Source: Erythrobasidium yunnanense (Eukaryota; Basidiomycota; Cystobasidiomycetes; Erythrobasidiales; Erythrobasidiaceae). From it: a DNA stretch of 64,000 bases. Position 1 is the first letter of the stretch; each line of letters begins with the position of its first letter. The stretch is from contig BCJC01000008.1 in NCBI GenBank assembly GCA_001600175.1, positions 1,180,781 through 1,244,780 on the forward strand, read 5' to 3'. Of this stretch, positions 1 through 64,000 are shown in pieces. The translations under genes were made by a program, and so were the position numbers. Below the pieces are notes generated by a model. It was not told the DNA's origin. It was given only the letters and a program-made list of their open reading frames with translations, and made no database searches.

Positions 1-51
1 CCCGTATATCTGCGCACATTGAGGTGTCTTCTTCTCCTTGACGAAAGGCAT
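1..51 (-). CDS. RPS16: Probable 40S ribosomal protein uS9 (S16), N-terminal end
   Basis: Only the first 17 codons lie in the window, reading leftward from an ATG at 51. They encode a basic start followed by Thr-Pro-Gln-Cys-Ala-Gln-Ile-Tyr-Gly. That resembles the start of eukaryotic uS9, where a Val-Gln-x-Phe-Gly stretch precedes a Gly-Arg-Lys-Lys-Thr-Ala motif that would lie just outside. The call rests on this short match only, and the rest of the gene is needed to confirm it. The gene would be transcribed divergently from cytochrome c. Confidence 0.4.
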   Translation of the reverse strand, partial: MPFVKEKKTPQCAQIYG

Positions 52-740
52 CTTGAGGGGTGACTTGACGGTAGATGTAGTGGGTAACGGGGTCGGGCAA
101 AGGTCGAGTTCTGCTTCTTCCAAGCTCGTGCACTTCGAGAATGATCGAAGAAAAAATTGGAAACGAAAAGGCGCACTTCAAGAATGCAATACAGGCTGCA
201 CATAGCGGATCGGACAGTGCTACACACCATCGGTTCTGTATATGTATCGTATGGGCTATCTCACGACTTGCCTGCTCTCGAAGTAACCTTCTTACAATAA
301 TACCTTCCGATTGAGATTTTGGAGTCGCATCGAGTATTTTGACGACGCTGATAACCTCCACTGAATCCTGAGAAGTGAATGTATTGATGCTGATGTGCTG
401 GAAGCCAGGAGATGACTGCCAGCTAATGCATATCTATAGCCCCGGCTAATTCTGCTATGACCGAAGTACAATCTCAATGAAGGCCTGATAACATGCTGCG
501 AATGATGCAACTGTGTACTACTGAATGCGTATCTACTACCTTGTGTTTCTTGCTTCTATCGACTTGCCCATCTTCCCTATTCAATCCCTCTGATATAATC
601 CGACTTTACCCGCTCTGGGTTATCGACTGTCCGCGATTGGCCGGGAAAGCGTGCCTTCGATCTTTGCTTGAATTTTTGGGCGGCCACGCCGTTCTCTGGA
701 TTCTGTCGATACACATAACCTCTACACATCGCAAGCAAAC
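52..740. other. Divergent intergenic region
   Basis: This 689-bp stretch separates the leftward ribosomal-protein-like gene from cytochrome c. The frames on either strand are short, start at non-ATG codons and have no recognisable composition. It most likely holds the promoters and 5' leaders of the two flanking genes. I see no RNA gene or repeat. Confidence 0.5.
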
Positions 741-1650
741 ATGGGTTTCGAGAAAGGCGATAGCTCCAAAGGCGCAAGGTCGGTATCACGAACGCCTCAA
801 GCTTCTTATGGCGGCATCCGATTCTGACGACCTTTTGGCCTTGACCGCTTTTCTGGCACCTTTTTCTTCTGATGCTTTCCTGGATGAAAACAACACAGTC
901 TCTTTAAGACAAGATGCGCCCGTTCGTCTCTCCTCTGCATTCTGCGCGTTCTGGGCGTCAATCCTGATTGTTTTGCGGTTCTTTAGAGTGCCACACCGTA
1001 GAGAACGGCGGAGGTGAGCTGCCACGACACCGTAGTTCATGAGGAGTCGAGTATATACAACTCTACATGCTCGGCTCTTCGTGAACTGCGTTGAATGGTT
1101 TGGATCGTGGCTGACGTCGATGTCTATCTCAGGCCACAAAGTCGTACGCCTGCAGCCAGTCTAGACGAACAGACTGGAACCAATGTACTCACTACCTCGA
1201 ACTGTTCTGGACCTGTTTAGGGACCCAACCTGTGCGTTTTGCGCCTCTGGCGCGTTGTTCGCAAAGCTGACATGTGAACAATACAGCCACGGGCTTTTCG
1301 GACGTCACACTGGACAGGCAGAAGGCTACTCATGTAACTTATCGATCTCTCGTGGTCCTTCGCCTACCGTCTGACCCTGGAATCGCTTTACTTCTTTCCC
1401 TTTTCGATTTTCCGCAGACACCGAGGCCAACGTCAAGAAGGGTATTGAGTGGAACGAGAACACACTCTTCGAATACCTCGAGAACCCCAAGAAGTACATC
1501 CCTGGTACAAAGGTAAGGCTTTTTGGCCCAAATTGCCCCAAATCGACTCTGAATCGTTCTACAACCTCTCTACAGATGGCATTTGCTGGTCTAAAGAAGG
1601 ATAAGGACAGAAACAATCTTATCACATGGCTTAAAGAGTCAACTGCATAG
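741..1650 (+). CDS. CYC1: Cytochrome c, 8 exons
   Basis: Soluble haem electron carrier of the mitochondrial intermembrane space, between complexes III and IV. Exons are 741-778, 899-921, 987-1013, 1133-1143, 1221-1231, 1287-1333, 1418-1512 and 1576-1650. All seven introns are GT-AG, and the sum is 327 nt (108 aa), the usual length. The haem-binding Cys-Ala-Gln-Cys-His is assembled across the 899-921/987-1013 junction, where the Gln codon is split. Further landmarks are Gly-Pro-Asn-Leu-His-Gly, the [14 protein letters not shown] motif with the axial Met, and a typical C-terminus. Two exons are only 11 nt long. A 174-aa unspliced frame at 493-1017 crosses this gene and is not a separate product. 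Confidence 0.97.
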
Positions 1651-2562
1651 GTTGAAAGCCTAGAAATCGGCTCCGGCCTTTTTTTCTTCTCTTCTTCTGG
1701 CTATCCGGCAACGAAGCGCAACTGCATGGTCAGTAGCATGCATAGTGCACAGTACTACATCCTTGCCTTTGTAGCTACATGCTCTGGCCCTCTTCGCAAT
1801 ACATAGAGCTCCCTTCTCATCCTCGAGGTCTACTTTTCGGACAGCATTCGCATCTTCGGCTAATTCACTGCTGACGCATGCTACGAATGTATCAAGATAC
1901 ACTGCTGACTATGACATACTGCAACAGGTTCTCTTGAGCTTCATTACGGTCAATTGAAGTCTACTATCTTCCAACTTGGACATGTCCGACAAAGCACCAA
2001 AGCCACAGACGTTAGCACGCCTGCATGCCGACCCCAATCATCAGCTCAATCTCTGCAAATTCTGCATCCTGCTCGCTTGCATCTCGACAGGGTGTCTTCT
2101 GGACTCTGCTTCGACCGCAAACAGACTCTTCGGCAAAGCTCGGCCATAGCCTCCGCAACCTCGCGCTAAGCATGTGCTACAGAACTTTATCACCTGCTTC
2201 ATCTTCCAACCTCCACTTCCATGTACGCTCTCGGCGGAATTTTTCTTCCACTTCCATGACGACGGAAGTTTTGCGCAGTAAGCTGTCGAACACTGACGTT
2301 TAGCTTCAACTATCTTCCAGCTCTCGCAGCCATAAAAGACGCTCTTTCTTGGCTTCGCTTCTCTCTTTCCTTCTCTCCATAATTCTCTCTTTGATCTCAT
2401 CTCTCCATAATATCATCAATGCAACATCTAACATTTACAATGCTCTTTCCATAACAGTACATCTTCTTGAGCTTACAACCGGTATGCTGCCCGATCATAT
2501 CGACAATACTATTTTACGTAGCTGAGTGTTCGCCTTAGGTCACTATAAATCATTCAACGAGA
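1651..2562. other. Intergenic region with no clear gene
   Basis: About 0.9 kb between cytochrome c and the next open frame. It contains one 55-codon ATG frame, listed separately, and several short overlapping frames on both strands without recognisable composition. A TATAAAT sequence occurs near 2545. No repeat or structural RNA is evident. Confidence 0.4.
1982..2149 (+). CDS. Possible small hydrophobic protein (55 aa)
   Basis: An ATG-initiated frame of 55 codons. The first 20 residues are polar and basic. They are followed by a Cys- and Leu-rich hydrophobic run (residues about 25-41) that could span a membrane, then a short polar and basic tail. This arrangement would fit a tiny membrane protein. 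There is no homology I recognise and no supporting splice signals, so it could equally be chance. It is below the length at which ORFs are normally called. Confidence 0.2.
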   Translation: MSDKAPKPQTLARLHADPNHQLNLCKFCILLACISTGCLLDSASTANRLFGKARP

Positions 2563-2907
2563 ATGGCGAATGGGGAGAGCTCAGCTCGTCGCCAAGCACC
2601 TTTTCGCCTAGTTCTCGCTCTCTTCGACGCAATTTGGGGCGTCCGAATGCTATGCACTGACGCCGCACGTAGGAAACTGTTCGAGCCGCCTATGCTTGGG
2701 AAGGTCCTTGCGGAGGATCCAGTGGACCTCGCCTTAGTTCTTCTAATGCAGTGCAAGCCAGTAGCATCACTGCTACTATTGCAGATGATCAGAGACACTG
2801 CCGATGACGCAGGATCGTTTTCTCTAATTAAGCAAGATATTTGGCGGAGTCGCAAGCGTGCTTGCCTGCTACCTAATCAAGACAGAAACGCACGATGGTG
2901 TGATTGA
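2563..2907 (+). CDS. Hypothetical protein (114 aa)
   Basis: The frame begins at an ATG preceded by a TATAAAT about 17 bp upstream, and runs 114 codons. The N-terminus is polar and basic. The middle (residues about 14-85) is rich in Leu, Ile, Val and Ala in a helical pattern, with no signal peptide and no motif I recognise. Another frame across the same bases is Ser-rich and could instead be the coding one, as part of a spliced gene continuing to 3.6 kb. Both readings are uncertain. Confidence 0.25.
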   Translation: MANGESSARRQAPFRLVLALFDAIWGVRMLCTDAARRKLFEPPMLGKVLAEDPVDLALVLLMQCKPVASLLLLQMIRDTADDAGSFSLIKQDIWRSRKRACLLPNQDRNARWCD

Positions 2908-2969
2908 CTACTATATCGGCAGTGCTTGCCGACTCCCCAACGAATATAGCTATTCGGAAATCTCGCAGG

Positions 2970-3597
2970 GATGGGAAAACGGCAACGAGCGGTGCTTGCG
3001 AAGGATTGGCCTCGTCGAGAGCAGAGGGCTTTGCCTTCATCGCTCGGGGTCGGACTGCCTGGAAGGATGCGCGACGACGTCAAGATAGTCAATGGAACGG
3101 AGCCTTCGAGACGCGTAGAGCCAGCCTTGGCTTGATCTCCCGCCGGCACCAGCTGGAGCTGGGTCATGGGACGAAGGATCCGCGGACGCCATTGTGTCCA
3201 CCTACGAGGAAAGCACTCCCGATCCCAACGAGGAGGAGACGGCTTCGACTTCGGACGTAGCAACCCGAGCAAGCAAACGACAACGTCAGTCGACTGCATC
3301 TTCTATCGCTTCTTCATTGTGAGTGGACTCGGTAGTTTCTGGACGTTCATTGCTTGGGCTGACGCTGCATTTATCTTCGACAGCAAGGGAGTGGCTTCAA
3401 GAATCAAAGCGGCTGTGTCTCCAGGCAAGATCGCCGAGGACATGGACGTTGATGGGTGAGTAGCTTGCGACAGATGATTTGATTTCTGTTGGAGGAACAA
3501 GCGCTCGTATACTACTTTACATTCATCGGCTTCTCAGACAACACACGCTTCCTGAATCGCCTTTCAGAATGGCCACTTCAAAGATCAAAACCTCATG
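2970..3597 (+). CDS. Hypothetical host gene, partial exon model
   Basis: Coding-like segments can be seen here, but I could not close a full model. A frame from ATG 2970 is basic and polar. A second segment, ending at 3318, is acidic and Ser/Thr-rich (Asp-Glu-Gly-Ser-Ala-Asp and onward to Ser-Ser-Ile-Ala-Ser-Ser). A clear GT-AG intron at 3319-3383 joins it to exon 3384-3455, whose product ends in Asp-Met-Asp-Val-Asp-Gly. An intron at 3456-3537 then leads to a final exon with TAA at 3595-3597. The phase is consistent across the last three exons. How 2970 connects to the acidic exon is unresolved. The gene ends just before an inserted LTR element. The function is not recognised. Confidence 0.4.
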
Positions 3598-3674
3598 TCG
3601 ATAAACCAGCAAAAAGAGAGAGAGCTGCAGTACTAGGCGGCGGCCATGCTCTACCAAGACTGGCAAGCACAACC

Positions 3675-3679
3675 ATTGG
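3675..3679. repeat. Left target-site duplication (ATTGG)
   Basis: The five bases ATTGG directly precede the left LTR. The same five bases follow the right LTR at 5461-5465. A 5-bp duplication is typical of LTR-element integration. Without the element the site would read ATTGGTACGT, which looks like an exon end plus a strong 5' splice site. Confidence 0.85.
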
Positions 3680-3904
3680 TGTGAGCGGGACCAACTTTCA
3701 TATCTGCAAGTTGATCCGCTCTCCATGCTAGCACCTTTCATGGCGAAGACCTTTGTAGAAGCTGTGCTGTTGTAAGCGTAGAGCAGCGAGCCTATCGCTC
3801 TGCTGCTTGCTTAACAACCAACCACATCTACAACAAGCACATCCTAGCATACACAGTCTAAGATTTGCCNAGTAGAGACGACGTGAGAGGAAGTACCTCT
3901 TACA
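3680..3904 (+). repeat. Left LTR (225 bp)
   Basis: Direct terminal repeat beginning TGTGAGCGGG and ending CTCTTACA. It matches the right LTR at every resolved base and contains one N at 3870. The N may mark a spot where the assembler could not separate the two identical copies. Confidence 0.9.
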
Positions 3905-4178
3905 TTTGGCGACGTTGAACTCCGAACCATACCCCCTACGTTTCTCTCTCAAATTAACGTATATACCTCAACCCATACCTCCGTGCGCTTTGCTCGTATA
4001 TGGCTGCGAATACCACCGCAGCACCTCCTCGATACCCTCCTCATCCTCCACGCTCTGCCCGGAACAATCACGCAGACACTTCGCGTACCTCATCTCCGGG
4101 CAGCACCTATGTCCACCGCGATACCCTATCAACCCTGCTTCAAGACCAGGATATGGCGACGAGTCCTTTGAGTCTGCC

Positions 4179-5036
4179 ATGTCTGACCTACGGCAAGCTT
4201 TCGAGACGCTCGACCTTCGGCTGCAGGCACGGAATCGAATGCGTGCAGCACAACGAGATGCCCTGCGAGCTGCCACGGTCCATGAAGCTAAGCAGCAGCA
4301 GATCAACAAAGAAATTGCTTGCCAGATTATACCCTTTCACCCACCTGCTACAGACCCTTTCACAGACCAACTGCAACAAAATGCAGACATGGCCAGTACG
4401 AAAGTAGCAGATGCACGCCGAATCAGGAGTTCGCTCAAGGCATGCCACCAATACAAAGACCGCGCAAGGTCCCGCGTCCAATCCAGCTCAGAGCGACATG
4501 ATTACGACCGCCGACCACTCACATCCAAAGAACATGCAGAGAAATTCCCTCCTTTGATCGATAAAACTCTGCCTTCACGCTCTCGCTCATCGCATGCAAG
4601 ATCAAGCCAACAGCCCGCCGAAGCCAGGGTCTACCGTACAGTGTACTATGTCGCAGACGATAACAGCGACGCCGACGATACATCATCAAGGAGATCCCAG
4701 AAGCAAAGTACTCAAAAGCCTCCCGACATGCTTGACGATTGCGACTATGAAGAGGAGGACCAATGCAGCGACAAAGCTGACTCCCAGATAGCGGAAGAAG
4801 CTGAATGCCGATCTGACGAGTCTAACGAACTCCTCGACAATGACGAAGACTCTCCTCAGGATGATAGTTACTATACTCAAAGCGAAGAAGAACAGCCGAG
4901 CCACGACGAAAGCTTCTCGGATGACGCTCAAGAAGACTATATGTCTGAATACGATGATAACCAAGACGATGCATCCGACTACGATGATGAGCCTGATGAT
5001 GAAGACCAACACTCAGTCAATGAGCAAGAAGACTGA
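4179..5036 (+). CDS. Internal protein of the LTR element, gag-like position
   Basis: An ATG-initiated frame of 285 codons fills most of the element interior. Residues 1-45 are rich in Leu, Arg, Gln and Ala in a heptad-like pattern, suggesting a coiled coil. The middle is basic and Ser/Arg-rich, and the last third is highly acidic with Asp/Glu runs and many Tyr and Ser. No zinc knuckle, protease or polymerase motif is visible. The open frame continues upstream of the ATG to about 3906, and another ATG frame (4000-4407) overlaps it. The position suggests a Gag-like or passenger protein, but homology to Gag is not shown by the sequence alone. Confidence 0.5.
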   Translation: MSDLRQAFETLDLRLQARNRMRAAQRDALRAATVHEAKQQQINKEIACQIIPFHPPATDPFTDQLQQNADMASTKVADARRIRSSLKACHQYKDRARSRVQSSSERHDYDRRPLTSKEHAEKFPPLIDKTLPSRSRSSHARSSQQPAEARVYRTVYYVADDNSDADDTSSRRSQKQSTQKPPDMLDDCDYEEEDQCSDKADSQIAEEAECRSDESNELLDNDEDSPQDDSYYTQSEEEQPSHDESFSDDAQEDYMSEYDDNQDDASDYDDEPDDEDQHSVNEQED

Positions 5037-5235
5037 GCAGAACGCAAACCATCAATAATCTAACCTTTGCCCTCGAAAACACATTCGCTTTATCTTTCAA
5101 AACCCATATCCAATAACGACAATCACGACCTTACAGCTTCTCTATAAACTACACACTCGCTAACATCTATATCTCTCCTAAATCTTTCGAAGTAGGAGGA
5201 GATGGCTAGGGCCATCCTTTTAAGGTTGATGGAAA

Positions 5236-5460
5236 TGTGAGCGGGACCAACTTTCATATCTGCAAGTTGATCCGCTCTCCATGCTAGCACCTTTCATGGC
5301 GAAGACCTTTGTAGAAGCTGTGCTGTTGTAAGCGTAGAGCAGCGAGCCTATCGCTCTGCTGCTTGCTTAACAACCAACCACATCTACAACAAGCACATCC
5401 TAGCATACACAGTCTAAGATTTGCCTAGTAGAGACGACGTGAGAGGAAGTACCTCTTACA
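5236..5460 (+). repeat. Right LTR (225 bp) followed by target duplication
   Basis: The second copy of the direct terminal repeat, at an offset of 1,556 bp from the left copy and identical to it. It is followed at 5461-5465 by ATTGG, the matching half of the target-site duplication. Confidence 0.9.
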
Positions 5461-5518
5461 ATTGGTACGTCGTTATTGCTGCACCCTCTTGCGATGCGAT
5501 GTTGCTGACCGCTCATGC

Positions 5519-6082
5519 AGGCGAGAATTCTAAAGTTCACAACCTCGTCGACATGAAACGAGACGAGAGGAACGTGAATTTTAAGCTATGCAGCTTGCCT
5601 GCCGGAAGAGATGTTACAGAAGCATTGGGAATGACAAACGCGCCTCATTTAACCATCAAGAGCGCAGCCGGGACACCCTTAGATGCAAGCGTTTCACAGC
5701 AGCTCTTGATGCTTTGCAAGCCAAATGCTGTTCTACTCCCGCACCAAGGAAGATCGCAAAATCGATGCTCCTTCTGCGAATACAAGGCATCCTCAATGCG
5801 CTCTGGTCGGGCCTACTATTTTCAACGGACTTTGCGCTGGAGAATTCAGCCTTACGCCCACCGACACAATCGAAGCAGAGTCTTCCGGCTAGGGGAAGCT
5901 CCGACAGCTCTTCACGAATATGCACGACTGCCTTGACGCATCAATCGTCTGGCCTTTCCATGTCTGGCTTCGCTATACTAGGCAAGCCGGGGCACGCCAA
6001 CTTGTTTTTGGTCCCTCTCTTTCATGACCGGTTGGAGTATGCCGACCTGGAAAAGTGCTTCGCTACGGAGAGGATCCTTTAA
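5519..6082 (+). CDS. Hypothetical coding segments downstream of the LTR element
   Basis: A typical 3' splice site (ATGCAG) ends at 5518, and open frames continue to about 6082. One frame from 5519 stays open to 5936 and another from 5588 stays open to 6082. Its end (5985-6082) reads like real protein, Gly-His-Ala-Asn-Leu-Phe-Leu-Val-Pro-Leu-Phe followed by charged residues. The segment could be the downstream part of the gene interrupted by the LTR element, or a separate short gene. I recognise no family and cannot fix exon borders. Confidence 0.3.
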
Positions 6083-6145
6083 GCGCATGTTATCTTTCGT
6101 CTCCTCCGCTCCAGCTCTATCTACCAGCTTGGGTACAACCCGCTA

Positions 6146-6492
6146 CTAGAGTACTTTATCTGCCAGGCTAGCCATTATTCGGCCCATCATCCTGGGTGGA
6201 GGATCGCCACAGGACTTTCGAGCAGGAGTCACAAGATGCGGCAGAAGAGATTGCCAACTTAGACGCTGTCCCACATCTGTTTTGCAAGCCGCGATCCGAC
6301 TGTATGGACGACACGCAGGCCCTAAGGGCGCGACATCAGCCATGGCTGGCCCTTTCACCTGCTCCTCCGGAGGAGCGCGGCTCATCCTCCGAGGAGACGG
6401 GGTCGGAGTACCTTCCCAGTGATCAGGAAAACCTTGATGTACCTCGTCGCTCTCCAATACTAAAGCGCCAGCGACAGCGACACTTATCGTGA
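6146..6492 (+). CDS. Hypothetical acidic/Ser-rich exon
   Basis: An open frame without its own ATG (first codons GTG-GAG at 6196) encodes about 98 residues ending at TGA 6490-6492. Its second half is rich in Ser, Glu, Pro and Asp, followed by a basic Lys-Arg-Gln-Arg-Gln-Arg tail that could be a nuclear signal. The composition is typical of a disordered eukaryotic exon. It must be spliced to something upstream, possibly via the CTGCCAG 3' splice site near 6168. No homology is recognised. Confidence 0.25.
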
Positions 6493-7170
6493 GGCGCATG
6501 CAACTCGAACGTCCGCCGATTAGGCCACGCCCGACCCTTCGAAGACTCCTAGCCGCAATTGTCGGTCTTGCTGCTTTCTAACGATGCTGCATCAGGCTCA
6601 AAGCTGGATTCATCCATTCTCATAGGTCGTAGCATTCCTCCTCTTCACTCTTCCAAGCTGACGTGGACAATGCATGTTTATGCTTCCATGGCAGGACGTT
6701 ACGATGAGCAAAAGGCGGGATCCTACACCTTAATCCTGTAGAATAGAGTCAAGATTATAGGCAGAAGTCCATAGAGAGCGCTTCTGCCAACGGGAAAGCG
6801 AAGTGAGAGTTAGAAAGGATAGCTCAGCTTGTCTGTCAGTATAGTATATGCCACGACATTCCTGCGAAATTTAGTCCAGCCAGCTGCGCTTTCCTTTGCC
6901 TTGTACACATCTCGACCACGAAAAGCCCGCTACGCGTGCAAGCAATCAGCATGCTGCACATAATGATGAAGCTACCACTTTTACGGGCAGACTTCTCGCC
7001 ATTCGAAACTGGCCCGGCCCGTCGCTGACACGATGAGGCACCGTCGTGCGGCTGCTGGAGACTTGACAGTACCTGTTCTCTCGCTTACTACTATCTAGTG
7101 CTCAATTGCTGGTCTCTGCGCCTAGTCTACGTTACCTCGGTACAGGCGACCTTTCCGAAGCAGGAAGACG
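6493..7170. other. Intergenic region
   Basis: About 680 bp upstream of the secreted lyase gene. One 60-codon frame (6559-6741) lacks recognisable composition. The rest shows no gene, repeat or RNA structure, and most likely holds the lyase promoter. Confidence 0.4.
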
Positions 7171-8967
7171 ATGCAGTCGTTTCTTTTCGCAGCAGCGCTG
7201 GCCCTGGCTGTCAAAGCAGCTCCCTTAGCAGATAGTCAAGGACCTTTCTACATCGAATCTGGCAGGATTGTATTGGCTGGCCCGCTGCCGCCTTCTCCTA
7301 CCGAAGCACCATCGACGAGTTCAGCTATTCTAGCGACTACGACCGTGACTCTTAGAGAGACATACACAGACACAGCTCTCATTATCGCCCCACTACCTCT
7401 CGAGACAGCGCCAGCGAGAACGCGGACAGTCATAAAGATCGTTTCCAAGCCGACGCCAGCTCCGAGCACGCGAGATCCCAAATCATACTGGACGTTACCT
7501 TCTACCTTCTCTCAAGATGTCTCTTCAGCATTCGGGGTCAAGACTTGGGCATGGGGAAGCTCCCTGGTGACACCGCTGCCTAGCCTGCCTGCCATGACAT
7601 CTTCCGTCTCTGTTCGTCCGCAAAAGTCAGCCAGGCCTTCGACTTTACCTTCATCAAACACGGATCCTGTCCTGGAAGTCACTTATCCTATAGGCTCCGT
7701 AAATCCAGGCAACAAGCCTCAGGGAGGAGTCGGTTTCTATGCCTCACCAAGTAAGCTTCCTTCCACGCAATGAGTTGGATATCTGCTGAACCTGCGCTCA
7801 GTCGACATCTCAACCGCGAAGAACGTCTCGTTCGCATACTCGTTATACTTCCCGCCTGACTTTGATTTCGTGTTAGTTTAGCTTATTGATCGAAAGGCTG
7901 GCCACTCTAACGGGATTCTTGCAGCAAAGGAGGAAAACTTCCAGGCTTGTACGGAGGACATGGCGGCTGTAGCGGAGGTCAGCAATCAGAAGACTGCTTC
8001 TCGACTCGGCTTATGTACCGCAAAGATGGCATGGGCGAGCTCTACCTGTACGCTCCGAAAGGTAATCAGTCCACATCGCTGTGCTCAACCCCTCCTACGA
8101 CCTACTGCGACTCCACATTTGGCTATTCGATCGGAAGAGGCGCCTGGACTTGGAAGCGAGGACAATGGTCGGACGTAAGACAAGACATTTGGCTCAATAC
8201 GCCAGGAAATCAAGACGGTGGCTTCAACATATGGCAAGCTGAACTCATGCGACTGTGTCACCGTACTGACAAAGCTCAACAGGGTCAATGGAGACCTGGT
8301 GTTACATTCAGACAACGTCATGTACAGAAACGCTGTGCAGGCCAAGAGTTCTTCAAAAGCAACAGCTCAGGATTCGGACGATGGCGATGACCTGAACCTC
8401 CCGACAATAGCTGGAGACGACCTGTCAAGCGTTTCCGTTGGTGATACTGCAAATGCAGCGGCGGACGATGGCTCGGATCCAGGCGTGATAGGCGATGTAG
8501 AGGCAGTCGCGAGCGACTTGCTCGACACGACAAGCCAGCTTGGCGGTATCATCAAGCGAGACGTCCGGCAGGACATGGGCTACCTCGGACCCGTTCAGAC
8601 CAGGATGAGGATGGGCCTCGCAAAGCTTTTCCCGAATCAGCCACTTCTGAACGTCACACGCCCGTCTCGACACAATGAAACAGCCTCGTTCCCGCTTGGA
8701 GACTTCCGGATACTCTATATCGTTGGACCTGCTGCGATTACTCCGCAGATGCCTCTGGCATTACCGCAGCTGGCTGCAAAGACGACATACAAGACAGTCA
8801 CTTTCATGGGCATGATGTTCGGTATGTGCAATTACCGTGATCGCTGTTTTTTCTAAGGCTGACGGTCCTGCTTAGACACCTTTTTCGGCGGAAGTGACCC
8901 AAGCTGGGCATCACCGCGAGAGCAGCATACATACTTTAACAAGGTAGCATTGTGGATCAACTCTTAA
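7171..8967 (+). CDS. Secreted PL14-type polysaccharide lyase
   Basis: Five exons (7171-7750, 7802-7871, 7925-8233, 8283-8821, 8876-8967) give 529 aa with closed phase. An N-terminal signal peptide (Met-Gln-Ser-Phe-Leu-Phe-Ala-Ala-Ala, cleavage near residue 17) is followed by a Pro/Thr/Ser-rich linker. Then comes a catalytic-type domain with Gly-Gly-Lys-Leu-Pro-Gly-Leu-Tyr-Gly-Gly, a Cys-containing loop, Gly-Arg-Gly-Ala-Trp-Thr-Trp, and a C-terminal Phe-Phe-Gly-Gly-Ser-Asp-Pro-Ser-Trp block. These match the fungal family related to alginate/glucuronan lyases (PL14). A Ser/Asp-rich insertion of about 60 residues sits inside the domain, after Arg-Asn-Ala-Val. The third intron (8234-8282) starts with GC, and reading across it restores the conserved Phe-Asn-Ile-Trp-Val-Asn-Gly. 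Substrate is unknown; a cell-wall or plant polyuronide is likely. Confidence 0.8.
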
Positions 8968-9053
8968 TAATAGTAACGATAGAATGGGGAAGGGTAATTG
9001 CAAAGTAGTTCTAGCATTAGTTGATCCCCCAGCAACACCATGTTTTGAACCCA

Positions 9054-11062
9054 ATGTTTCCTACGTTAGGCCTCCTTGCCTCTGTCCGATGTCCTGAACT
9101 ATCAACGGGAGCTAGCTCCTGCAAGCGAAGTCCCTGCCTCTTCAGTCATACTGCACCGGCACCTCGTCAGTTCGCGCTCGCGACAAAGCGACCTCTGAGC
9201 GCATCAACCTCGCAAGATGGACTGAGTGGATCTGATGGAGAGGCAAGACCTTCAAAGACGCGCAAAAGCGCTGCTTCTGGCTCCCTCTTTGCAGCGTCAT
9301 CCGATGTCCTCGAGGACCAGCTTCCAGCACCCAAAGCAAGCACGAGTACAGTCCAGATTGGCGCTCTGCGGTCAACGGGCTCGCGTAAACCTACTATAGA
9401 GCTCTCGCGTTCTGGCCAAGTAGTCCGAAAGCAAGTCACGGCAGCTCCAGCCAGACTGGTCTCGAGCTCCTCAGCAACGTCCCACGCTACTTCACAATTC
9501 TTAGGCAGTGCAAAAGGCAAAGAAAGAGCTACGGAAGCGCTTCCATCTGCATCTGGACTAGGTCCTCCGCGACTGCCTTTGAACACCAAGAACTCCTATT
9601 TCCCGCTAGCAACGCGCAACACCATGTTGAAGTCACTCTATACGGAATACGTGAACGTATATTCTGGTCTACCGCCTCGCGCGAACGCTCCGAAGCTTGC
9701 TGCAGAACATGCCTTGTTGCAAGAAACGACCTTGTACGCCAAGAACAACAAGGTACGTTGGCCTTCATATTGCTATCTTCTATGTATTGAACGGTTGTAA
9801 ACAGTTCAGCTATCGGAATGCATGTATTGCAGCTGTTGCTCGTTTGAAGAAGCGTCCTCCGATACGAAGGCTCGAGGACGCCTGCATACTGGAGGAGTGG
9901 GATGCTCGCAGCGCTGCGCAAGAATCAGAAGCACGAAACAGACTGAGCGTGCAGAAGGTCGCTCAGCTAGCAATGACGAAAGAGGAAATGCTCGCATACG
10001 ACTATGTTGTCGAAATTCCAGCTGGTCTCGGCGAAAGCATACCTACAGAGGAAGGAGGGAGTCGCACATGCGATCGTTGTGCTACTCAATACGTAGTCCA
10101 CGGCAATCTCAATGAGGTGAGCTACCGATGTCTCTTGCTGGAGGGTGTACTTATCTAAGCACAATGAACAGGTCGAAGCTCGCTCGTGTCAGCATCACTG
10201 GGGACGTCTCGGAGTCACAAAGATAGGTAAGGAGAGGCGTCAACGACATAATCCTAAAGCTGACACTGCAACACAGGCGAGCGTACTCGAATTTGGTCGT
10301 GCTGCCAGACTCCATTGGGCACGCCAGGTTGTACTTCCGGACCTCATGTATTCTTGGAGAAGAATGCTATCGATCTACATACACGCGCCGCCTTCACCAA
10401 GACATCGACTCTGGCAAGTCCTGATCCGACCGTCCCGCTGGACATAGTCGCAATGGACTGTGAGATGGTCTACACAACAGCTGGAATGTCTCTAGCGAGA
10501 GTTACTATTGTTGATGACAGTGGGCGAATCGTCCTCGATGAGTACGTAAGGCCGAATGGCATGGTAGTCGATCTCGTTACGCGCTGGTCCGGTATCACGG
10601 CGAACGACATCGAGAACAAGGCAAGAATGAACCTCGCCGAGCTGAAGCGAAAGAAGCTAGGAAAGTACATCAACGAGGGGACCTGTGAGGCGCCTTGATT
10701 GCCTAAGATTGGTAGCACCAGCTGACCTCGCCTGCGTCTGCAGTCATCATCGGACATGGCCTAGAGAACGATCTTAAAGCTCTTCGTCTGATCCACCCGC
10801 CCGGCAGAGTGATTGACACAGCCCAGCTGTTTCCGCACGCAAAGGGTCTGCCCTACCGAAATTCGCTCAAGAACCTAGCTCGCGATCATTTGAAGCAGTG
10901 TGAGTCCCGTACCTGTCACGTAGCTCTATAAGGATCTCACTGACAAAGTCATGCTGTGCTCTAGTCATACAAGAATCAGGAGTGGAAGGGCATTCTAGCG
11001 CTGTTGATGCAAGAGCTGCTTTGGACTTAGTCAAGTTGAAAGCGAGTAAGCTGTCTGACTGA
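9054..11062 (+). CDS. REX3: RNA exonuclease 3 (DEDDh family)
   Basis: 3'-5' exoribonuclease that trims small structured RNAs. Six exons (9054-9752, 9805-10116, 10172-10226, 10277-10684, 10744-10899, 10965-11062) encode 575 aa. The N-terminus has a Cys/His element (Cys-Pro-Glu-Leu ... Cys-Leu-Phe-Ser-His) typical of REX3-like proteins. A second Cys/His cluster (Cys-Asp-Arg-Cys, Cys-Gln-His-His-Trp-Gly, Cys-Cys ... Cys) precedes the nuclease. Exonuclease motifs are visible: Met-Asp-Cys-Glu-Met (Exo I), Gly-His-Gly-Leu-Glu-Asn-Asp (Exo II) and, near the end, His-Ser-Ser ... Asp-Ala-Arg (Exo III). The ATG at 9054 is chosen because it begins the conserved Met-Phe-Pro-Thr-Leu-Gly-Leu start. REX1/REXO1 is the alternative, but the N-terminal element favours REX3. 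Confidence 0.9.
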
Positions 11063-11327
11063 CAAGTCCCCAAGGGCCATCCCATGCAATTTGCTCTTTT
11101 GTATCAGCATAATATAGCGCTTTGCTGCAGCGATAGTTATTCTGTATGCGCACGCAAGTTACCTAGGTGGAAGGCATATTACAAAGCTGACAAGGATTAC
11201 TAATGATAGGTATAGACACATTACTTAGAAGTAGTCAGGTCAACAACACATAAAAAGGCGCCAGGCCAGAACCTAGTGTCCATAGGAAGAATTGCAAGGC
11301 TCTGTGGAAACCCACTCATACAGCAAA

Positions 11328-14300
11328 CTAGGACAAGTCTTGCGGCTTGTCCTGAGCTGAAGCGGTTTCTCTGTGATACGTTGCGTAGATGGAGTCCGGA
11401 TCGACGTTGTGCGGAGGCGAAGAAGTGCTTTGCATTATATAGTCCACATTTCCAGTTTCTGGCACAGCAGGGGTGACCACCGCTGATGTAGATGCTGACG
11501 AGGCGTATGAAGAGTGCCTGTCCAGTAGAGGCGCTGCACCTGCTGGCAAGCCTAGACCAGTCGCAGAAAGAGACATCGGCTGAGGCGAGGACCGTCCAGC
11601 TACAACGAAACTTGGTGGATTGAGTGTGTCAGGTGTGGCATTACCGCCGTATGATGCTTGTAATACAAGATCATCGATCTCCCGCGTAGGCGAGGTCGGG
11701 TGCATCGAAGATACTGATGCCGGACTGGATTGTGTGGGAGAATGCAGAGTAGGTGACTTTGCTCGGCCGAGATTCTTCATCGCGTTTGCCAAAGATTGAC
11801 TGCTCGATCTAGCCCGCTGCGAGAGAGTCCGCTTGGGCTGGCAGTGACCGCTCTGCTGCACGACAGGTGCTGCAGGAAGCAGAGGCGTCGTGTTTGAAGG
11901 CTGCGGTACGGGCACGGGTTGAGGTGCTGCTACGCTTGTAGTGGATGCCGACTGAGAAGGCAGACCAAGCGTCGTGCTGGGGTGGGTGGTAACTCGGAGA
12001 GCATGACCGACTGAGCTAAAGGAAGATTCGCTGGCCATGCTACTGTTGGACGAGATCCTCCCCATGGCAGTAGAATCATATACCGGCAGCGCGCTCGGCA
12101 TATCCAGTGAGCGCCTGGTAGGTCCAGGGTTGGATGCTTCTGAAGCCATGCTGATCCCTGAACCTGCAGGTATCGAGCCCAGTGAAGCTTCTTGAGAACG
12201 TCGAAGTGGTGGATCTTCATCTGTATCGTCGGTATAGCCAGATGGGTTGAAGCGGTTGCGATAGGGAGAGTTGCCCTCGGTCTGCGCTGGAAGACCGCTG
12301 AACAAAGCCTGCCTGTTCGTGATCAAGAACTCCAAGCATCGGTCCTATAACACTTGTCAAGCCCACTTTCTCTGTAAGGTCACCGAAAGTAGCATTGACA
12401 TACCTTGTTTCCCTGGGATACAGCATGAAGAGACATCTCTTCCGGAAACACGACAGGATTGAGGCAGAGGGACAGAGCTTGAGCAGACATCTTGTTCGAA
12501 GTACTGTGCGCAAGGACACGAGCGAAGTGCGCAACGAGCATCTTGATAGTAGCTTGATGAGCAGGTGATAACCGGCGGAGGCGCTTGTTGAGCATCTTGA
12601 AAGCTTCGGCATCTGTGTTGTATGGACAAATCAGTCTTTGGTATGCATGCTATGTAAAGGGAGAAGTCTTCCCTGTTGCAGAAGAGATAGTTTCCCGCTC
12701 TTTCGCATCGATAGGAAGGAGTGGCTCCGGCAGTTGACGAAGATACAGCTATCACAATATGCCAAGTGTCAGCTGCCAGTTCAGCTCATAAAGCAATGCT
12801 TTCTAGACATACCTTGAGCACTCCAGCGACAGTATGCACATCATGTCGATCCGGATCGAATTCGAAAGTGATTTCGTCCTGTTCTATAGATTGTACGACC
12901 TGCTGTATAAGCGCCAATTTGCCAGGTATCCGATAGATGCCTTCTGTATCGAGTCCGCGGGAGTCGATCTCGAGTATGGCGCGCTGTACCGTGAGTCTGC
13001 GACATAGAGCATCAGCCACTGTCAACACACTCGAGAGTATGAACTTACGGGACCAAAACACCATCGTTCCCGGAGCTGTACTCGTTCAACGAGACTCCAA
13101 AAATGAGAGAGTACGATACTCCGACATGATAGTTCTCATAAGGCAGAGGCTCTTCGTAGAAGACATCGACGTTCGCATGAGCCATAAAGCGACCTAGATC
13201 ATCGTGCGGCGCTATGCTTTGGGCTGAGTTGCGGCCGTTCTCCCAGAGCTGAAACATATCGAGCTTGTTAGCCGTCCTACCAGCGATGGAGTCGTTCGAA
13301 ATAGCAGTGGAGGCTGACCTTCTCTATCTTGCGAGACTTGCTTGCCCATGTATCGCAGTACTGCGAAAAGATGCCTAGCAAAACCTTTTATCAGTGCATG
13401 TATCGTGCAAACAGGGGAAAGAAGGATGTACGTACTCTGACACGTTGTGCTCAACTCAAAGCAGGTCTCATGCAATGTACCCAGTGAAGCTTTGCTAACT
13501 CTCTCCCTCTGCAATCGTAGCGTTTCCAAGTGATGTAGAGCCGATCTATAATTCGCATCACTTTCCTCTGCTTCTCTCCTCGTCTTGCTCAATTTCAGTG
13601 TGACCAGACTGGAAGGCTTGATGACATTATCACCACCTCCACCTCCTCCTGACGATAGCGAAGAAGCATGTCCCGATGTCCGGCCTGCTGCTGCACTTCC
13701 GAGTTTGGTGATCAGATTATTCAATTGGGAGCGGGAGGACTTTATGGCTGCTATTGCGGGATTATTGATAGGCGGAGGGGATTGAGCATCTCGAAGTGAG
13801 GAAGAAGTCGCGCCTGATATGAGGACGCGGTCTGAGCTGGAGCCGCCTCCTCCTCCGCCTCCACTTGGAACAGGGTGCACTGAGCCGCCTAAGCTGGACG
13901 TGCCAGCTATTGCGGCTGCGGAAGGCGAGACAGTCCCGCTTGGCTGTGAGGATGGAGGAGAAACTAGATCGTTGAGCGTCGCTGACACCTGGCGTACTTC
14001 TTCACTCTTGCGCTGATAGGTACGTTTCAGGCGTAGTGTGTGCGCCTGCGACATATCCCAAAGTCAGTTTGGCGTACCAAAGCTTGTGAAAGAAAATATG
14101 CAAACCTTGTAGTCTGAATGTTCGTTGGCTGTTGCTGTAGTTTCTTCTTTGATTCTACGACGCTGGCGCTCCTTCTGGTCCTGCAATGCATTACATCGAT
14201 AGCTTCAGCCAAGCCAGCATGACCGATGTTGCGATATGAAACACACACCTTGAAAGCGACGAGCGGTTCTACGACGCTGTGCTGGATCGCATAGAGTAGT

Positions 14301-14658
14301 TGACGTCTCTCTACTATCTCAGCGTACACTATTGCTTTGATCTGGCTCCATGCTTGCAGTAGGGATGTGTCGCGGTACAGAGCCTCGTGACGCTTATCGC
14401 TCTCTTCCTGCTTGGTAAGGATCTGGACAGGGCATTGTGTCAGAAGCAGTACGTATTACACTGCATCAGCCTATGCTACCTTGTCGAGGCCTTCGAGGTA
14501 TAGCGCTTCGAGCTCGGCCCTGCATGAACGAATACATCGTTGGAATTGGACTGAACAGGCGGGAAGCGTGGCTGCGGCTACCTCTTCTTGAAGAATGTAA
14601 TGACAGATTCGCTCAGCGCTTGCAGCGACTTGAAGGCATCGTCAACCTCTGCAGGCAT
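11328..14658 (-). CDS. F-BAR and RhoGAP domain protein (Rga7/8-like)
   Basis: GTPase-activating protein for Rho-type GTPases, expected at curved membranes. Eleven exons, from 14658 down to 11328, total 2,733 nt (910 aa) with closed phase. An F-BAR domain covers the first about 125 residues (Phe-Phe-Lys-Lys-Arg-Ala-Glu-Leu-Glu pattern). A low-complexity region with Gly and Ser runs and a second coiled stretch lead to the RhoGAP domain (exons 12996-12813, 12748-12673, 12612-12404) with the arginine finger in Gly-Ile-Tyr-Arg-Ile-Pro-Gly and the Asn-Lys-Met motif. The last about 340 residues are Ser/Pro-rich and disordered. The 5' splice site after 12673 reads GG rather than GT, yet the phase requires it. 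The start at 14658 has an in-frame stop 18 nt upstream; a short additional 5' exon is possible. The gene is head-to-head with the SYLF-SH3 gene. Confidence 0.88.
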
Positions 14659-14717
14659 AGTAAGGCGGCCAGCCTAGCTCAAGCTCGAGCTCTTGGGAAT
14701 CCACGACGAGCTGATTT

Positions 14718-14762
14718 GTGCACGATGATGATGATGTTGATGTTGATGATGTTGATGTTGCT
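14718..14762. repeat. GAT/GTT trinucleotide repeat
   Basis: An imperfect microsatellite of GATGAT and GTTGAT units lies in the short interval between the two head-to-head genes, about 60 bp upstream of the F-BAR/RhoGAP start codon. It probably lies in the promoter or 5' leader of that gene and may vary in length between strains. Confidence 0.7.
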
Positions 14763-15059
14763 GATATGAATATGTCGAATCAAATGAAGTCGATATATCG
14801 TGATGTCGGGAGTCGGCCAAGCTGTTGCCTTCTTACCGCGTTCGATAGACCCGAAGGAACTACAGATCAGCAAAGTGGTGGAAGGATCGTGACGACGACG
14901 ACTCTACACCTCGCTCCCGTCAGCTTGGCCTTGCGTGCTTGTCCGCTTACACCGAGAAGAGAAGGCAATTCTCCCGGGAACAAGACCTCCTTCGCATCGT
15001 CCAGAGGAGTGTGCCCCACGGTATTACAAGACGTTCGCACGACTGTATAGGAGCAAGAC

Positions 15060-17789
15060 ATGCCTCTGCAATCACCGCTGCCCGCATCATTACCGAAAGA
15101 GTGTGCAAAGGCGGCTCAGATCTTTACTTCCTTTGCTTCCATCATCCCAGGTGATATCCTACGCAATGCGAAAGGCGTAAGCGATGCGAACACTCCTCTC
15201 AAGCTGTAGCTTCTGTGCTGATGATGAACACCGATCTCCGCCTATCTGCTTCCCACGTGCACTCGTCCAATCCTTGCTGCAACGCTTGTTCATGCTGGCA
15301 TCCAGTTCGCAATCCTCGTAATAGCAAAAGCCGGCTTCCTCTTCTCCGCTAGAGCGGGTTCCGGGGTGGTACTGGTCAAGCTGGCAGATGGGTGTATGCA
15401 AGTCCCTACCATGATACTACACTTAGGATGCTGATTTTGAATGTTCGCCAGCATGGAGTGCTCCGAGCGCCATCGGAACCGTAAGACGCTCAACGACCGA
15501 CAGGGTTAAAGGCTAATCAGAGCGTACGCAGGGCGGTCTTGGTGTCGGAGGTCAAGCTGGCGCAGAACTCTCAGAGTTTGTCATCATCCTCAACTCTAGA
15601 GCAGCCGTTCAGTCCTTCATGTCCCCTGGATCCGTCAATTTGGGCGGCAATTTAAGCGTAGCAGTTGGTCCACTGGGACGCAATGCCGAAGCTACAGGCT
15701 CTTTGAACAAATTTGCAACCATGTATTCGTACTCTCGGACCAAGGGACTTTTCGGCGGCGCAAGCTTGGAAGGATCGGTCATTTTCGAAAGAGGAGACGC
15801 AAATGCAAAAGCCTATGCTGGGTATCTGGACGACAGGAATGACCCCTATGACGACGAGTACGATGGTGGAAAATCAGCTAGAAACCAAGTATCGGCAAGA
15901 AGCTTGCTTTCAGGCCAAGTACCTCCACCGCCTTGGGCTAGCACGCTCATTAATTCAATTGAGCGAAGAGTGGGGACAGCAGTCGAAGCGAACTGGATAA
16001 ACGACGAGCCTGAAGACATGGACGATAGGCGGAACAGGGGTTATTCGTTCGATACGGAGTACGCGGCCAGATCATCTGATTACACCGATCGTGAATTTGG
16101 AAGTAGTGGTAGTGGGTTTGGCAAGTCAAAGAGCCCAAAAAATAAGCTGGCGGCTAGCGCTAAAGGGAGATTGAGAGGATACTCTCTGGGATCTTTCGGC
16201 CGGAAAGGCTCATCGAAAGAAGAGAGCTACAATCAGCGCTCGAGAAGCAATACTACCTCTGGACCTGCATACCGGTACAATCACGATTCAGACGAAGACG
16301 ACGATGACCCCGAAGGGCGGGAAACGCGCTATAGGGATATCGATCAAGACAACATATTCGACACGGCGGACCCTTCCTACGCCGAGCGAGAAAGGGAGAA
16401 AGATAGAGCTACAGGATTTTCGAATAGCGACTACGATCTGCCGCCTTCACCGTCAAGCACCACTTCGAATCGATCGCAGAGACTGTCGGAATTCATGAAA
16501 CGGCCCGTAATGCCTGCACGGAAGAGCACGACGTCAGCGAGAGACATCAGAGGAGGCGGATCACCTCTTGGCGGACTCTCAAGAACCGCAAGCACAAGAG
16601 CGAAGGCCACTCTTAGCCGCTTTGGCAAAAGCGGCAGCGGCAGTAATAGCAACAGCAATAATCACAGTCCGACCAACGAATATCCACACTCGCGGGCTAG
16701 AGACTACTTTGATGGTGAAAGAAGAAGGGGCAGAGAGAATGATGAAGGGGAGGAGGATGAAGATGGATACAGAGGGGAAGAGACGACCGCATCTCCCTTT
16801 GCGGATCGTTTTTCGCCCGTGACGGAATCAGCATTCGACTTTGACCGGTTCCGAGCTGCTGGAAGTACGGAGAACTCGAGAGCTTCAAGTCCTGCGAACG
16901 GTGGAAGCCGTGATAGAGCGACTCCTACAAGGCAAGGAAAGAAGAAGCCTTCGCTACTTGGTGCCGCGACAAGTGTTTTGTCAAGACCTTTAGGCAAGAG
17001 AGCGGCTACTGCACCTCTTCCGCGGAGCAGATATGCAGAGGATCGAGAAAACGATGCAGGAATGGATTATCCAAGGCGCACGAACCACGATGATACAGAT
17101 GAGGAAGCCGGAGAGAGGGACTATTTCGAGTTTCAGCAAAGACAGCAAAGGAATACTGCTTCTCACCCTGGCGCAGCGCAAGAGGCACGGCGCTACTCAG
17201 ACGATGAAGATGATGACAACGACTCCGATGCCCGTACTGCTCCCATAGCCATCCATCGCAATCCCTTCGAGGACTCTGGAGCGCAATCGGCCTCGACATC
17301 AGCAGGACCACGCGATCTCCTCACTGCCCACGATGACGAAGTCTTGTCGTCCTCCTTATCGGATGTGGAGATTCCCAGACATCGCTTAGAAGCACTCTAT
17401 CTGAAGGATAACCACGATACGAGAAGTATCAGATCTATAGACTCGAACACTGAATTCACGTTCGGTGACAAAGCGCATAAGATGGTCAGCAATGATTACT
17501 CGGCTGTTGGAAATGGATCGCCGAGTGCGAACAGCCAGAAACAGTATAGAATGGGCACATTCGATTTCGATGGGGCGGAGGTGAGTGCACAGCCCTTTCC
17601 GAGGCGTACAGGGAAGAACGTATGCTGATTTCGTCCTTTATTTGTTTCCGCTAGGCTGGAGATTTGTCTTTCAAGACGGGCGAAGTTATCGAGATCTTGG
17701 CTATGGACGACCCGGATTGGTATCTTGGCAAGATTGGCAACAGACAAGGCATCATTCCCGTCAATCGTACTCGAGCATACAAGGGATGA
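15060..17789 (+). CDS. YSC84: SYLF-SH3 actin-patch protein (Ysc84/Lsb3 family)
   Basis: Endocytic protein that binds phosphoinositide membranes and actin through SYLF and Las17/WASP-type partners through SH3. Five exons (15060-15176, 15306-15393, 15452-15480, 15532-17580, 17655-17789) encode 805 aa. The SYLF domain fills the first about 220 residues, with Gly-Asp-Ile-Leu-Arg-Asn-Ala-Lys-Gly, Ala-Gly-Phe-Leu-Phe-Ser-Ala-Arg-Ala-Gly-Ser-Gly, Trp-Ser-Ala-Pro-Ser-Ala-Ile-Gly and a Gly-Arg-Asn-Ala-Glu-Ala block. A long charged linker (about 500 residues, rich in Ser, Arg, Asp) follows. A C-terminal SH3 domain ends it (Asp-Asp-Pro-Asp-Trp-Tyr ... Gly-Ile-Ile-Pro-Val-Asn). The linker is much longer than in yeast relatives. 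A Pro-Pro-Pro-Pro-Trp motif follows SYLF. Confidence 0.93.
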
Positions 17790-18044
17790 GATATACCGTG
17801 CTTTTGAGAATGCTGAAGCGATGTGATACGGGGGACGGCTGTGGTATAGGGGTGAGTTAGGTGGGGCACATATAGTACATAAGCAGTCTGTCTTGATAAT
17901 CTTCAGCATGTAGCTATGTGAAGGATGTTGAGGGTCCCAGAACGCTGCAATTTTGTACAGTAAGATAGAAACAACAATCCGCTTTCAGTACGGAAGAACG
18001 ACGGTGCTGAACGAAGACTGATACGGAGTAACTTCTCTTCGATG

Positions 18045-18620
18045 CTACCGCAGTCGGCCGAGGTTGTCTGCTCCTTTCCAAGCGCTATGGAAGGGCGAAA
18101 AGATGCCTGATCACAGAGCTGGTTAGCTGGCTTAGGAAACTTCGACGGATGCTGATGCGCACCTCTGACACTCTCGTTAATACTCTTGACAGGATGCCCC
18201 TTCTCTGGCCGCAGCTTCTCACCGCTTGAGTCTAGCACCAGCTGGATCTTCTGTGCTATCGATGCCGGTTCCAGGTTCCGCACGCAGATGACCTTGTCGC
18301 GGTTATTGACTGCGATATACTCATGATCAGATGGCTGAAGCTACGAGATTGTAGGATTGTCGCGTACGATAGAGACCTCGGACCACAGGATGCTTGAATG
18401 GCCGCTTCCTGACCACGATTTCGACAGATGGGTTGTTTCTCGCTATTGTTTCTGGTCCTACTGCCTTGTTCAGGATGAAGCGACGCATCCCGTCGTTGCT
18501 GCCCCAGGTATCGCAGTATTCGAGGACGACCTTTTTACAAGAGCGCTGCATTGAGCCATAGCCATTCGCAGGTCGGGTCGCAGGTAGGGAAGCTCGTAGA
18601 AGTGGTGGAACAGGAGGCAT
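18045..18620 (-). CDS. MRPL51: Mitochondrial large-subunit ribosomal protein mL43
   Basis: Component of the mitochondrial 54S subunit, with a thioredoxin-like L51/S25 fold. Three exons (18620-18368, 18309-18163, 18106-18045) encode 153 aa, close to the usual length. Diagnostic stretches are Trp-Gly-Ser-Asn-Asp-Gly-Met-Arg-Arg-Phe, Asn-Pro-Ser-Val-Glu-Ile-Val-Val-Arg, His-Pro-Val-Val-Arg-Gly-Leu-Tyr, Asp-Lys-Val-Ile-Cys-Val-Arg-Asn, and the terminal Ser-Val-Arg-Gly-Ile-Phe-Ser-Pro-Phe-His. The ATG at 18620 gives a short basic and hydrophobic N-terminus. The last intron is needed to restore the conserved C-terminus, as unspliced reading gives an unrelated tail. It is head-to-head with NLE1, 136 bp apart. 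Confidence 0.93.
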
Positions 18621-18756
18621 GGCCAATATGAAGTGAAGTAAGCAAAAGAAAGAGCTACATTGGATTTCAAGACTTTCTTGGGTTCAGCTTTCGACAACTC
18701 TCTGACTCTCTCCAAACATTGTACACTCATTTCAAGCACAATAGAAGACTGGTTAA

Positions 18757-20580
18757 ATGGCCACCATCGTCCCTCCTCCGTCGAAAAAAGTCAAGAGAGA
18801 GCTCGCTGCAAATGCCAATATCCCTGTAGAATGGCGAGAACGGCCTAATGCTCCCAATATCGTCGTCCAATTCACTTCTAGCAAGGATGGCAGCTCGCTT
18901 GGACCTCCTATACGACTTCCTGCAGATACAGATAGAGCTGGCTTGGAACTGCTCGCAAATCAGCTAAGAAAAGCGCAGAGACAGCTGGAACGCGCGAAAA
19001 GAGATAGAAGAGAGCGTAGAGAAGGAGAAGAAGAAGATGATGATGATGAGCTGGACGACGATGAACCAACGCCCTACAGCTTTAGGGTGTCTTTACCGAA
19101 AGCAAAAAATGCACCAGATCAGACTGGCCCGCGAGATCAGGACAGTATACTCGTTACGAAAGATCTACACGACGTGATACAGAAAAATGAAAGCTCCCTA
19201 TCGATAGAAGATGTCTTGAACGTCGTATGCGAACCTGAAGCTATTTTCAAAGTAAGGCAAATAACGAGGTGTAGCAGTACATTGAGCGGTGAGTGTATCT
19301 GCGCTTCCCTTGACAATGTATAGGCTAAGCACGGCTCCTCCTGCCAGGCCACCAATCTCCCATTCTTTGCGCATCCTTCTCTCCTACCGGATCTATGCTT
19401 GCAACTGGGTCAGGCGATAACTCTGTTCGCTTGTGGGACCTCAATATTGAACTTCCAAAGCACACTTTGACAGGCCATACCGGCTGGATCCTCTGTGTAG
19501 AGTGGAACGGCATGGAAAAGATGCTAGCCAGCGGTAGTATGGATAATTCAGTGAGGCTGTGGGATCCGAAACTCGGGAAACAAGTTGGAGAACCGCTCAG
19601 AGGGCACAGCAAATGGATTACGGGATTAGCATGGGAGCCAGTCCATCTGTGAGTCTGGATTCTGTGGCTCTGGATAGCGCTCCATCCGCTAATGCTCGTC
19701 TTCGCTGTATAGCAACGCAAACGAGCCGCGGCTGGCGTCTTCAAGCAAAGATGCGACTGTACGGGTTTGGAATCCGAAAGCAAGGCAATTGGTCTTCGCG
19801 CTCGGCGGGCATACTGCATCGGTGAACGCAGTCAAGTGGGGAGGAGACGGCGTGATATACACAGCATCAAGCGATAGGACGGTCAAGCTATGGAACAGCG
19901 ACACCGGCAAAATTATCCGATCTCTGTCAGAGCACGCACACTGGGTGAACACGCTAGCCTTGAACACAGATTTCATTCTGCGGACAGGCCCCTTCGACCA
20001 TACGAATCGCTCTCCGAAAGACGATGCCGACGCAAAAGCCAAGGCACTAGCGAAATACAAGGCCTTCACAGCTTCTCAGCCAGAGCTACTCATTTCCGGC
20101 TCAGACGACCATACGCTGTTCCTCTGGCCGAACGTACGCTCTGAAAACAACCCGAAGAAACCTTTGGCGCGTCTTACAGGGCACCAGAAACAAGTAAATC
20201 ACGTAGCCTTTTCACCCGACGGTAAATGGATAGCAAGTGCAGGCTGGGACAACTCAGTCAAGCTCTGGAATGGTGTGACGGGCAAATTCATATCAAGCCT
20301 AAGAGGACACGTAGCGGCTGTCTATCGGATTTCATTCTCGTCAGACTCGAGAATGCTCGTCTCGGCGAGTAAAGATTCAACACTCAAGCTGTGGAATCTG
20401 AGGACGGGAAAGCTGCAAGTAGATCTACCGGGGCATACGGACGAGGTATACTGCGTCGACTTCGTAGCAGATAAGATCGCAAGTGGAGGAAGGGATAAAA
20501 ACCTGAAGATGTGAGTGCTTGTGATCAGGCTGAGACAGGTTAATGCTGACTTGCTTCATTTACACAGCTGGAAGCATTAG
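18757..20580 (+). CDS. NLE1/RSA4: Notchless homologue, 60S ribosome assembly WD40 protein
   Basis: Pre-60S assembly factor whose N-terminal ubiquitin-like NLE domain is pulled by the AAA ATPase Rea1/Midasin. Four exons (18757-19288, 19348-19648, 19713-20510, 20568-20580) encode 547 aa. The NLE domain occupies about residues 30-130, interrupted by an acidic Glu/Asp-rich insert. Seven or eight WD40 blades follow, including Thr-Arg-Cys-Ser-Ser-Thr-Leu-Ser-Gly-His, Gly-Ser-Gly-Asp-Asn-Ser-Val-Arg-Leu-Trp-Asp and Gly-Ser-Met-Asp-Asn-Ser-Val-Arg. The protein ends in Ile-Trp-Lys-His on a last exon of only 13 nt, which closes the final blade as in the family. Confidence 0.96.
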
Positions 20581-20842
20581 ATGAGCATTACTCCAAGAGA
20601 CCTGTCGTTACTTGCAGTTCTTCTTGCCGGGAATCGTTGTTGTAGCAATCGCCCTGTTAGCACGTAAGCTGTCCCCTCCGGGAGTCATCAAACATCATAA
20701 GCAGCATCTGCGTGTGCTGGAACAGCACGGCTGCCTGCATATAGCCTAGCGTTCACTTTGCACTTTACGCGTGAATCCGCCACAGCTTCAGCTTCTTCTG
20801 CTTCTCCCGACCTATTCGCTCCATTAGCAATTTACAGGAGCC

Positions 20843-23053
20843 ATGTCTCGACGTCGTGGCAATGGAACGGGCGATGTCAGAGGGCCGACGTCTGCGTTGA
20901 CGAGCTTCCTCAAGGCGAGTTGAAGCTGGCAAAGATAGATTTGTATCGGAATACTGACGCTGTTTTTGCAGGAGCGTGGTATTCGATCTACAAACATCAG
21001 AAGTGGTTTCTCACGGGGTCCTGGGCGAGCTGACGGCGAAGAAACACCTCCTGTAGCTGGGCCATCATCGACACCTTCAGGAAGCAGTCCAGCATCACGA
21101 GCTCTGGCTGGAATAGAAGAAGACGAAGACAATGATGATGATATTGATGATCTTGGAGCTACGAACACATCTGTTGGCCAAACGACAGCTCCCGGAACAC
21201 CGGCTGTCGAGGTTGATGAAGACTCTGTGATGGTAGTCGCATCGAGCAGCCGAGCAAGCACTTCCAAGAGTGGTACAAGCAAGCTGAGCAGAGTCGAAGT
21301 CAGCTCTGCTACCAAGAGAAAGTCTGTCACGGTATCTACAGACTCATCGGCTACAAAGAAGCAGAAGCAAAAGAAGAAGAAGGGAGACGATGAAGAGTAT
21401 GATGAGCCGGATGGAGATATATTCGGAGATATCAAGATGGTCCCGAAAGCTAGGTATGCAGACAGAAAGCCGGGAAGCTTTGCGATGTGTGCAGAATGCA
21501 ACAAGAAGGTGAGGAGAGAATTCCATTGCCAATAACAAGGCGCTGATATGACCATTATCCTAGTTCACGATTACACGCTACACAAATACGCATCCGGACA
21601 TCGCAGGAGGAATGCTTTGCGGACCATGCGATAAAGAGATGGGTCCGGCTGCCGTAGCAGGTGGCATCGGCAAGGCAGGAGCGGGCAAAGCAGCTGCGGG
21701 TACTGCTCCAGCGAAGAAGAAAGCGCGTGCTGTCAAAAATAAAGGTGTCCTTACCAGCGAGAAACCTACGATAATAAGCTTGACGAAATGCTGCATCGAG
21801 GTCATTGGTAAAGCTATCTCGGACGTGGAGGAGTTTGGGGACATCGGTAAGTCCTTATATCACGGATCAGTTTATGGCTCGCTGAAGTTGGCCGCTATTA
21901 GGGACGGTCAACAAGGACAGAGTCTGCCAGATTGTCTGCAAGAATCGAGACCTTACGGCAGAAACAGTCAAGCTCTTCCTAGACGTCGACAACACGTCTC
22001 TCACACTCTATGACTGCACGAACTTGGAGCCTGACGCGCTTCGCATGCTAGCGAATCTATGCCCGAATCTCCGGACGCTCAAGCTGTTTCTATGTGGATA
22101 TATGGACAAGGAAATCATCCTGCATTTTGCGAATCGCCTTACGCACTTAAAGCATCTGCAACTTTATGGAGCATTCTTGGTCAGGAAAGAGGCGTGGATC
22201 GAGTTCTTTGATATTTACAAGGCGCAAGATAGATCGCTAGACGGATTCATGATACGTCAGAGTCCGCGTGAGTAGATGCCTTCAATCACTGATATAGCAC
22301 GAGCTGATTACTCCCACTCCAGGCATCGAAGACACCGTCCTTCTCAGTCTCGTAAACACTTGCCCGAATCTCACGCATCTGCAACTAGCAGAATGCGGCG
22401 CCATGAAGGACTCCTCCCTCTCTCTTCTTCACTCCTTGAAGCATCTCCAGCATCTAGACTTGGCGCATGGCGGTCTTACCGGCGAGACATTCACAGATGA
22501 CGGCATCATACCTCTTCTCGAGACCGTCGGCGAAAAGTTGACGACTCTCGTATTGGACGACAATCTCCTCCTTACGGACCGTACACTTATCGAAGGCATC
22601 AAAGTCAACTGTCCAAACTTGATCGAGCTGTCCCTCAAGAATTTAGGAGAACTACTGCCGACGGGAGTAATGGAGTTGTTCAGTGACGACTGGGTCAACA
22701 AGAAGGGCTTCGCGAGGATCAGCTTAAATCGCTGTATCCAGCTAGACGACGAAGCGCTTACTGCCATCATCAAGCATTCCGGGACGAGTCTGCTTAAACT
22801 AGATCTGAATAGTGTGGATGGAGTACGAGAGGTTGGATTGAAGCTGTTAGGTAAGAGCTGCCCTCTGCTCACTGAGCTGGATATCAGCTTCGTGAGGGAG
22901 ACGGATGACTTCCTCCTCAAACACTTGCTGGACAACCTGCCGTCACTGAAGAAGATCAGCATATATGGAGATAACAGAATCTCTGATTTATGCCCTTCTA
23001 AAGCCGGTGTCAGAATTCACGGTCACGAGCAGGGCGTGGTCAACTTTGACTAG
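20843..23053 (+). CDS. RAD7: DNA repair protein Rad7
   Basis: Leucine-rich subunit of the Rad7-Rad16 complex in global genome nucleotide excision repair. Five exons (20843-20914, 20972-21508, 21564-21846, 21902-22267, 22323-23053) encode 662 aa. The start Met-Ser-Arg-Arg-Arg ... Val-Arg-Gly-Pro-Thr-Ser-Ala-Leu-Thr-Ser-Phe-Leu is the family hallmark. A Cys-rich element (Cys-Ala-Glu-Cys ... Cys-Gly-Pro-Cys) lies mid-protein, followed by about ten leucine-rich repeats. An Asp/Ser-rich acidic stretch and a Lys-rich run separate the N-terminal motif from the Cys element. The first intron (20915-20971) starts with GC; only this junction restores the Leu-Lys-Glu-Arg-Gly-Ile motif. Confidence 0.95.
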
Positions 23054-23203
23054 AGGAGTTACGACAGAGGATTGATGTGCGTTCAGGGTGAGGAGAGAAT
23101 CTGCGATGGGGTAGAGGCAGATATCTGCGATGAGTGAGAGGAAGGTATTTGACTCTCGTTCAGTGCTGTATCGCCTAGATTGCGAAAGAGGTGTCTTTTG
23201 TAG

Positions 23204-23896
23204 CTATAAACTCTCATGGTCTACTTGCTTTCCCAATGGTATCCGTGCTGCTACTTCCCATCCATCTGCCGGTCCTGCGGTCTTCACCACTAGCACCTCT
23301 GTCGACTCGTACTCCGTCAGATCGGCCACTTTTACTGATCCTTGACCCATATCCTCTGCTTCTCCCTTGCTCTTCATGCCTTCAATAAGCCCTCTCTTTA
23401 CGTCCATATCCAGATCTCCATATACTAGCGATACGTGGGGAAAATAAGACTGTCCTTCTGGATCCGATTTGTCCTCGAAAGTCCGCCTCAACGCTCTATG
23501 CAGCTCTAGCAGACCTTCGCTGCTATTGTCCTTACACAACTTGATGTACACGCATTGATAGAAGAGCTTTCCAGCTTCTAGAGAGTCGAATTTGCAGATG
23601 ACGCGCTGCACGCCAGATTGGTCTACAGCGTTCTGCACGTTCTGGACAATCTCCTGTAGCGAGCGAGTAGGACCTATCAAGGAGTCTGAGAAGAGTGTAG
23701 CGTGAGGAGAGAACGGAATAGCAGGGGGAGAGACGCGGCGAGAGAGGTCGATGATGATATTGCTGAGAACAGTCTCGTTTGCAGTCGGGCTGAGCCACAG
23801 AGAATAGTCGGATTTGCCATCTATTGCATACATGGCAATGTCAGCTACAATGGTCTGCTTATTCCGCAAGCCAAACTCACCTCGACTTTGGGACAT
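23204..23896 (-). CDS. CPD1: 2',3'-cyclic nucleotide phosphodiesterase (2H family)
   Basis: Enzyme opening 2',3'-cyclic phosphates, as arise in tRNA splicing (ADP-ribose 1'',2''-cyclic phosphate). Two exons (23896-23881 and 23820-23204) encode 210 aa. Both catalytic His-x-Thr/Ser motifs are present: Pro-His-Ala-Thr-Leu and Pro-His-Val-Ser-Leu-Val-Tyr. The N-terminal Ser-Leu-Trp-Leu-Ser-Pro matches the family. The first exon is only 16 nt and supplies Met-Ser-Gln-Ser-Arg. The gene ends 150 bp from the end of RAD7, tail-to-tail. The cellular substrate is inferred from the yeast family. Confidence 0.85.
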   Translation of the reverse strand: MSQSRGEFGLRNKQTIVADIAMYAIDGKSDYSLWLSPTANETVLSNIIIDLSRRVSPPAIPFSPHATLFSDSLIGPTRSLQEIVQNVQNAVDQSGVQRVICKFDSLEAGKLFYQCVYIKLCKDNSSEGLLELHRALRRTFEDKSDPEGQSYFPHVSLVYGDLDMDVKRGLIEGMKSKGEAEDMGQGSVKVADLTEYESTEVLVVKTAGPADGWEVAARIPLGKQVDHESL

Positions 23897-24132
23897 TGCA
23901 CCGGCCCCAGTGTCTTCAAGCAAGGGAGGAAAGCTAGGATCTTTCGTATTGCGCGACTCAGGACGAAGAAGATCGTCTTGAGCTTGCTCCTGATGCTGTA
24001 TGGCTAGCTTGTCTGTGTCGTGATGCCTTCGTGGATAGGGGTGAGGACAAGGCTCGATGTCGTTGGTACATTATGCTACACATCTCGTTGCTGTTTCCTT
24101 CCCTGCTACTTCTCTTGTACAATGTAGCCTGA

Positions 24133-24583
24133 TCACTGCTGATCCTGCACCTGTCGCTCTGTTTTGGTCGATATCCCTCGTCTTTCGACTTCTCTATTCA
24201 GGATCTGTATGATTTCCAGCTGATCCTCCAGCGTCAAGTCGGCTCCCTCCATCTTCTGCACCTGCTCTTTTGCGCGATGAAGAGCGTCTCGTAGTGTCGA
24301 CGCCTGCAGAAAAGAGCCATCGATGAGCTAGACTGGCCTTCTTCTAGCGATATGCTGGACCCGGCGCACCTGTCTTGCAATCTCAATCTGACGTGTAGCA
24401 TCCAGACCTGATGTCGCGAGCTCGAGCAGATTCACTACGCTGGGCCTGCGAAGTCGCGCCGATATCAGCCGCCTGCTGGGCCAGGCTTTGAATGACCTTC
24501 GACCAAGCTCACAAGAGTGAGCTGTACAGCTGACTGTCTAGTGGATGACCAGTATTTGGTGCTGCCTGAACCGGTAATGCCAT
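24133..24583 (-). CDS. MED9: Mediator subunit 9-like protein
   Basis: Three exons (24583-24513, 24445-24370, 24303-24133) give 105 aa in closed phase. The middle reads as two amphipathic helices: Leu-Leu-Pro-Ser-Val-Val-Asn-Leu-Leu-Glu-Leu, then a helix ending at a Met-Glu-Gly-Ala-Asp-Leu-Thr-Leu-Glu-Asp-Gln turn and a further Leu/Ile/Val helix. This arrangement and length fit the Med9 (Cse2) C-terminal domain, where a Pro-Gly-Ile turn separates long helices. The sequence identity is weak, so the name rests on pattern and size. Other small coiled-coil subunits, such as Med21 or Med11, are alternatives. Confidence 0.5.
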
Positions 24584-24819
24584 GATGGTCGGCCTGATGC
24601 AAAGGCAGGCAGTCACAAAAGGCATGCAGCTTGATTGCCTGACTGTTACTTTTCCATTTTCCAATGACTGCAATTGTAAGAACTGAAACAACCCGACTGA
24701 ATCGTAGGCACCATGGCAGTAATTGCATTCGCATACAGAGCTCAGACATCGAAAGGCAGCATACAACGCTACTTTTGGAACCTGTTTTGGGCGGTTCTTT
24801 TGCAGAGTGAGCGGCCGGA

Positions 24820-25855
24820 TCACTCTGTGGTAGGCTTAGGCTTAGGCGCCCCGAAATTTCGATGTCTTGTTGCAGCCATTCGAAGAGTCTCCGGAGCGTC
24901 CGGTACTGCAAGGAGAGCTTTTTTGAGAGCCTTAGAGGACCTGAATTGGATTGTCTCTGAACCGGGAGCTGAGAAATAGAGCTGCTCAGTGCGAGGATCT
25001 CGTCTAATCTTCTCTTCCTGCGTAACGAGACTCAGGCCTTCTTTACCAGCTCGAGCTGCATCAGGAGAGAAGAAGAGCGTGTTCGTGTCACTCTCTGCGA
25101 GTATCGACGAGTTGGATGCCTTCCTTCCGCTTCTGCTGACTGTGCTGTTCTTGGGCCTGTGCTTGTGAACGTGAGAGGTGGCGAGCACAGCAGATCCTCG
25201 TCGTCCATTCGGACCAGGCTTGCGCAATGCTTCTCGCATCCAAGGCATCTGATCCAGCTCCATCTCGTCAATATCGCCAGAAAAGTCTATGAGGACATCG
25301 CCAGGCGTCGATTCGTTCCTATTGTTCTTGCTCTTCATTGTCACGAGATCCATCTTGTTGTGTCGATCAAGGTAAACGATGCGTCTAACGCAAGCGTCCT
25401 CATCCTCTGTCTCCGAAACGATGGACGAAGCCGTTCGACTTGAGGCATTAGAACTTTGACTTCCTCTTCTTGAACCTGATCCCTGGCTGCCATTAGATAC
25501 TTGTGACCATGATCGTTGGAGGGAAGGATTGCGGCCCCCGCAGTGTCGCATGGAGGCTCTCTTGGGCTTTCCAGCTGGAGTTTGACAATTAGACACGTCT
25601 TCCAGTTACTTTTACTGCGAAAGATGAGCTGCTTACCTGAGTCGGACATAGTGTGCACAGAGTCGAGCGACCCAGTACGTGACGGGGCTCTAGAGCTGGC
25701 AGCTGATCGGACGCTTTGAGCCTGCTCTGAGCAGGTGCGGGGGAATGGCTTAGCACGGCTTTGTACGGAAGCAGACAGGTCCTAGCTCGCTTACTGGATG
25801 CTCTTGAGCTCTGACTGCCAGCCAAGGAGGGCTTACGAGAGGAGGGGTTGGACAT
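24820..25855 (-). CDS. SHxHxH-family protein A (uncharacterised paralogue)
   Basis: Three exons (25855-25795, 25726-25637, 25574-24820) encode 301 aa. The first third is Ser/Arg-rich and disordered. It is followed by an Ala-Ser-Ser-Ile-Val-Ser-Glu motif running into Asp-Glu-Asp-Ala-Cys, and a Pro-Trp-Met motif. Next are Leu-Ala-Thr-Ser-His-Val-His-Lys-His, a Ser-Asn-Ser-Ser-Ile-Leu-Ala-Glu-Ser stretch, Asp-Ala-Ala-Arg-Ala-Gly-Lys-Glu-Gly-Leu-Ser-Leu and a C-terminal Leu/Ala-rich helix. The same order of motifs occurs in two further minus-strand genes at 31.4-33.3 kb. There is no signal peptide or membrane segment. I recognise no known family. The alternating histidines could bind metal, and the gene neighbours the FTR1-FET3 iron locus; both points are inference. 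Confidence 0.75.
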
Positions 25856-25951
25856 CTTCGCTGATCTGCTGTTGTAGCGCTGGATTCTGCTGTCTCTTAC
25901 CCGGATATGATCGGTGCGGAGGAGAGAGGCAGACCAGCAAGCTTAGTTGGG

Positions 25952-25958
25952 GTTTTAT
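25952..25958 (-). promoter_or_regulatory. TATA box of SHxHxH gene A
   Basis: On the minus strand the sequence reads GGTATAAAAC about 100 bp upstream of the ATG at 25855. A similar TATAAAAG stands upstream of paralogue C. Few genes here show so clear a TATA box, which hints at regulated rather than housekeeping expression. Confidence 0.55.
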
Positions 25959-26596
25959 ACCTGGCGTCCAGAGGGGGAGAAGGGGAGAGTCTCTGAAAGG
26001 CCAGCCAGACAGTCCTTTTGTTAGTCATCTAAAATTCACGCGATCCCTTGAGCACCTAGATCAAAGAAAGTGGCCCATTGTGAAATCGTTTGCTTCTAAT
26101 ATGCTGGCTGTATTAATCGATGCTGCTTCACTGATGGGGATTAGGAGGACACAGGTCAGTAAGAATCTTGCTTCGACAATACCGACTCGAAAGATTAGGC
26201 ATGGTATCGAACATTTGAACAGCTGAACAGCTACGAGCGTTGCGGAGGAGAAGACAAGCGTTGTTAGCCTCATACTGCCCTCCAGCGGTCGACCGTCGAA
26301 AGGTCCCTCGTCCTGTCAGAGACAGGCCAGGCCGGGCCCACTCTCACGGCCGGCACACTGTCTCGGGACAGCACATTTGGGTGAGTGGTATCTTGCAGAT
26401 GGCGCAGTAGCTATGACATGTTCGCTGTAGCACGCGGGATGTGCAGGTCTCAAGGGTCTGGATTGTGCGAAGCAAACGAGCCCAAGCCTGGTGTGTCAAA
26501 GTTCCATAATTTGGAGTTAAGCTTTCTCATGAACGTGTGTTACACTTTTCTCTCGTCCTGTTCATTTCATGCGTCTCGCCCAATCTCCGCTGTTCC
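25959..26596. other. Intergenic region
   Basis: About 640 bp between the promoter of SHxHxH gene A and the end of FTR1. A 142-codon plus-strand frame (25798-26226) runs through part of it but overlaps gene A exon 1 and its promoter, has no recognisable domain and is probably chance. No repeat or RNA gene is seen. Confidence 0.4.
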
Positions 26597-28302
26597 CTAA
26601 TCTCGCGTCCTACCTATCTCTGGTAGAATGCGCTCATCTGCCGTAACACCTGTGAATTGGTCCTTCTTACTGTCTTCAACAGGCGAATACAAAGGCTGGC
26701 TGCTCTCCGTGCGAACATGGTGGTTCTGCGCAGATACCATCTTACGCTGCTGCCGGCGCTCATACGCAGCACTTTTGCGGCCTGCAATGGTGGTACGACC
26801 CTCTGACCACTTCATATAGACCAATGTCGCAATGCAAGAGAGCCAGTATGACACGTAAGCGAGGATAGTACCGACTAAAGTGGAAGCGGTCAGAGCATGT
26901 CCCATCTGCGTTAAGCGCTGCGTACCTGTCGCATTATTAGTCCATCCAAGTATGGCGTTGAAAATCGACCAACCAGAGTTACCTTCGGGATTGCAGCAAT
27001 TCAAGCTATCCAACGCTCAGCTTAGGAAAACCCGCAAGCTCGCGAGACACCTACTGCCAAACGACTCCGTGGACAGAATATGATCCAGGACCAGTGCCTG
27101 ATTCGGAGACATCCGCTCCTACAAGCTTGACGAACTGATAAGTCTGGAAGTAGCCCACGCTTCGCGAGAAGAGACCCGCTCCAATCAACAGAAGGAAGCA
27201 CGTTGAGCCGACAAGGAAGATTGACATGTCTAATGCGAAGTCATCAGCTCAATGACCGAAAGTGTCCTCAAGCTGGCTGACTTACTGAGCCGAGATGACG
27301 ATTTATACAGCAAGAAGCCCACGATAAGACCGCAGAAAAGACCGACAACCGCCGCTAAGGGTATCGAAGTTGCTGGCTCGCCGAGAGATACTCCGCCCAG
27401 GAAGACAACCGCTTCTAGACCTTCTCGAAGTACCTGAATTGTGGATCGGCCGACTGCAGGTCGAAAAGGAGGAACTGACTCACGGTAATCATAGGCAGCA
27501 AGAACAAGGCATATTTGCCGCTCTTGGACTGCTTGACTCCCTGTGAGGCTGCATCGGCAATATTCGGATCTTGGTTGAAGGCTTTCTGCAGCTTGATCCT
27601 CCACTTGATCTTCGCTCGGTCCATGCGCAGCATAGTAATACCCATGATCCCTACGTAAATAGTGAGCTGGGGCTGTATTGTCTGACCCAGAAGGTATCTT
27701 ACATATCATCAACGCAGCTATCAAGGAGAAGACGCCTAAGAGATGTCTGTCAGTCCATTTCCTTGCAATGCCACGGACAAGTTCGATAAGTACCTTCCCA
27801 CAGATCTTCGGACTTCGCCCACAGATCCTCGACCTTGGTATAGAAGATAGCGATGAAGGCAGCACCGCTAGGGTACGGTAAGTGAGGTCCGCTGCATAGG
27901 AAGGAAAGCTCAAGCTTACATGGCCAGAGCTATGAGCAGCCCGACAGCTGCTCCAGCGAAGATCTGGATGCGTAGCTTACGCAGAAGCCGCTTTTCGTCC
28001 GCGGTACGCTCTTCCGTCTGGTCATCATTAGACGTTGCGATGCTTGAATGCAAGCTGTAGGCTTTGGCAGACACCAGTTGCTCTGCTAGAGCTAGGAGTA
28101 CGCTGACAATGATGGCGGCCTCCAAAGTCTCCCGAAACAGCTATAGTGTCGGTCGTTCATTAGTATACACTGTTTTAGCCTTGTGAGCAGTTATCTGGGC
28201 CTCACGATGAAGAAGACTACGCTCCGCGATCTGGATCAGTTTTTATCAGATAAGGGCGATGTGATCAGGCGCACTAGGCACTGAGAAGACGTTCTTGACC
28301 AT
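26597..28302 (-). CDS. FTR1: High-affinity iron permease Ftr1
   Basis: Plasma-membrane permease that takes Fe(III) handed over by the Fet3 ferroxidase. Several exons on the minus strand encode a seven-helix protein. The first Arg-Glu-x-Leu-Glu iron motif is Leu-Phe-Arg-Glu-Thr-Leu-Glu near 28135. The second is Leu-Arg-Glu-Gly-Leu-Glu-Ala-Val-Val-Phe near 27430. Between them are Ile-Ala-Ile-Phe-Tyr and a Met-Gly-Ile-Thr-Met-Leu-Arg-Met helix. The C-terminal cytosolic tail, after a Cys-Cys-Asn-Pro-Glu loop, is about 80 residues and polar. The ATG at 28302 gives Met-Val-Lys-Asn-Val-Phe-Ser-Val-Pro, the expected Ftr1 start, but the junction between this and the exon at about 28230-28206 does not close cleanly in phase. 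It is divergent from FET3. Confidence 0.93.
28245..28253 (+). promoter_or_regulatory. Iron-responsive GATA-type site (ATCAGATAA)
   Basis: ATCAGATAA inside TTATCAGATAA is a palindromic-type double GATA site. It matches the consensus ATC(A/T)GATAA bound by fungal iron-sensing GATA repressors (Urbs1 of Ustilago, Fep1 of fission yeast). It lies in the first intron or leader of FTR1, about 50 bp from its ATG. Confidence 0.6.
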
Positions 28303-28709
28303 CTCGACAGATAGAGGGAGAAGGAGGCGTATGAGACTGGAAGGTGAGTTGCGAGCAGAGATGAGCTTGTCGGGTAGATGCGGCTTCCTCTTCTAATCTG
28401 ATTATGGTTTTTTTATCTGATCACTCTAGGTTGAGACGGAGGAGCAGATATCGAGCGGCTCGGAAGAAGGTAAGGAGGCTTTTCGACCGATCACAGTGCA
28501 CTACACGAGGCGATGAGACCAGAAACGCGACCTAGACTCTGCATGCCAACCAAAATAGATCAGACCCGCGAGTTTCACTGATCCGCCGCTCCATCCGGTC
28601 CTAATCAGATTAGACGGGACCGGAAAGTCATCTCGTCAAATTTCGAAAAGAAGCCTGGCAGCGGTATCTACACTTCATACAACTTCTCCATATACTTTCC
28701 ACTCGTGTA
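28303..28709. promoter_or_regulatory. Bidirectional FTR1/FET3 promoter
   Basis: The 407 bp between the two start codons contain TTATCTGAT at 28413-28421 (ATCAGATAA on the minus strand). They also contain two 11-bp palindromic elements, TAATCTGATTA at 28394-28404 and TAATCAGATTA at 28602-28612, which are exact reverse complements of each other. With the site inside FTR1 there are four GATA-like elements. This suggests joint repression of both genes by an iron-sensing GATA factor when iron is plentiful. Confidence 0.6.
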
Positions 28710-31189
28710 ATGAGGTCTAGCGAGTCCAATCTAGCTGCTTTCCTCCTTACAGCAAGTTTGGCGCAATACGCGGCGGCAGCTACGGTCGAGCTCTGGTACA
28801 ACATCACATATGCAACTGCAAATCCTGACGGACTACATGAAAGACGTGTTATTGGCCTGAACGGCACATGGCCGCAAGTTTAGAAGACAGAATAGTCAGG
28901 AAATCAAGATCTGATTCTGTGCTATTTACAGCCCTCCTCCTGTCGAAATCAACGAAGATGACACGCTCATCGTACATGCAGTGGGTGTTCATATCGCGGC
29001 ACGCCTGCCCGCCTCTGACTGTTTTACTAGATCAACGCGCTTGGAGACGACAATACTTCGGTTCATCATCATGGCATGTTCTTCAATTCTACAAGCTGGA
29101 ATGACGGAGCTGTTGGTGTAACGCAATGCGGAATCCCTCCAAATCAATCCTTTTCCTACCTCATAGACAATACCGTCAACAAGCAATATGGCACTTACTG
29201 GTATCATTCGCATTACAAGGGACAATACGTCGATGGCTTCAGAGCCCCTCTCATCATTCACAAGACACAAGAAGCCTACACCTACGACGAGGAATTCACG
29301 GTCTCTCTGTATGATTGGTACCACGACGAGCACTCCGTTTTGATGAAGCAGTTCCTGAGTGAAGCAAATCCGAGTGGGTTTACTGTCTAATAGAAGGACT
29401 CGAGCTGACTTGGTGTTCAGCTGGCGCCGAACCTGTCCCTAGTATGCAGGTCCGCTCATTCGCCTATAAGTCGCGCTAAATCGTCTGCAGATTCGGCTGT
29501 GATCCAATTTTCGCAAAATTCGGCATACCTACCGGGGTTTTCGGAGAACGCAACACTGCCTTTCCAGCCTGGCAAGACTTATCGTCTGCGTATCATCAAC
29601 ATGAGCGGTCTCGGTTGGTCTAGCTACCCCATTGTTCGGGACTTATGCTAAAATGTGAACAGCCATGTTCAGCTTCTGGCTGGACGGTCATGACATGTCT
29701 GTCATCGAGGTAGATGGTACCGATGTCGCGCAGTATCCTATCGATCAAGTTACTCTTTCGGTAGCTCAGAGAGTTTCAGTCCTAGTAACCGCTAAGAACG
29801 ATACATCGACAAACTACCTGATCCATGCGAATATGGTAGGTCCGTACATACTAGGCTTTCTTGGTTGCGCTGACGCTCGCGTTATAGAACCCTGACATGT
29901 TTGATACTGTGCCGCCCGAGCTGGCCCTGAATATTACCTCGACTATATCATATGCTTCCGACAATCCAACTGCACTTGGAAGCGAAGTGGACACCTACAA
30001 AGAATTTCCAGATCAACAGCTTGTTCCCCTGGAAGTCGAGGCTCAAGCAGAGGCAGAAGTCGCTATCGAACTTGGCGTTTTCTTCGATACAGCAACTAAC
30101 GGAGAGAACAGAGCTTTCTTTAACAACGTCACGTACAGGATGCCTGTCGTGCCAACCTATCTGACAACGACCTCGATGGGAGCAGATGCCTTCAATCCTT
30201 CAATCTACGGACAAACGAATACGTTCATATTACAGCATGGACAGAACGTGCAATTGTGAGTCTATGCGGGCTGCTTGACGGGCACAAGAACTCAAGCCTG
30301 CGATCGGCAAAATCTCGGATTCGTATGCTAACGGAGGCCCGCAGAACGGTCGTAAATTGGGATGCTGGCTTTCATCCCTTCCATCTTCACGTTTTTGGTT
30401 TCATCAACATAACATCGAGGCGATTGGCTGATCTCCGTGGTGCTGCAGGGCCACAAATTCCAGCTCGTTTCGGAAAGCTACGATGTTTCGTCTAGCGATG
30501 CTACAAGAAATCCAGCCATTGTTGAAGGCCAAGTCAACCCGATGCGTCGTGATACCGTAATGGTGCCGCCCGATGGTGGATCCCGGACTTTGCGCTTTCG
30601 AGCGGACAATCCAGGGGCTTGGTTTTTTCACTGTCACATCGAATGGCACTTAGAAAGCGGTCTGGCTGCCGTCTTCATCGAGGCTGCAGATGTGATGCAG
30701 CAGGAGATTGGCGCACCGGCTTTCCTCAAGGAGCAGTGCGCAGCATTAGGTTATGCGACATCGGGAAATGCAGCTGGCTGGAATTCGACGACGGTAGGTC
30801 ACTCCCGAGCTGGGCAACACCGAGCTGATCTTGCTTTCCAGGACTTCACTGGTCTTGCAGTAGGACCATATCCGCAAAAGCTAGGCTTCCATGCGAAGGG
30901 CATAGTGAGTGCTTCTGCTCTTTGAAATCGAGAATCACAGCTGAACGGTCTTGACAGGTTGCTTTGGTCGGGTGCATTATCACGGCGCTTTTGGGTGTTG
31001 CCACAGTCATTTGGTAAGGAAGCTTAATGTATGCACCGTATGTAGCTGAAGTCTGTCCGCAGGTATACTGTCGGTGCACTCGATGAGGACGAGGTTCATT
31101 TACAAGTAGCAGACGAAATAGCAAAGAAACAAGCAAGAGGATCAAAGTTTCAGAGGGCAAGGCGCCTCTTTGCTGCCAGAGAGAGCTGA
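28710..31189 (+). CDS. FET3: Fet3-type multicopper ferroxidase, 12 exons
   Basis: Oxidises Fe(II) to Fe(III) at the cell surface for uptake through Ftr1. Twelve exons (28710-28873, 28932-28980, 29031-29373, 29421-29441, 29491-29607, 29663-29835, 29888-30255, 30345-30390, 30449-30793, 30842-30904, 30958-31013, 31063-31189) sum to 623 aa with closed phase. A signal peptide ends in Ala-Ala-Ala-Ala. All four copper motifs are present: Val-His-His-His-Gly, Trp-Tyr-His-Ser-His, His-Pro-Phe-His-Leu-His and His-Cys-His-Ile-Glu-Trp-His-Leu. A transmembrane helix near the C-terminus (Ile-Ile-Thr-Ala-Leu-Leu-Gly-Val-Ala) is followed by a basic cytosolic tail. The first intron begins with GCAAGT, and one exon is 21 nt long. 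Confidence 0.96.
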
Positions 31190-31370
31190 GATAGGCGCGG
31201 AACGTCTGTTAAAGCCTGCCAGAATCGGTATCTAGACAGCCAAGTATGTGTGTGAGAGTTCGGAGTCTGCAAACGGAGAGCCCGGTATCGCAAAGTAAGG
31301 TTAGAGACAAGCAAACATGCGAGTTGGATCGCAGCGTAAGTAAGGAGCGCTACAGCGCCGAGCTCGCATT

Positions 31371-32176
31371 TCATGACAGCCGCCTACCAGAACGATGTGC
31401 TCTAGCGGCCATTCTCATGCTTGAACGCGCAACTGGCGCATCAAGGAGCTGATCCTTTAAGGGTTCCGAACACTTCAAGGCGATAGTTTCGGAAGCAGGT
31501 ACCTTGGAAGACACTTCGCCTGTCTTGCGATTCCGTTTCATTTTTTGTGTTTGCGTGAAGAGACTGAGACCGCCCTTCCCCGCTTGAGCTGCGTCTGCAG
31601 CAATGAAGAGGGAGTCATCTTGAGCCTCTAGGAGTATCGGAGCATCCGATCCTCGTCTGGTGAAGTCTGAGTCGGGGTCATCCCAGGACTTGTGCTTATG
31701 TATGTGAGAGGTCGCCAGGATCAATGACTTTTTGCGCTGTTGAGGCATGCCTCTTCGAAGAGCTGATGCCATCCATGGCATCTTCTCCAGCTCCAGAGCA
31801 CCCGAGCTCTGGCTACTGTCTGCCTTATGCTCTGTTCCATATTGTGTGCCCTGTTTGGCATTGATTTTCCGTTTCTGTAGCATTAGGCGGTTATCGCGCT
31901 TTAGAACGAGCATATGTCGCACGCACGCATCCTGGTATCGGACACTGAAACGATGGAAGAGGTTCGACTCGTGCTTCTAGAGGTCGGCCTACTTGAGCTT
32001 CCGTCTAAGGTCTGTGACCAGGTTCTCACCAGCGGCGGACATGGACCACCACAGCGAAAAGTGTTGGACTCCGCTAGGCATTCACGATTGTCGAGGACAG
32101 TCAGCATAATGAACTCGTCACGGTACGAGCATGGCCGCTCACCTGACGTGCTATGGCGAGATGATGGCCTGGACAT
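31371..32176 (-). pseudogene. SHxHxH-family member B, apparently frame-broken
   Basis: A paralogue of gene A. The 3' part (31922-31371) is open and contains Pro-Trp-Met, Leu-Ala-Thr-Ser-His-Ile-His-Lys-His, Asp-Ala-Ala-Gln-Ala-Gly-Lys-Gly-Gly-Leu-Ser-Leu and the Leu-rich C-terminus. The upstream part, with a Thr-Ser-Ser-Ile-Val-Ser motif, is in a different frame. The change falls near 31935, between the Ser-Asp and Asp-Ala-Cys-Val-Arg motifs, where A has one more base. No intron fits there. An ATG at 32176 starts an N-terminal exon with a good donor (32143/32142), as in A. It may be a decaying copy or contain a sequencing error. Confidence 0.55.
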
Positions 32177-32520
32177 CTTGCAGCGGTACAACGCAGTGTC
32201 CCTATATGGGATGATATGAGATGAGTACAGACCTATCTCCAAACTGAATGTAGTGAGCGGATATGTAAAAGGGACCTGATCCATTGTGAACTTCCTTAGT
32301 GCCTTCGACAAGTGATCTGCAAAGGAGAAAGCGAGTATCACAATCGCAAGCTTGCAGACGAGGGAGCATGCGGCAATGGGTTGGTTGAACAGTCAGAATT
32401 CGACGGTATCCGAGCCTGCGTTAAGAGGGGAAGAGAGAGTTATCGTTGAGGAAGGGTACAAAAGTCATCAAAAAGCTGATGGACGCGTTTCAGTCAAGCA
32501 CAAGTCTCTGAGCCAACTCA

Positions 32521-33321
32521 TCAGCAACGTCCGCTCGGAGTCTTGTGAAACCTATACAGCCGGGCCACTGTGCGGATACTCTCATCAGCGTCCGGCATTG
32601 CAAGCAGAGCGTCGGTAAGGGGTTTTGCAGACTTCAGCTTGAGCGTCTGAGCCGGCAGGTGCGCATAGATGTCTCCAGTAGCGCGGTCGCGCCTGGTCTG
32701 GTAGCGTTCAGTGCGAAGGCTCAGTCCTTCCTTCCCAGCTCGAGCGGCATCAGGTGCGAAGAGGAGGACGTTGTTTTCTGTATCTGCCAGGAGGGACGCA
32801 TCGGAACCTGTTCTGGCAGTACCAGATCTGTGCTTCCTCTTCTTATGGGTGTGCACATGAGAGGTAGCCAGAACCAGAGGGCCTTCCCGAGTGTCTGGGC
32901 CAGCAGCTGTTTGAATGGCTCCATCGGCCCAAGGGAACTTCATCATGCTGATTCTGCCTCCAGAGGGTTCCGGCTTCCGTGCATTGGCATGGTCTACATT
33001 GATGTACTTGAGCCTGGCAAGGTTCAGCTTGTTCGTCTGCGTCAGAACGATGCCCGTCTTGATGCATGCATCTTCATCACCAGATTCGGAGACTATGGAC
33101 GATGCTTGACTGTTTTGGCGGCTGCCCGATGGACTTCGATCGGCATCAACGTCTGACCAGGATGTCGCAACAGGAGGATTGTGTCCCATGCAGCAAGAGA
33201 GTCTGTGTCCCTTGGCTTTCAGGGGGCGAGGAGCAAGCGACGTCAGTCAGTCATGAATGCAAGCGAAAGCAGCCTGCTTACCGGCTCCGCTTGCTGCATG
33301 TCTCGGAGCAGGCTTCGACAT
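32521..33321 (-). CDS. SHxHxH-family protein C (uncharacterised paralogue)
   Basis: Two exons (33321-33282 and 33215-32521) encode 244 aa in closed phase. Shared with A and B, in order, are Gln-Ala-Ser-Ser-Ile-Val-Ser-Glu, Asp-Glu-Asp-Ala-Cys, Phe-Pro-Trp and Leu-Ala-Thr-Ser-His-Val-His-Thr-His followed by Lys-Lys-Arg-Lys-His. A Gly-Ser-Asp-Ala-Ser-Leu-Leu-Ala-Asp stretch, Asp-Ala-Ala-Arg-Ala-Gly-Lys-Glu-Gly-Leu-Ser-Leu and a C-terminal Leu-Leu-Ala-Met-Pro-Asp-Ala helix complete the set. The basic run after the histidines could be a nuclear signal. It is shorter at the N-terminus than A. No known domain is recognised. It is adjacent to B in the same orientation, consistent with tandem duplication. 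Confidence 0.72.
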
Positions 33322-33458
33322 ATTTTTGACTGGATCCGTTGCGTTCGTACTTTTGGAGTGAAGAGACAAGCCGCCTCGCAAGCTGGATCGACTTTGCCCA
33401 GCTACCTATAGAAAGGGAAAAGGCTCTTCAAAGGTAGGAGACCGGGATAAAGGACTCC

Positions 33459-33466
33459 CTTTTATA
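33459..33466 (-). promoter_or_regulatory. TATA box of SHxHxH gene C
   Basis: TATAAAAG on the minus strand, about 140 bp upstream of the ATG at 33321. It is comparable in sequence and position to the TATA element upstream of paralogue A. Confidence 0.5.
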
Positions 33467-33861
33467 TGCACGCATATTGTCTTGTATCTTGTAGTGTATT
33501 TTGCCATCTGTGGTAGATCGTCGACATTGCGAGATCTGAAATGCCTCTTGCAGCGTAGAAGTCCTAGTTGAGGAACGGAAGGGTGCGGAAAGCAGATGTG
33601 ATATAGTCGTACCCATTCTGTGCAGGAACTAGGTGCTGTAGATTCTGAAGGCAGGGAGTAGATCCGGAAGTGTTAGAAGGTCAGTATATTCCCAGGTAGA
33701 ACACCTTCAGCTAACGTTAGTATCGGAGGGCGGTGATGACAGGGAAAGCATCTTTTACAACACGAGCACTTCACATGCTTACCCTGTCCCGTGCGTCTGC
33801 TTTTCCGTACGTCCCCGTTACAGCTGGAATAGTCTGAACATCATTCGATTCGAGGGTCATT
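33467..33861. other. Intergenic region
   Basis: About 395 bp between the promoter of SHxHxH gene C and the 3' end of the RFC gene. No coding frame of substance, repeat or RNA gene is seen. It would hold the upstream promoter of gene C and the terminator of the RFC gene. Confidence 0.4.
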
Positions 33862-35488
33862 TTTAGCCTCTCATGACTGCTTTTCGGACTTCCAGACATA
33901 GATTGAGGATTTGAAGTTCTTCGTCTGCACCGTCATTTAGACACTTGTCGGCTTCTCCGAGAGCGAGTGCGATGGCTGATTTGGCTCGTGCTGGAAGAAG
34001 AGGGTCTAGAATGAGAAGGTCGTGCAGCTTCAGATTGAAGAACGGTCAGTCCTAGTTCTGCAGTAGAGCATGCTGAGCGGCTCACCTGAGTCAGGATCTG
34101 AGTAGCTGAATATCCATCTCTTACGATCTTCTCGACTTGTGTTCTGACTTTATTGAATCCATCTTTTGTACTCTTATTCAATTTCAGCCCTGCTCCTGCT
34201 GATCCAGCATCTTTCATCTCCGTATCTCCCTGTCCATCTTCGCCCTTTCCATCCGTGAGTTCTACGCCCAGAGCGCTGACGAGTTGTGCAAGAGCAGCAT
34301 CGGGAACGACACCGCCTATCTCTTGCACGGAATAAGGAGTGATGGGATCTGAAGCTTTGCTGTGCAAGCGCGAGGCGGATTGGAGGAACGTGATAGCTCG
34401 TCGAAGATCGCCGTCTGATACTTTGATGAGTGCGTCGAGGGCCTACGAACGTTGTGAAACAGTCAGAATACTTTTGAGATTGGAATGAGGTCTAAATGTT
34501 TCAAGGCGCACCGGCTCCTCATAATAGATGTTTTCGGCTTTGCATATTGTCTCTAAGCGGGATTTCGTGTTGACTTGGTCTAAAGGCTTGAACCTGAACT
34601 TTGAGCATCTCGAAGTAATAGGTTCGATAATTCTGCAGGTCAGCGGCAGGTTCAGCGAATCTGGACCGGCTTTTGGTAGGAATCGTGTCCTCCCACCTCG
34701 TGACATAATTACAGATGAGACAGAAACGAGTGATGCGAGAATAGGTTTCCATGATTCTTCGTAATGCAGACTGAGCGTCCTGCGTCATTGAGTCTGCTTC
34801 ATCGAGGATAATGATCTTGTAAGGAGGGGAAGGGAAGTTGCTACCGAATACACACACATCAGCATACCATTCTCAGTATCCTAAGAGACGAGACACTGAC
34901 GGATCCGGCTGGCTGACAGCTACTTTTGCGAACGTCTTGATCTTCTCGCGTACTACCGAGATACCTCTTTCATCTGACGCGTTCAATTCGAGTACTCTGC
35001 TCTTCATGAGGTCTGGACCGAATAGCTGTCTACATAGAGCGAGGATAGTGGATGTTTTGCCTGTTCCAGGCGGGCCGTAGAAGAGCATATGCGGGAGCTG
35101 CAGAACGAGTCTCAGCTGGAACATCAGTCTAGATGGGATAGTGATGAAGATGCACATTAGCACTGCCTAGTGTCTTCCTGAGTACGGAAACGGTGTGATC
35201 TTGTGCTGCTACATCGTCGATGCTCTTCGGACGGTACTTTTCGACCCAAGGCTGTCTGGCGGGGTCTTGAACATGCATACAATCAGCATAGATACCATCA
35301 CAGAGTACTCCTGACTCCTTACCGACTGGCGCTGCTGTCGACTTTACGTTGATCTTTGGGAACACGCTGCTGGAGGTCGCAGCTTTTGACGTCGAAGCAG
35401 CTGGCGCATCGCCGTTGTTTCCTGATGCTGCTTTGGTACTGCTGGCTGCTGTCGTCGCTGCTGGCTTCTTCTTGAGCCATGCGTCCAT
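33862..35488 (-). CDS. RFC2: Replication factor C small subunit (yeast Rfc2 / human RFC4)
   Basis: AAA+ subunit of the clamp loader that loads PCNA. Multiple exons from ATG 35488 to TAA 33862. An Ala/Ser-rich N-terminus is followed by Pro-Trp-Val-Glu-Lys-Tyr-Arg-Pro-Lys, Walker A Gly-Pro-Pro-Gly-Thr-Gly-Lys-Thr, the RFC box [10 protein letters not shown] and Walker B Ile-Leu-Asp-Glu-Ala-Asp-Ser-Met. The arginine-finger motif Ser-Arg-Cys-Ser-Lys-Phe-Arg-Phe completes the ATPase. The Asp-His-x-Val-x-Val-Leu and Leu-Met-Lys-Ser-Arg signatures assign it to the yeast Rfc2/human RFC4 branch. A Gly/Asp-rich acidic insertion in the C-terminal collar region is longer than in yeast. Confidence 0.93.
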
Positions 35489-35661
35489 ACTTTACGCGTT
35501 TGACGGGAGAGAAACAAGGTGAAGAAGCAAACAAGATAGTTTGATGGGGATAAGATTGCAGAATGACAATAACAGGAATGATACATCGTTATTTGGAGTG
35601 AATTCATCTCGTTTCTCGCGCCTTTGCATCTGCCCGACGTCCTTACGCTGACGCCCGCTGC

Positions 35662-37921
35662 ATGCTCACTCTGCTCGGTCGATGCTGCACTCCATCGTCA
35701 TCATCTAGACTCGCATCCTTCTCTCGTCGTTCTCTTGGCCATCGTCGTTGGTTTCCATCCCATCCTGCCTCTGCGTCCATGGCCTCGTCGTTCGCTGCCC
35801 CGACCATCCAGCTGGATCCAGCAGAAGAGCGCGTCCTCGACCTCATCCATTTATTCACAGAACATCTGAGAACTAACAGGGCAGACTTGCCAGTGGTAGA
35901 ATGCAGAGTCGCTGGAGGATGGGTCAGAGACAAGGTGAGTCGGCTATCCAGGAGATACTCGTCATGATAGCTGAAGTCGTTCGCAGCTTCTTGGACTTCC
36001 ATGCGATGACCTGGATATATGCATATCGACACTCACAGGGCATCACTTCGCGACTTTGTTAGAAGAGTATCTGGCGACTCTGAAATCAAGCGATCCTCTA
36101 ATCACTTCGACGAAGATTGCAAAGATACAAGCGAATCCAGATCAGAGTAAACATCTAGAGACGGCAAAGATGCATGTTCTAGACCTGGAGATGGACTTCG
36201 TGCAGCTGAGAAGTGAAGAGTATGCAGATGGGCAAGGAAGCAGTAGGATACCTACGAGTGTGGTCCGCTTGCTACATGGTCTTCTGGAAGTATATACCAG
36301 ATACTGAGAGTCATTGGCAGAAATTCGGCACCCCTCTAGAAGACGCCTTGCGACGCGACATCACGATAAATACCCTTTTCTACAATGTACACTCTCGAAA
36401 AGTAGAAGACTGGACCGAAAAGGTATCTCTATACTGCGCTTCCTCCTCTTTTCACCTTGTATTGTTGCTGATTCGATAATACAGGGCCTGTCTGACCTAC
36501 TATCCGCTTCTCCCCTCATTCGAACGCCATTGGAACCTCTTCAAACTTTCCTCGACGATCCATTACGAATATTACGATGCGTCCGCTTCGCAAGTCGATT
36601 TGGCTTTCCACTCAAAGACGACATCAAGCCGGCTGTTCAAGACGAGCGCGTCAGGGTGAGTACAGATGGGCTGAAAGCTTGGATACGTTGATGACTGAAC
36701 GCACATATTGGATAGAACGCGCTTCTTACGAAAGTCAGCAAAGAACGTATAGGCGTTGAACTAGACAAGATGCTGAAAGGTGTGTAAACAGTTCTGCTAT
36801 GCTGTCAGTATGCTGAACTTCATTTTCATAGGGCCTAATCCACTTCTTGCCATTGAGCTACTCGATACACTCGCACTCTACGGCCTCATTTTCTCACCCT
36901 TACCAAACATCCAGCCCTCCGCTTCTATCCCTCAATCCGCATCAAAAGACGCTATCCACCTAGGCACTATCTTCAACTCCCTACTCAATCCATCTTCAAG
37001 CTCGGTTGCCGATTCTGAAGCGCTGAATAAACTGCTTTCGCCGACACGAGATAAGCTGGTGCGGAAGAGGTTGTGGTTAGCTATTGCTCTAGCGCCTTTG
37101 CGTGACCTTACGTACCTGGAGAAGAAGAAGCAGACACCGCTTGTCGAGACCATCATCAAGGATTCAGTCAAGGTTCGGCTGGATCTTCTTGCATACTATT
37201 AGTCACATAGAGCTAATGTCGACTTGCTAGCTCCCGAATACAGAGAAAGCTCTCGTCTCGCACATACATGCCGCCTACTCTAAAGTCTCACACCCCGAAC
37301 TATCGAAATTCACGTCTGAAGGTGTCGAGAAGGAACAATCGCGGATCGGTCTGCTACTACGGGATACGGAAGTCCATGATCCTATCAATGGACTGGAATG
37401 GAGGACCTCTGTCCTTTTCTCATTGCTTCTGGACTTGGCGCCTGTGTGGTCTGACGGTAAGCCTAACAACATGGTGTATAAGTGTGTGGTTGATTTGGAC
37501 GATCTGTCACAGCTATGAAGGTCCAAGCTATCATTCAGCAATACAGCAAGTTCGTGAATCGGATAGAAGAGCTCAAGCTGGATGTACGAGCATTCGAGAA
37601 GTCTCGCTTAGATGTACGCCAGCTTCATCGCCTACTTACAAAGCACCGGCTGACCGACTTGCGCAGGGCAATGAAGTGACAGCTGCTCTTCAAGCAAAAC
37701 CCGGCCGCTTGATGAGCGTGATCATCGCTCGCATCGTAGAATGGCAGCTCGACCATCCCGAAGCAAGCAAAGAGGAATGTGGCGAATGGATCAAGAAAGA
37801 ATGGGAGGAAGGACGCTTCACGCTACCAGCGTCGGATGGAGCTGATCCTAAGAATGCTCAACAACAAAAAGGAAAGGCGGAGGGGAAACCTGCTAAGAAG
37901 AAGAGGAAAGAATCTATATAG
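35662..37921 (+). CDS. CCA1: tRNA CCA-adding nucleotidyltransferase
   Basis: Adds the 3' CCA end to tRNAs in cytosol, nucleus and mitochondria. It is multi-exon. Motif A is Val-Ala-Gly-Gly-Trp-Val-Arg-Asp followed by Leu-Pro-Cys-Asp-Asp-Leu-Asp-Ile (catalytic Asp-x-Asp). Then come Arg-Arg-Asp-Ile-Thr-Ile-Asn-Thr-Leu-Phe-Tyr-Asn and Asp-Asp-Pro-Leu-Arg-Ile-Leu-Arg-Cys-Val-Arg-Phe-Ala. The frame begins at ATG 35662 with a Ser/Arg-rich, acid-free leader of 39 residues typical of mitochondrial import. A second in-frame ATG at 35779 begins the mature-like protein. The C-terminus ends in Pro-Ala-Lys-Lys-Lys-Arg-Lys, a classical nuclear signal. It is tail-to-tail with the SprT gene. Confidence 0.93.
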
Positions 37922-38065
37922 AAACGGTGCTACAGAAGTAACGAATGACCGAGCAACGACCCGAATGCAACAGAGGATGCAACGAGGAGATGTATGCGAA
38001 AAATGAACGAAGCTGACGAAGATGGCTTCCGACCGGGTTGCAGCCCGATGGATGAACAAAAACGA

Positions 38066-40334
38066 CTAGAGTCGAAGAGAGCCAAGCTTGTCGATCAGCT
38101 CCGTAGCTGGCTGTGCTTTCGCAGGCGTTTTGGCTAGTTTCAGGGCCTGCCATTCTGCTGCTACGAGCTGATTGATCTGCGTCATTGTGAGTTTTGGCTG
38201 TTCTGCCTTGATGCGCTTGAAAGCCGTCTATTCGCGAATGGGTCAGTCTACAATCTCTTTTCTGCTTTTACAGGCAGAACTCACCTTAGAGTAGATCCGC
38301 CAGTCAGACTCTTTCTTAGGCGTCTTGGCTGTATCGACAGTCGGTATAAGATTGCCGTCCTTGTCCAGCTGAACAAGGACGCCAGCGCAGACTCCGCATG
38401 CGTGTTTTGCAGGATCGATAGACTTAGAATGTCTTCCGTAGATCTTGGCGCATGCTTTGCTTGTACATTGCCAGGAATACTTATAAGCTGTCGATATCTC
38501 ACATAAGCCCTTGTTGACAATGTCCAGTTGAGCAAACCTACCAATCTCGTACGAATGCCTAGTCGTGACGCTTATATCCTTTCTGACTTTCATGATCTTC
38601 TTTCCCCAGAACTTGAAAGCCGGGCCATGAGCCGGTTTCATCTCTTTATCGATAGCCCAAGCTGCGATATGGCAAATTTCGTGCGACAAGGTGTTGCGAA
38701 GCTTCTCCTCGCTGTCGATGACTTTCGTAGCTAGCTCGATCGATGATAGGAAGATCTTCTCGCCGTTCGGGCCTTTACTCCTGTTTGCAGCAGGCTGGGT
38801 CAGCTAAGGCTGAAGCAGACAGGAGACTTGCGACCCACTTCTTCCAGCTTGCGCGACCAGCAGTCGTGTTGAGCCTGCCATTCCAGATTATACTGATATC
38901 CTGCGGTAACTTGCCCCCGAAGACAGCTTCGTCCAGTTCTTGGATGAGCTTTTGTGCCAGGGCATCTCGCTCTTTCACGAAGCTATTCTTCGAAGTCGTC
39001 TTGCGAGCTGTTTTCGGCTCAGGTATCTTCTTCGCAGCTGCTTTAGGCGGTGCTGCAGGGGTGTTGGCGATTGTCTTGTCCTCCTTTCCAGTAGACTTCG
39101 TCGCTGCTTTAGGCTTCGGCGTGACCTATATAGCAGCAACTCAGCTGATACTTTGCGAAAGACACGCTACATGTGCTTACGAGGCTTGGTAGCTCCTCGT
39201 CTTCGCTGCTTGCGCTCTTCAGACTCGATGTAGATGGCAGACGGGGAATCTTCAAGCTGTTGCTTGTCGCTGCGGCCGGCTGTCTAGGTGTGCCGAAAGG
39301 CTTTCTAGGCGAGGACTGAAATGTGCGAGTCTTGTTAGGTGAAGGGTTCCTGCGTGCGCATTCATCAGTATCTAGGCAAGCGTACTGCTTGGATCGGGCT
39401 CACCAGACTACGACACCGGCTACTACATCATACTCGCTGTCACTGGAATCGAGATCAATGATTCGCTTGCTGACAGCTTTCTCGGGCATGATTGGACTTG
39501 CTTCTTCGTCGGAATAGTCGGCGAATGAGACTTCTTCGGGCGAGCTATCTTCTGCCGCGGTCTGCGCTATAGGTGCAGGAAGGGCGGATGTCGAAGGTAT
39601 GGGAGCAGAGTCTTCATCCTCGCTGTCGCTTGGGATGTTTATTATCGTAAGCCGCCGCGATTTAGACGCATTTTTGCGCGATGTAAGTGCGACGGCTGCC
39701 GGGGTCTTGACGGTGTGCTCATCAGGTCTGAATACGTCCGATAGTCAGCTTGAAGCTGATGATAGTCTGCGACGTCAACGCACGGGAACAGCAGAGCAGC
39801 CAGATCTTGTTCTTCCCGCGCGTCGGTCGCAGGCGGACTTGTCCACTGAGTCGCAAAGATCTTGCTGACTAGCTTTGGCGTTTTCACAGAGCTCAAAGGA
39901 AGACCAGCTGTATCGTCATCTTCGCTATCTGGCACCACGCTCGATAGTCGCTGCAGCTTCGCGGACTGCGATGAATATTGCGCTGATGGTCTGCTGCTAG
40001 TCGAGGGAGTCTTGCTGGCTGCTGCTTTGCGTTTCGAAACATCTCGTGATTTCTGTTTACTTTCGTCGCGCTTCGATTCTGACGATGCGAAGATGCTCGC
40101 TTTCTGGCTGCTACTGGATGCTGTTGTCGTACTGCTCACACTCTTCTGCTTCGCTGTCTTGCTGCTGCTCGTCAAGATGGTTTCCTCTGCTGGATCCGCC
40201 CAAGCCTGCTGCCGCTGCTTCGATTTCAACGGTGAATGGCCACCTCCTGGCGGCCATGCTCTCAAGACATCGAGTGAGGGAAGGGAGTCGTCGCTGTCCG
40301 AAGAAGATGGAGCTGACACCTTGCGACTGCCCAT
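38066..40334 (-). CDS. SprT-like metalloprotease with disordered N-terminus (GCNA/ACRC type)
   Basis: Probable protease for DNA-protein crosslinks. Reading from ATG 40334, the first about 300 residues are Ser/Lys/Asp-rich and disordered, with acidic patches that may bind SUMO. The SprT domain follows, with Leu-Ser-His-Glu-Ile-Cys-His-Ile-Ala-Ala-Trp (zinc motif His-Glu-x-x-His, near 38680), a downstream His-Gly-Pro-Ala-Phe zinc-ligand motif and a zinc ribbon (Cys-Thr-Ser-Lys-Ala-Cys ... Cys-Gly-Val-Cys). The last exon (about 38228-38066) encodes Phe-Lys-Arg-Ile-Lys ... Ala-Ala-Glu-Trp-Gln-Ala-Leu, which resembles an HMG-box helix. This order matches fungal GCNA-type rather than Spartan proteins. 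Internal exon borders were not all fixed. Confidence 0.82.
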
Positions 40335-40566
40335 CGCTTTGGAGAGAGGGTGAACTGCCCGGTCTGATCAACACTCTTTCTCACAATGTCACGACAGCAC
40401 ATTCGATCTGTCCTCCCCCACCTACTTCCTGTGCCGACACACGGCTAACAGAGTGGCTCGACAATGGAAAGAGCTCCCTTGTCCTGCCCCCGGCAAATGC
40501 TGCTGGTGCAGCACCCCTCTTCTGCTTGTCGCAGATCCACGGGCAAGCAGGGTACACAACGCGAAC

Positions 40567-41229
40567 ATGTCTATCTCTTCAAGCTCCAGCTCTTCGGCCG
40601 CTTCGACGCGGAAGCGTCCGCAGGTCCTGCCTCGAACGAAAGTGAACAAAATACAGGAGCCTGCAACTCTCCATGAAGAGCAAAGACCGTCGACAGAAGT
40701 TCTTATGCGGGCACAAAGCCTCGGGTTCTATGAGCCAGCCCTTTTGTACGGGTACCTAGAGCACAAAAAGCACTTCTACACCCAGTCCGCTTTCAAGATC
40801 GGTCTGGTGCAAGATTGGCGATTTGCATTGGTCAGCAGGGTAAGCACGCTTATCAGTACTCTTATGCCGCTTGGGAGAGGACGTAGCTCATGTTATTTAT
40901 CGTAGGACCTCATGTTCAGGCTCCCTTGGAAGCATTCGCCGCATGTGTTCCCAGACGGAAAAAGAAGTGATGCAAACAAACGTCAAGGTCACTTCACGCT
41001 CTGTGGAAGTACCGTCTTTCCTTTCATTGTAAGAGATTCTACCAATGGCAATCTGGTGCGGGTCAAGATCTTTGCGCTAATTTGCGAAGACCTCCCTCTG
41101 CCCATGATGATCGGAGAAGACAGCTATCTGGGAAGACAAGTGTCTAGGCACAGAGGCCAGAAGTCATGCGTGTTATCCTCGCCAGACACCGCTGCATCAG
41201 TGAATGTAAGGCTCATTCGAACAAGGTAG
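40567..41229 (+). CDS. Orphan protein (198 aa)
   Basis: Two exons (40567-40839 and 40906-41229) joined by a GT-AG intron give 198 aa with closed phase. The start is a Ser run and a basic patch. The second exon has a beta-rich pattern (Phe-Thr-Leu-Cys-Gly-Ser-Thr-Val-Phe-Pro-Phe-Ile-Val-Arg) followed by Leu-Pro-Leu-Pro-Met-Met-Ile-Gly-Glu-Asp. That vaguely recalls the C-terminal half of retropepsin-like folds, but no Asp-Ser/Thr-Gly catalytic triad is present. I recognise no family. It opens a 3-kb stretch of small unconserved frames. Confidence 0.5.
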
Positions 41230-41545
41230 CGGCGTTCAACCGTTTCGTAAACATGTAAGCACCTCTGGTAGCAGCATGCTGGTCTGCGATGGTCATAGAC
41301 AAGCTGCATACCTGGTATGTGCTCGCGGTTAATGTAGATCTACGGGTTCCCGATGCTCTGTCTGTATGGATAGCAAGTCATACTGAAGCGTCAGATTTGC
41401 AAGGCTGGCTTCATAGTGTAACATGGAGCGAGAAGACAGGGTTGCATTGATTGGGATGATGGGAGACAATCATAACACATCTCGATGACAACGAGAGTTC
41501 GACAGAAAGGATGATGTGTGAAGCTTGCAGACACTGTTGGACTTG

Positions 41546-41797
41546 TTATCTACCTGGATGTGCTGTGGCCGGTGTGATAGAGATGTCCCGTGCCCATTTC
41601 CCGTTGTTCGCTCGTAGCCATACGTTGCTGCGATTGTCGACTACTTCTGTAAGCCTTCCGCCAGAGACGGTGACGGATTGTGTCTTGCCCACAAACTTAG
41701 GTGGCAGGTAGTAGGAGGCTCCGTTTAGCTCGAGGTACAGTCTCTGCTGTCTGTCGGCCTTCCAGTCCGCTGAAGTCGTCAAATATGTAGTAGACAT
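41546..41797 (-). CDS. Small orphan ORF 1 (83 aa)
   Basis: ATG-initiated minus-strand frame. The core reads Gln-Arg-Leu-Tyr-Leu-Glu-Leu-Asn-Gly, then Leu-Pro-Pro-Lys-Phe and a run of alternating hydrophobic residues ending at Asn-Val-Trp-Leu-Arg. It predicts a small beta-sheet protein without signal peptide. A similar pattern occurs in two neighbouring minus-strand frames. The frame is open further upstream without another convincing start. Confidence 0.4.
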   Translation of the reverse strand: MSTTYLTTSADWKADRQQRLYLELNGASYYLPPKFVGKTQSVTVSGGRLTEVVDNRSNVWLRANNGKWARDISITPATAHPGR

Positions 41798-42434
41798 TAT
41801 GCAGATTGTGAATCTTGATGCTGTATCGAAGAAGCCTGGTGTTATGGTCCGACTTTGATGTGCTTGTGTACTGTTCTGATGTTTTGCAGGGAAGAGAGCA
41901 GCGTAGAGTCTGAGCGAGCTGGTTTTCAAGGTAGCGGGAGGAGGCAGTGTCGCCAAAGGGCCAGGCTCGCCTTTGTCCTTTCCCGCTAAAAGGAAGCTCG
42001 TGCACTCTGCAGCTAGGTGCAGTGGAGTTCAAATTTTTGTGTAACGAGTCAGTATGCAATCAGATGCGCAGTATCGACAGAGGCTCGGATCACGCGCGCT
42101 GGGACTAGGTGTAAAGATACGGTGGTCGAAACACCGAGGGTTGTGGGAATGATGTGGACAGAGTGCAAAAGCAAGTAGCATTCATGCGCAGGGAAACTGT
42201 GCGGACAGCTGTCGATGTTATTTCGAGCTCATAACCACCAAAATTCGCGCGTTAGCAGTGGGCAGTCGACTGCTGCCGCAGCAGAAAGCCCGCTGGCCTC
42301 GTTGGCTGGTGTTCTGCACGGTCGATTATCAGTCAGATAGGTGTTTGTAGCGTTATACAAGAGAGGTCAGAACAGCAGAAGGCATGTAATCTCTGTTGCA
42401 GGCGTAGAGAGTAGATCACGATCCGTGTTTGGTG

Positions 42435-42806
42435 TTAGGCCGGTCTTGCTCGACGCTGCCATGCGGTCTTTCCCGTCCTTGGGCTCGTCTCGAAGTCCCA
42501 GACGGACGTGCAACCGAACGTATCATCTACGATTCTATAGGCCTGGGGAACTCTCCCAGTCTTCGCCACTTTTCTGTCATCCAGCTTGATATTGTTGACG
42601 CCGTATTCTGTTCGAAATCTTATGGGGAGCGGACAGCCAATCACTTTCCCATCGTCCAGTTGTATGTAAAGCTGGCAGACCTGACGAGACAGATTAGGAC
42701 CCCACCAAATCTGGTTAGCTGCAAAGGTTTTGGGCTTCTTTTCCTCCTCGCCAGCGTCGGGGGATGATGAGCGGCGAGGTGAGTGGCTGAGTATCCTCTT
42801 TGGCAT
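42435..42806 (-). CDS. Small orphan ORF 2 (123 aa)
   Basis: ATG-initiated minus-strand frame. A basic, Ser/Pro-rich N-terminus (residues 1-28) is followed by Gln-Leu-Tyr-Ile-Gln-Leu-Asp-Asp-Gly, then Pro-Leu-Pro-Ile-Arg-Phe and Gly-Val-Asn-Asn-Ile-Lys-Leu-Asp-Asp. The order of hydrophobic strands and the Asp/Asn-Gly turn resemble ORFs 1 and 3. No known family is recognised. Confidence 0.4.
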   Translation of the reverse strand: MPKRILSHSPRRSSSPDAGEEEKKPKTFAANQIWWGPNLSRQVCQLYIQLDDGKVIGCPLPIRFRTEYGVNNIKLDDRKVAKTGRVPQAYRIVDDTFGCTSVWDFETSPRTGKTAWQRRARPA

Positions 42807-43155
42807 GGTAGCAAACGGAGATGTCTTGCCCGGCTCCTGTCCGTACCCTGGTCGAGGGAGGTTGTGCGTGTGAGAGAGAGCCTGGAGACACGCTACTAGC
42901 CAGACTTTATAGCCACTCTCACGGTTGTCGGACGACCTGAGGCATCGCCGCTACCGTCTCGCATGCGAGAAAATTTTTGCTTGAAAGGGCGAGGAGGGGA
43001 GCTAGCTGGTGGGTAGCATCTCAGGCTCTTCGTTGGGTAGAGTCTCAGGGGCTCATTCAGAGAATAGTCTCAACAGTTCGCCACTTCGCAGCCGAAATTT
43101 CACATGTGCCCCCGATTGTAGCGAAGCGCATACGTTCGCTTGTTGAGCTACATAG

Positions 43156-43425
43156 TCAGAGCATCTTACACTCCCGACCGGTCCATCTATAGATGCGAAC
43201 ATTGTGCGTCGTTAGAGAGAGAGGTTGGTTCCCATCGAGCCGCACCGAGTACACTCCAGCTTCGCCGACCTCACGCGGCACACGGATGTCCGTCCTGTGC
43301 CCGTCTTTGTGTCTAATCATTAGTGTGTACTTCTTCGTCCTCTTCGAAAGGATTAAGCAAGGTGTTGTTTGTAGTATGTCTTTTTGGCCATGGTTGCGGA
43401 AAGACGGCTGCCTTCGGTAGGGCAA
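43156..43425 (-). CDS. Small orphan ORF 3 (start unclear)
   Basis: The minus-strand frame lacks an ATG at its upstream end; the first in-frame ATG is at 43320. The core, Lys-Tyr-Thr-Leu-Met-Ile-Arg-His-Lys-Asp-Gly, then Val-Pro-Arg-Glu-Val and Gly-Val-Tyr-Ser-Val-Arg-Leu-Asp-Gly, parallels ORFs 1 and 2. An upstream exon, or a decayed start, would explain the missing ATG. Confidence 0.35.
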   Translation of the reverse strand: MPYRRQPSFRNHGQKDILQTTPCLILSKRTKKYTLMIRHKDGHRTDIRVPREVGEAGVYSVRLDGNQPLSLTTHNVRIYRWTGRECKML

Positions 43426-43832
43426 GACAGCTGACAGATGGAGGTTGTCCAGCAGGGTTGAATATTCCAGTGATTCTTAGCTTGTGCTGCCTCTAGGTTG
43501 GAAGTGTAAGTTGTGAAGAAGTGCTCCCGCGGTTGTGCAGTTGTGTAACTTAAGCATCGCCGCAACTGTCTCGCGCACGATACCGTTTCGCTCAGAGGCT
43601 CAGGGAGTTGGCAGCTAGAGTGCTTAAAACCTCAGGGCCTCCTGTTGCCAGTTGTTTTCGGCTGCTGGGAGGAATCGCTTCGCTAGCCTCGAGGATTGCT
43701 CAAAAGGCAGGGAGGAAAAGGTGCCAGACGTGTGGTGGACCGTCGTTGTGCTAGATGGAGGCGTGCTCTACGCCCTCTGCCTTGAACGGCGACCGACGTT
43801 GCGACCTGAACCTTGCACTTCGACGAACCGCC

Positions 43833-45384
43833 ATGAACGGTTTGGGGATAACAGCGTCTTCAGGCGCACCAACGAAGCGATCCAGCTCAGCCAGTAAAGG
43901 GAAAGCTGTCGATGTCGAAAGCGAGGCCATCCAGGGCGCGACGACTTACATCGTGAGCCGGGGTCATCAGGCCAAGCCAGAGAACCAGAGCTGAGCGATG
44001 AGTGGTGCTTACTAGGTGTCCAAGATTGATGCAGGCCAGGCAGTTCTCATATCAGATCAGGTGAGGAAGGCATTGTCAGTTCATCCAGTTGTCGCTGCTG
44101 AAACAGGCGCGCCAGGTCCACTGCATCGAGTTCCCGTCTATTCTGCTGCCATCTGGGTGCACACAAGGCAGTGTAGTGACTATACAATGCTCAAGGAACG
44201 TCCAGGAAGAACAGCGACGCAGCGATGATTTCTGGAACCTGCAGGACGACATCCTGGCGGCCTTTGGGAACGAGTCGCCCAATCCACCCTCTCTGCGCTT
44301 GAGGAACGTCACACAGACTAGCGTTACGCTCGAATGGGACAAGCTGCATCTGGCGACCGCGAAGCTGCTCACCCTCACTATATGGAGGAACGGTCAGCGT
44401 TTGGCAGCCATCCCCAATCCGCACAATAATACATCTACAAAAGTATCAGGACTGGATGTAGATGCTCCGTACTCCTTCCATCTCATTATGCGAACTACGG
44501 CCGGCACCTTCTCCAGCCAGACCATCAAGACGCGCACCCTCACATTGACAGATACAAGCGGGATAGCAGTATGTTTCGGAGCAATAGAGCCTCCTGAACT
44601 GCTGGCAGAGGCGAAGGAAGCTCTGGCGCAGATGCGAGCGAGGCATAGTCACAGGATCCAGATCGAGACGACGCATTTCGTATGCACACACCCTTCGAAC
44701 GAGATGCCTACCGCTTCGCAAGACGAGCCCAACCCTGCAGTGGAATATCAGAGAGCTCTACAGATGTCTATCCCTATAGTGAACCCAAGCTGGATCTTGT
44801 CCTGTCTCCGCGAAAAGAAGATGGTCCCGATCAACCTGCACTACCTCGACAAGAACGCTACTAGCTCCACCGCCAACCTGGCTCGCAGTCGGTCACAAGC
44901 TTCAGCTTCAGCAGCAGCGAAGGCTACGACCGTTGCAGATGAAGAAACAGCTGCTCCAGCTCCTCCTGCAGCCAAGCAAACACCTATACAGCTTCAACAG
45001 CCGCCTCCGCCTCGTAATGTGGTAGGAGAGTCAGTAGAGCCAAAGGAGGAAGAACGACCTCTGGAGCAGCCTGAAGCACAGGCTGAAGAGCCGGTTGTTG
45101 GTGCAGCAGACCAGCTGGAACGCGAATTGGGAGAGCAGGAAGCACCTCCCGTAGTCAACGAGCCTGCAGTAGAGGATGTCAAGGTAGAGGAGACTAGTCA
45201 AGAGACAGAAGTGCCAGAGCAAGAGACCGAGGAGCCATCTGGGGTGCAGTCAGAAGAGGTCAAGGAGGAAGAGCCCGAAGAGCCGGCTATGGAGGACGCG
45301 CCACAGGCTTCAGGTGAGGAGAGCAAGGAAGAGGAACAGAAGCCAGGTAGTCAGAGAGCTAGCATGGAAGAAGTGAGCTTGTAG
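43833..45384 (+). CDS. CHS5: Exomer scaffold protein Chs5
   Basis: Scaffold of the exomer coat that carries chitin synthase and other cargo from the trans-Golgi to the plasma membrane. Three exons (43833-43952, 44016-44060, 44116-45384) encode 477 aa. The N-terminal exomer domain includes Val-Ser-Lys-Ile-Asp-Ala-Gly-Gln-Ala-Val-Leu and Ile-Glu-Phe-Pro-Ser-Ile-Leu-Leu-Pro. A fibronectin type III domain follows (Val-Thr-Leu-Glu-Trp-Asp ... Tyr-Ser-Phe-His-Leu). Then a BRCT-like domain (Thr-His-Phe-Val-Cys-Thr ... Val-Asn-Pro-Ser-Trp-Ile-Leu-Ser-Cys) and a Glu/Pro-rich acidic tail of about 150 residues. The frame is open upstream to another ATG at 43755; 43833 is preferred for its compact N-terminus. 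Confidence 0.9.
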
Positions 45385-45438
45385 AATCAGATCTAGATAC
45401 AAGATTGCTGTCTCGTTCTTACTCATTCGCACACCTAC

Positions 45439-47482
45439 ATGCCCATTGCGACGACGTCTATTTCCAGCAAGCCAGTCCATTATGCATCCACAGCGCAGCT
45501 TCTTCCACCAGAGCTGTGGTCCTCCATCCTGGCACAGCTAGCAGCCAGCGACTTGCAAAGCGTCATCGTCAACTTAAGTCGAGCTTTACCCGCCGCGCAA
45601 GGCATCAAAGACACAGACAAGCTGTTCAGACATATAGTACTTTCAAGGGATAACCAGGCGACCCAGCTTATGCTCAAACTCAGAAGATTGGACGAAAGCG
45701 TGGCGCAGAGAGCTAAGGAAACAGCTTGCTCAGTGACGGGTCTGGCGTGGAGGTGCGTACATTCTGTTGTATGTTGAAGTATATACTGATTAGGAGAAAC
45801 GGCAGAACCGACTCTGATGTTCTTGTTAATCTGGTTAATCTGCTGCCCTCGCTCCGGGTCATCGATATCAACGTCGGCCCGCTGTTCGCACCTGAACATC
45901 TAGAGCTGCTCGTTGAGAACCAGAGGTCAACCTTACAGCGACTTTCGTTGCGATTCAATCCATAGTAAGCGGGCTTGTTCTCGTCCTGCCCGTAAAGTAC
46001 TTAGTAAGCGTATACAGCGTCGACAAAGCTTCCTATACGATCTTCCTCAAAGGCATCTACTTCGATACGGGAATACTCAAGTTCCTCCGCTGGCCAATCA
46101 CGCCTTCCTTCCGGCAACTCTCCCTAATTCAAGATCCTATACCTTCATTCAAGGATCTCGTAGAAGCAGCCATGGAGTCTGGTGTCCGAGGGCCTGACAA
46201 GTCACACGCGCAACCTATCGTGTTCTTCAAGCTTTCTTGCTTATCAACACTGGCGACTTCTCCAGTCGCTGCGCACGTATCGGCTGTTCGTCTCCGAATA
46301 CCAGGCAGGAGCATCCTCACTGCCATCTCTACAGCCTCAACAGGTGGAAACACAGTCATTCCCGCAACGCACTCGGCGACTCTCCCGAAACCTTTTCCAG
46401 CACTCGAGTTTCTCGATATCTCAACAACATACGTCAACTGCGATGCTGCTTTGCAGAGCTTGTTCAAGAGACACAGCAGTCTTCAATACCTCGTAGCGGA
46501 CCGATCGGGTCTTATACGTTTCGGAATGGCAGAACAGACCTGTCTTGTTATTGGAAGACTCATAGCGAGCGTAGGTGTCAATCGCGCACAAGAAGCTACG
46601 AAGGTGTATAAAGCAGCTGCGAGAGCACAGAATGCACGAGCACAGCTGGTCAGACAGCAGCAGCAGCAAGCACTAGCGTTGGCGAATGCGAATGGGTATG
46701 TGAATGGAAGGCCCAGTGAGCTGCAAAGACTCGTCAATACAGAAGTCACTACGCGAAGAGGCGGACGATCATCATATGCTACTGAGCGAAGGAACCGAAG
46801 AGGAGACAACGGCGCAGATGGCAATATGGACGGTCTCGCAGATGCCTTCGCGAACATCCATGTTTCATCAGTCACGAAACCCATCATCCTACCTTCTGCA
46901 CCTACGCTCTTATCATTGGCATGTGGAGTGAACCCTCATCCTGAGCTAGACGACGATCTGCGAGAAGACTGGGATGAAGAGTTTCAAGCTGGGTACGAAG
47001 AAGGTCTCGAACGAGCTACTGCCTTCTTGCACGAGAAGCTAGAAGAATACGCACGCTTGACCACACGAGCACAAAACGCTACGCATAAAAGCTCGCCTGA
47101 AGATCGTATGTTCCCTAAACTATATCGCTTCCGAACGATTATGGAGCGCAAAGCTTTGTTAGCGAAAGCAGCGCGTCTGAAGCGCGCACTGGAAGACCTG
47201 GTTGAGGAATACCCGAAAGACGATATCCTAGCTTCGATGGATCTGGTGCCGTGTACAGAAGTCGATGCGAAGCTTTTGCTGGATGAAATCAGGGAAGCGA
47301 AATGTGTTCTATGTACGCTGCCGGACTGTGCGGCGGAAGGTAGGATAGCGTGGACGGACAAGGGAGAGAAGGACGAGAAGGAACGTAGGAAATGGAGGAA
47401 ACCTGAGAGTGAACATAGACCTGGATGTGCGCATCTCAGAGGAAGGAGGATTTGGGAGGAAGGAGAAGGAACAGATTTGTAG
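45439..47482 (+). CDS. F-box/LRR-like protein, basidiomycete-type hypothetical
   Basis: Three exons (45439-45752, 45794-45964, 46018-47482) encode 649 aa with closed phase. The N-terminus has an F-box-like pattern (Leu-Leu-Pro-Pro-Glu-Leu-Trp-Ser-Ser-Ile-Leu). Degenerate leucine-rich segments follow (Leu-Pro-Ser-Leu-Arg-Val-Ile-Asp, Phe-Pro-Ala-Leu-Glu-Phe-Leu-Asp-Ile). A Gln run, an acidic stretch and a Lys/Arg-rich helical C-terminus with a few Cys residues (Cys-Val-Leu-Cys-Thr ... Cys) complete it. It is likely an adaptor for SCF ubiquitin ligases, but the F-box is inferred from pattern only. Confidence 0.6.
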
Positions 47483-47674
47483 GTAAATAGAGGGACTGTA
47501 GCATAGAGCATTCACGCACGCAATCGTACAGAGTCAGAAGAGAGCAAAGCTGTTAGTAAGCGAAAGTAAGTATAGTTGAAAATGCCTCTACCGGCTGACT
47601 ACCTCGACAAGACTACAACCACGACGATCTGAGGGTATGCAAAGGAAACTCGAAGTACTAGTCATGCCTCACGC

Positions 47675-48503
47675 TTAGAACAGAAGAGCAGCTGAACCAG
47701 CTACCAGCGCGAGCATAGCTCCCAGAGCAGGCAGGTGCATATTGAGCGACGAAGCAGCACCTGTGTTCGTGTTTCCACCATTTGTAGCGCCTCCAGAAGC
47801 TGCTGCTGCTGCGGCTACGTCTGATGGGCCTGCGGTGCCTGAAGTCTTTCCAGAAGCTGCGATGCCAGTCTGTGTAGCTGCTGTGACTGCCAGGACGGTG
47901 GAGAGCTGGCTTGTGTTTACGGGAGTAGCGGGTGCTGCACCAGACATGGCTAGAGCTTTGAAGGCCTCGCTGCATAGCACATAATTCTGTTTAGTATATG
48001 CGAGGGGTGATATGGGAGGGAAGTGATTACGCACAACGTCTTCTCACCGGTCGTAGCTGCGTTGATACTGCCCACCATGCCTTGCTGACAGTGGTTGCCT
48101 TGTTTACAGTAGAACCAGATGGGTGCTTTTGCAGTTACTTCGATAGTCCAGGCTGGGAACTCTGTTGCGTTTGCTCCTACGGGGACATAGTCGCTGTCGA
48201 AGCCTACGGCCTGCGTCAATCCACCTCATTCAGTCTGTGCATGAAAACGAAAGGAAGGGAGAAACGGCGCACATTGATGGTAGCGTTCTGCAGGAGAGTG
48301 CAAGGAGACGCGAAACCAGACTGAGTGACTGTATGGTTTTTGCTTTGGAAAATAAAAGTGACTAGATCTCCAATCTCTGCGTTGATGCTAGGTGGAGTGA
48401 AGACTAGACCGGCTGCTCCTCCTACGACGATGGTGTGATCTGCTGCGTGGACTGAAGAGGCTGCTGCGAGGAGAGCGGCGGAGAGTGCGGTGATGGCCAG
48501 CAT
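47675..48503 (-). CDS. GPI-anchored cupredoxin
   Basis: Small secreted blue-copper-type protein. Three exons (48503-48273, 48210-48038, 47969-47675) in closed phase. A signal peptide (Met-Leu-Ala-Ile-Thr-Ala-Leu-Ser-Ala-Ala) ends near Val-His-Ala-Ala. Copper ligands can be placed as His in Lys-Asn-His-Thr-Val-Thr-Gln-Ser, and Cys, His and Met in Trp-Phe-Tyr-Cys-Lys-Gln-Gly-Asn-His-Cys-Gln-Gln-Gly-Met. A Ser/Thr/Gly/Ala-rich stalk and a C-terminal hydrophobic segment predict a GPI anchor. It belongs to the fungal extracellular cupredoxin group, whose role at the cell surface is largely unknown. Confidence 0.88.
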
Positions 48504-48794
48504 CGTGGGATGTTATAGAGTGAGATTAGAGGGATGGGAGTGTGAAGCTACCGGAGCTTAAAGAGTGAGATTACGAAGGGAGTGGGAGAGAAGGAAAGAA
48601 GAGAAGAGAAGAAAGGAAAGGGAATAGCATAGCATAGATGGAGTGTACCCTGTCGCCCTGCCTCTGTCACCATGAGATGCCATGTCCTGTCAACGGCCAA
48701 GCAGGTTGTCAAGCGACGATGGTCTGGACTATCAGACTACGATAGGAGAGAGAATGCATCACATCATTAAAGACGGAGTATTCCTTGGCACTGC

Positions 48795-48832
48795 ATTGCA
48801 TTGGATTGCATTGGATTGCATTGGATTGCATT
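48795..48832 (+). repeat. Minisatellite, 10-bp unit ATTGCATTGG
   Basis: About 3.8 perfect tandem copies of ATTGCATTGG lie in the interval between the cupredoxin and RPF2 genes. Upstream, around 48540-48650, the plus strand is purine-rich (GGGAG, GAAGA, GAAAG runs). Confidence 0.85.
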
Positions 48833-49028
48833 ATGTCCCATCTGGATTTCATCTTCTTGTTCAGAGCACTCCCATCTGGCTGTCATTGATTGAGTTGTAA
48901 CGAGGATGGGGAGACTCTAGACCATGTGATGTGATGTACTGTCCAGCTTGCGTATAGTCATTGTAGATGTAGCCCTCTCCATCCACTCCAGTGAGACCTT
49001 GGCTCAGCACGACCAGTTTCATCCGACC

Positions 49029-50284
49029 ATGCAGCTGACAGTGTGAGGGGGCAGCCATCACATTATCACTACTGCATATTGATAGTCATGCTATTGATGC
49101 AGCAAACCCAAGAATGCCCGCTCCAAGCGTGCACTCAAAGCAAGAGAGCCAAAAGCAAAAGAATCTGCGAAAACGGCAGTCTTTGTGCGCGGACAGACGA
49201 CGAGCGAGGCTGTGAAGATAGCACTGTCTGAGTTGGTACGCTGTCACACTCCATCCCAGTTCGATATCATCTGAATTGTCGTGATTCCCAGATGCAACTG
49301 AAAAAACCAGACGCCGTCGCATTCAGCAAATCCAATGCCATCCACCCTTTCGAAGACAGCAGCTCACTCGCATTCTGGTCAAACAAGAATGACGCTTCCC
49401 TGTTCCTCGTTGGTCTACATTCGAAAAAGAGACCTAACAACCTCATCTTTGCAAGGACATTCGACCATCAGGTCATGGATATGCTCGAAGTGGGCATTGA
49501 GCATGTTAGATCAATGTCGGAGTTCAAGGTGGGCCATATACTATGGGAATCCAGATTTGAGAGCTCACGCAAATTTACGCGATGCGTGCATTAGGGCGCA
49601 AAACCAGCTGTAGGAAGACGGCCTCTGTTCCACTTCTCAGGCGAGCTGTTCGAGACACATCCTTTATATCAACAATTCAAATCCATCATCCTTGATTTCT
49701 TCCGGGGTGAAGAGGTAGACAAGGTCAACCTTGCAGGCCTGGAACATGTTATTTCATGTACGATTGGAGGGGAGAGCGATGAAGTTGCATTGGCGAGTGC
49801 TATACCCACAGAAGCAGTCAGCAATGTCGTCGATCCTTCCACGTCCACTTCTGCCTCTTCTTCATCTTCCTCCTCTGGACTTCCTCTGATCCACTTCCGC
49901 ACATATACCACCAAACTCCTAGCCTCAGGAAGTCGGACACCCTTACTAGGTATAGAGCCATCCGGCCCCTTCTTCGACTTCCGCCTACGTCGTACCCAAG
50001 TAGCCGACGGCGATAAATGGAAAGTAGCAACACGCAAGATGGCAAAGAAAGCGAAACTACCAGGGCAAGTAGCAGGACAGAAGAGAAAAGATAGAAATGT
50101 GGATATCGACGAGATGGGTGATAAAGTGGGTAAATTGCATGTCGGCAAACAGGATCTGTCAAAGTTGCAAGCTAGGAAAATGAAGGGTCTTAAGAAGGCG
50201 AGAGACGTGGTGGGAGAAGCGGTGGATGATGAGACGCTCGATGAAGAAGTGCAGCTCCCTGGTAGGAAGAAGGCTAGGACTTGA
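49029..50284 (+). CDS. RPF2: Ribosome production factor 2 (Brix domain)
   Basis: Pre-60S factor that, with Rrs1, recruits the 5S RNP. Four exons (49029-49042, 49103-49235, 49292-49528, 49595-50284) encode 357 aa. The N-terminus Val-Lys-Pro-Lys-Asn-Ala-Arg-Ser-Lys-Arg-Ala-Leu-Lys and Lys-Lys-Pro-Asp-Ala-Val-Ala-Phe are diagnostic. The Brix core contains Ile-His-Pro-Phe-Glu-Asp, His-Ser-Lys-Lys-Arg-Pro-Asn-Asn-Leu and Leu-Asp-Phe-Phe-Arg-Gly. A Ser run is inserted before the conserved Leu-Ile-His-Phe-Arg-Thr-Tyr, and the C-terminus is Lys-rich. The first exon is 14 nt and codes for Met-Gln-Leu-Thr plus part of Val. Confidence 0.94.
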
Positions 50285-50554
50285 GCGGGTCCACTCAGCG
50301 CCACACGCTATCTTCTCTCTCTGTTGTTCCCACTGTCCTGTCTGTCCTATTCTCGTTGTTGAGTACATATCCGCTTCCTAGAAAGGTCTGCAAGCAATCA
50401 CACAAGGTCTGCTAGCCATCCATCGATCCTCGATAGCTGATAACTAACGAAGGAATGTGAAACGATTTGTAAATTGCACAAAAAAAGCAGAGTTGATTTC
50501 TTTACTATTGGCTACACTACGTCATAGGTATTCGCTGATCGATCCAAAAGTCGT

Positions 50555-53164
50555 CTAATAGGCATACTTGGAGATATCACGTCCCCAGTGTCTGTGCTGG
50601 CCGATAGCATCGAGGAAGGTCTTTCCGAACGATGCAGCGGCCGACGCTCCCGTGAGCTTCTCCCACGCCGACGAATCTGATCCCACAAGGTTAGGCGCCA
50701 AGACGACACCGTTCTTTTCTGAGAAGGTATCTGCTCTGTCCGCCTTGATATCTGTACATCCAGGCAAGCATTCGTGCGCCAGCCAGCCTACTGCGTTTCC
50801 AGAGCATGCAATAGGCTTGTAGTGGCAGAACGCCTCGATAGCGAAATGCTTGACTCGGCCAACTTGGATGTTCTTCAAATAAGTCTCATTGCCACATGGG
50901 AAGAAGAGGGCATCGAAATAGGTAGATCGACACGACTCAGGAGTGAAGTCTGCACGCAGTTCACCAGCGGCCTTCTCATCGCCTGGTGTAACGTCGTCTG
51001 CCCAGACGGGACCGTGTCGTGTACCCACGAGCATGACGATCAGGCCTAGAGCGGTGTAGGCTTTCATCATAGCTCGTACTTGAGAACCACTGCATCCGTC
51101 TAAAGCCAGGATACCGACTTTACGGCCAATAGGGGTGAATGTGTTGTTCTTCGACAGAAGGGAGAGATCAGACTTTGCGGTTGTGTATGTACGTCCCTTC
51201 GTTGCGTCTTCAGGAATGGCGATTCCGAATCCTTCAGAGACGGCTTTTCCGAAATCAGGATGGATCTGAGCGAAGCGCGTCATCATTCTCTCTTGCACAT
51301 CTCGGTGCCTGCAGTGGCCGAGCTCAAAGACAGCTGCAGAAACCATATGTTCCTTCTCTACCTCCGACATACTGTTGTAGAAGAGCGTAGCTTGGTTGTA
51401 GGGCTGGTCTCCCTCGTTTGTGAACTTGGGTCCGCGAAGACGGGCTCTTACGCCTTCTACCTTGATAGCGGCGTGGTGTAGCCCACCTTCTGCAACAGGA
51501 GTAGGGTGAGGCATGCCCTCTCTGTTGGGCCAGTAGTTGGGTCCTTTCGGAATCTCAAAGCTCATCTGCCCATCGCGGTACAGTCCGACGTTGGCGAACG
51601 GGCACACAGGCTTGTTGATGGGTAGCTGTCGCCAGTTTCGGCCGACTCGAGACAGCTGAGTGTCGAGGTACGAGAAGTTTCGGATAGCAAGCATGGGGTC
51701 GTTCGAGTAGTCGATACCGGGTACGATGTGGCTCGTGCAGAAGGCGACTTGCTCAGTCTCGGCGAAGTAGTCGCTGTTATCGCATCTCAGCTAGTGACTG
51801 TGTATTGATTGTCATGCCAGCTTACGTGACGTTTCTGTTCAACTCCATCGTGCCGATGTTCTGAATTGGGTACATCTCCTCAGGCACATACTTTGTGCAG
51901 TCGAGGAGGTCGAAGTCGAGCTTGTCGCCCTCTTCAACGGGGATGATCTGGACACCGAGCTCCCACTTGGGGAAGCCGCCGGCCTCGATAGCCTGCAGAC
52001 AGGCAGTCAATATATGCACATTGCAAAGCGAAGAAAGATTGCTTACATCGTACAGATCTCGTCTATGGAAGTCCGGGTCTTGACCGTTGATTTTCAATGC
52101 CTCGTCCCATACGAAACTGTGGCTTCCGAGATGAGGAGTCCAGTGGAACTTCACATAAGTAGGCTTTCCCTCATCGTTGACGAGCAGATAGGTGTTCACT
52201 CCAAATCCTTGCATGTGTCTGAAAGATCGAGGAATGGTGCGGTCCGAAAGCTGCCAGGCGATCATATGCGTGGATTCGGGCATGAAGCTGATGAAGTCCC
52301 AGAAGCTATCATGCGCTGACTGTCCTTGAGGGATCTCGTTGTGAGGCTCAGGCTTGACAGCGTGAACGAGATCGGGAAACTTAATTCCGTCTAGCGAATG
52401 TACAGTTGTCAGTGATTCACATTATTGCGAAGCCGTAGAGAGGAGGTTACCCTGCGATGAGGAAAAAGGCCGAAAGTTAGCCAAATCGCTGCCATGTGAT
52501 AGACAGCAGTACTCACTTGAATGAAGAAGACTGGAATATTGTTGCCTATGCTACATATGTTAGACAGCAGTACTTACTTGAATAAAGGAAGATAGAGGTA
52601 GACGTACCTACGATATCCCAGTTACCTTCCTGGGTATAGAATCGAGATGCGAATCCTCTGACGTCTCTGACTGTATCCGCTGATCCTCTTGCACCTTGGA
52701 CAGTGGAGAATCGAACGAACATGGGGCAGGTGTATCCTGAAGTCGTGAGGACCTTGGCGGAGGTGATATCGGTAGACAGAGGTGTGTGGAGGGTAAATTG
52801 CCCATGTGCCCCGGCACCTCTGGCATGTATGACACGTTCTGGTACTCTCTCGTGGTCGAAGAAGTGGATCTTCTCTCGTCTGGATGCCACGCCGTCAGAA
52901 AACTTGGCTACAATTTGACCCAACTACCTACCCATGCTGATCCGCGAGATCCATTTGACCACGAGCTCCTGCCTTAAGCCACGTATCGGTATTCTCTACC
53001 TTAGCACCGAATAGAGTCTTGATGGCTGCGTCGCCAGCTGTGTGGTCGACGGTGTAGCCCTCGAGCTGGCTCTTTTTGGCATCTGATGAGACGTTGTTCT
53101 TGGCGACTGCTGCAGCAGATTTTGCTGGCATGCCATATTCGTATCCATTAATTCCTGGTGCCAT
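50555..53164 (-). CDS. Large-subunit catalase with C-terminal DJ-1/PfpI-like domain
   Basis: Haem catalase of the large-subunit clade, removing hydrogen peroxide. The catalytic His lies in Arg-Gly-Ala-Gly-Ala-His-Gly, the Asn in [11 protein letters not shown], and the haem-ligand Tyr in Phe-Ser-Tyr-Leu-Asp-Thr-Gln-Leu. The C-terminal about 170 residues form the flavodoxin/DJ-1-like domain of this clade ([10 protein letters not shown]). The start at 53164 gives Met-Ala-Pro-Gly-Ile-Asn. There is no signal peptide or obvious C-terminal peroxisomal tripeptide. To keep the conserved Gln-Asp-Gly-Ile-Lys-Phe-Pro-Asp, a single-nucleotide exon at 52451 is required between two canonical introns of 65 and 60 nt. 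The preceding exon (52545-52517) is 29 nt. Confidence 0.94.
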
Positions 53165-53906
53165 CTTTGTTGAGGATTTGCAGGTTTTTCGAAAGACAAG
53201 AGACGCGAGAAGAAACACGCAGAACTGGAGGCGTGGTCAGCGATTGCCACTAGATCTGCAAGGGGAAGAAGGCCTTCGTCATGACGCAGTCTGCGACTTC
53301 AGCCAATCACCAGCGAGACGTTTCGGCCGGAGTACGGTTGGGGTACGGTCACGTGTTTGGGCAGAAGAAAGTCGCCGGCCTGTCAAAGAAGCTTGAAGGT
53401 AAACATCAGGATATGGAGGAACGCTGATACAGATATTCAGGTCTGGCGTCGATGTTATTCCTTGCTCCGAGCCAAAAAGAACGGACTTGTAATACTGCCT
53501 GCGCAAGAGCCAGTTTCTGCAGGCGACATATCCGTACATACGATCTACAGAGTGTTAAGCAGCTGCATTGGGATCGCTTGGACAGTGTTTGATCGTATGT
53601 GTTTTCATGTTTGTGGAGAAAGGTCGCCATGCGAAACTCTCCCGGTGCAAGACTGTGTCTCGGGAGTATCCAGCAGCATTGGACTTGAGTAATGTTTATG
53701 TGATGTGAATATGCCGATCGATCTCGTTTTTAGAGTGTCAAACAGAGCGTTCTACAGGCAGAGAGTGAATCAAGGCGTTGGTTTGTATCGTTGGTTGCGT
53801 CCACGCTGCCTCATGTGGATCCTAGTGTGCCAATATATGAGGTTTGGACAGTTCCACGGCAGGTGATTCGCTTTCTTGATGTTTCGTTTCCCCTCAAATC
53901 GACACG
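53165..53906. other. Divergent intergenic region
   Basis: About 740 bp between the divergent catalase and CMR1 genes. Frames of up to 111 codons exist but start at non-ATG codons and lack recognisable composition. No repeat or RNA gene is seen. It would contain both promoters, including that of the catalase, which is likely stress-regulated. Confidence 0.4.
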
Positions 53907-55910
53907 ATGTCCGAGCTGACAGACTACGAGCGGGAGCGACAGGAGCGTATCGCGAAGAATCAGGAGCTTCTCCAATCGCTTCAGATCGATAAACTTGCGC
54001 GTGAACCGCCAGCGAAAGCATCAGAGAGCAAAGCAGCCAGGAAGAAGGCCGTTCGACCGAGAGTATCGCGTACAGACAGCGAGGGAACAGATGGAGCAGG
54101 ATCAGCAGCGAGGCCAGTGAGAACGACGCGATCCAATGCCGCCAGAACAGCTGCGTTGGAATACAAGGATCCCGAAGCTGCTAAAAGGAAACGCGAAGAA
54201 GACGCTGCTGAAGAGAAGAGAATCGAGGAAGCCAAAAGGGTAGCGAAGCATGGGTAGGATCACGACGATACTCTTGAAGCGTGGCATAAGCTGAAGCTGC
54301 CGTTCAGCGACCGCGAAATCGAGACTTGGAACCCGACTGGAAGGGAGCTCATACCCCAGGCGACGGTGCATCTACGGCGCTACTTGGAAGATCTAACAAC
54401 ATCTGGAACATGGACTCGTAATCATAAGCTATCCGCAGTGAAAGAAGAAACACCTTCGCCTAAGAAAGCTACTCCTCGAAGTGCCCGAAATCGTCGTGCA
54501 AAGAAAGAAGAAGAAGACGATATTGATATTGCTAGACTCTCTAATGGACATGAGGAGAAGCCTGAAGAGCAGTCGATCAGCTTGGACAGCTTGCGCAAGA
54601 CGTTCAATAAATTGGAAATGAAGAGCATAAAGCGCGTCACGCCAGATCGTATATACTCGCTGGCAGTGCACCCGGTAGAGGACAAAGATCTCGTCTTTAT
54701 AGGCGATAGAAAGGGATGGCTCGGAATGTGGAACGCTTCGATTGACGAGGAGGAAGCGCTCAAGACCGAGAACGACGAGGAAGACGAATATGATAGACAT
54801 GCATTCGTGCATCGCGTATACAACGATCATGGTACAATATCATGCCTGCGGCTAGATCCGCATAAAGCGCATACGTAGGTCAATATGGCGAATCGCCGAA
54901 TATCAGCTGAAATCAGAAACAGTCTTTACGCCTCATCATACGACTGCACATTACGGTCTCTGAACTTCGAATCAGGTGTATGGCGCGAGGAAGTCGATAT
55001 CGACCTGAATGCAGCTGCAGAAGAAGGCGAAGGAGAAGCATTGTTGAGCGGCTTCGAGATACAGCGCGACGGCAACGTGATATGGGGTGCGTACAGCGTC
55101 AAATATTGCATAGATGAAGCCGAGACAGTATATCATCAGTGTCCGACAATGCAGGCGGCGCGACACGAGCGGATCTTCGGGAGCCCAAGAAAGCACATCA
55201 GCGCTGGAAGATCTCCGAAAGCAAAGCCGGGTGTATCTCCCTAAATCCAGCCAACGAGAATTACTTTGTTACGTCTCACCTGAACCACGATGTCCGGCTA
55301 TGGGATGCTCGCAAGCTTACGAAACTCGATGCGAAGACGACGCCATATGCCGATGCATTTGAGACTGCATGTGTCGCGAGCTTCAGCCATAATAGAGCTT
55401 GCTCGTCCGCATATTTCGATCCTTCTGGCAAATATCTCGTCAGTACGGCTTATGACAGTCGCTGTGGACGTAAGATTGCACGCCATACTTAGTTGACCTA
55501 CAAAGCTCACCTTTCATGCTAGTCTGGAAATTCGATCCGAACAACATGGACAATGTCGATTACGGTGACTGGGAGCCGCACGTTGAGGTACCTCACTTGA
55601 ACGACACAGGAGCATACGTATCCGTCTTCAAAGCTACTTGGTCAAGCAATCTAAATGTCGATCCGTACTTTACGATCGGCAGCATGGACAAAGCCCTGGA
55701 TATCTACAGCAAGGAGGGCAAGCTGATACGGCAGCTCAATCAAGCTTTGCAAAGCGTCCCCGCCGTTACTTGCGGACACCCATCTAAGCCTGTTATCTTT
55801 GGAGGAGCTGCTGGAGGTACGTCGGCCTCGCAGATCAAGCTTAGGCTAAACTTGCTGATGTCGGTTCCGCAGGCAAAGTCTACTATTGGAAGACGGACAA
55901 GTGGGAGTAG
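53907..55910 (+). CDS. CMR1: DNA damage-binding WD40 protein Cmr1, with in-frame TAG
   Basis: WD40 protein that binds damaged DNA and localises to stress foci in yeast. The N-terminus (Met-Ser-Glu-Leu-Thr-Asp-Tyr-Glu-Arg-Glu-Arg, then Asn-Gln-Glu-Leu-Leu-Gln-Ser-Leu) is the family signature. The WD40 part begins near 54620 (Ile-Lys-Arg-Val-Thr-Pro-Asp-Arg-Ile-Tyr-Ser-Leu) and closes at Gly-Lys-Val-Tyr-Tyr-Trp-Lys-Thr-Asp-Lys-Trp-Glu with TAG 55908-55910. GT-AG introns can be placed in the WD40 part. After Ala-Lys-His-Gly, a TAG at 54255-54257 interrupts the frame, and the same frame stays coding-like afterwards. No splice pair bypasses it in phase. It may be a real premature stop, a sequencing error or a readthrough case. 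Confidence 0.82.
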
Positions 55911-56081
55911 GCATGGCTCTCCGGGAATTATCGTAGATTACCCTACTATACATAAAATCCATTCGTTGTTGTTGTTTGCCAATTTCTTGTTAGAAACTCA
56001 TCTACTGATACAGACAACATGACCGCTTCCATGCTAAGGTTATAGTTACAGATATGAAAGACAACAACGATGCAGTTTGAC

Positions 56082-58611
<2,530 letters not shown>

Positions 58612-59078
58612 TCAGAACAATGGTAGGTCCGCCAGCGTACGAAAGTGTCAGAACATGTGCTCGCCGCGCGCGATTCGCGCTGTCGGTCTTTCGTGGCCAG
58701 GCGTTGTTCAGGCGGTGTTTCTTCGATTCCCCAGGTATATGGTGACTTGCTGCGACCACCTCCAGTGCTTGAAAGCTTGTTCCTCGTCGTTTGTGCGCAG
58801 TATATCCAGCCTGAAGGCCACGAGAATCGGCTTGAAAGCTGGCGAACGCGCTATCCGATGTTCGCAGGTCTTTCTACGCTGATATTGAAGCTTTAGGCTT
58901 TACTGTGTTCCGTAGAAATGTCTTGAAATCGTACTTCTTGCTCTTCTCCCTTTGACTTTGTCCGAAACAAACAAGAGCCAGAGCCCAAACTTCGGTTCCC
59001 GCAGCGTCCATACTTTGGACAGAAGCAAGGCGCAGATACTCGAGACCAGCACATTGTCACGCCTGCGTTACGTACATC

Positions 59079-59961
59079 ATGGTCCGGCAGCTGTCTAGCT
59101 TATCCGAGTTCAACACGTACGGACCTCCCTGATGCTCCAAGATCCGCACCTATGTTTCTTACCTGCCCGATCCTACATGCTATAGCGCGATTTCATCCGG
59201 GAATGTAGTCGTAGTCGACTTCTTCGCGACCTGGTACACCACCTTTCCACTTGCCTGTGCTGACCAAGATTAGCTAATGCAAGACCGTTCGCATCCATTC
59301 CTCCACACAGGTGTGGTCCTTGCAAGTGCGTTATTACCGTTTTAGACTTGCTACGAACGCTGGAACAGGCTCGCAGAGTTATTGCGCCAGCATACGAGAA
59401 GATGGCAAGCCAGTACAAGCAGGCTACTTTCCTGAAGTGCGATGTAGATCAAGTCAGTAGCTCATAAGTCAGAAAGTAACTCTATAGTTCGCTGACAATT
59501 CGACGACCGTAGAACCAAGACATCTCCCAAGACCAGGGCGTCCGAGCTATGCCAACATTCAATATCTACAAAGGCGGCAAGAAGGTTGCGACTGTAAGAG
59601 CATATCCATCATCTATCTTGAGCAACCTGACCCCTTTGCCAGATCATGAGAGCCGATGCGCGCAAGCTAGAGGCAGCGATACGAGAACATGCCGGCGCAC
59701 CATCTGCCAATCCCTCCGGTACCCACAGCAGGTCGCTTCCCTCGCTGTAATGTCAGTATACTGATCTGTTACTCAGACTGGGGTGCTGGAAATACACTCG
59801 GTTCAGAGACTTCTGCATCGCAAGCTGTTAAAGCGCCTCTGCATCAGCCTGCAATACAGACGGGCAGAGATGTTGTGAGCACTGTTACGAATCTAGACTC
59901 CAGTGCGAAGCTGCTTCTTGGTCTGTTCGTTGTCTACATTCTATACGTGACAATGGCTTGA
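59079..59961 (+). CDS. Thioredoxin with C-terminal membrane anchor, 7 exons
   Basis: Disulfide reductase of the thioredoxin fold. Exons 59079-59116, 59186-59233, 59311-59325, 59377-59452, 59513-59593, 59643-59718 and 59777-59961 total 172 aa in closed phase. The active site Trp-Cys-Gly-Pro-Cys-Lys-Val-Ile-Ala-Pro is split across three exons, one of only 15 nt. The cis-Pro loop Arg-Ala-Met-Pro-Thr-Phe-Asn-Ile-Tyr-Lys-Gly-Gly is intact. After the fold comes a polar linker of about 45 residues, then Leu-Leu-Leu-Gly-Leu-Phe-Val-Val-Tyr-Ile-Leu-Tyr-Val and a two-to-three residue end. That is a tail-anchor arrangement, placing thioredoxin on the cytosolic face of ER or mitochondria. Ordinary cytosolic thioredoxins end about 65 residues earlier. 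Confidence 0.92.
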
Positions 59962-60146
59962 GGATTTCTTGTGAACTGGCAGAGGAGTGGTGTTGTAGCA
60001 TGTATTGCAATGAAGTCATGTGAGAGGGGTAACAAACACGCGGAGACAGCTTTTCCACTTTTACGATAAATAACAGCATGAACGAGTATCGTACAACACC
60101 AAGTGAGCCGAAACACGGGGAAAAACATCAGAGAATGCTGTATGAG

Positions 60147-62113
60147 CTATGCCACGCTTGTGGGAAAGACCAGCGGAAGTTCAGTCGGTAGAGAGGAGCC
60201 GACACTCGACCCGCCTCTGCTTCCCGATCGAGAGGGAGTAGGTCGCAATCCTCTCACTGGCGCTTCAACGTGATGGGTCGCTTCTCGCCGATCGTGGTCA
60301 TGGTACTTCTCTTTGCCTGCTCCTCCAGTCGTCCGCCTCGCTTCTTCCAGTAGTCTTTCTTCTTCCTCGAGCTCAGCAGCAGTCATGTCTTCCTCCTCTC
60401 CACTTTCGCTGCCTCCTTCCTCGTCCGAGTCTTCTTCGTCTTCACCATCGCTTCCAACTACTTCGCTGAACTCAGCTTCGACAACCTCGACTGAAGCGCC
60501 AGTTGCGGGTGCATTTAGGTCTGCTGCGACGGCATTCGATCCCTCCTGCGAGGTCACGATGACGGGCGGAGCGACCTTTGTAGCAGACTCTGCTTGGTTA
60601 TGTGCCTCTTGCGTGCCCTTCTCTGTTTCTGCAGCTTCTTTAGCAGCCTTCTCCCTCGCTTCCCGTTCTCTCTTGCGTTTCTTCAGCCAAGCCAGGCCTG
60701 ACCCGTCATCTTCCTCTTCAAAGCTGTTCGATACTCTGTTTCCCGAAGGATTGCCCCATTCTTGAAACTCTGGCTCTGGCGTAGCCTCCGCCTTCAAACG
60801 CCGAATGTTCTGCTTGGATATTCCACCTTGCGCGACGGATGGGTAGATGATTCGCGGTCTTTCTACTAGCGACTCAGACGTGTTTGACTTTCGCATAAGA
60901 ATGCTAGTCCCTCTGGATCCTAAGGCAGTCTGCCTGTCTGCTTCAGCCTGGAAAGTCATGCCGCCTGTGCTGATACGGCGCGACAGAGGTTCGCCGCCAG
61001 ACAGCGACTGATTAGGTGTAGAACCCAATGAGAAGCTGGACAAGGACTGGTTGGCCATACTTGAGGATCTTCGCATGTCTTTTGACTTGGATCGGCCAAA
61101 TTTGAGCGGCTGGAAGAGCTTGACCATTGAAGAAGATATGCTGGAGTTGCGCTTGTGAGACATGCTGGGCGAGGTACCTATTGATGATGATGAAGGTTCC
61201 GGCTCCAATCCTAGACTGTCTTCCAGGCTGTCTGCGTTAGGCAGAGCAGACCCTGAGGAAGTGCCAGACAATTCGCTGCGATAAGACGTCCCTGCCCACT
61301 CCTCCGGATGCGCCTCTGGACCCGTCAAGGTAGTATGTCCATCACCGATTGCCCATATATCCCGTCCTGTGCTGTATCTGCGCGGCTGTCTGGGATCTGG
61401 GAGAGGCGCAAAGCGGATCTTCGTGACGCTGGAGATAGGATCGGGCATAAATCCACTTGGAGTGATAATCAATGGATTGGGGCTGCCTATCCTTGTATCG
61501 ATGGAGTCTATGGAAGCGGATCCGCGAAGAGCTGGGCGGGAAGCTGTGAGGGCAGATGCTGCAGCGCCCTGTGGACTTGCGACACCCAAAGCATCTCCTT
61601 GCGTACGGCCTGGTCGTCGGGCACTGAGGAACAACAAATCGCGCTTTAGCAACGATCTTCCTTCAGTCCGGTCAATGCAGCCAAGCCTTACTTTGTCAAG
61701 ATACCACGAGAGCTCGTCTCCAGAAAGGCCGGATTGGGAGGACTCAAAAGCGAAGGAAAGCTGAACTCGAGAACTTGCAGATGGTTACCCGAGTTTGCCG
61801 GAAGGACTGGGCTTGCAGCCAACGCTGAAGTAGACGCCAGCGCATTCGCAATGCTGTCATCCTTGTTCTCCTTATCTCTACGAGACGAGAAAGCTTCTCT
61901 GAAGCTCGCAAAGCTGGCGGACTTTGGCGTATTCGGCGCAGAAGCAGTGAGGTCTGCAGACGGGACATCGAGCGTGGAACCAGCGGGACCGGCAGAGGGA
62001 GGAGGTGAAGGCTGAGGTGTTCTGGATGGCCGCGAACCTATCGAACTGGAACGAGAGCGCGGAGGTGACCGACTTCGGGCTTTCCGAAGGCCCAACTTGG
62101 GGAGAAGGTCCAT
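60147..62113 (-). CDS. Large disordered protein, unknown function
   Basis: Two main exons, from ATG 62113 to a stop at 60147, separated by a short GT-AG intron near 61695-61628. The product is about 640 residues, mostly Ser/Pro/Gly-rich. A more conserved-looking block has Thr-Lys-Ile-Arg-Phe-Ala-Pro-Leu-Pro-Asp-Pro, and a Ser-Met-Val-Lys-Leu-Phe-Gln-Pro-Leu segment sits in its middle. A Lys/Arg/Glu helix (Trp-Leu-Lys-Lys-Arg-Lys-Arg-Glu-Arg-Glu) and an acidic Glu/Asp stretch follow. Similar layouts occur in uncharacterised basidiomycete proteins, but I cannot name a family. Confidence 0.7.
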
Positions 62114-62739
62114 ACCCTCGTTATGAGCACCTTCCAGATGCGAGAACTACCAACAGACGATGTTGGAAAACGTGAAGAGCTTTCCAGCCAAGAGATACTG
62201 TGCTTGCTGCGCCTGGTCGAGATAGCAATGTCCTCCCAGACCCCGTCAAGGATGCTCCAAGCGCGACAGAGCCGCTGTCGCAGCAGCTGATGTATGCAAC
62301 CTGACGCTGTGTGCAAGAAAGAGTTGGAACCCAGAACCTCAAGGCAGCCTGCATCCGGTTCAAGCATCCTTTGTCGACAGGCCGTTTCCCGCAGCCTTTG
62401 TCGCACAGGCAAACATCGATTGCACGCACAAGCTGGCACGTTGCAGACTTTCATACACTGTTAGAAGCACTCTCATGCCTCACAACATCGTAAGCTGGTG
62501 AACTCACAGCATTCGGCGCCCTTTCAAACTCCAACGTTCCCGCGCCGTAATGATCTGGCAACTGAAGATCGTCTCGTATGCTAGGTACGCTGTTCTGATG
62601 TTTGCAAGCTTCGCCATTCAGTCGGGATGCAAATCCGCAAGCCATCGATCTGTTTGTTGTGCTCACTTCCAGTCCAGAATGAAAGCCGCTCGAAGATCCT
62701 TCTCAATGCTGTGTTCTCTTTCACTAACTCCTTACCACT
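62114..62739. other. Divergent intergenic region
   Basis: About 625 bp between the disordered-protein gene and the glucanase gene, which are divergent. Only short frames without recognisable composition are present. It probably contains both promoters. Confidence 0.4.
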
Positions 62740-64000
62740 ATGCATCTATCCCTGAGTACAGCAGCTGCGAGCCTGCTAGCAGCATATCTGGCTGCTTCAC
62801 CTGTGCAGGTGCAAGCTGGCTTGCTTCCTAAAGCTCGACCTGTGGGCCATCTTAACTGGGTCAAGCGAGAGAGCGCCGGAGAACCAAGCTGGACCTCGAA
62901 GCATGACAGTGAGGGAGATTTTCTGTTGAGGTGTCAGGGTCGCTGAGATCGTTCGCCTAGGCACCCTTCTATCGCCTGAGCCGCCAGCTGCAGAGATTGC
63001 ACAGGTCCAGTCTTACAATACTCACCTAGCGAAACAAGCCTTTGTCAACCTAGCGAAACTGTCTGGTAAATCAGCGAACACACCCGATGACGATTCGCAG
63101 GTCGAGAAGCGGGCAGCAAGACCTCAAGGAGTCCCCGCTGACAAGGCTGTCGAGGATATCCTACCAAAGTTCCTCCACCTGGCAGCGGAGCCGGACAGCG
63201 GCAAAGAGGATGAACAGATGCCTACTCCTGCCTTTCCATACGGATCTGCACCAATACGAGGCGTGAATCTTGGTGGATGGCTAGTCCGTGAGTTGCGACT
63301 TCTCTCGGCTAATGCACCCAAATTGACCTTATGTCCTTGCAGTCGAACCCTGGATTACTCCTTCCATATTCTCGAACGCTGGTGACCCTAAGGTCGTTGA
63401 CGAGTGGACCTACGGCGAGAAGTATGGGCCAGTAGAAGCAGGACGCCTGCTTACACAGCACTGGGATACCTGGATCACCGAAGACGACCTCGCACAAATC
63501 GCTTCTCTGGGTCTAAACCATGTCAGAATCCCTATTGGCTGGTGGGCGCTCGACAAAGACAGGAAGGAGCCTTATCCTCAAGGGCAATACCCGTATTTAT
63601 TCGGGGCGGTCGAGTGGGCTAAGAAGCATGGCTTGAAGGTCATGATCGATCTGCATGGGGCGCCTGGTAGTCAGAATGGCTTTGACAAGTATGTCCATCA
63701 ACTCTGGTATGGTACCGCCCGCTGGCTAACCTTTTTACGCTATCTAGCTCTGGTCGCCGAGGGAATGTGCTGTGGCACACCGACAAGGAGAACGTCGATC
63801 GCACCAAGGCAGCCCTGCAAGTTCTCCTCGATGACTTCTACCAGCCAGAGTATCAAGGCGTCGTCACTTCCATCGAACTTCTGAATGAACCTGCTGGCTT
63901 TGTGGGAGGCAATATGATGGAGAATGTTAAGCAATTTTACTATGATGGCTATGGTCAAGTGCGATACCCTGAATCTGGCGGTGGTAACACTTCCGCCTCA
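62740..64000 (+). CDS. EXG1: Exo-1,3-beta-glucanase, GH5 family (partial, runs off the right edge)
   Basis: Secreted cell-wall glucanase. Exons 62740-62908, 62961-63287, 63343-63688 and 63748 to beyond 64000. A signal peptide (Met-His-Leu-Ser-Leu-Ser-Thr-Ala-Ala-Ala) precedes a propeptide-like region of about 140 residues with a Glu-Lys-Arg Kex2-type site. The GH5 domain begins at Arg-Gly-Val-Asn-Leu-Gly-Gly-Trp-Leu-Val-Leu-Glu-Pro-Trp. Visible motifs are Asn-His-Val-Arg-Ile-Pro-Ile-Gly, Asp-Leu-His-Gly-Ala-Pro-Gly-Ser-Gln-Asn-Gly and Leu-Leu-Asn-Glu-Pro, which carries the acid/base Glu. The nucleophile Glu lies outside the window. Confidence 0.93.

Follow-up and report, generated by a model that had tools for sequence, protein, structure and literature searches.

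The gene studied here lies on the minus strand of the window, by which we mean the whole 64,000-nucleotide stretch of Erythrobasidium yunnanense DNA that was analysed, taken from a genome of 20.9 Mb in 10 contigs. The predicted proteins near it, recognised by eye, are replication-factor-C-like, laccase-like and WD40 proteins. The gene itself encodes a large-subunit catalase: its product carries the Pfam PF00199 domain and a C-terminal extension alignable with the large catalases of fungi and bacteria, and its best PDB match in a phmmer search is 1sy7, "Catalase 1" (E 3.7e-200, residues 42-749 aligned). The six predicted introns, in minus-strand order, are 52931-52880, 52607-52546, 52516-52452, 52450-52391, 52046-51993 and 51825-51774, of which the third and fourth are separated by a single base. 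With this one G as an exon at 52451, the product is 754 amino acids long and contains one stop, at its end. The features are collected in Table 1.

Table 1. Features of the catalase locus; positions are those of the window.
Feature	Positions	Strand	Description	Basis
Large-subunit catalase gene	50555..53164	minus	ATG to stop, 754 aa, six introns in model	gene model and PDB phmmer best match 1sy7
Preceding intron	52546..52607	minus	62 nt, GTACGT...GCATAG, holds a copy of the 29-nt exon/65-nt intron junction	gene model and repeat alignment
Direct repeat (38-39 nt), upstream copy	52554..52592	minus	wholly in the 62-nt intron; decoy donor CAA/GTAAGT at 52577	alignment
Coding exon	52517..52545	minus	29 nt, GC AAC AAT ATT CCA GTC TTC TTC ATT CAA	sequence
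Direct repeat (38-39 nt), downstream copy	52493..52530	minus	runs from the 3' end of the 29-nt exon into the first part of the 65-nt intron	alignment
Intron upstream of the one-base exon	52452..52516	minus	65 nt, GTGAGT...TCGCAG; branch A at 52477 in the motif GCTAACT; held-out intron score at percentile 83	
Predicted single-nucleotide exon	52451..52451	minus	G, opens the Asp codon of FFIQDGIKFP	frame, splice enumeration, masked gene model
Intron downstream of the one-base exon	52391..52450	minus	60 nt, GTAACC...CGCTAG; branch A at 52409 in the motif ACTGACA; held-out intron score at percentile 29	

Read on the minus strand, the region runs CAA, the 65-nt intron, G, the 60-nt intron and then AC GGA ATT AAG TTT CCC. 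The base at 52451 has AG before it and GT after it (CAG/G/GTAACC), it is needed for the correct frame and motif, and each flanking intron has splice signals of its own. The sequence-only reading had placed a 65-nt intron at 52516-52452, the G at 52451 and a 60-nt intron ending at 52391, which is exact to the base. It had also claimed that one long intron from 52516 to 52391 (126 nt) would shift the frame; this is so, and the shifted frame meets a stop 42 codons further on, so that skipping of the exon would bring an early stop into the message. Retention of either intron, or of both, likewise gives premature stops. The GT-AG ends and the normal sizes that it ascribed to both introns agree with the confident non-catalase gene models, in which 257 of 287 introns measure 45-75 nt, with a median of 58.

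Can the same stretch be spliced in another way? Between 52543 and 52368 we enumerated every GT-AG solution with one or two introns of at least 35 nt, taking the 62-nt intron as spliced. Nine solutions are in frame and free of stops, six with a single intron and three with two, and all three of the latter contain the same one-base exon. FFIQDGIKFPD is retained by one of the nine, namely the one-base-exon structure of Table 1; all six single-intron solutions score lower and damage the motif. Thus the earlier statement that only CAA, G and AC keep the motif stands as far as the exact motif is concerned, having overlooked the six single-intron solutions that also stay in frame. Over the interval the one-base-exon structure scores 10.3 bits, which is 7.8 bits ahead of the next solution (2.5 bits, with the same one-base exon and a donor 12 nt further in), and the best single intron reaches -0.1.

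A gene model built on codon usage and on donor, acceptor, branch and length terms, without homology, was trained on the window together with 20 sampled 10-kb stretches, 264 kb in total. It yielded 512 introns with a median of 58 nt, whose consensus approximates GTRAGY, GCTGAY and YAG; along its best path the catalase has exactly both introns and the one-base exon. Since the catalase was in this first training set, its region was masked for a second training (506 introns, 108 genes), after which the gene was decoded with the same six introns. The gene score falls by 10.4 bits when either inner site or the outer acceptor is masked, and by 7.6 when the outer donor is. Ranked against the 506 other introns, with the catalase kept out of the signal tables, the 65-nt intron stands at percentile 83 and the 60-nt intron at 29. 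At percentile 25, the single intron of 126 nt that shifts the frame comes close to the latter and is not itself poor, therefore the case rests on frame, protein and paired signals. The weak second donor, GTAACC, recurs in none of the 506 other introns, 81 of which lack the G at +5. Neither the 65-nt nor the 60-nt intron has an earlier AG between branch motif and acceptor, and the pyrimidine content from branch to acceptor is 73% in the former and 53% in the latter.

The codon that the single G begins is conserved. FFIQDGIKFPD aligns without gaps to FFIQDAIKFPD of 1sy7, and the D of the motif is kept in all five PDB alignments printed, among 96 distinct matches. It is present, as read by eye, in both paralogous catalases of the same genome. 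Six of six bacterial relatives from a search of prokaryote genomes, all Pedobacter, also have it; the pattern used to find the motif in them already contained the D, yet it located the homologous site in all six.

How often does such an arrangement arise at random? Among 4,000 dinucleotide shuffles of the block, 112 contained a usable AG-N-GT split, none reached the observed paired score, and none had both introns scoring at least as high as the weaker of the observed introns. With the outer ends fixed and the core replaced by random genomic sequence, a usable split was found in 5,869 of 39,932 cases; the observed summed score was reached by 11 (three of them with G as the exon base), and 13 had both introns at or above the weaker observed one. 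A smaller run of random cores gave corresponding counts of 602, 1 and 4 per 4,000. A scan of both strands of the 264 kb that ignored frame found seven pairs of strong introns (45-80 nt each) lying 0-2 nt apart, of which the catalase pair has the top summed score. The arrangement is more than chance. The gene model can nevertheless invent tiny exons as a repair of frame: 18 of its 410 internal exons are of at most 12 nt, five of them of 0-1 nt. Two other 1-nt exons that it proposes (in L035 and L026) we disbelieve; they are built on introns of 139-140 nt.

The readings that dispense with a one-base exon have to be weighed against these results. A single long canonical intron could stay in frame in two ways, from the donor GTACTG at 52512 to 52391, giving FIQ-VN-GIKFP, or from 52516 to an acceptor within the following exon (ATTAAG, 52380), giving FIQ-FPD. 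Both are GT-AG and stop-free, and the second, at the 14th percentile of other introns, is not absurd. Yet their interval scores are -4.9 and -0.1 as opposed to 10.3 bits, and while the one-base-exon product scores 507.0 bits against the Pfam Catalase model, theirs score 496.8 and 488.4, a loss of 10.2 and 18.6 bits (the two-intron product with a moved first donor scores 496.7). The former swaps the conserved D for VN and uses a donor found in none of the 506 other introns, the latter deletes DGIK, and lengths of 122 and 137 nt are rare, at least 110 nt being reached by 11 of the 287 introns in confident models, just three of which score above 8. We regard a single in-frame intron as highly improbable.

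A wrong base in the assembly, or a real lesion in this strain, beside one long intron is very unlikely. A single wrong base close to one or the other end of the interval would, by inference, keep such an intron in frame; however, 126 nt is unusual for a single intron in this genome, and the intron would moreover have to hold two full sets of signals around AG-G-GT by chance, as the 11 random cores did, and the remaining reading frame of the six-intron model is intact. A misread donor is unlikely too, as the diverged copy of the junction in the preceding intron has CAA followed directly by GTAAGT, a comparison that covers the donor end and not the acceptor end. Non-canonical termini, TG-AG or GT-TA, would also yield CAAGAC from a single intron; the enumeration covered GT-AG ends alone, but a fully canonical solution exists and such ends are not otherwise invoked, which leaves this the most far-fetched of the readings. 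We therefore take the locus to contain two ordinary GT-AG introns one nucleotide apart, with the G at 52451 as a constitutive exon that supplies the first base of the Asp codon, at a probability of roughly 0.87. Of the readings of the DNA, the one-base exon fares best: the frame, the conservation of the protein, the splice signals and the gene model from which the catalase was withheld all favour it.

That the RNA is actually spliced in this way, and in a given order, we infer from the DNA. The upstream 65-nt intron is the stronger of the two, with GTGAGT, a CTAAC branch, a pyrimidine-rich tract and CGCAG, and would most likely be removed first. Its removal would leave CAAG/GTAACC, which on its exon side is closer to the donor consensus; the 60-nt intron would then be removed through its own CTGAC branch motif and CTAG acceptor. 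Because the 65-nt intron is stronger and its removal raises the score of the second donor (4.96 bits before, 6.21 bits after), we consider an upstream-first order likely. U1 bound to the second donor would cover the first acceptor. Given this overlap, simultaneous handling of the two introns is unlikely and removal in turn is probable. Introns of 65 and 60 nt fit intron definition. The sequence-only reading had gone further, in that the first splice was said to rebuild a donor. This does not hold, as GTAACC is intact beforehand and the exon side alone changes, from AGG to AAG. Recursive splicing is plausible here in a loose sense; strictly, these would be adjacent introns removed in succession, and no donor is created by splicing. 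Nor is this recursive splicing at a zero-length exon, in which acceptor and donor abut; here they are separated by one base, which the product requires.

The catalase exon joins a very rare known class, with few cases in plants and fungi, and is computationally well supported. The closest parallel is the one-base exon of Fusarium CYP621A, described by its authors as the first in a fungus and the second example overall (PMC12940212). There too, a fungal protein-coding gene has an exon consisting of a single G in AG-G-GT, the base falls in a codon of a conserved motif, and the paired introns together have about twice the usual length, 139 nt in CYP621A and 126 nt in the catalase including the exon (PMC12940212). 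The two differ in gene family and in the position of the base, the middle of a Gly codon in CYP621A versus the first base of an Asp codon, and whereas the catalase exon is predicted from DNA, CYP621A has the backing of 20 orthologues and of RNA reads from two species (PMC12940212). Nelson and Syed suggest that in CYP621A a base was lost and a cryptic AG-G-GT exon then came into use (PMC12940212).

In plants, a one-nucleotide exon has been reported in Arabidopsis APC11 (PMC4674806), and one-nucleotide microexons in APC11 and VPS55 (PMC8831610). As in the catalase, the base is required for the correct product (PMC4674806, PMC8831610), and for APC11 the authors suggest a stepwise removal that resembles the one proposed here (PMC4674806). 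The plant cases differ in that the Arabidopsis APC11 base lies 333 nt into a 422-nt stretch (PMC4674806), in that inclusion of the VPS55 exon is described as variable in some species (PMC8831610), and in having been tested by constructs, RT-PCR and RNA-seq (PMC4674806, PMC8831610), whereas the catalase exon is predicted from the genome. Single-base exons between introns of snoRNA host genes were described in the Candida parapsilosis group earlier than CYP621A (PMC5033589). These are also fungal introns one base apart, with an ordered splicing inferred from RNA-seq; unlike the catalase, the host transcripts are non-coding, and one cluster loses and regains splice sites through its order of splicing (PMC5033589). 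Mitochondrial cases are reported as well, with one-base exons between group II introns in fungi and in a gene of a placozoan (PMC12308204). Stwintrons (spliceosomal twin introns) likewise place two fungal introns at one position and need consecutive splicing (PMC12403724, PMC8469720), but there the inner intron splits an element of the outer one, be it the donor, the branch site or the acceptor (PMC12403724). Both donors, branch motifs and acceptors of the catalase pair are contiguous; as no splice element is interrupted, the pair is not a stwintron. In the open-licence literature, no title or abstract start named a one-base exon or microexon in a fungal catalase, and we found no paper on catalase intron positions in basidiomycetes.

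How did two introns come to lie one base apart? The origin that we prefer, as a conjecture, is a later arrival of the 60-nt intron one base downstream of an older one. The preceding intron holds one copy of a direct repeat (Table 1), offset by 61-62 nt from the other; the alignment scores 55, whereas the maximum of 2,000 shuffles is 30, and this is the sole clear similarity among eight pairings tested. The copy inside the 62-nt intron hints at intron gain. As that copy comprises an exon end and an intron start, the 65-nt intron probably predates the duplication of the junction, and tandem duplication probably gave rise to the 62-nt intron or reshaped it. A new intron produced by tandem duplication across an intron-exon boundary has been described in a potato gene (PMC4974935). 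For the 60-nt intron, alignment with the other five catalase introns (2,000 shuffles each) found no clear similarity, its alignment score being matched by 129 shuffles for intron 1, 1,709 for intron 2, 1,121 for intron 3, 92 for intron 5 and 578 for intron 6. A genome search with the 250-nt region returned the self-match alone, so at that sensitivity it is not a dispersed introner-like repeat. A bolder scenario, which we consider unlikely, would make the locus a small hot spot of recent intron gain: the junction of an older intron, the 65-nt phase-0 one, would have been tandemly duplicated, making or reshaping the 62-nt intron, and another intron would have landed one base past the acceptor. 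The exon would then be the scar of two introns that settled side by side, and its skipping (126 nt, early stop) could turn the catalase off under stress.

The decoy donor in the 62-nt intron is strong (8.8 bits); joined to the acceptor at 52391 it would be in frame, but a conserved 10-residue segment would be replaced. The other two catalases of this genome each seem, as read by eye, to have an intron within about 15 nt of the FF[IV]xD motif, at different exact positions. In the C7 copy (L009:1872-1929, plus strand) it follows the AT of the Ile codon, both ends having been checked; in the C1 copy (L010, from 3166 downwards, minus strand) it follows the G after the Gln codon, with the donor checked.

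One-base exons mark the lower limit of what the spliceosome can include, and they are easily missed in annotation; here, such an omission would leave the catalase frameshifted, too long or too short. Its two introns, of 65 and 60 nt and with overlapping recognition sites, make the locus a compact natural substrate for the question of whether removal follows a fixed order, and the repeat in the preceding intron may record the birth of an intron in fungi. Two further places in the sampled DNA have putative introns that abut directly. At 26982-26875 on the minus strand of the window, strong intron-like stretches of 57 and 51 nt meet at GCGACAG/GTACGC, a candidate zero-length-exon (recursive) site that sits within a weaker predicted gene (28302-26597, score 23.8). 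At L025:208-342 on the plus strand, introns of 64 and 71 nt are predicted with no base between them (TTTAG/GTAACT), which may be a recursive site or a single intron of 135 nt.
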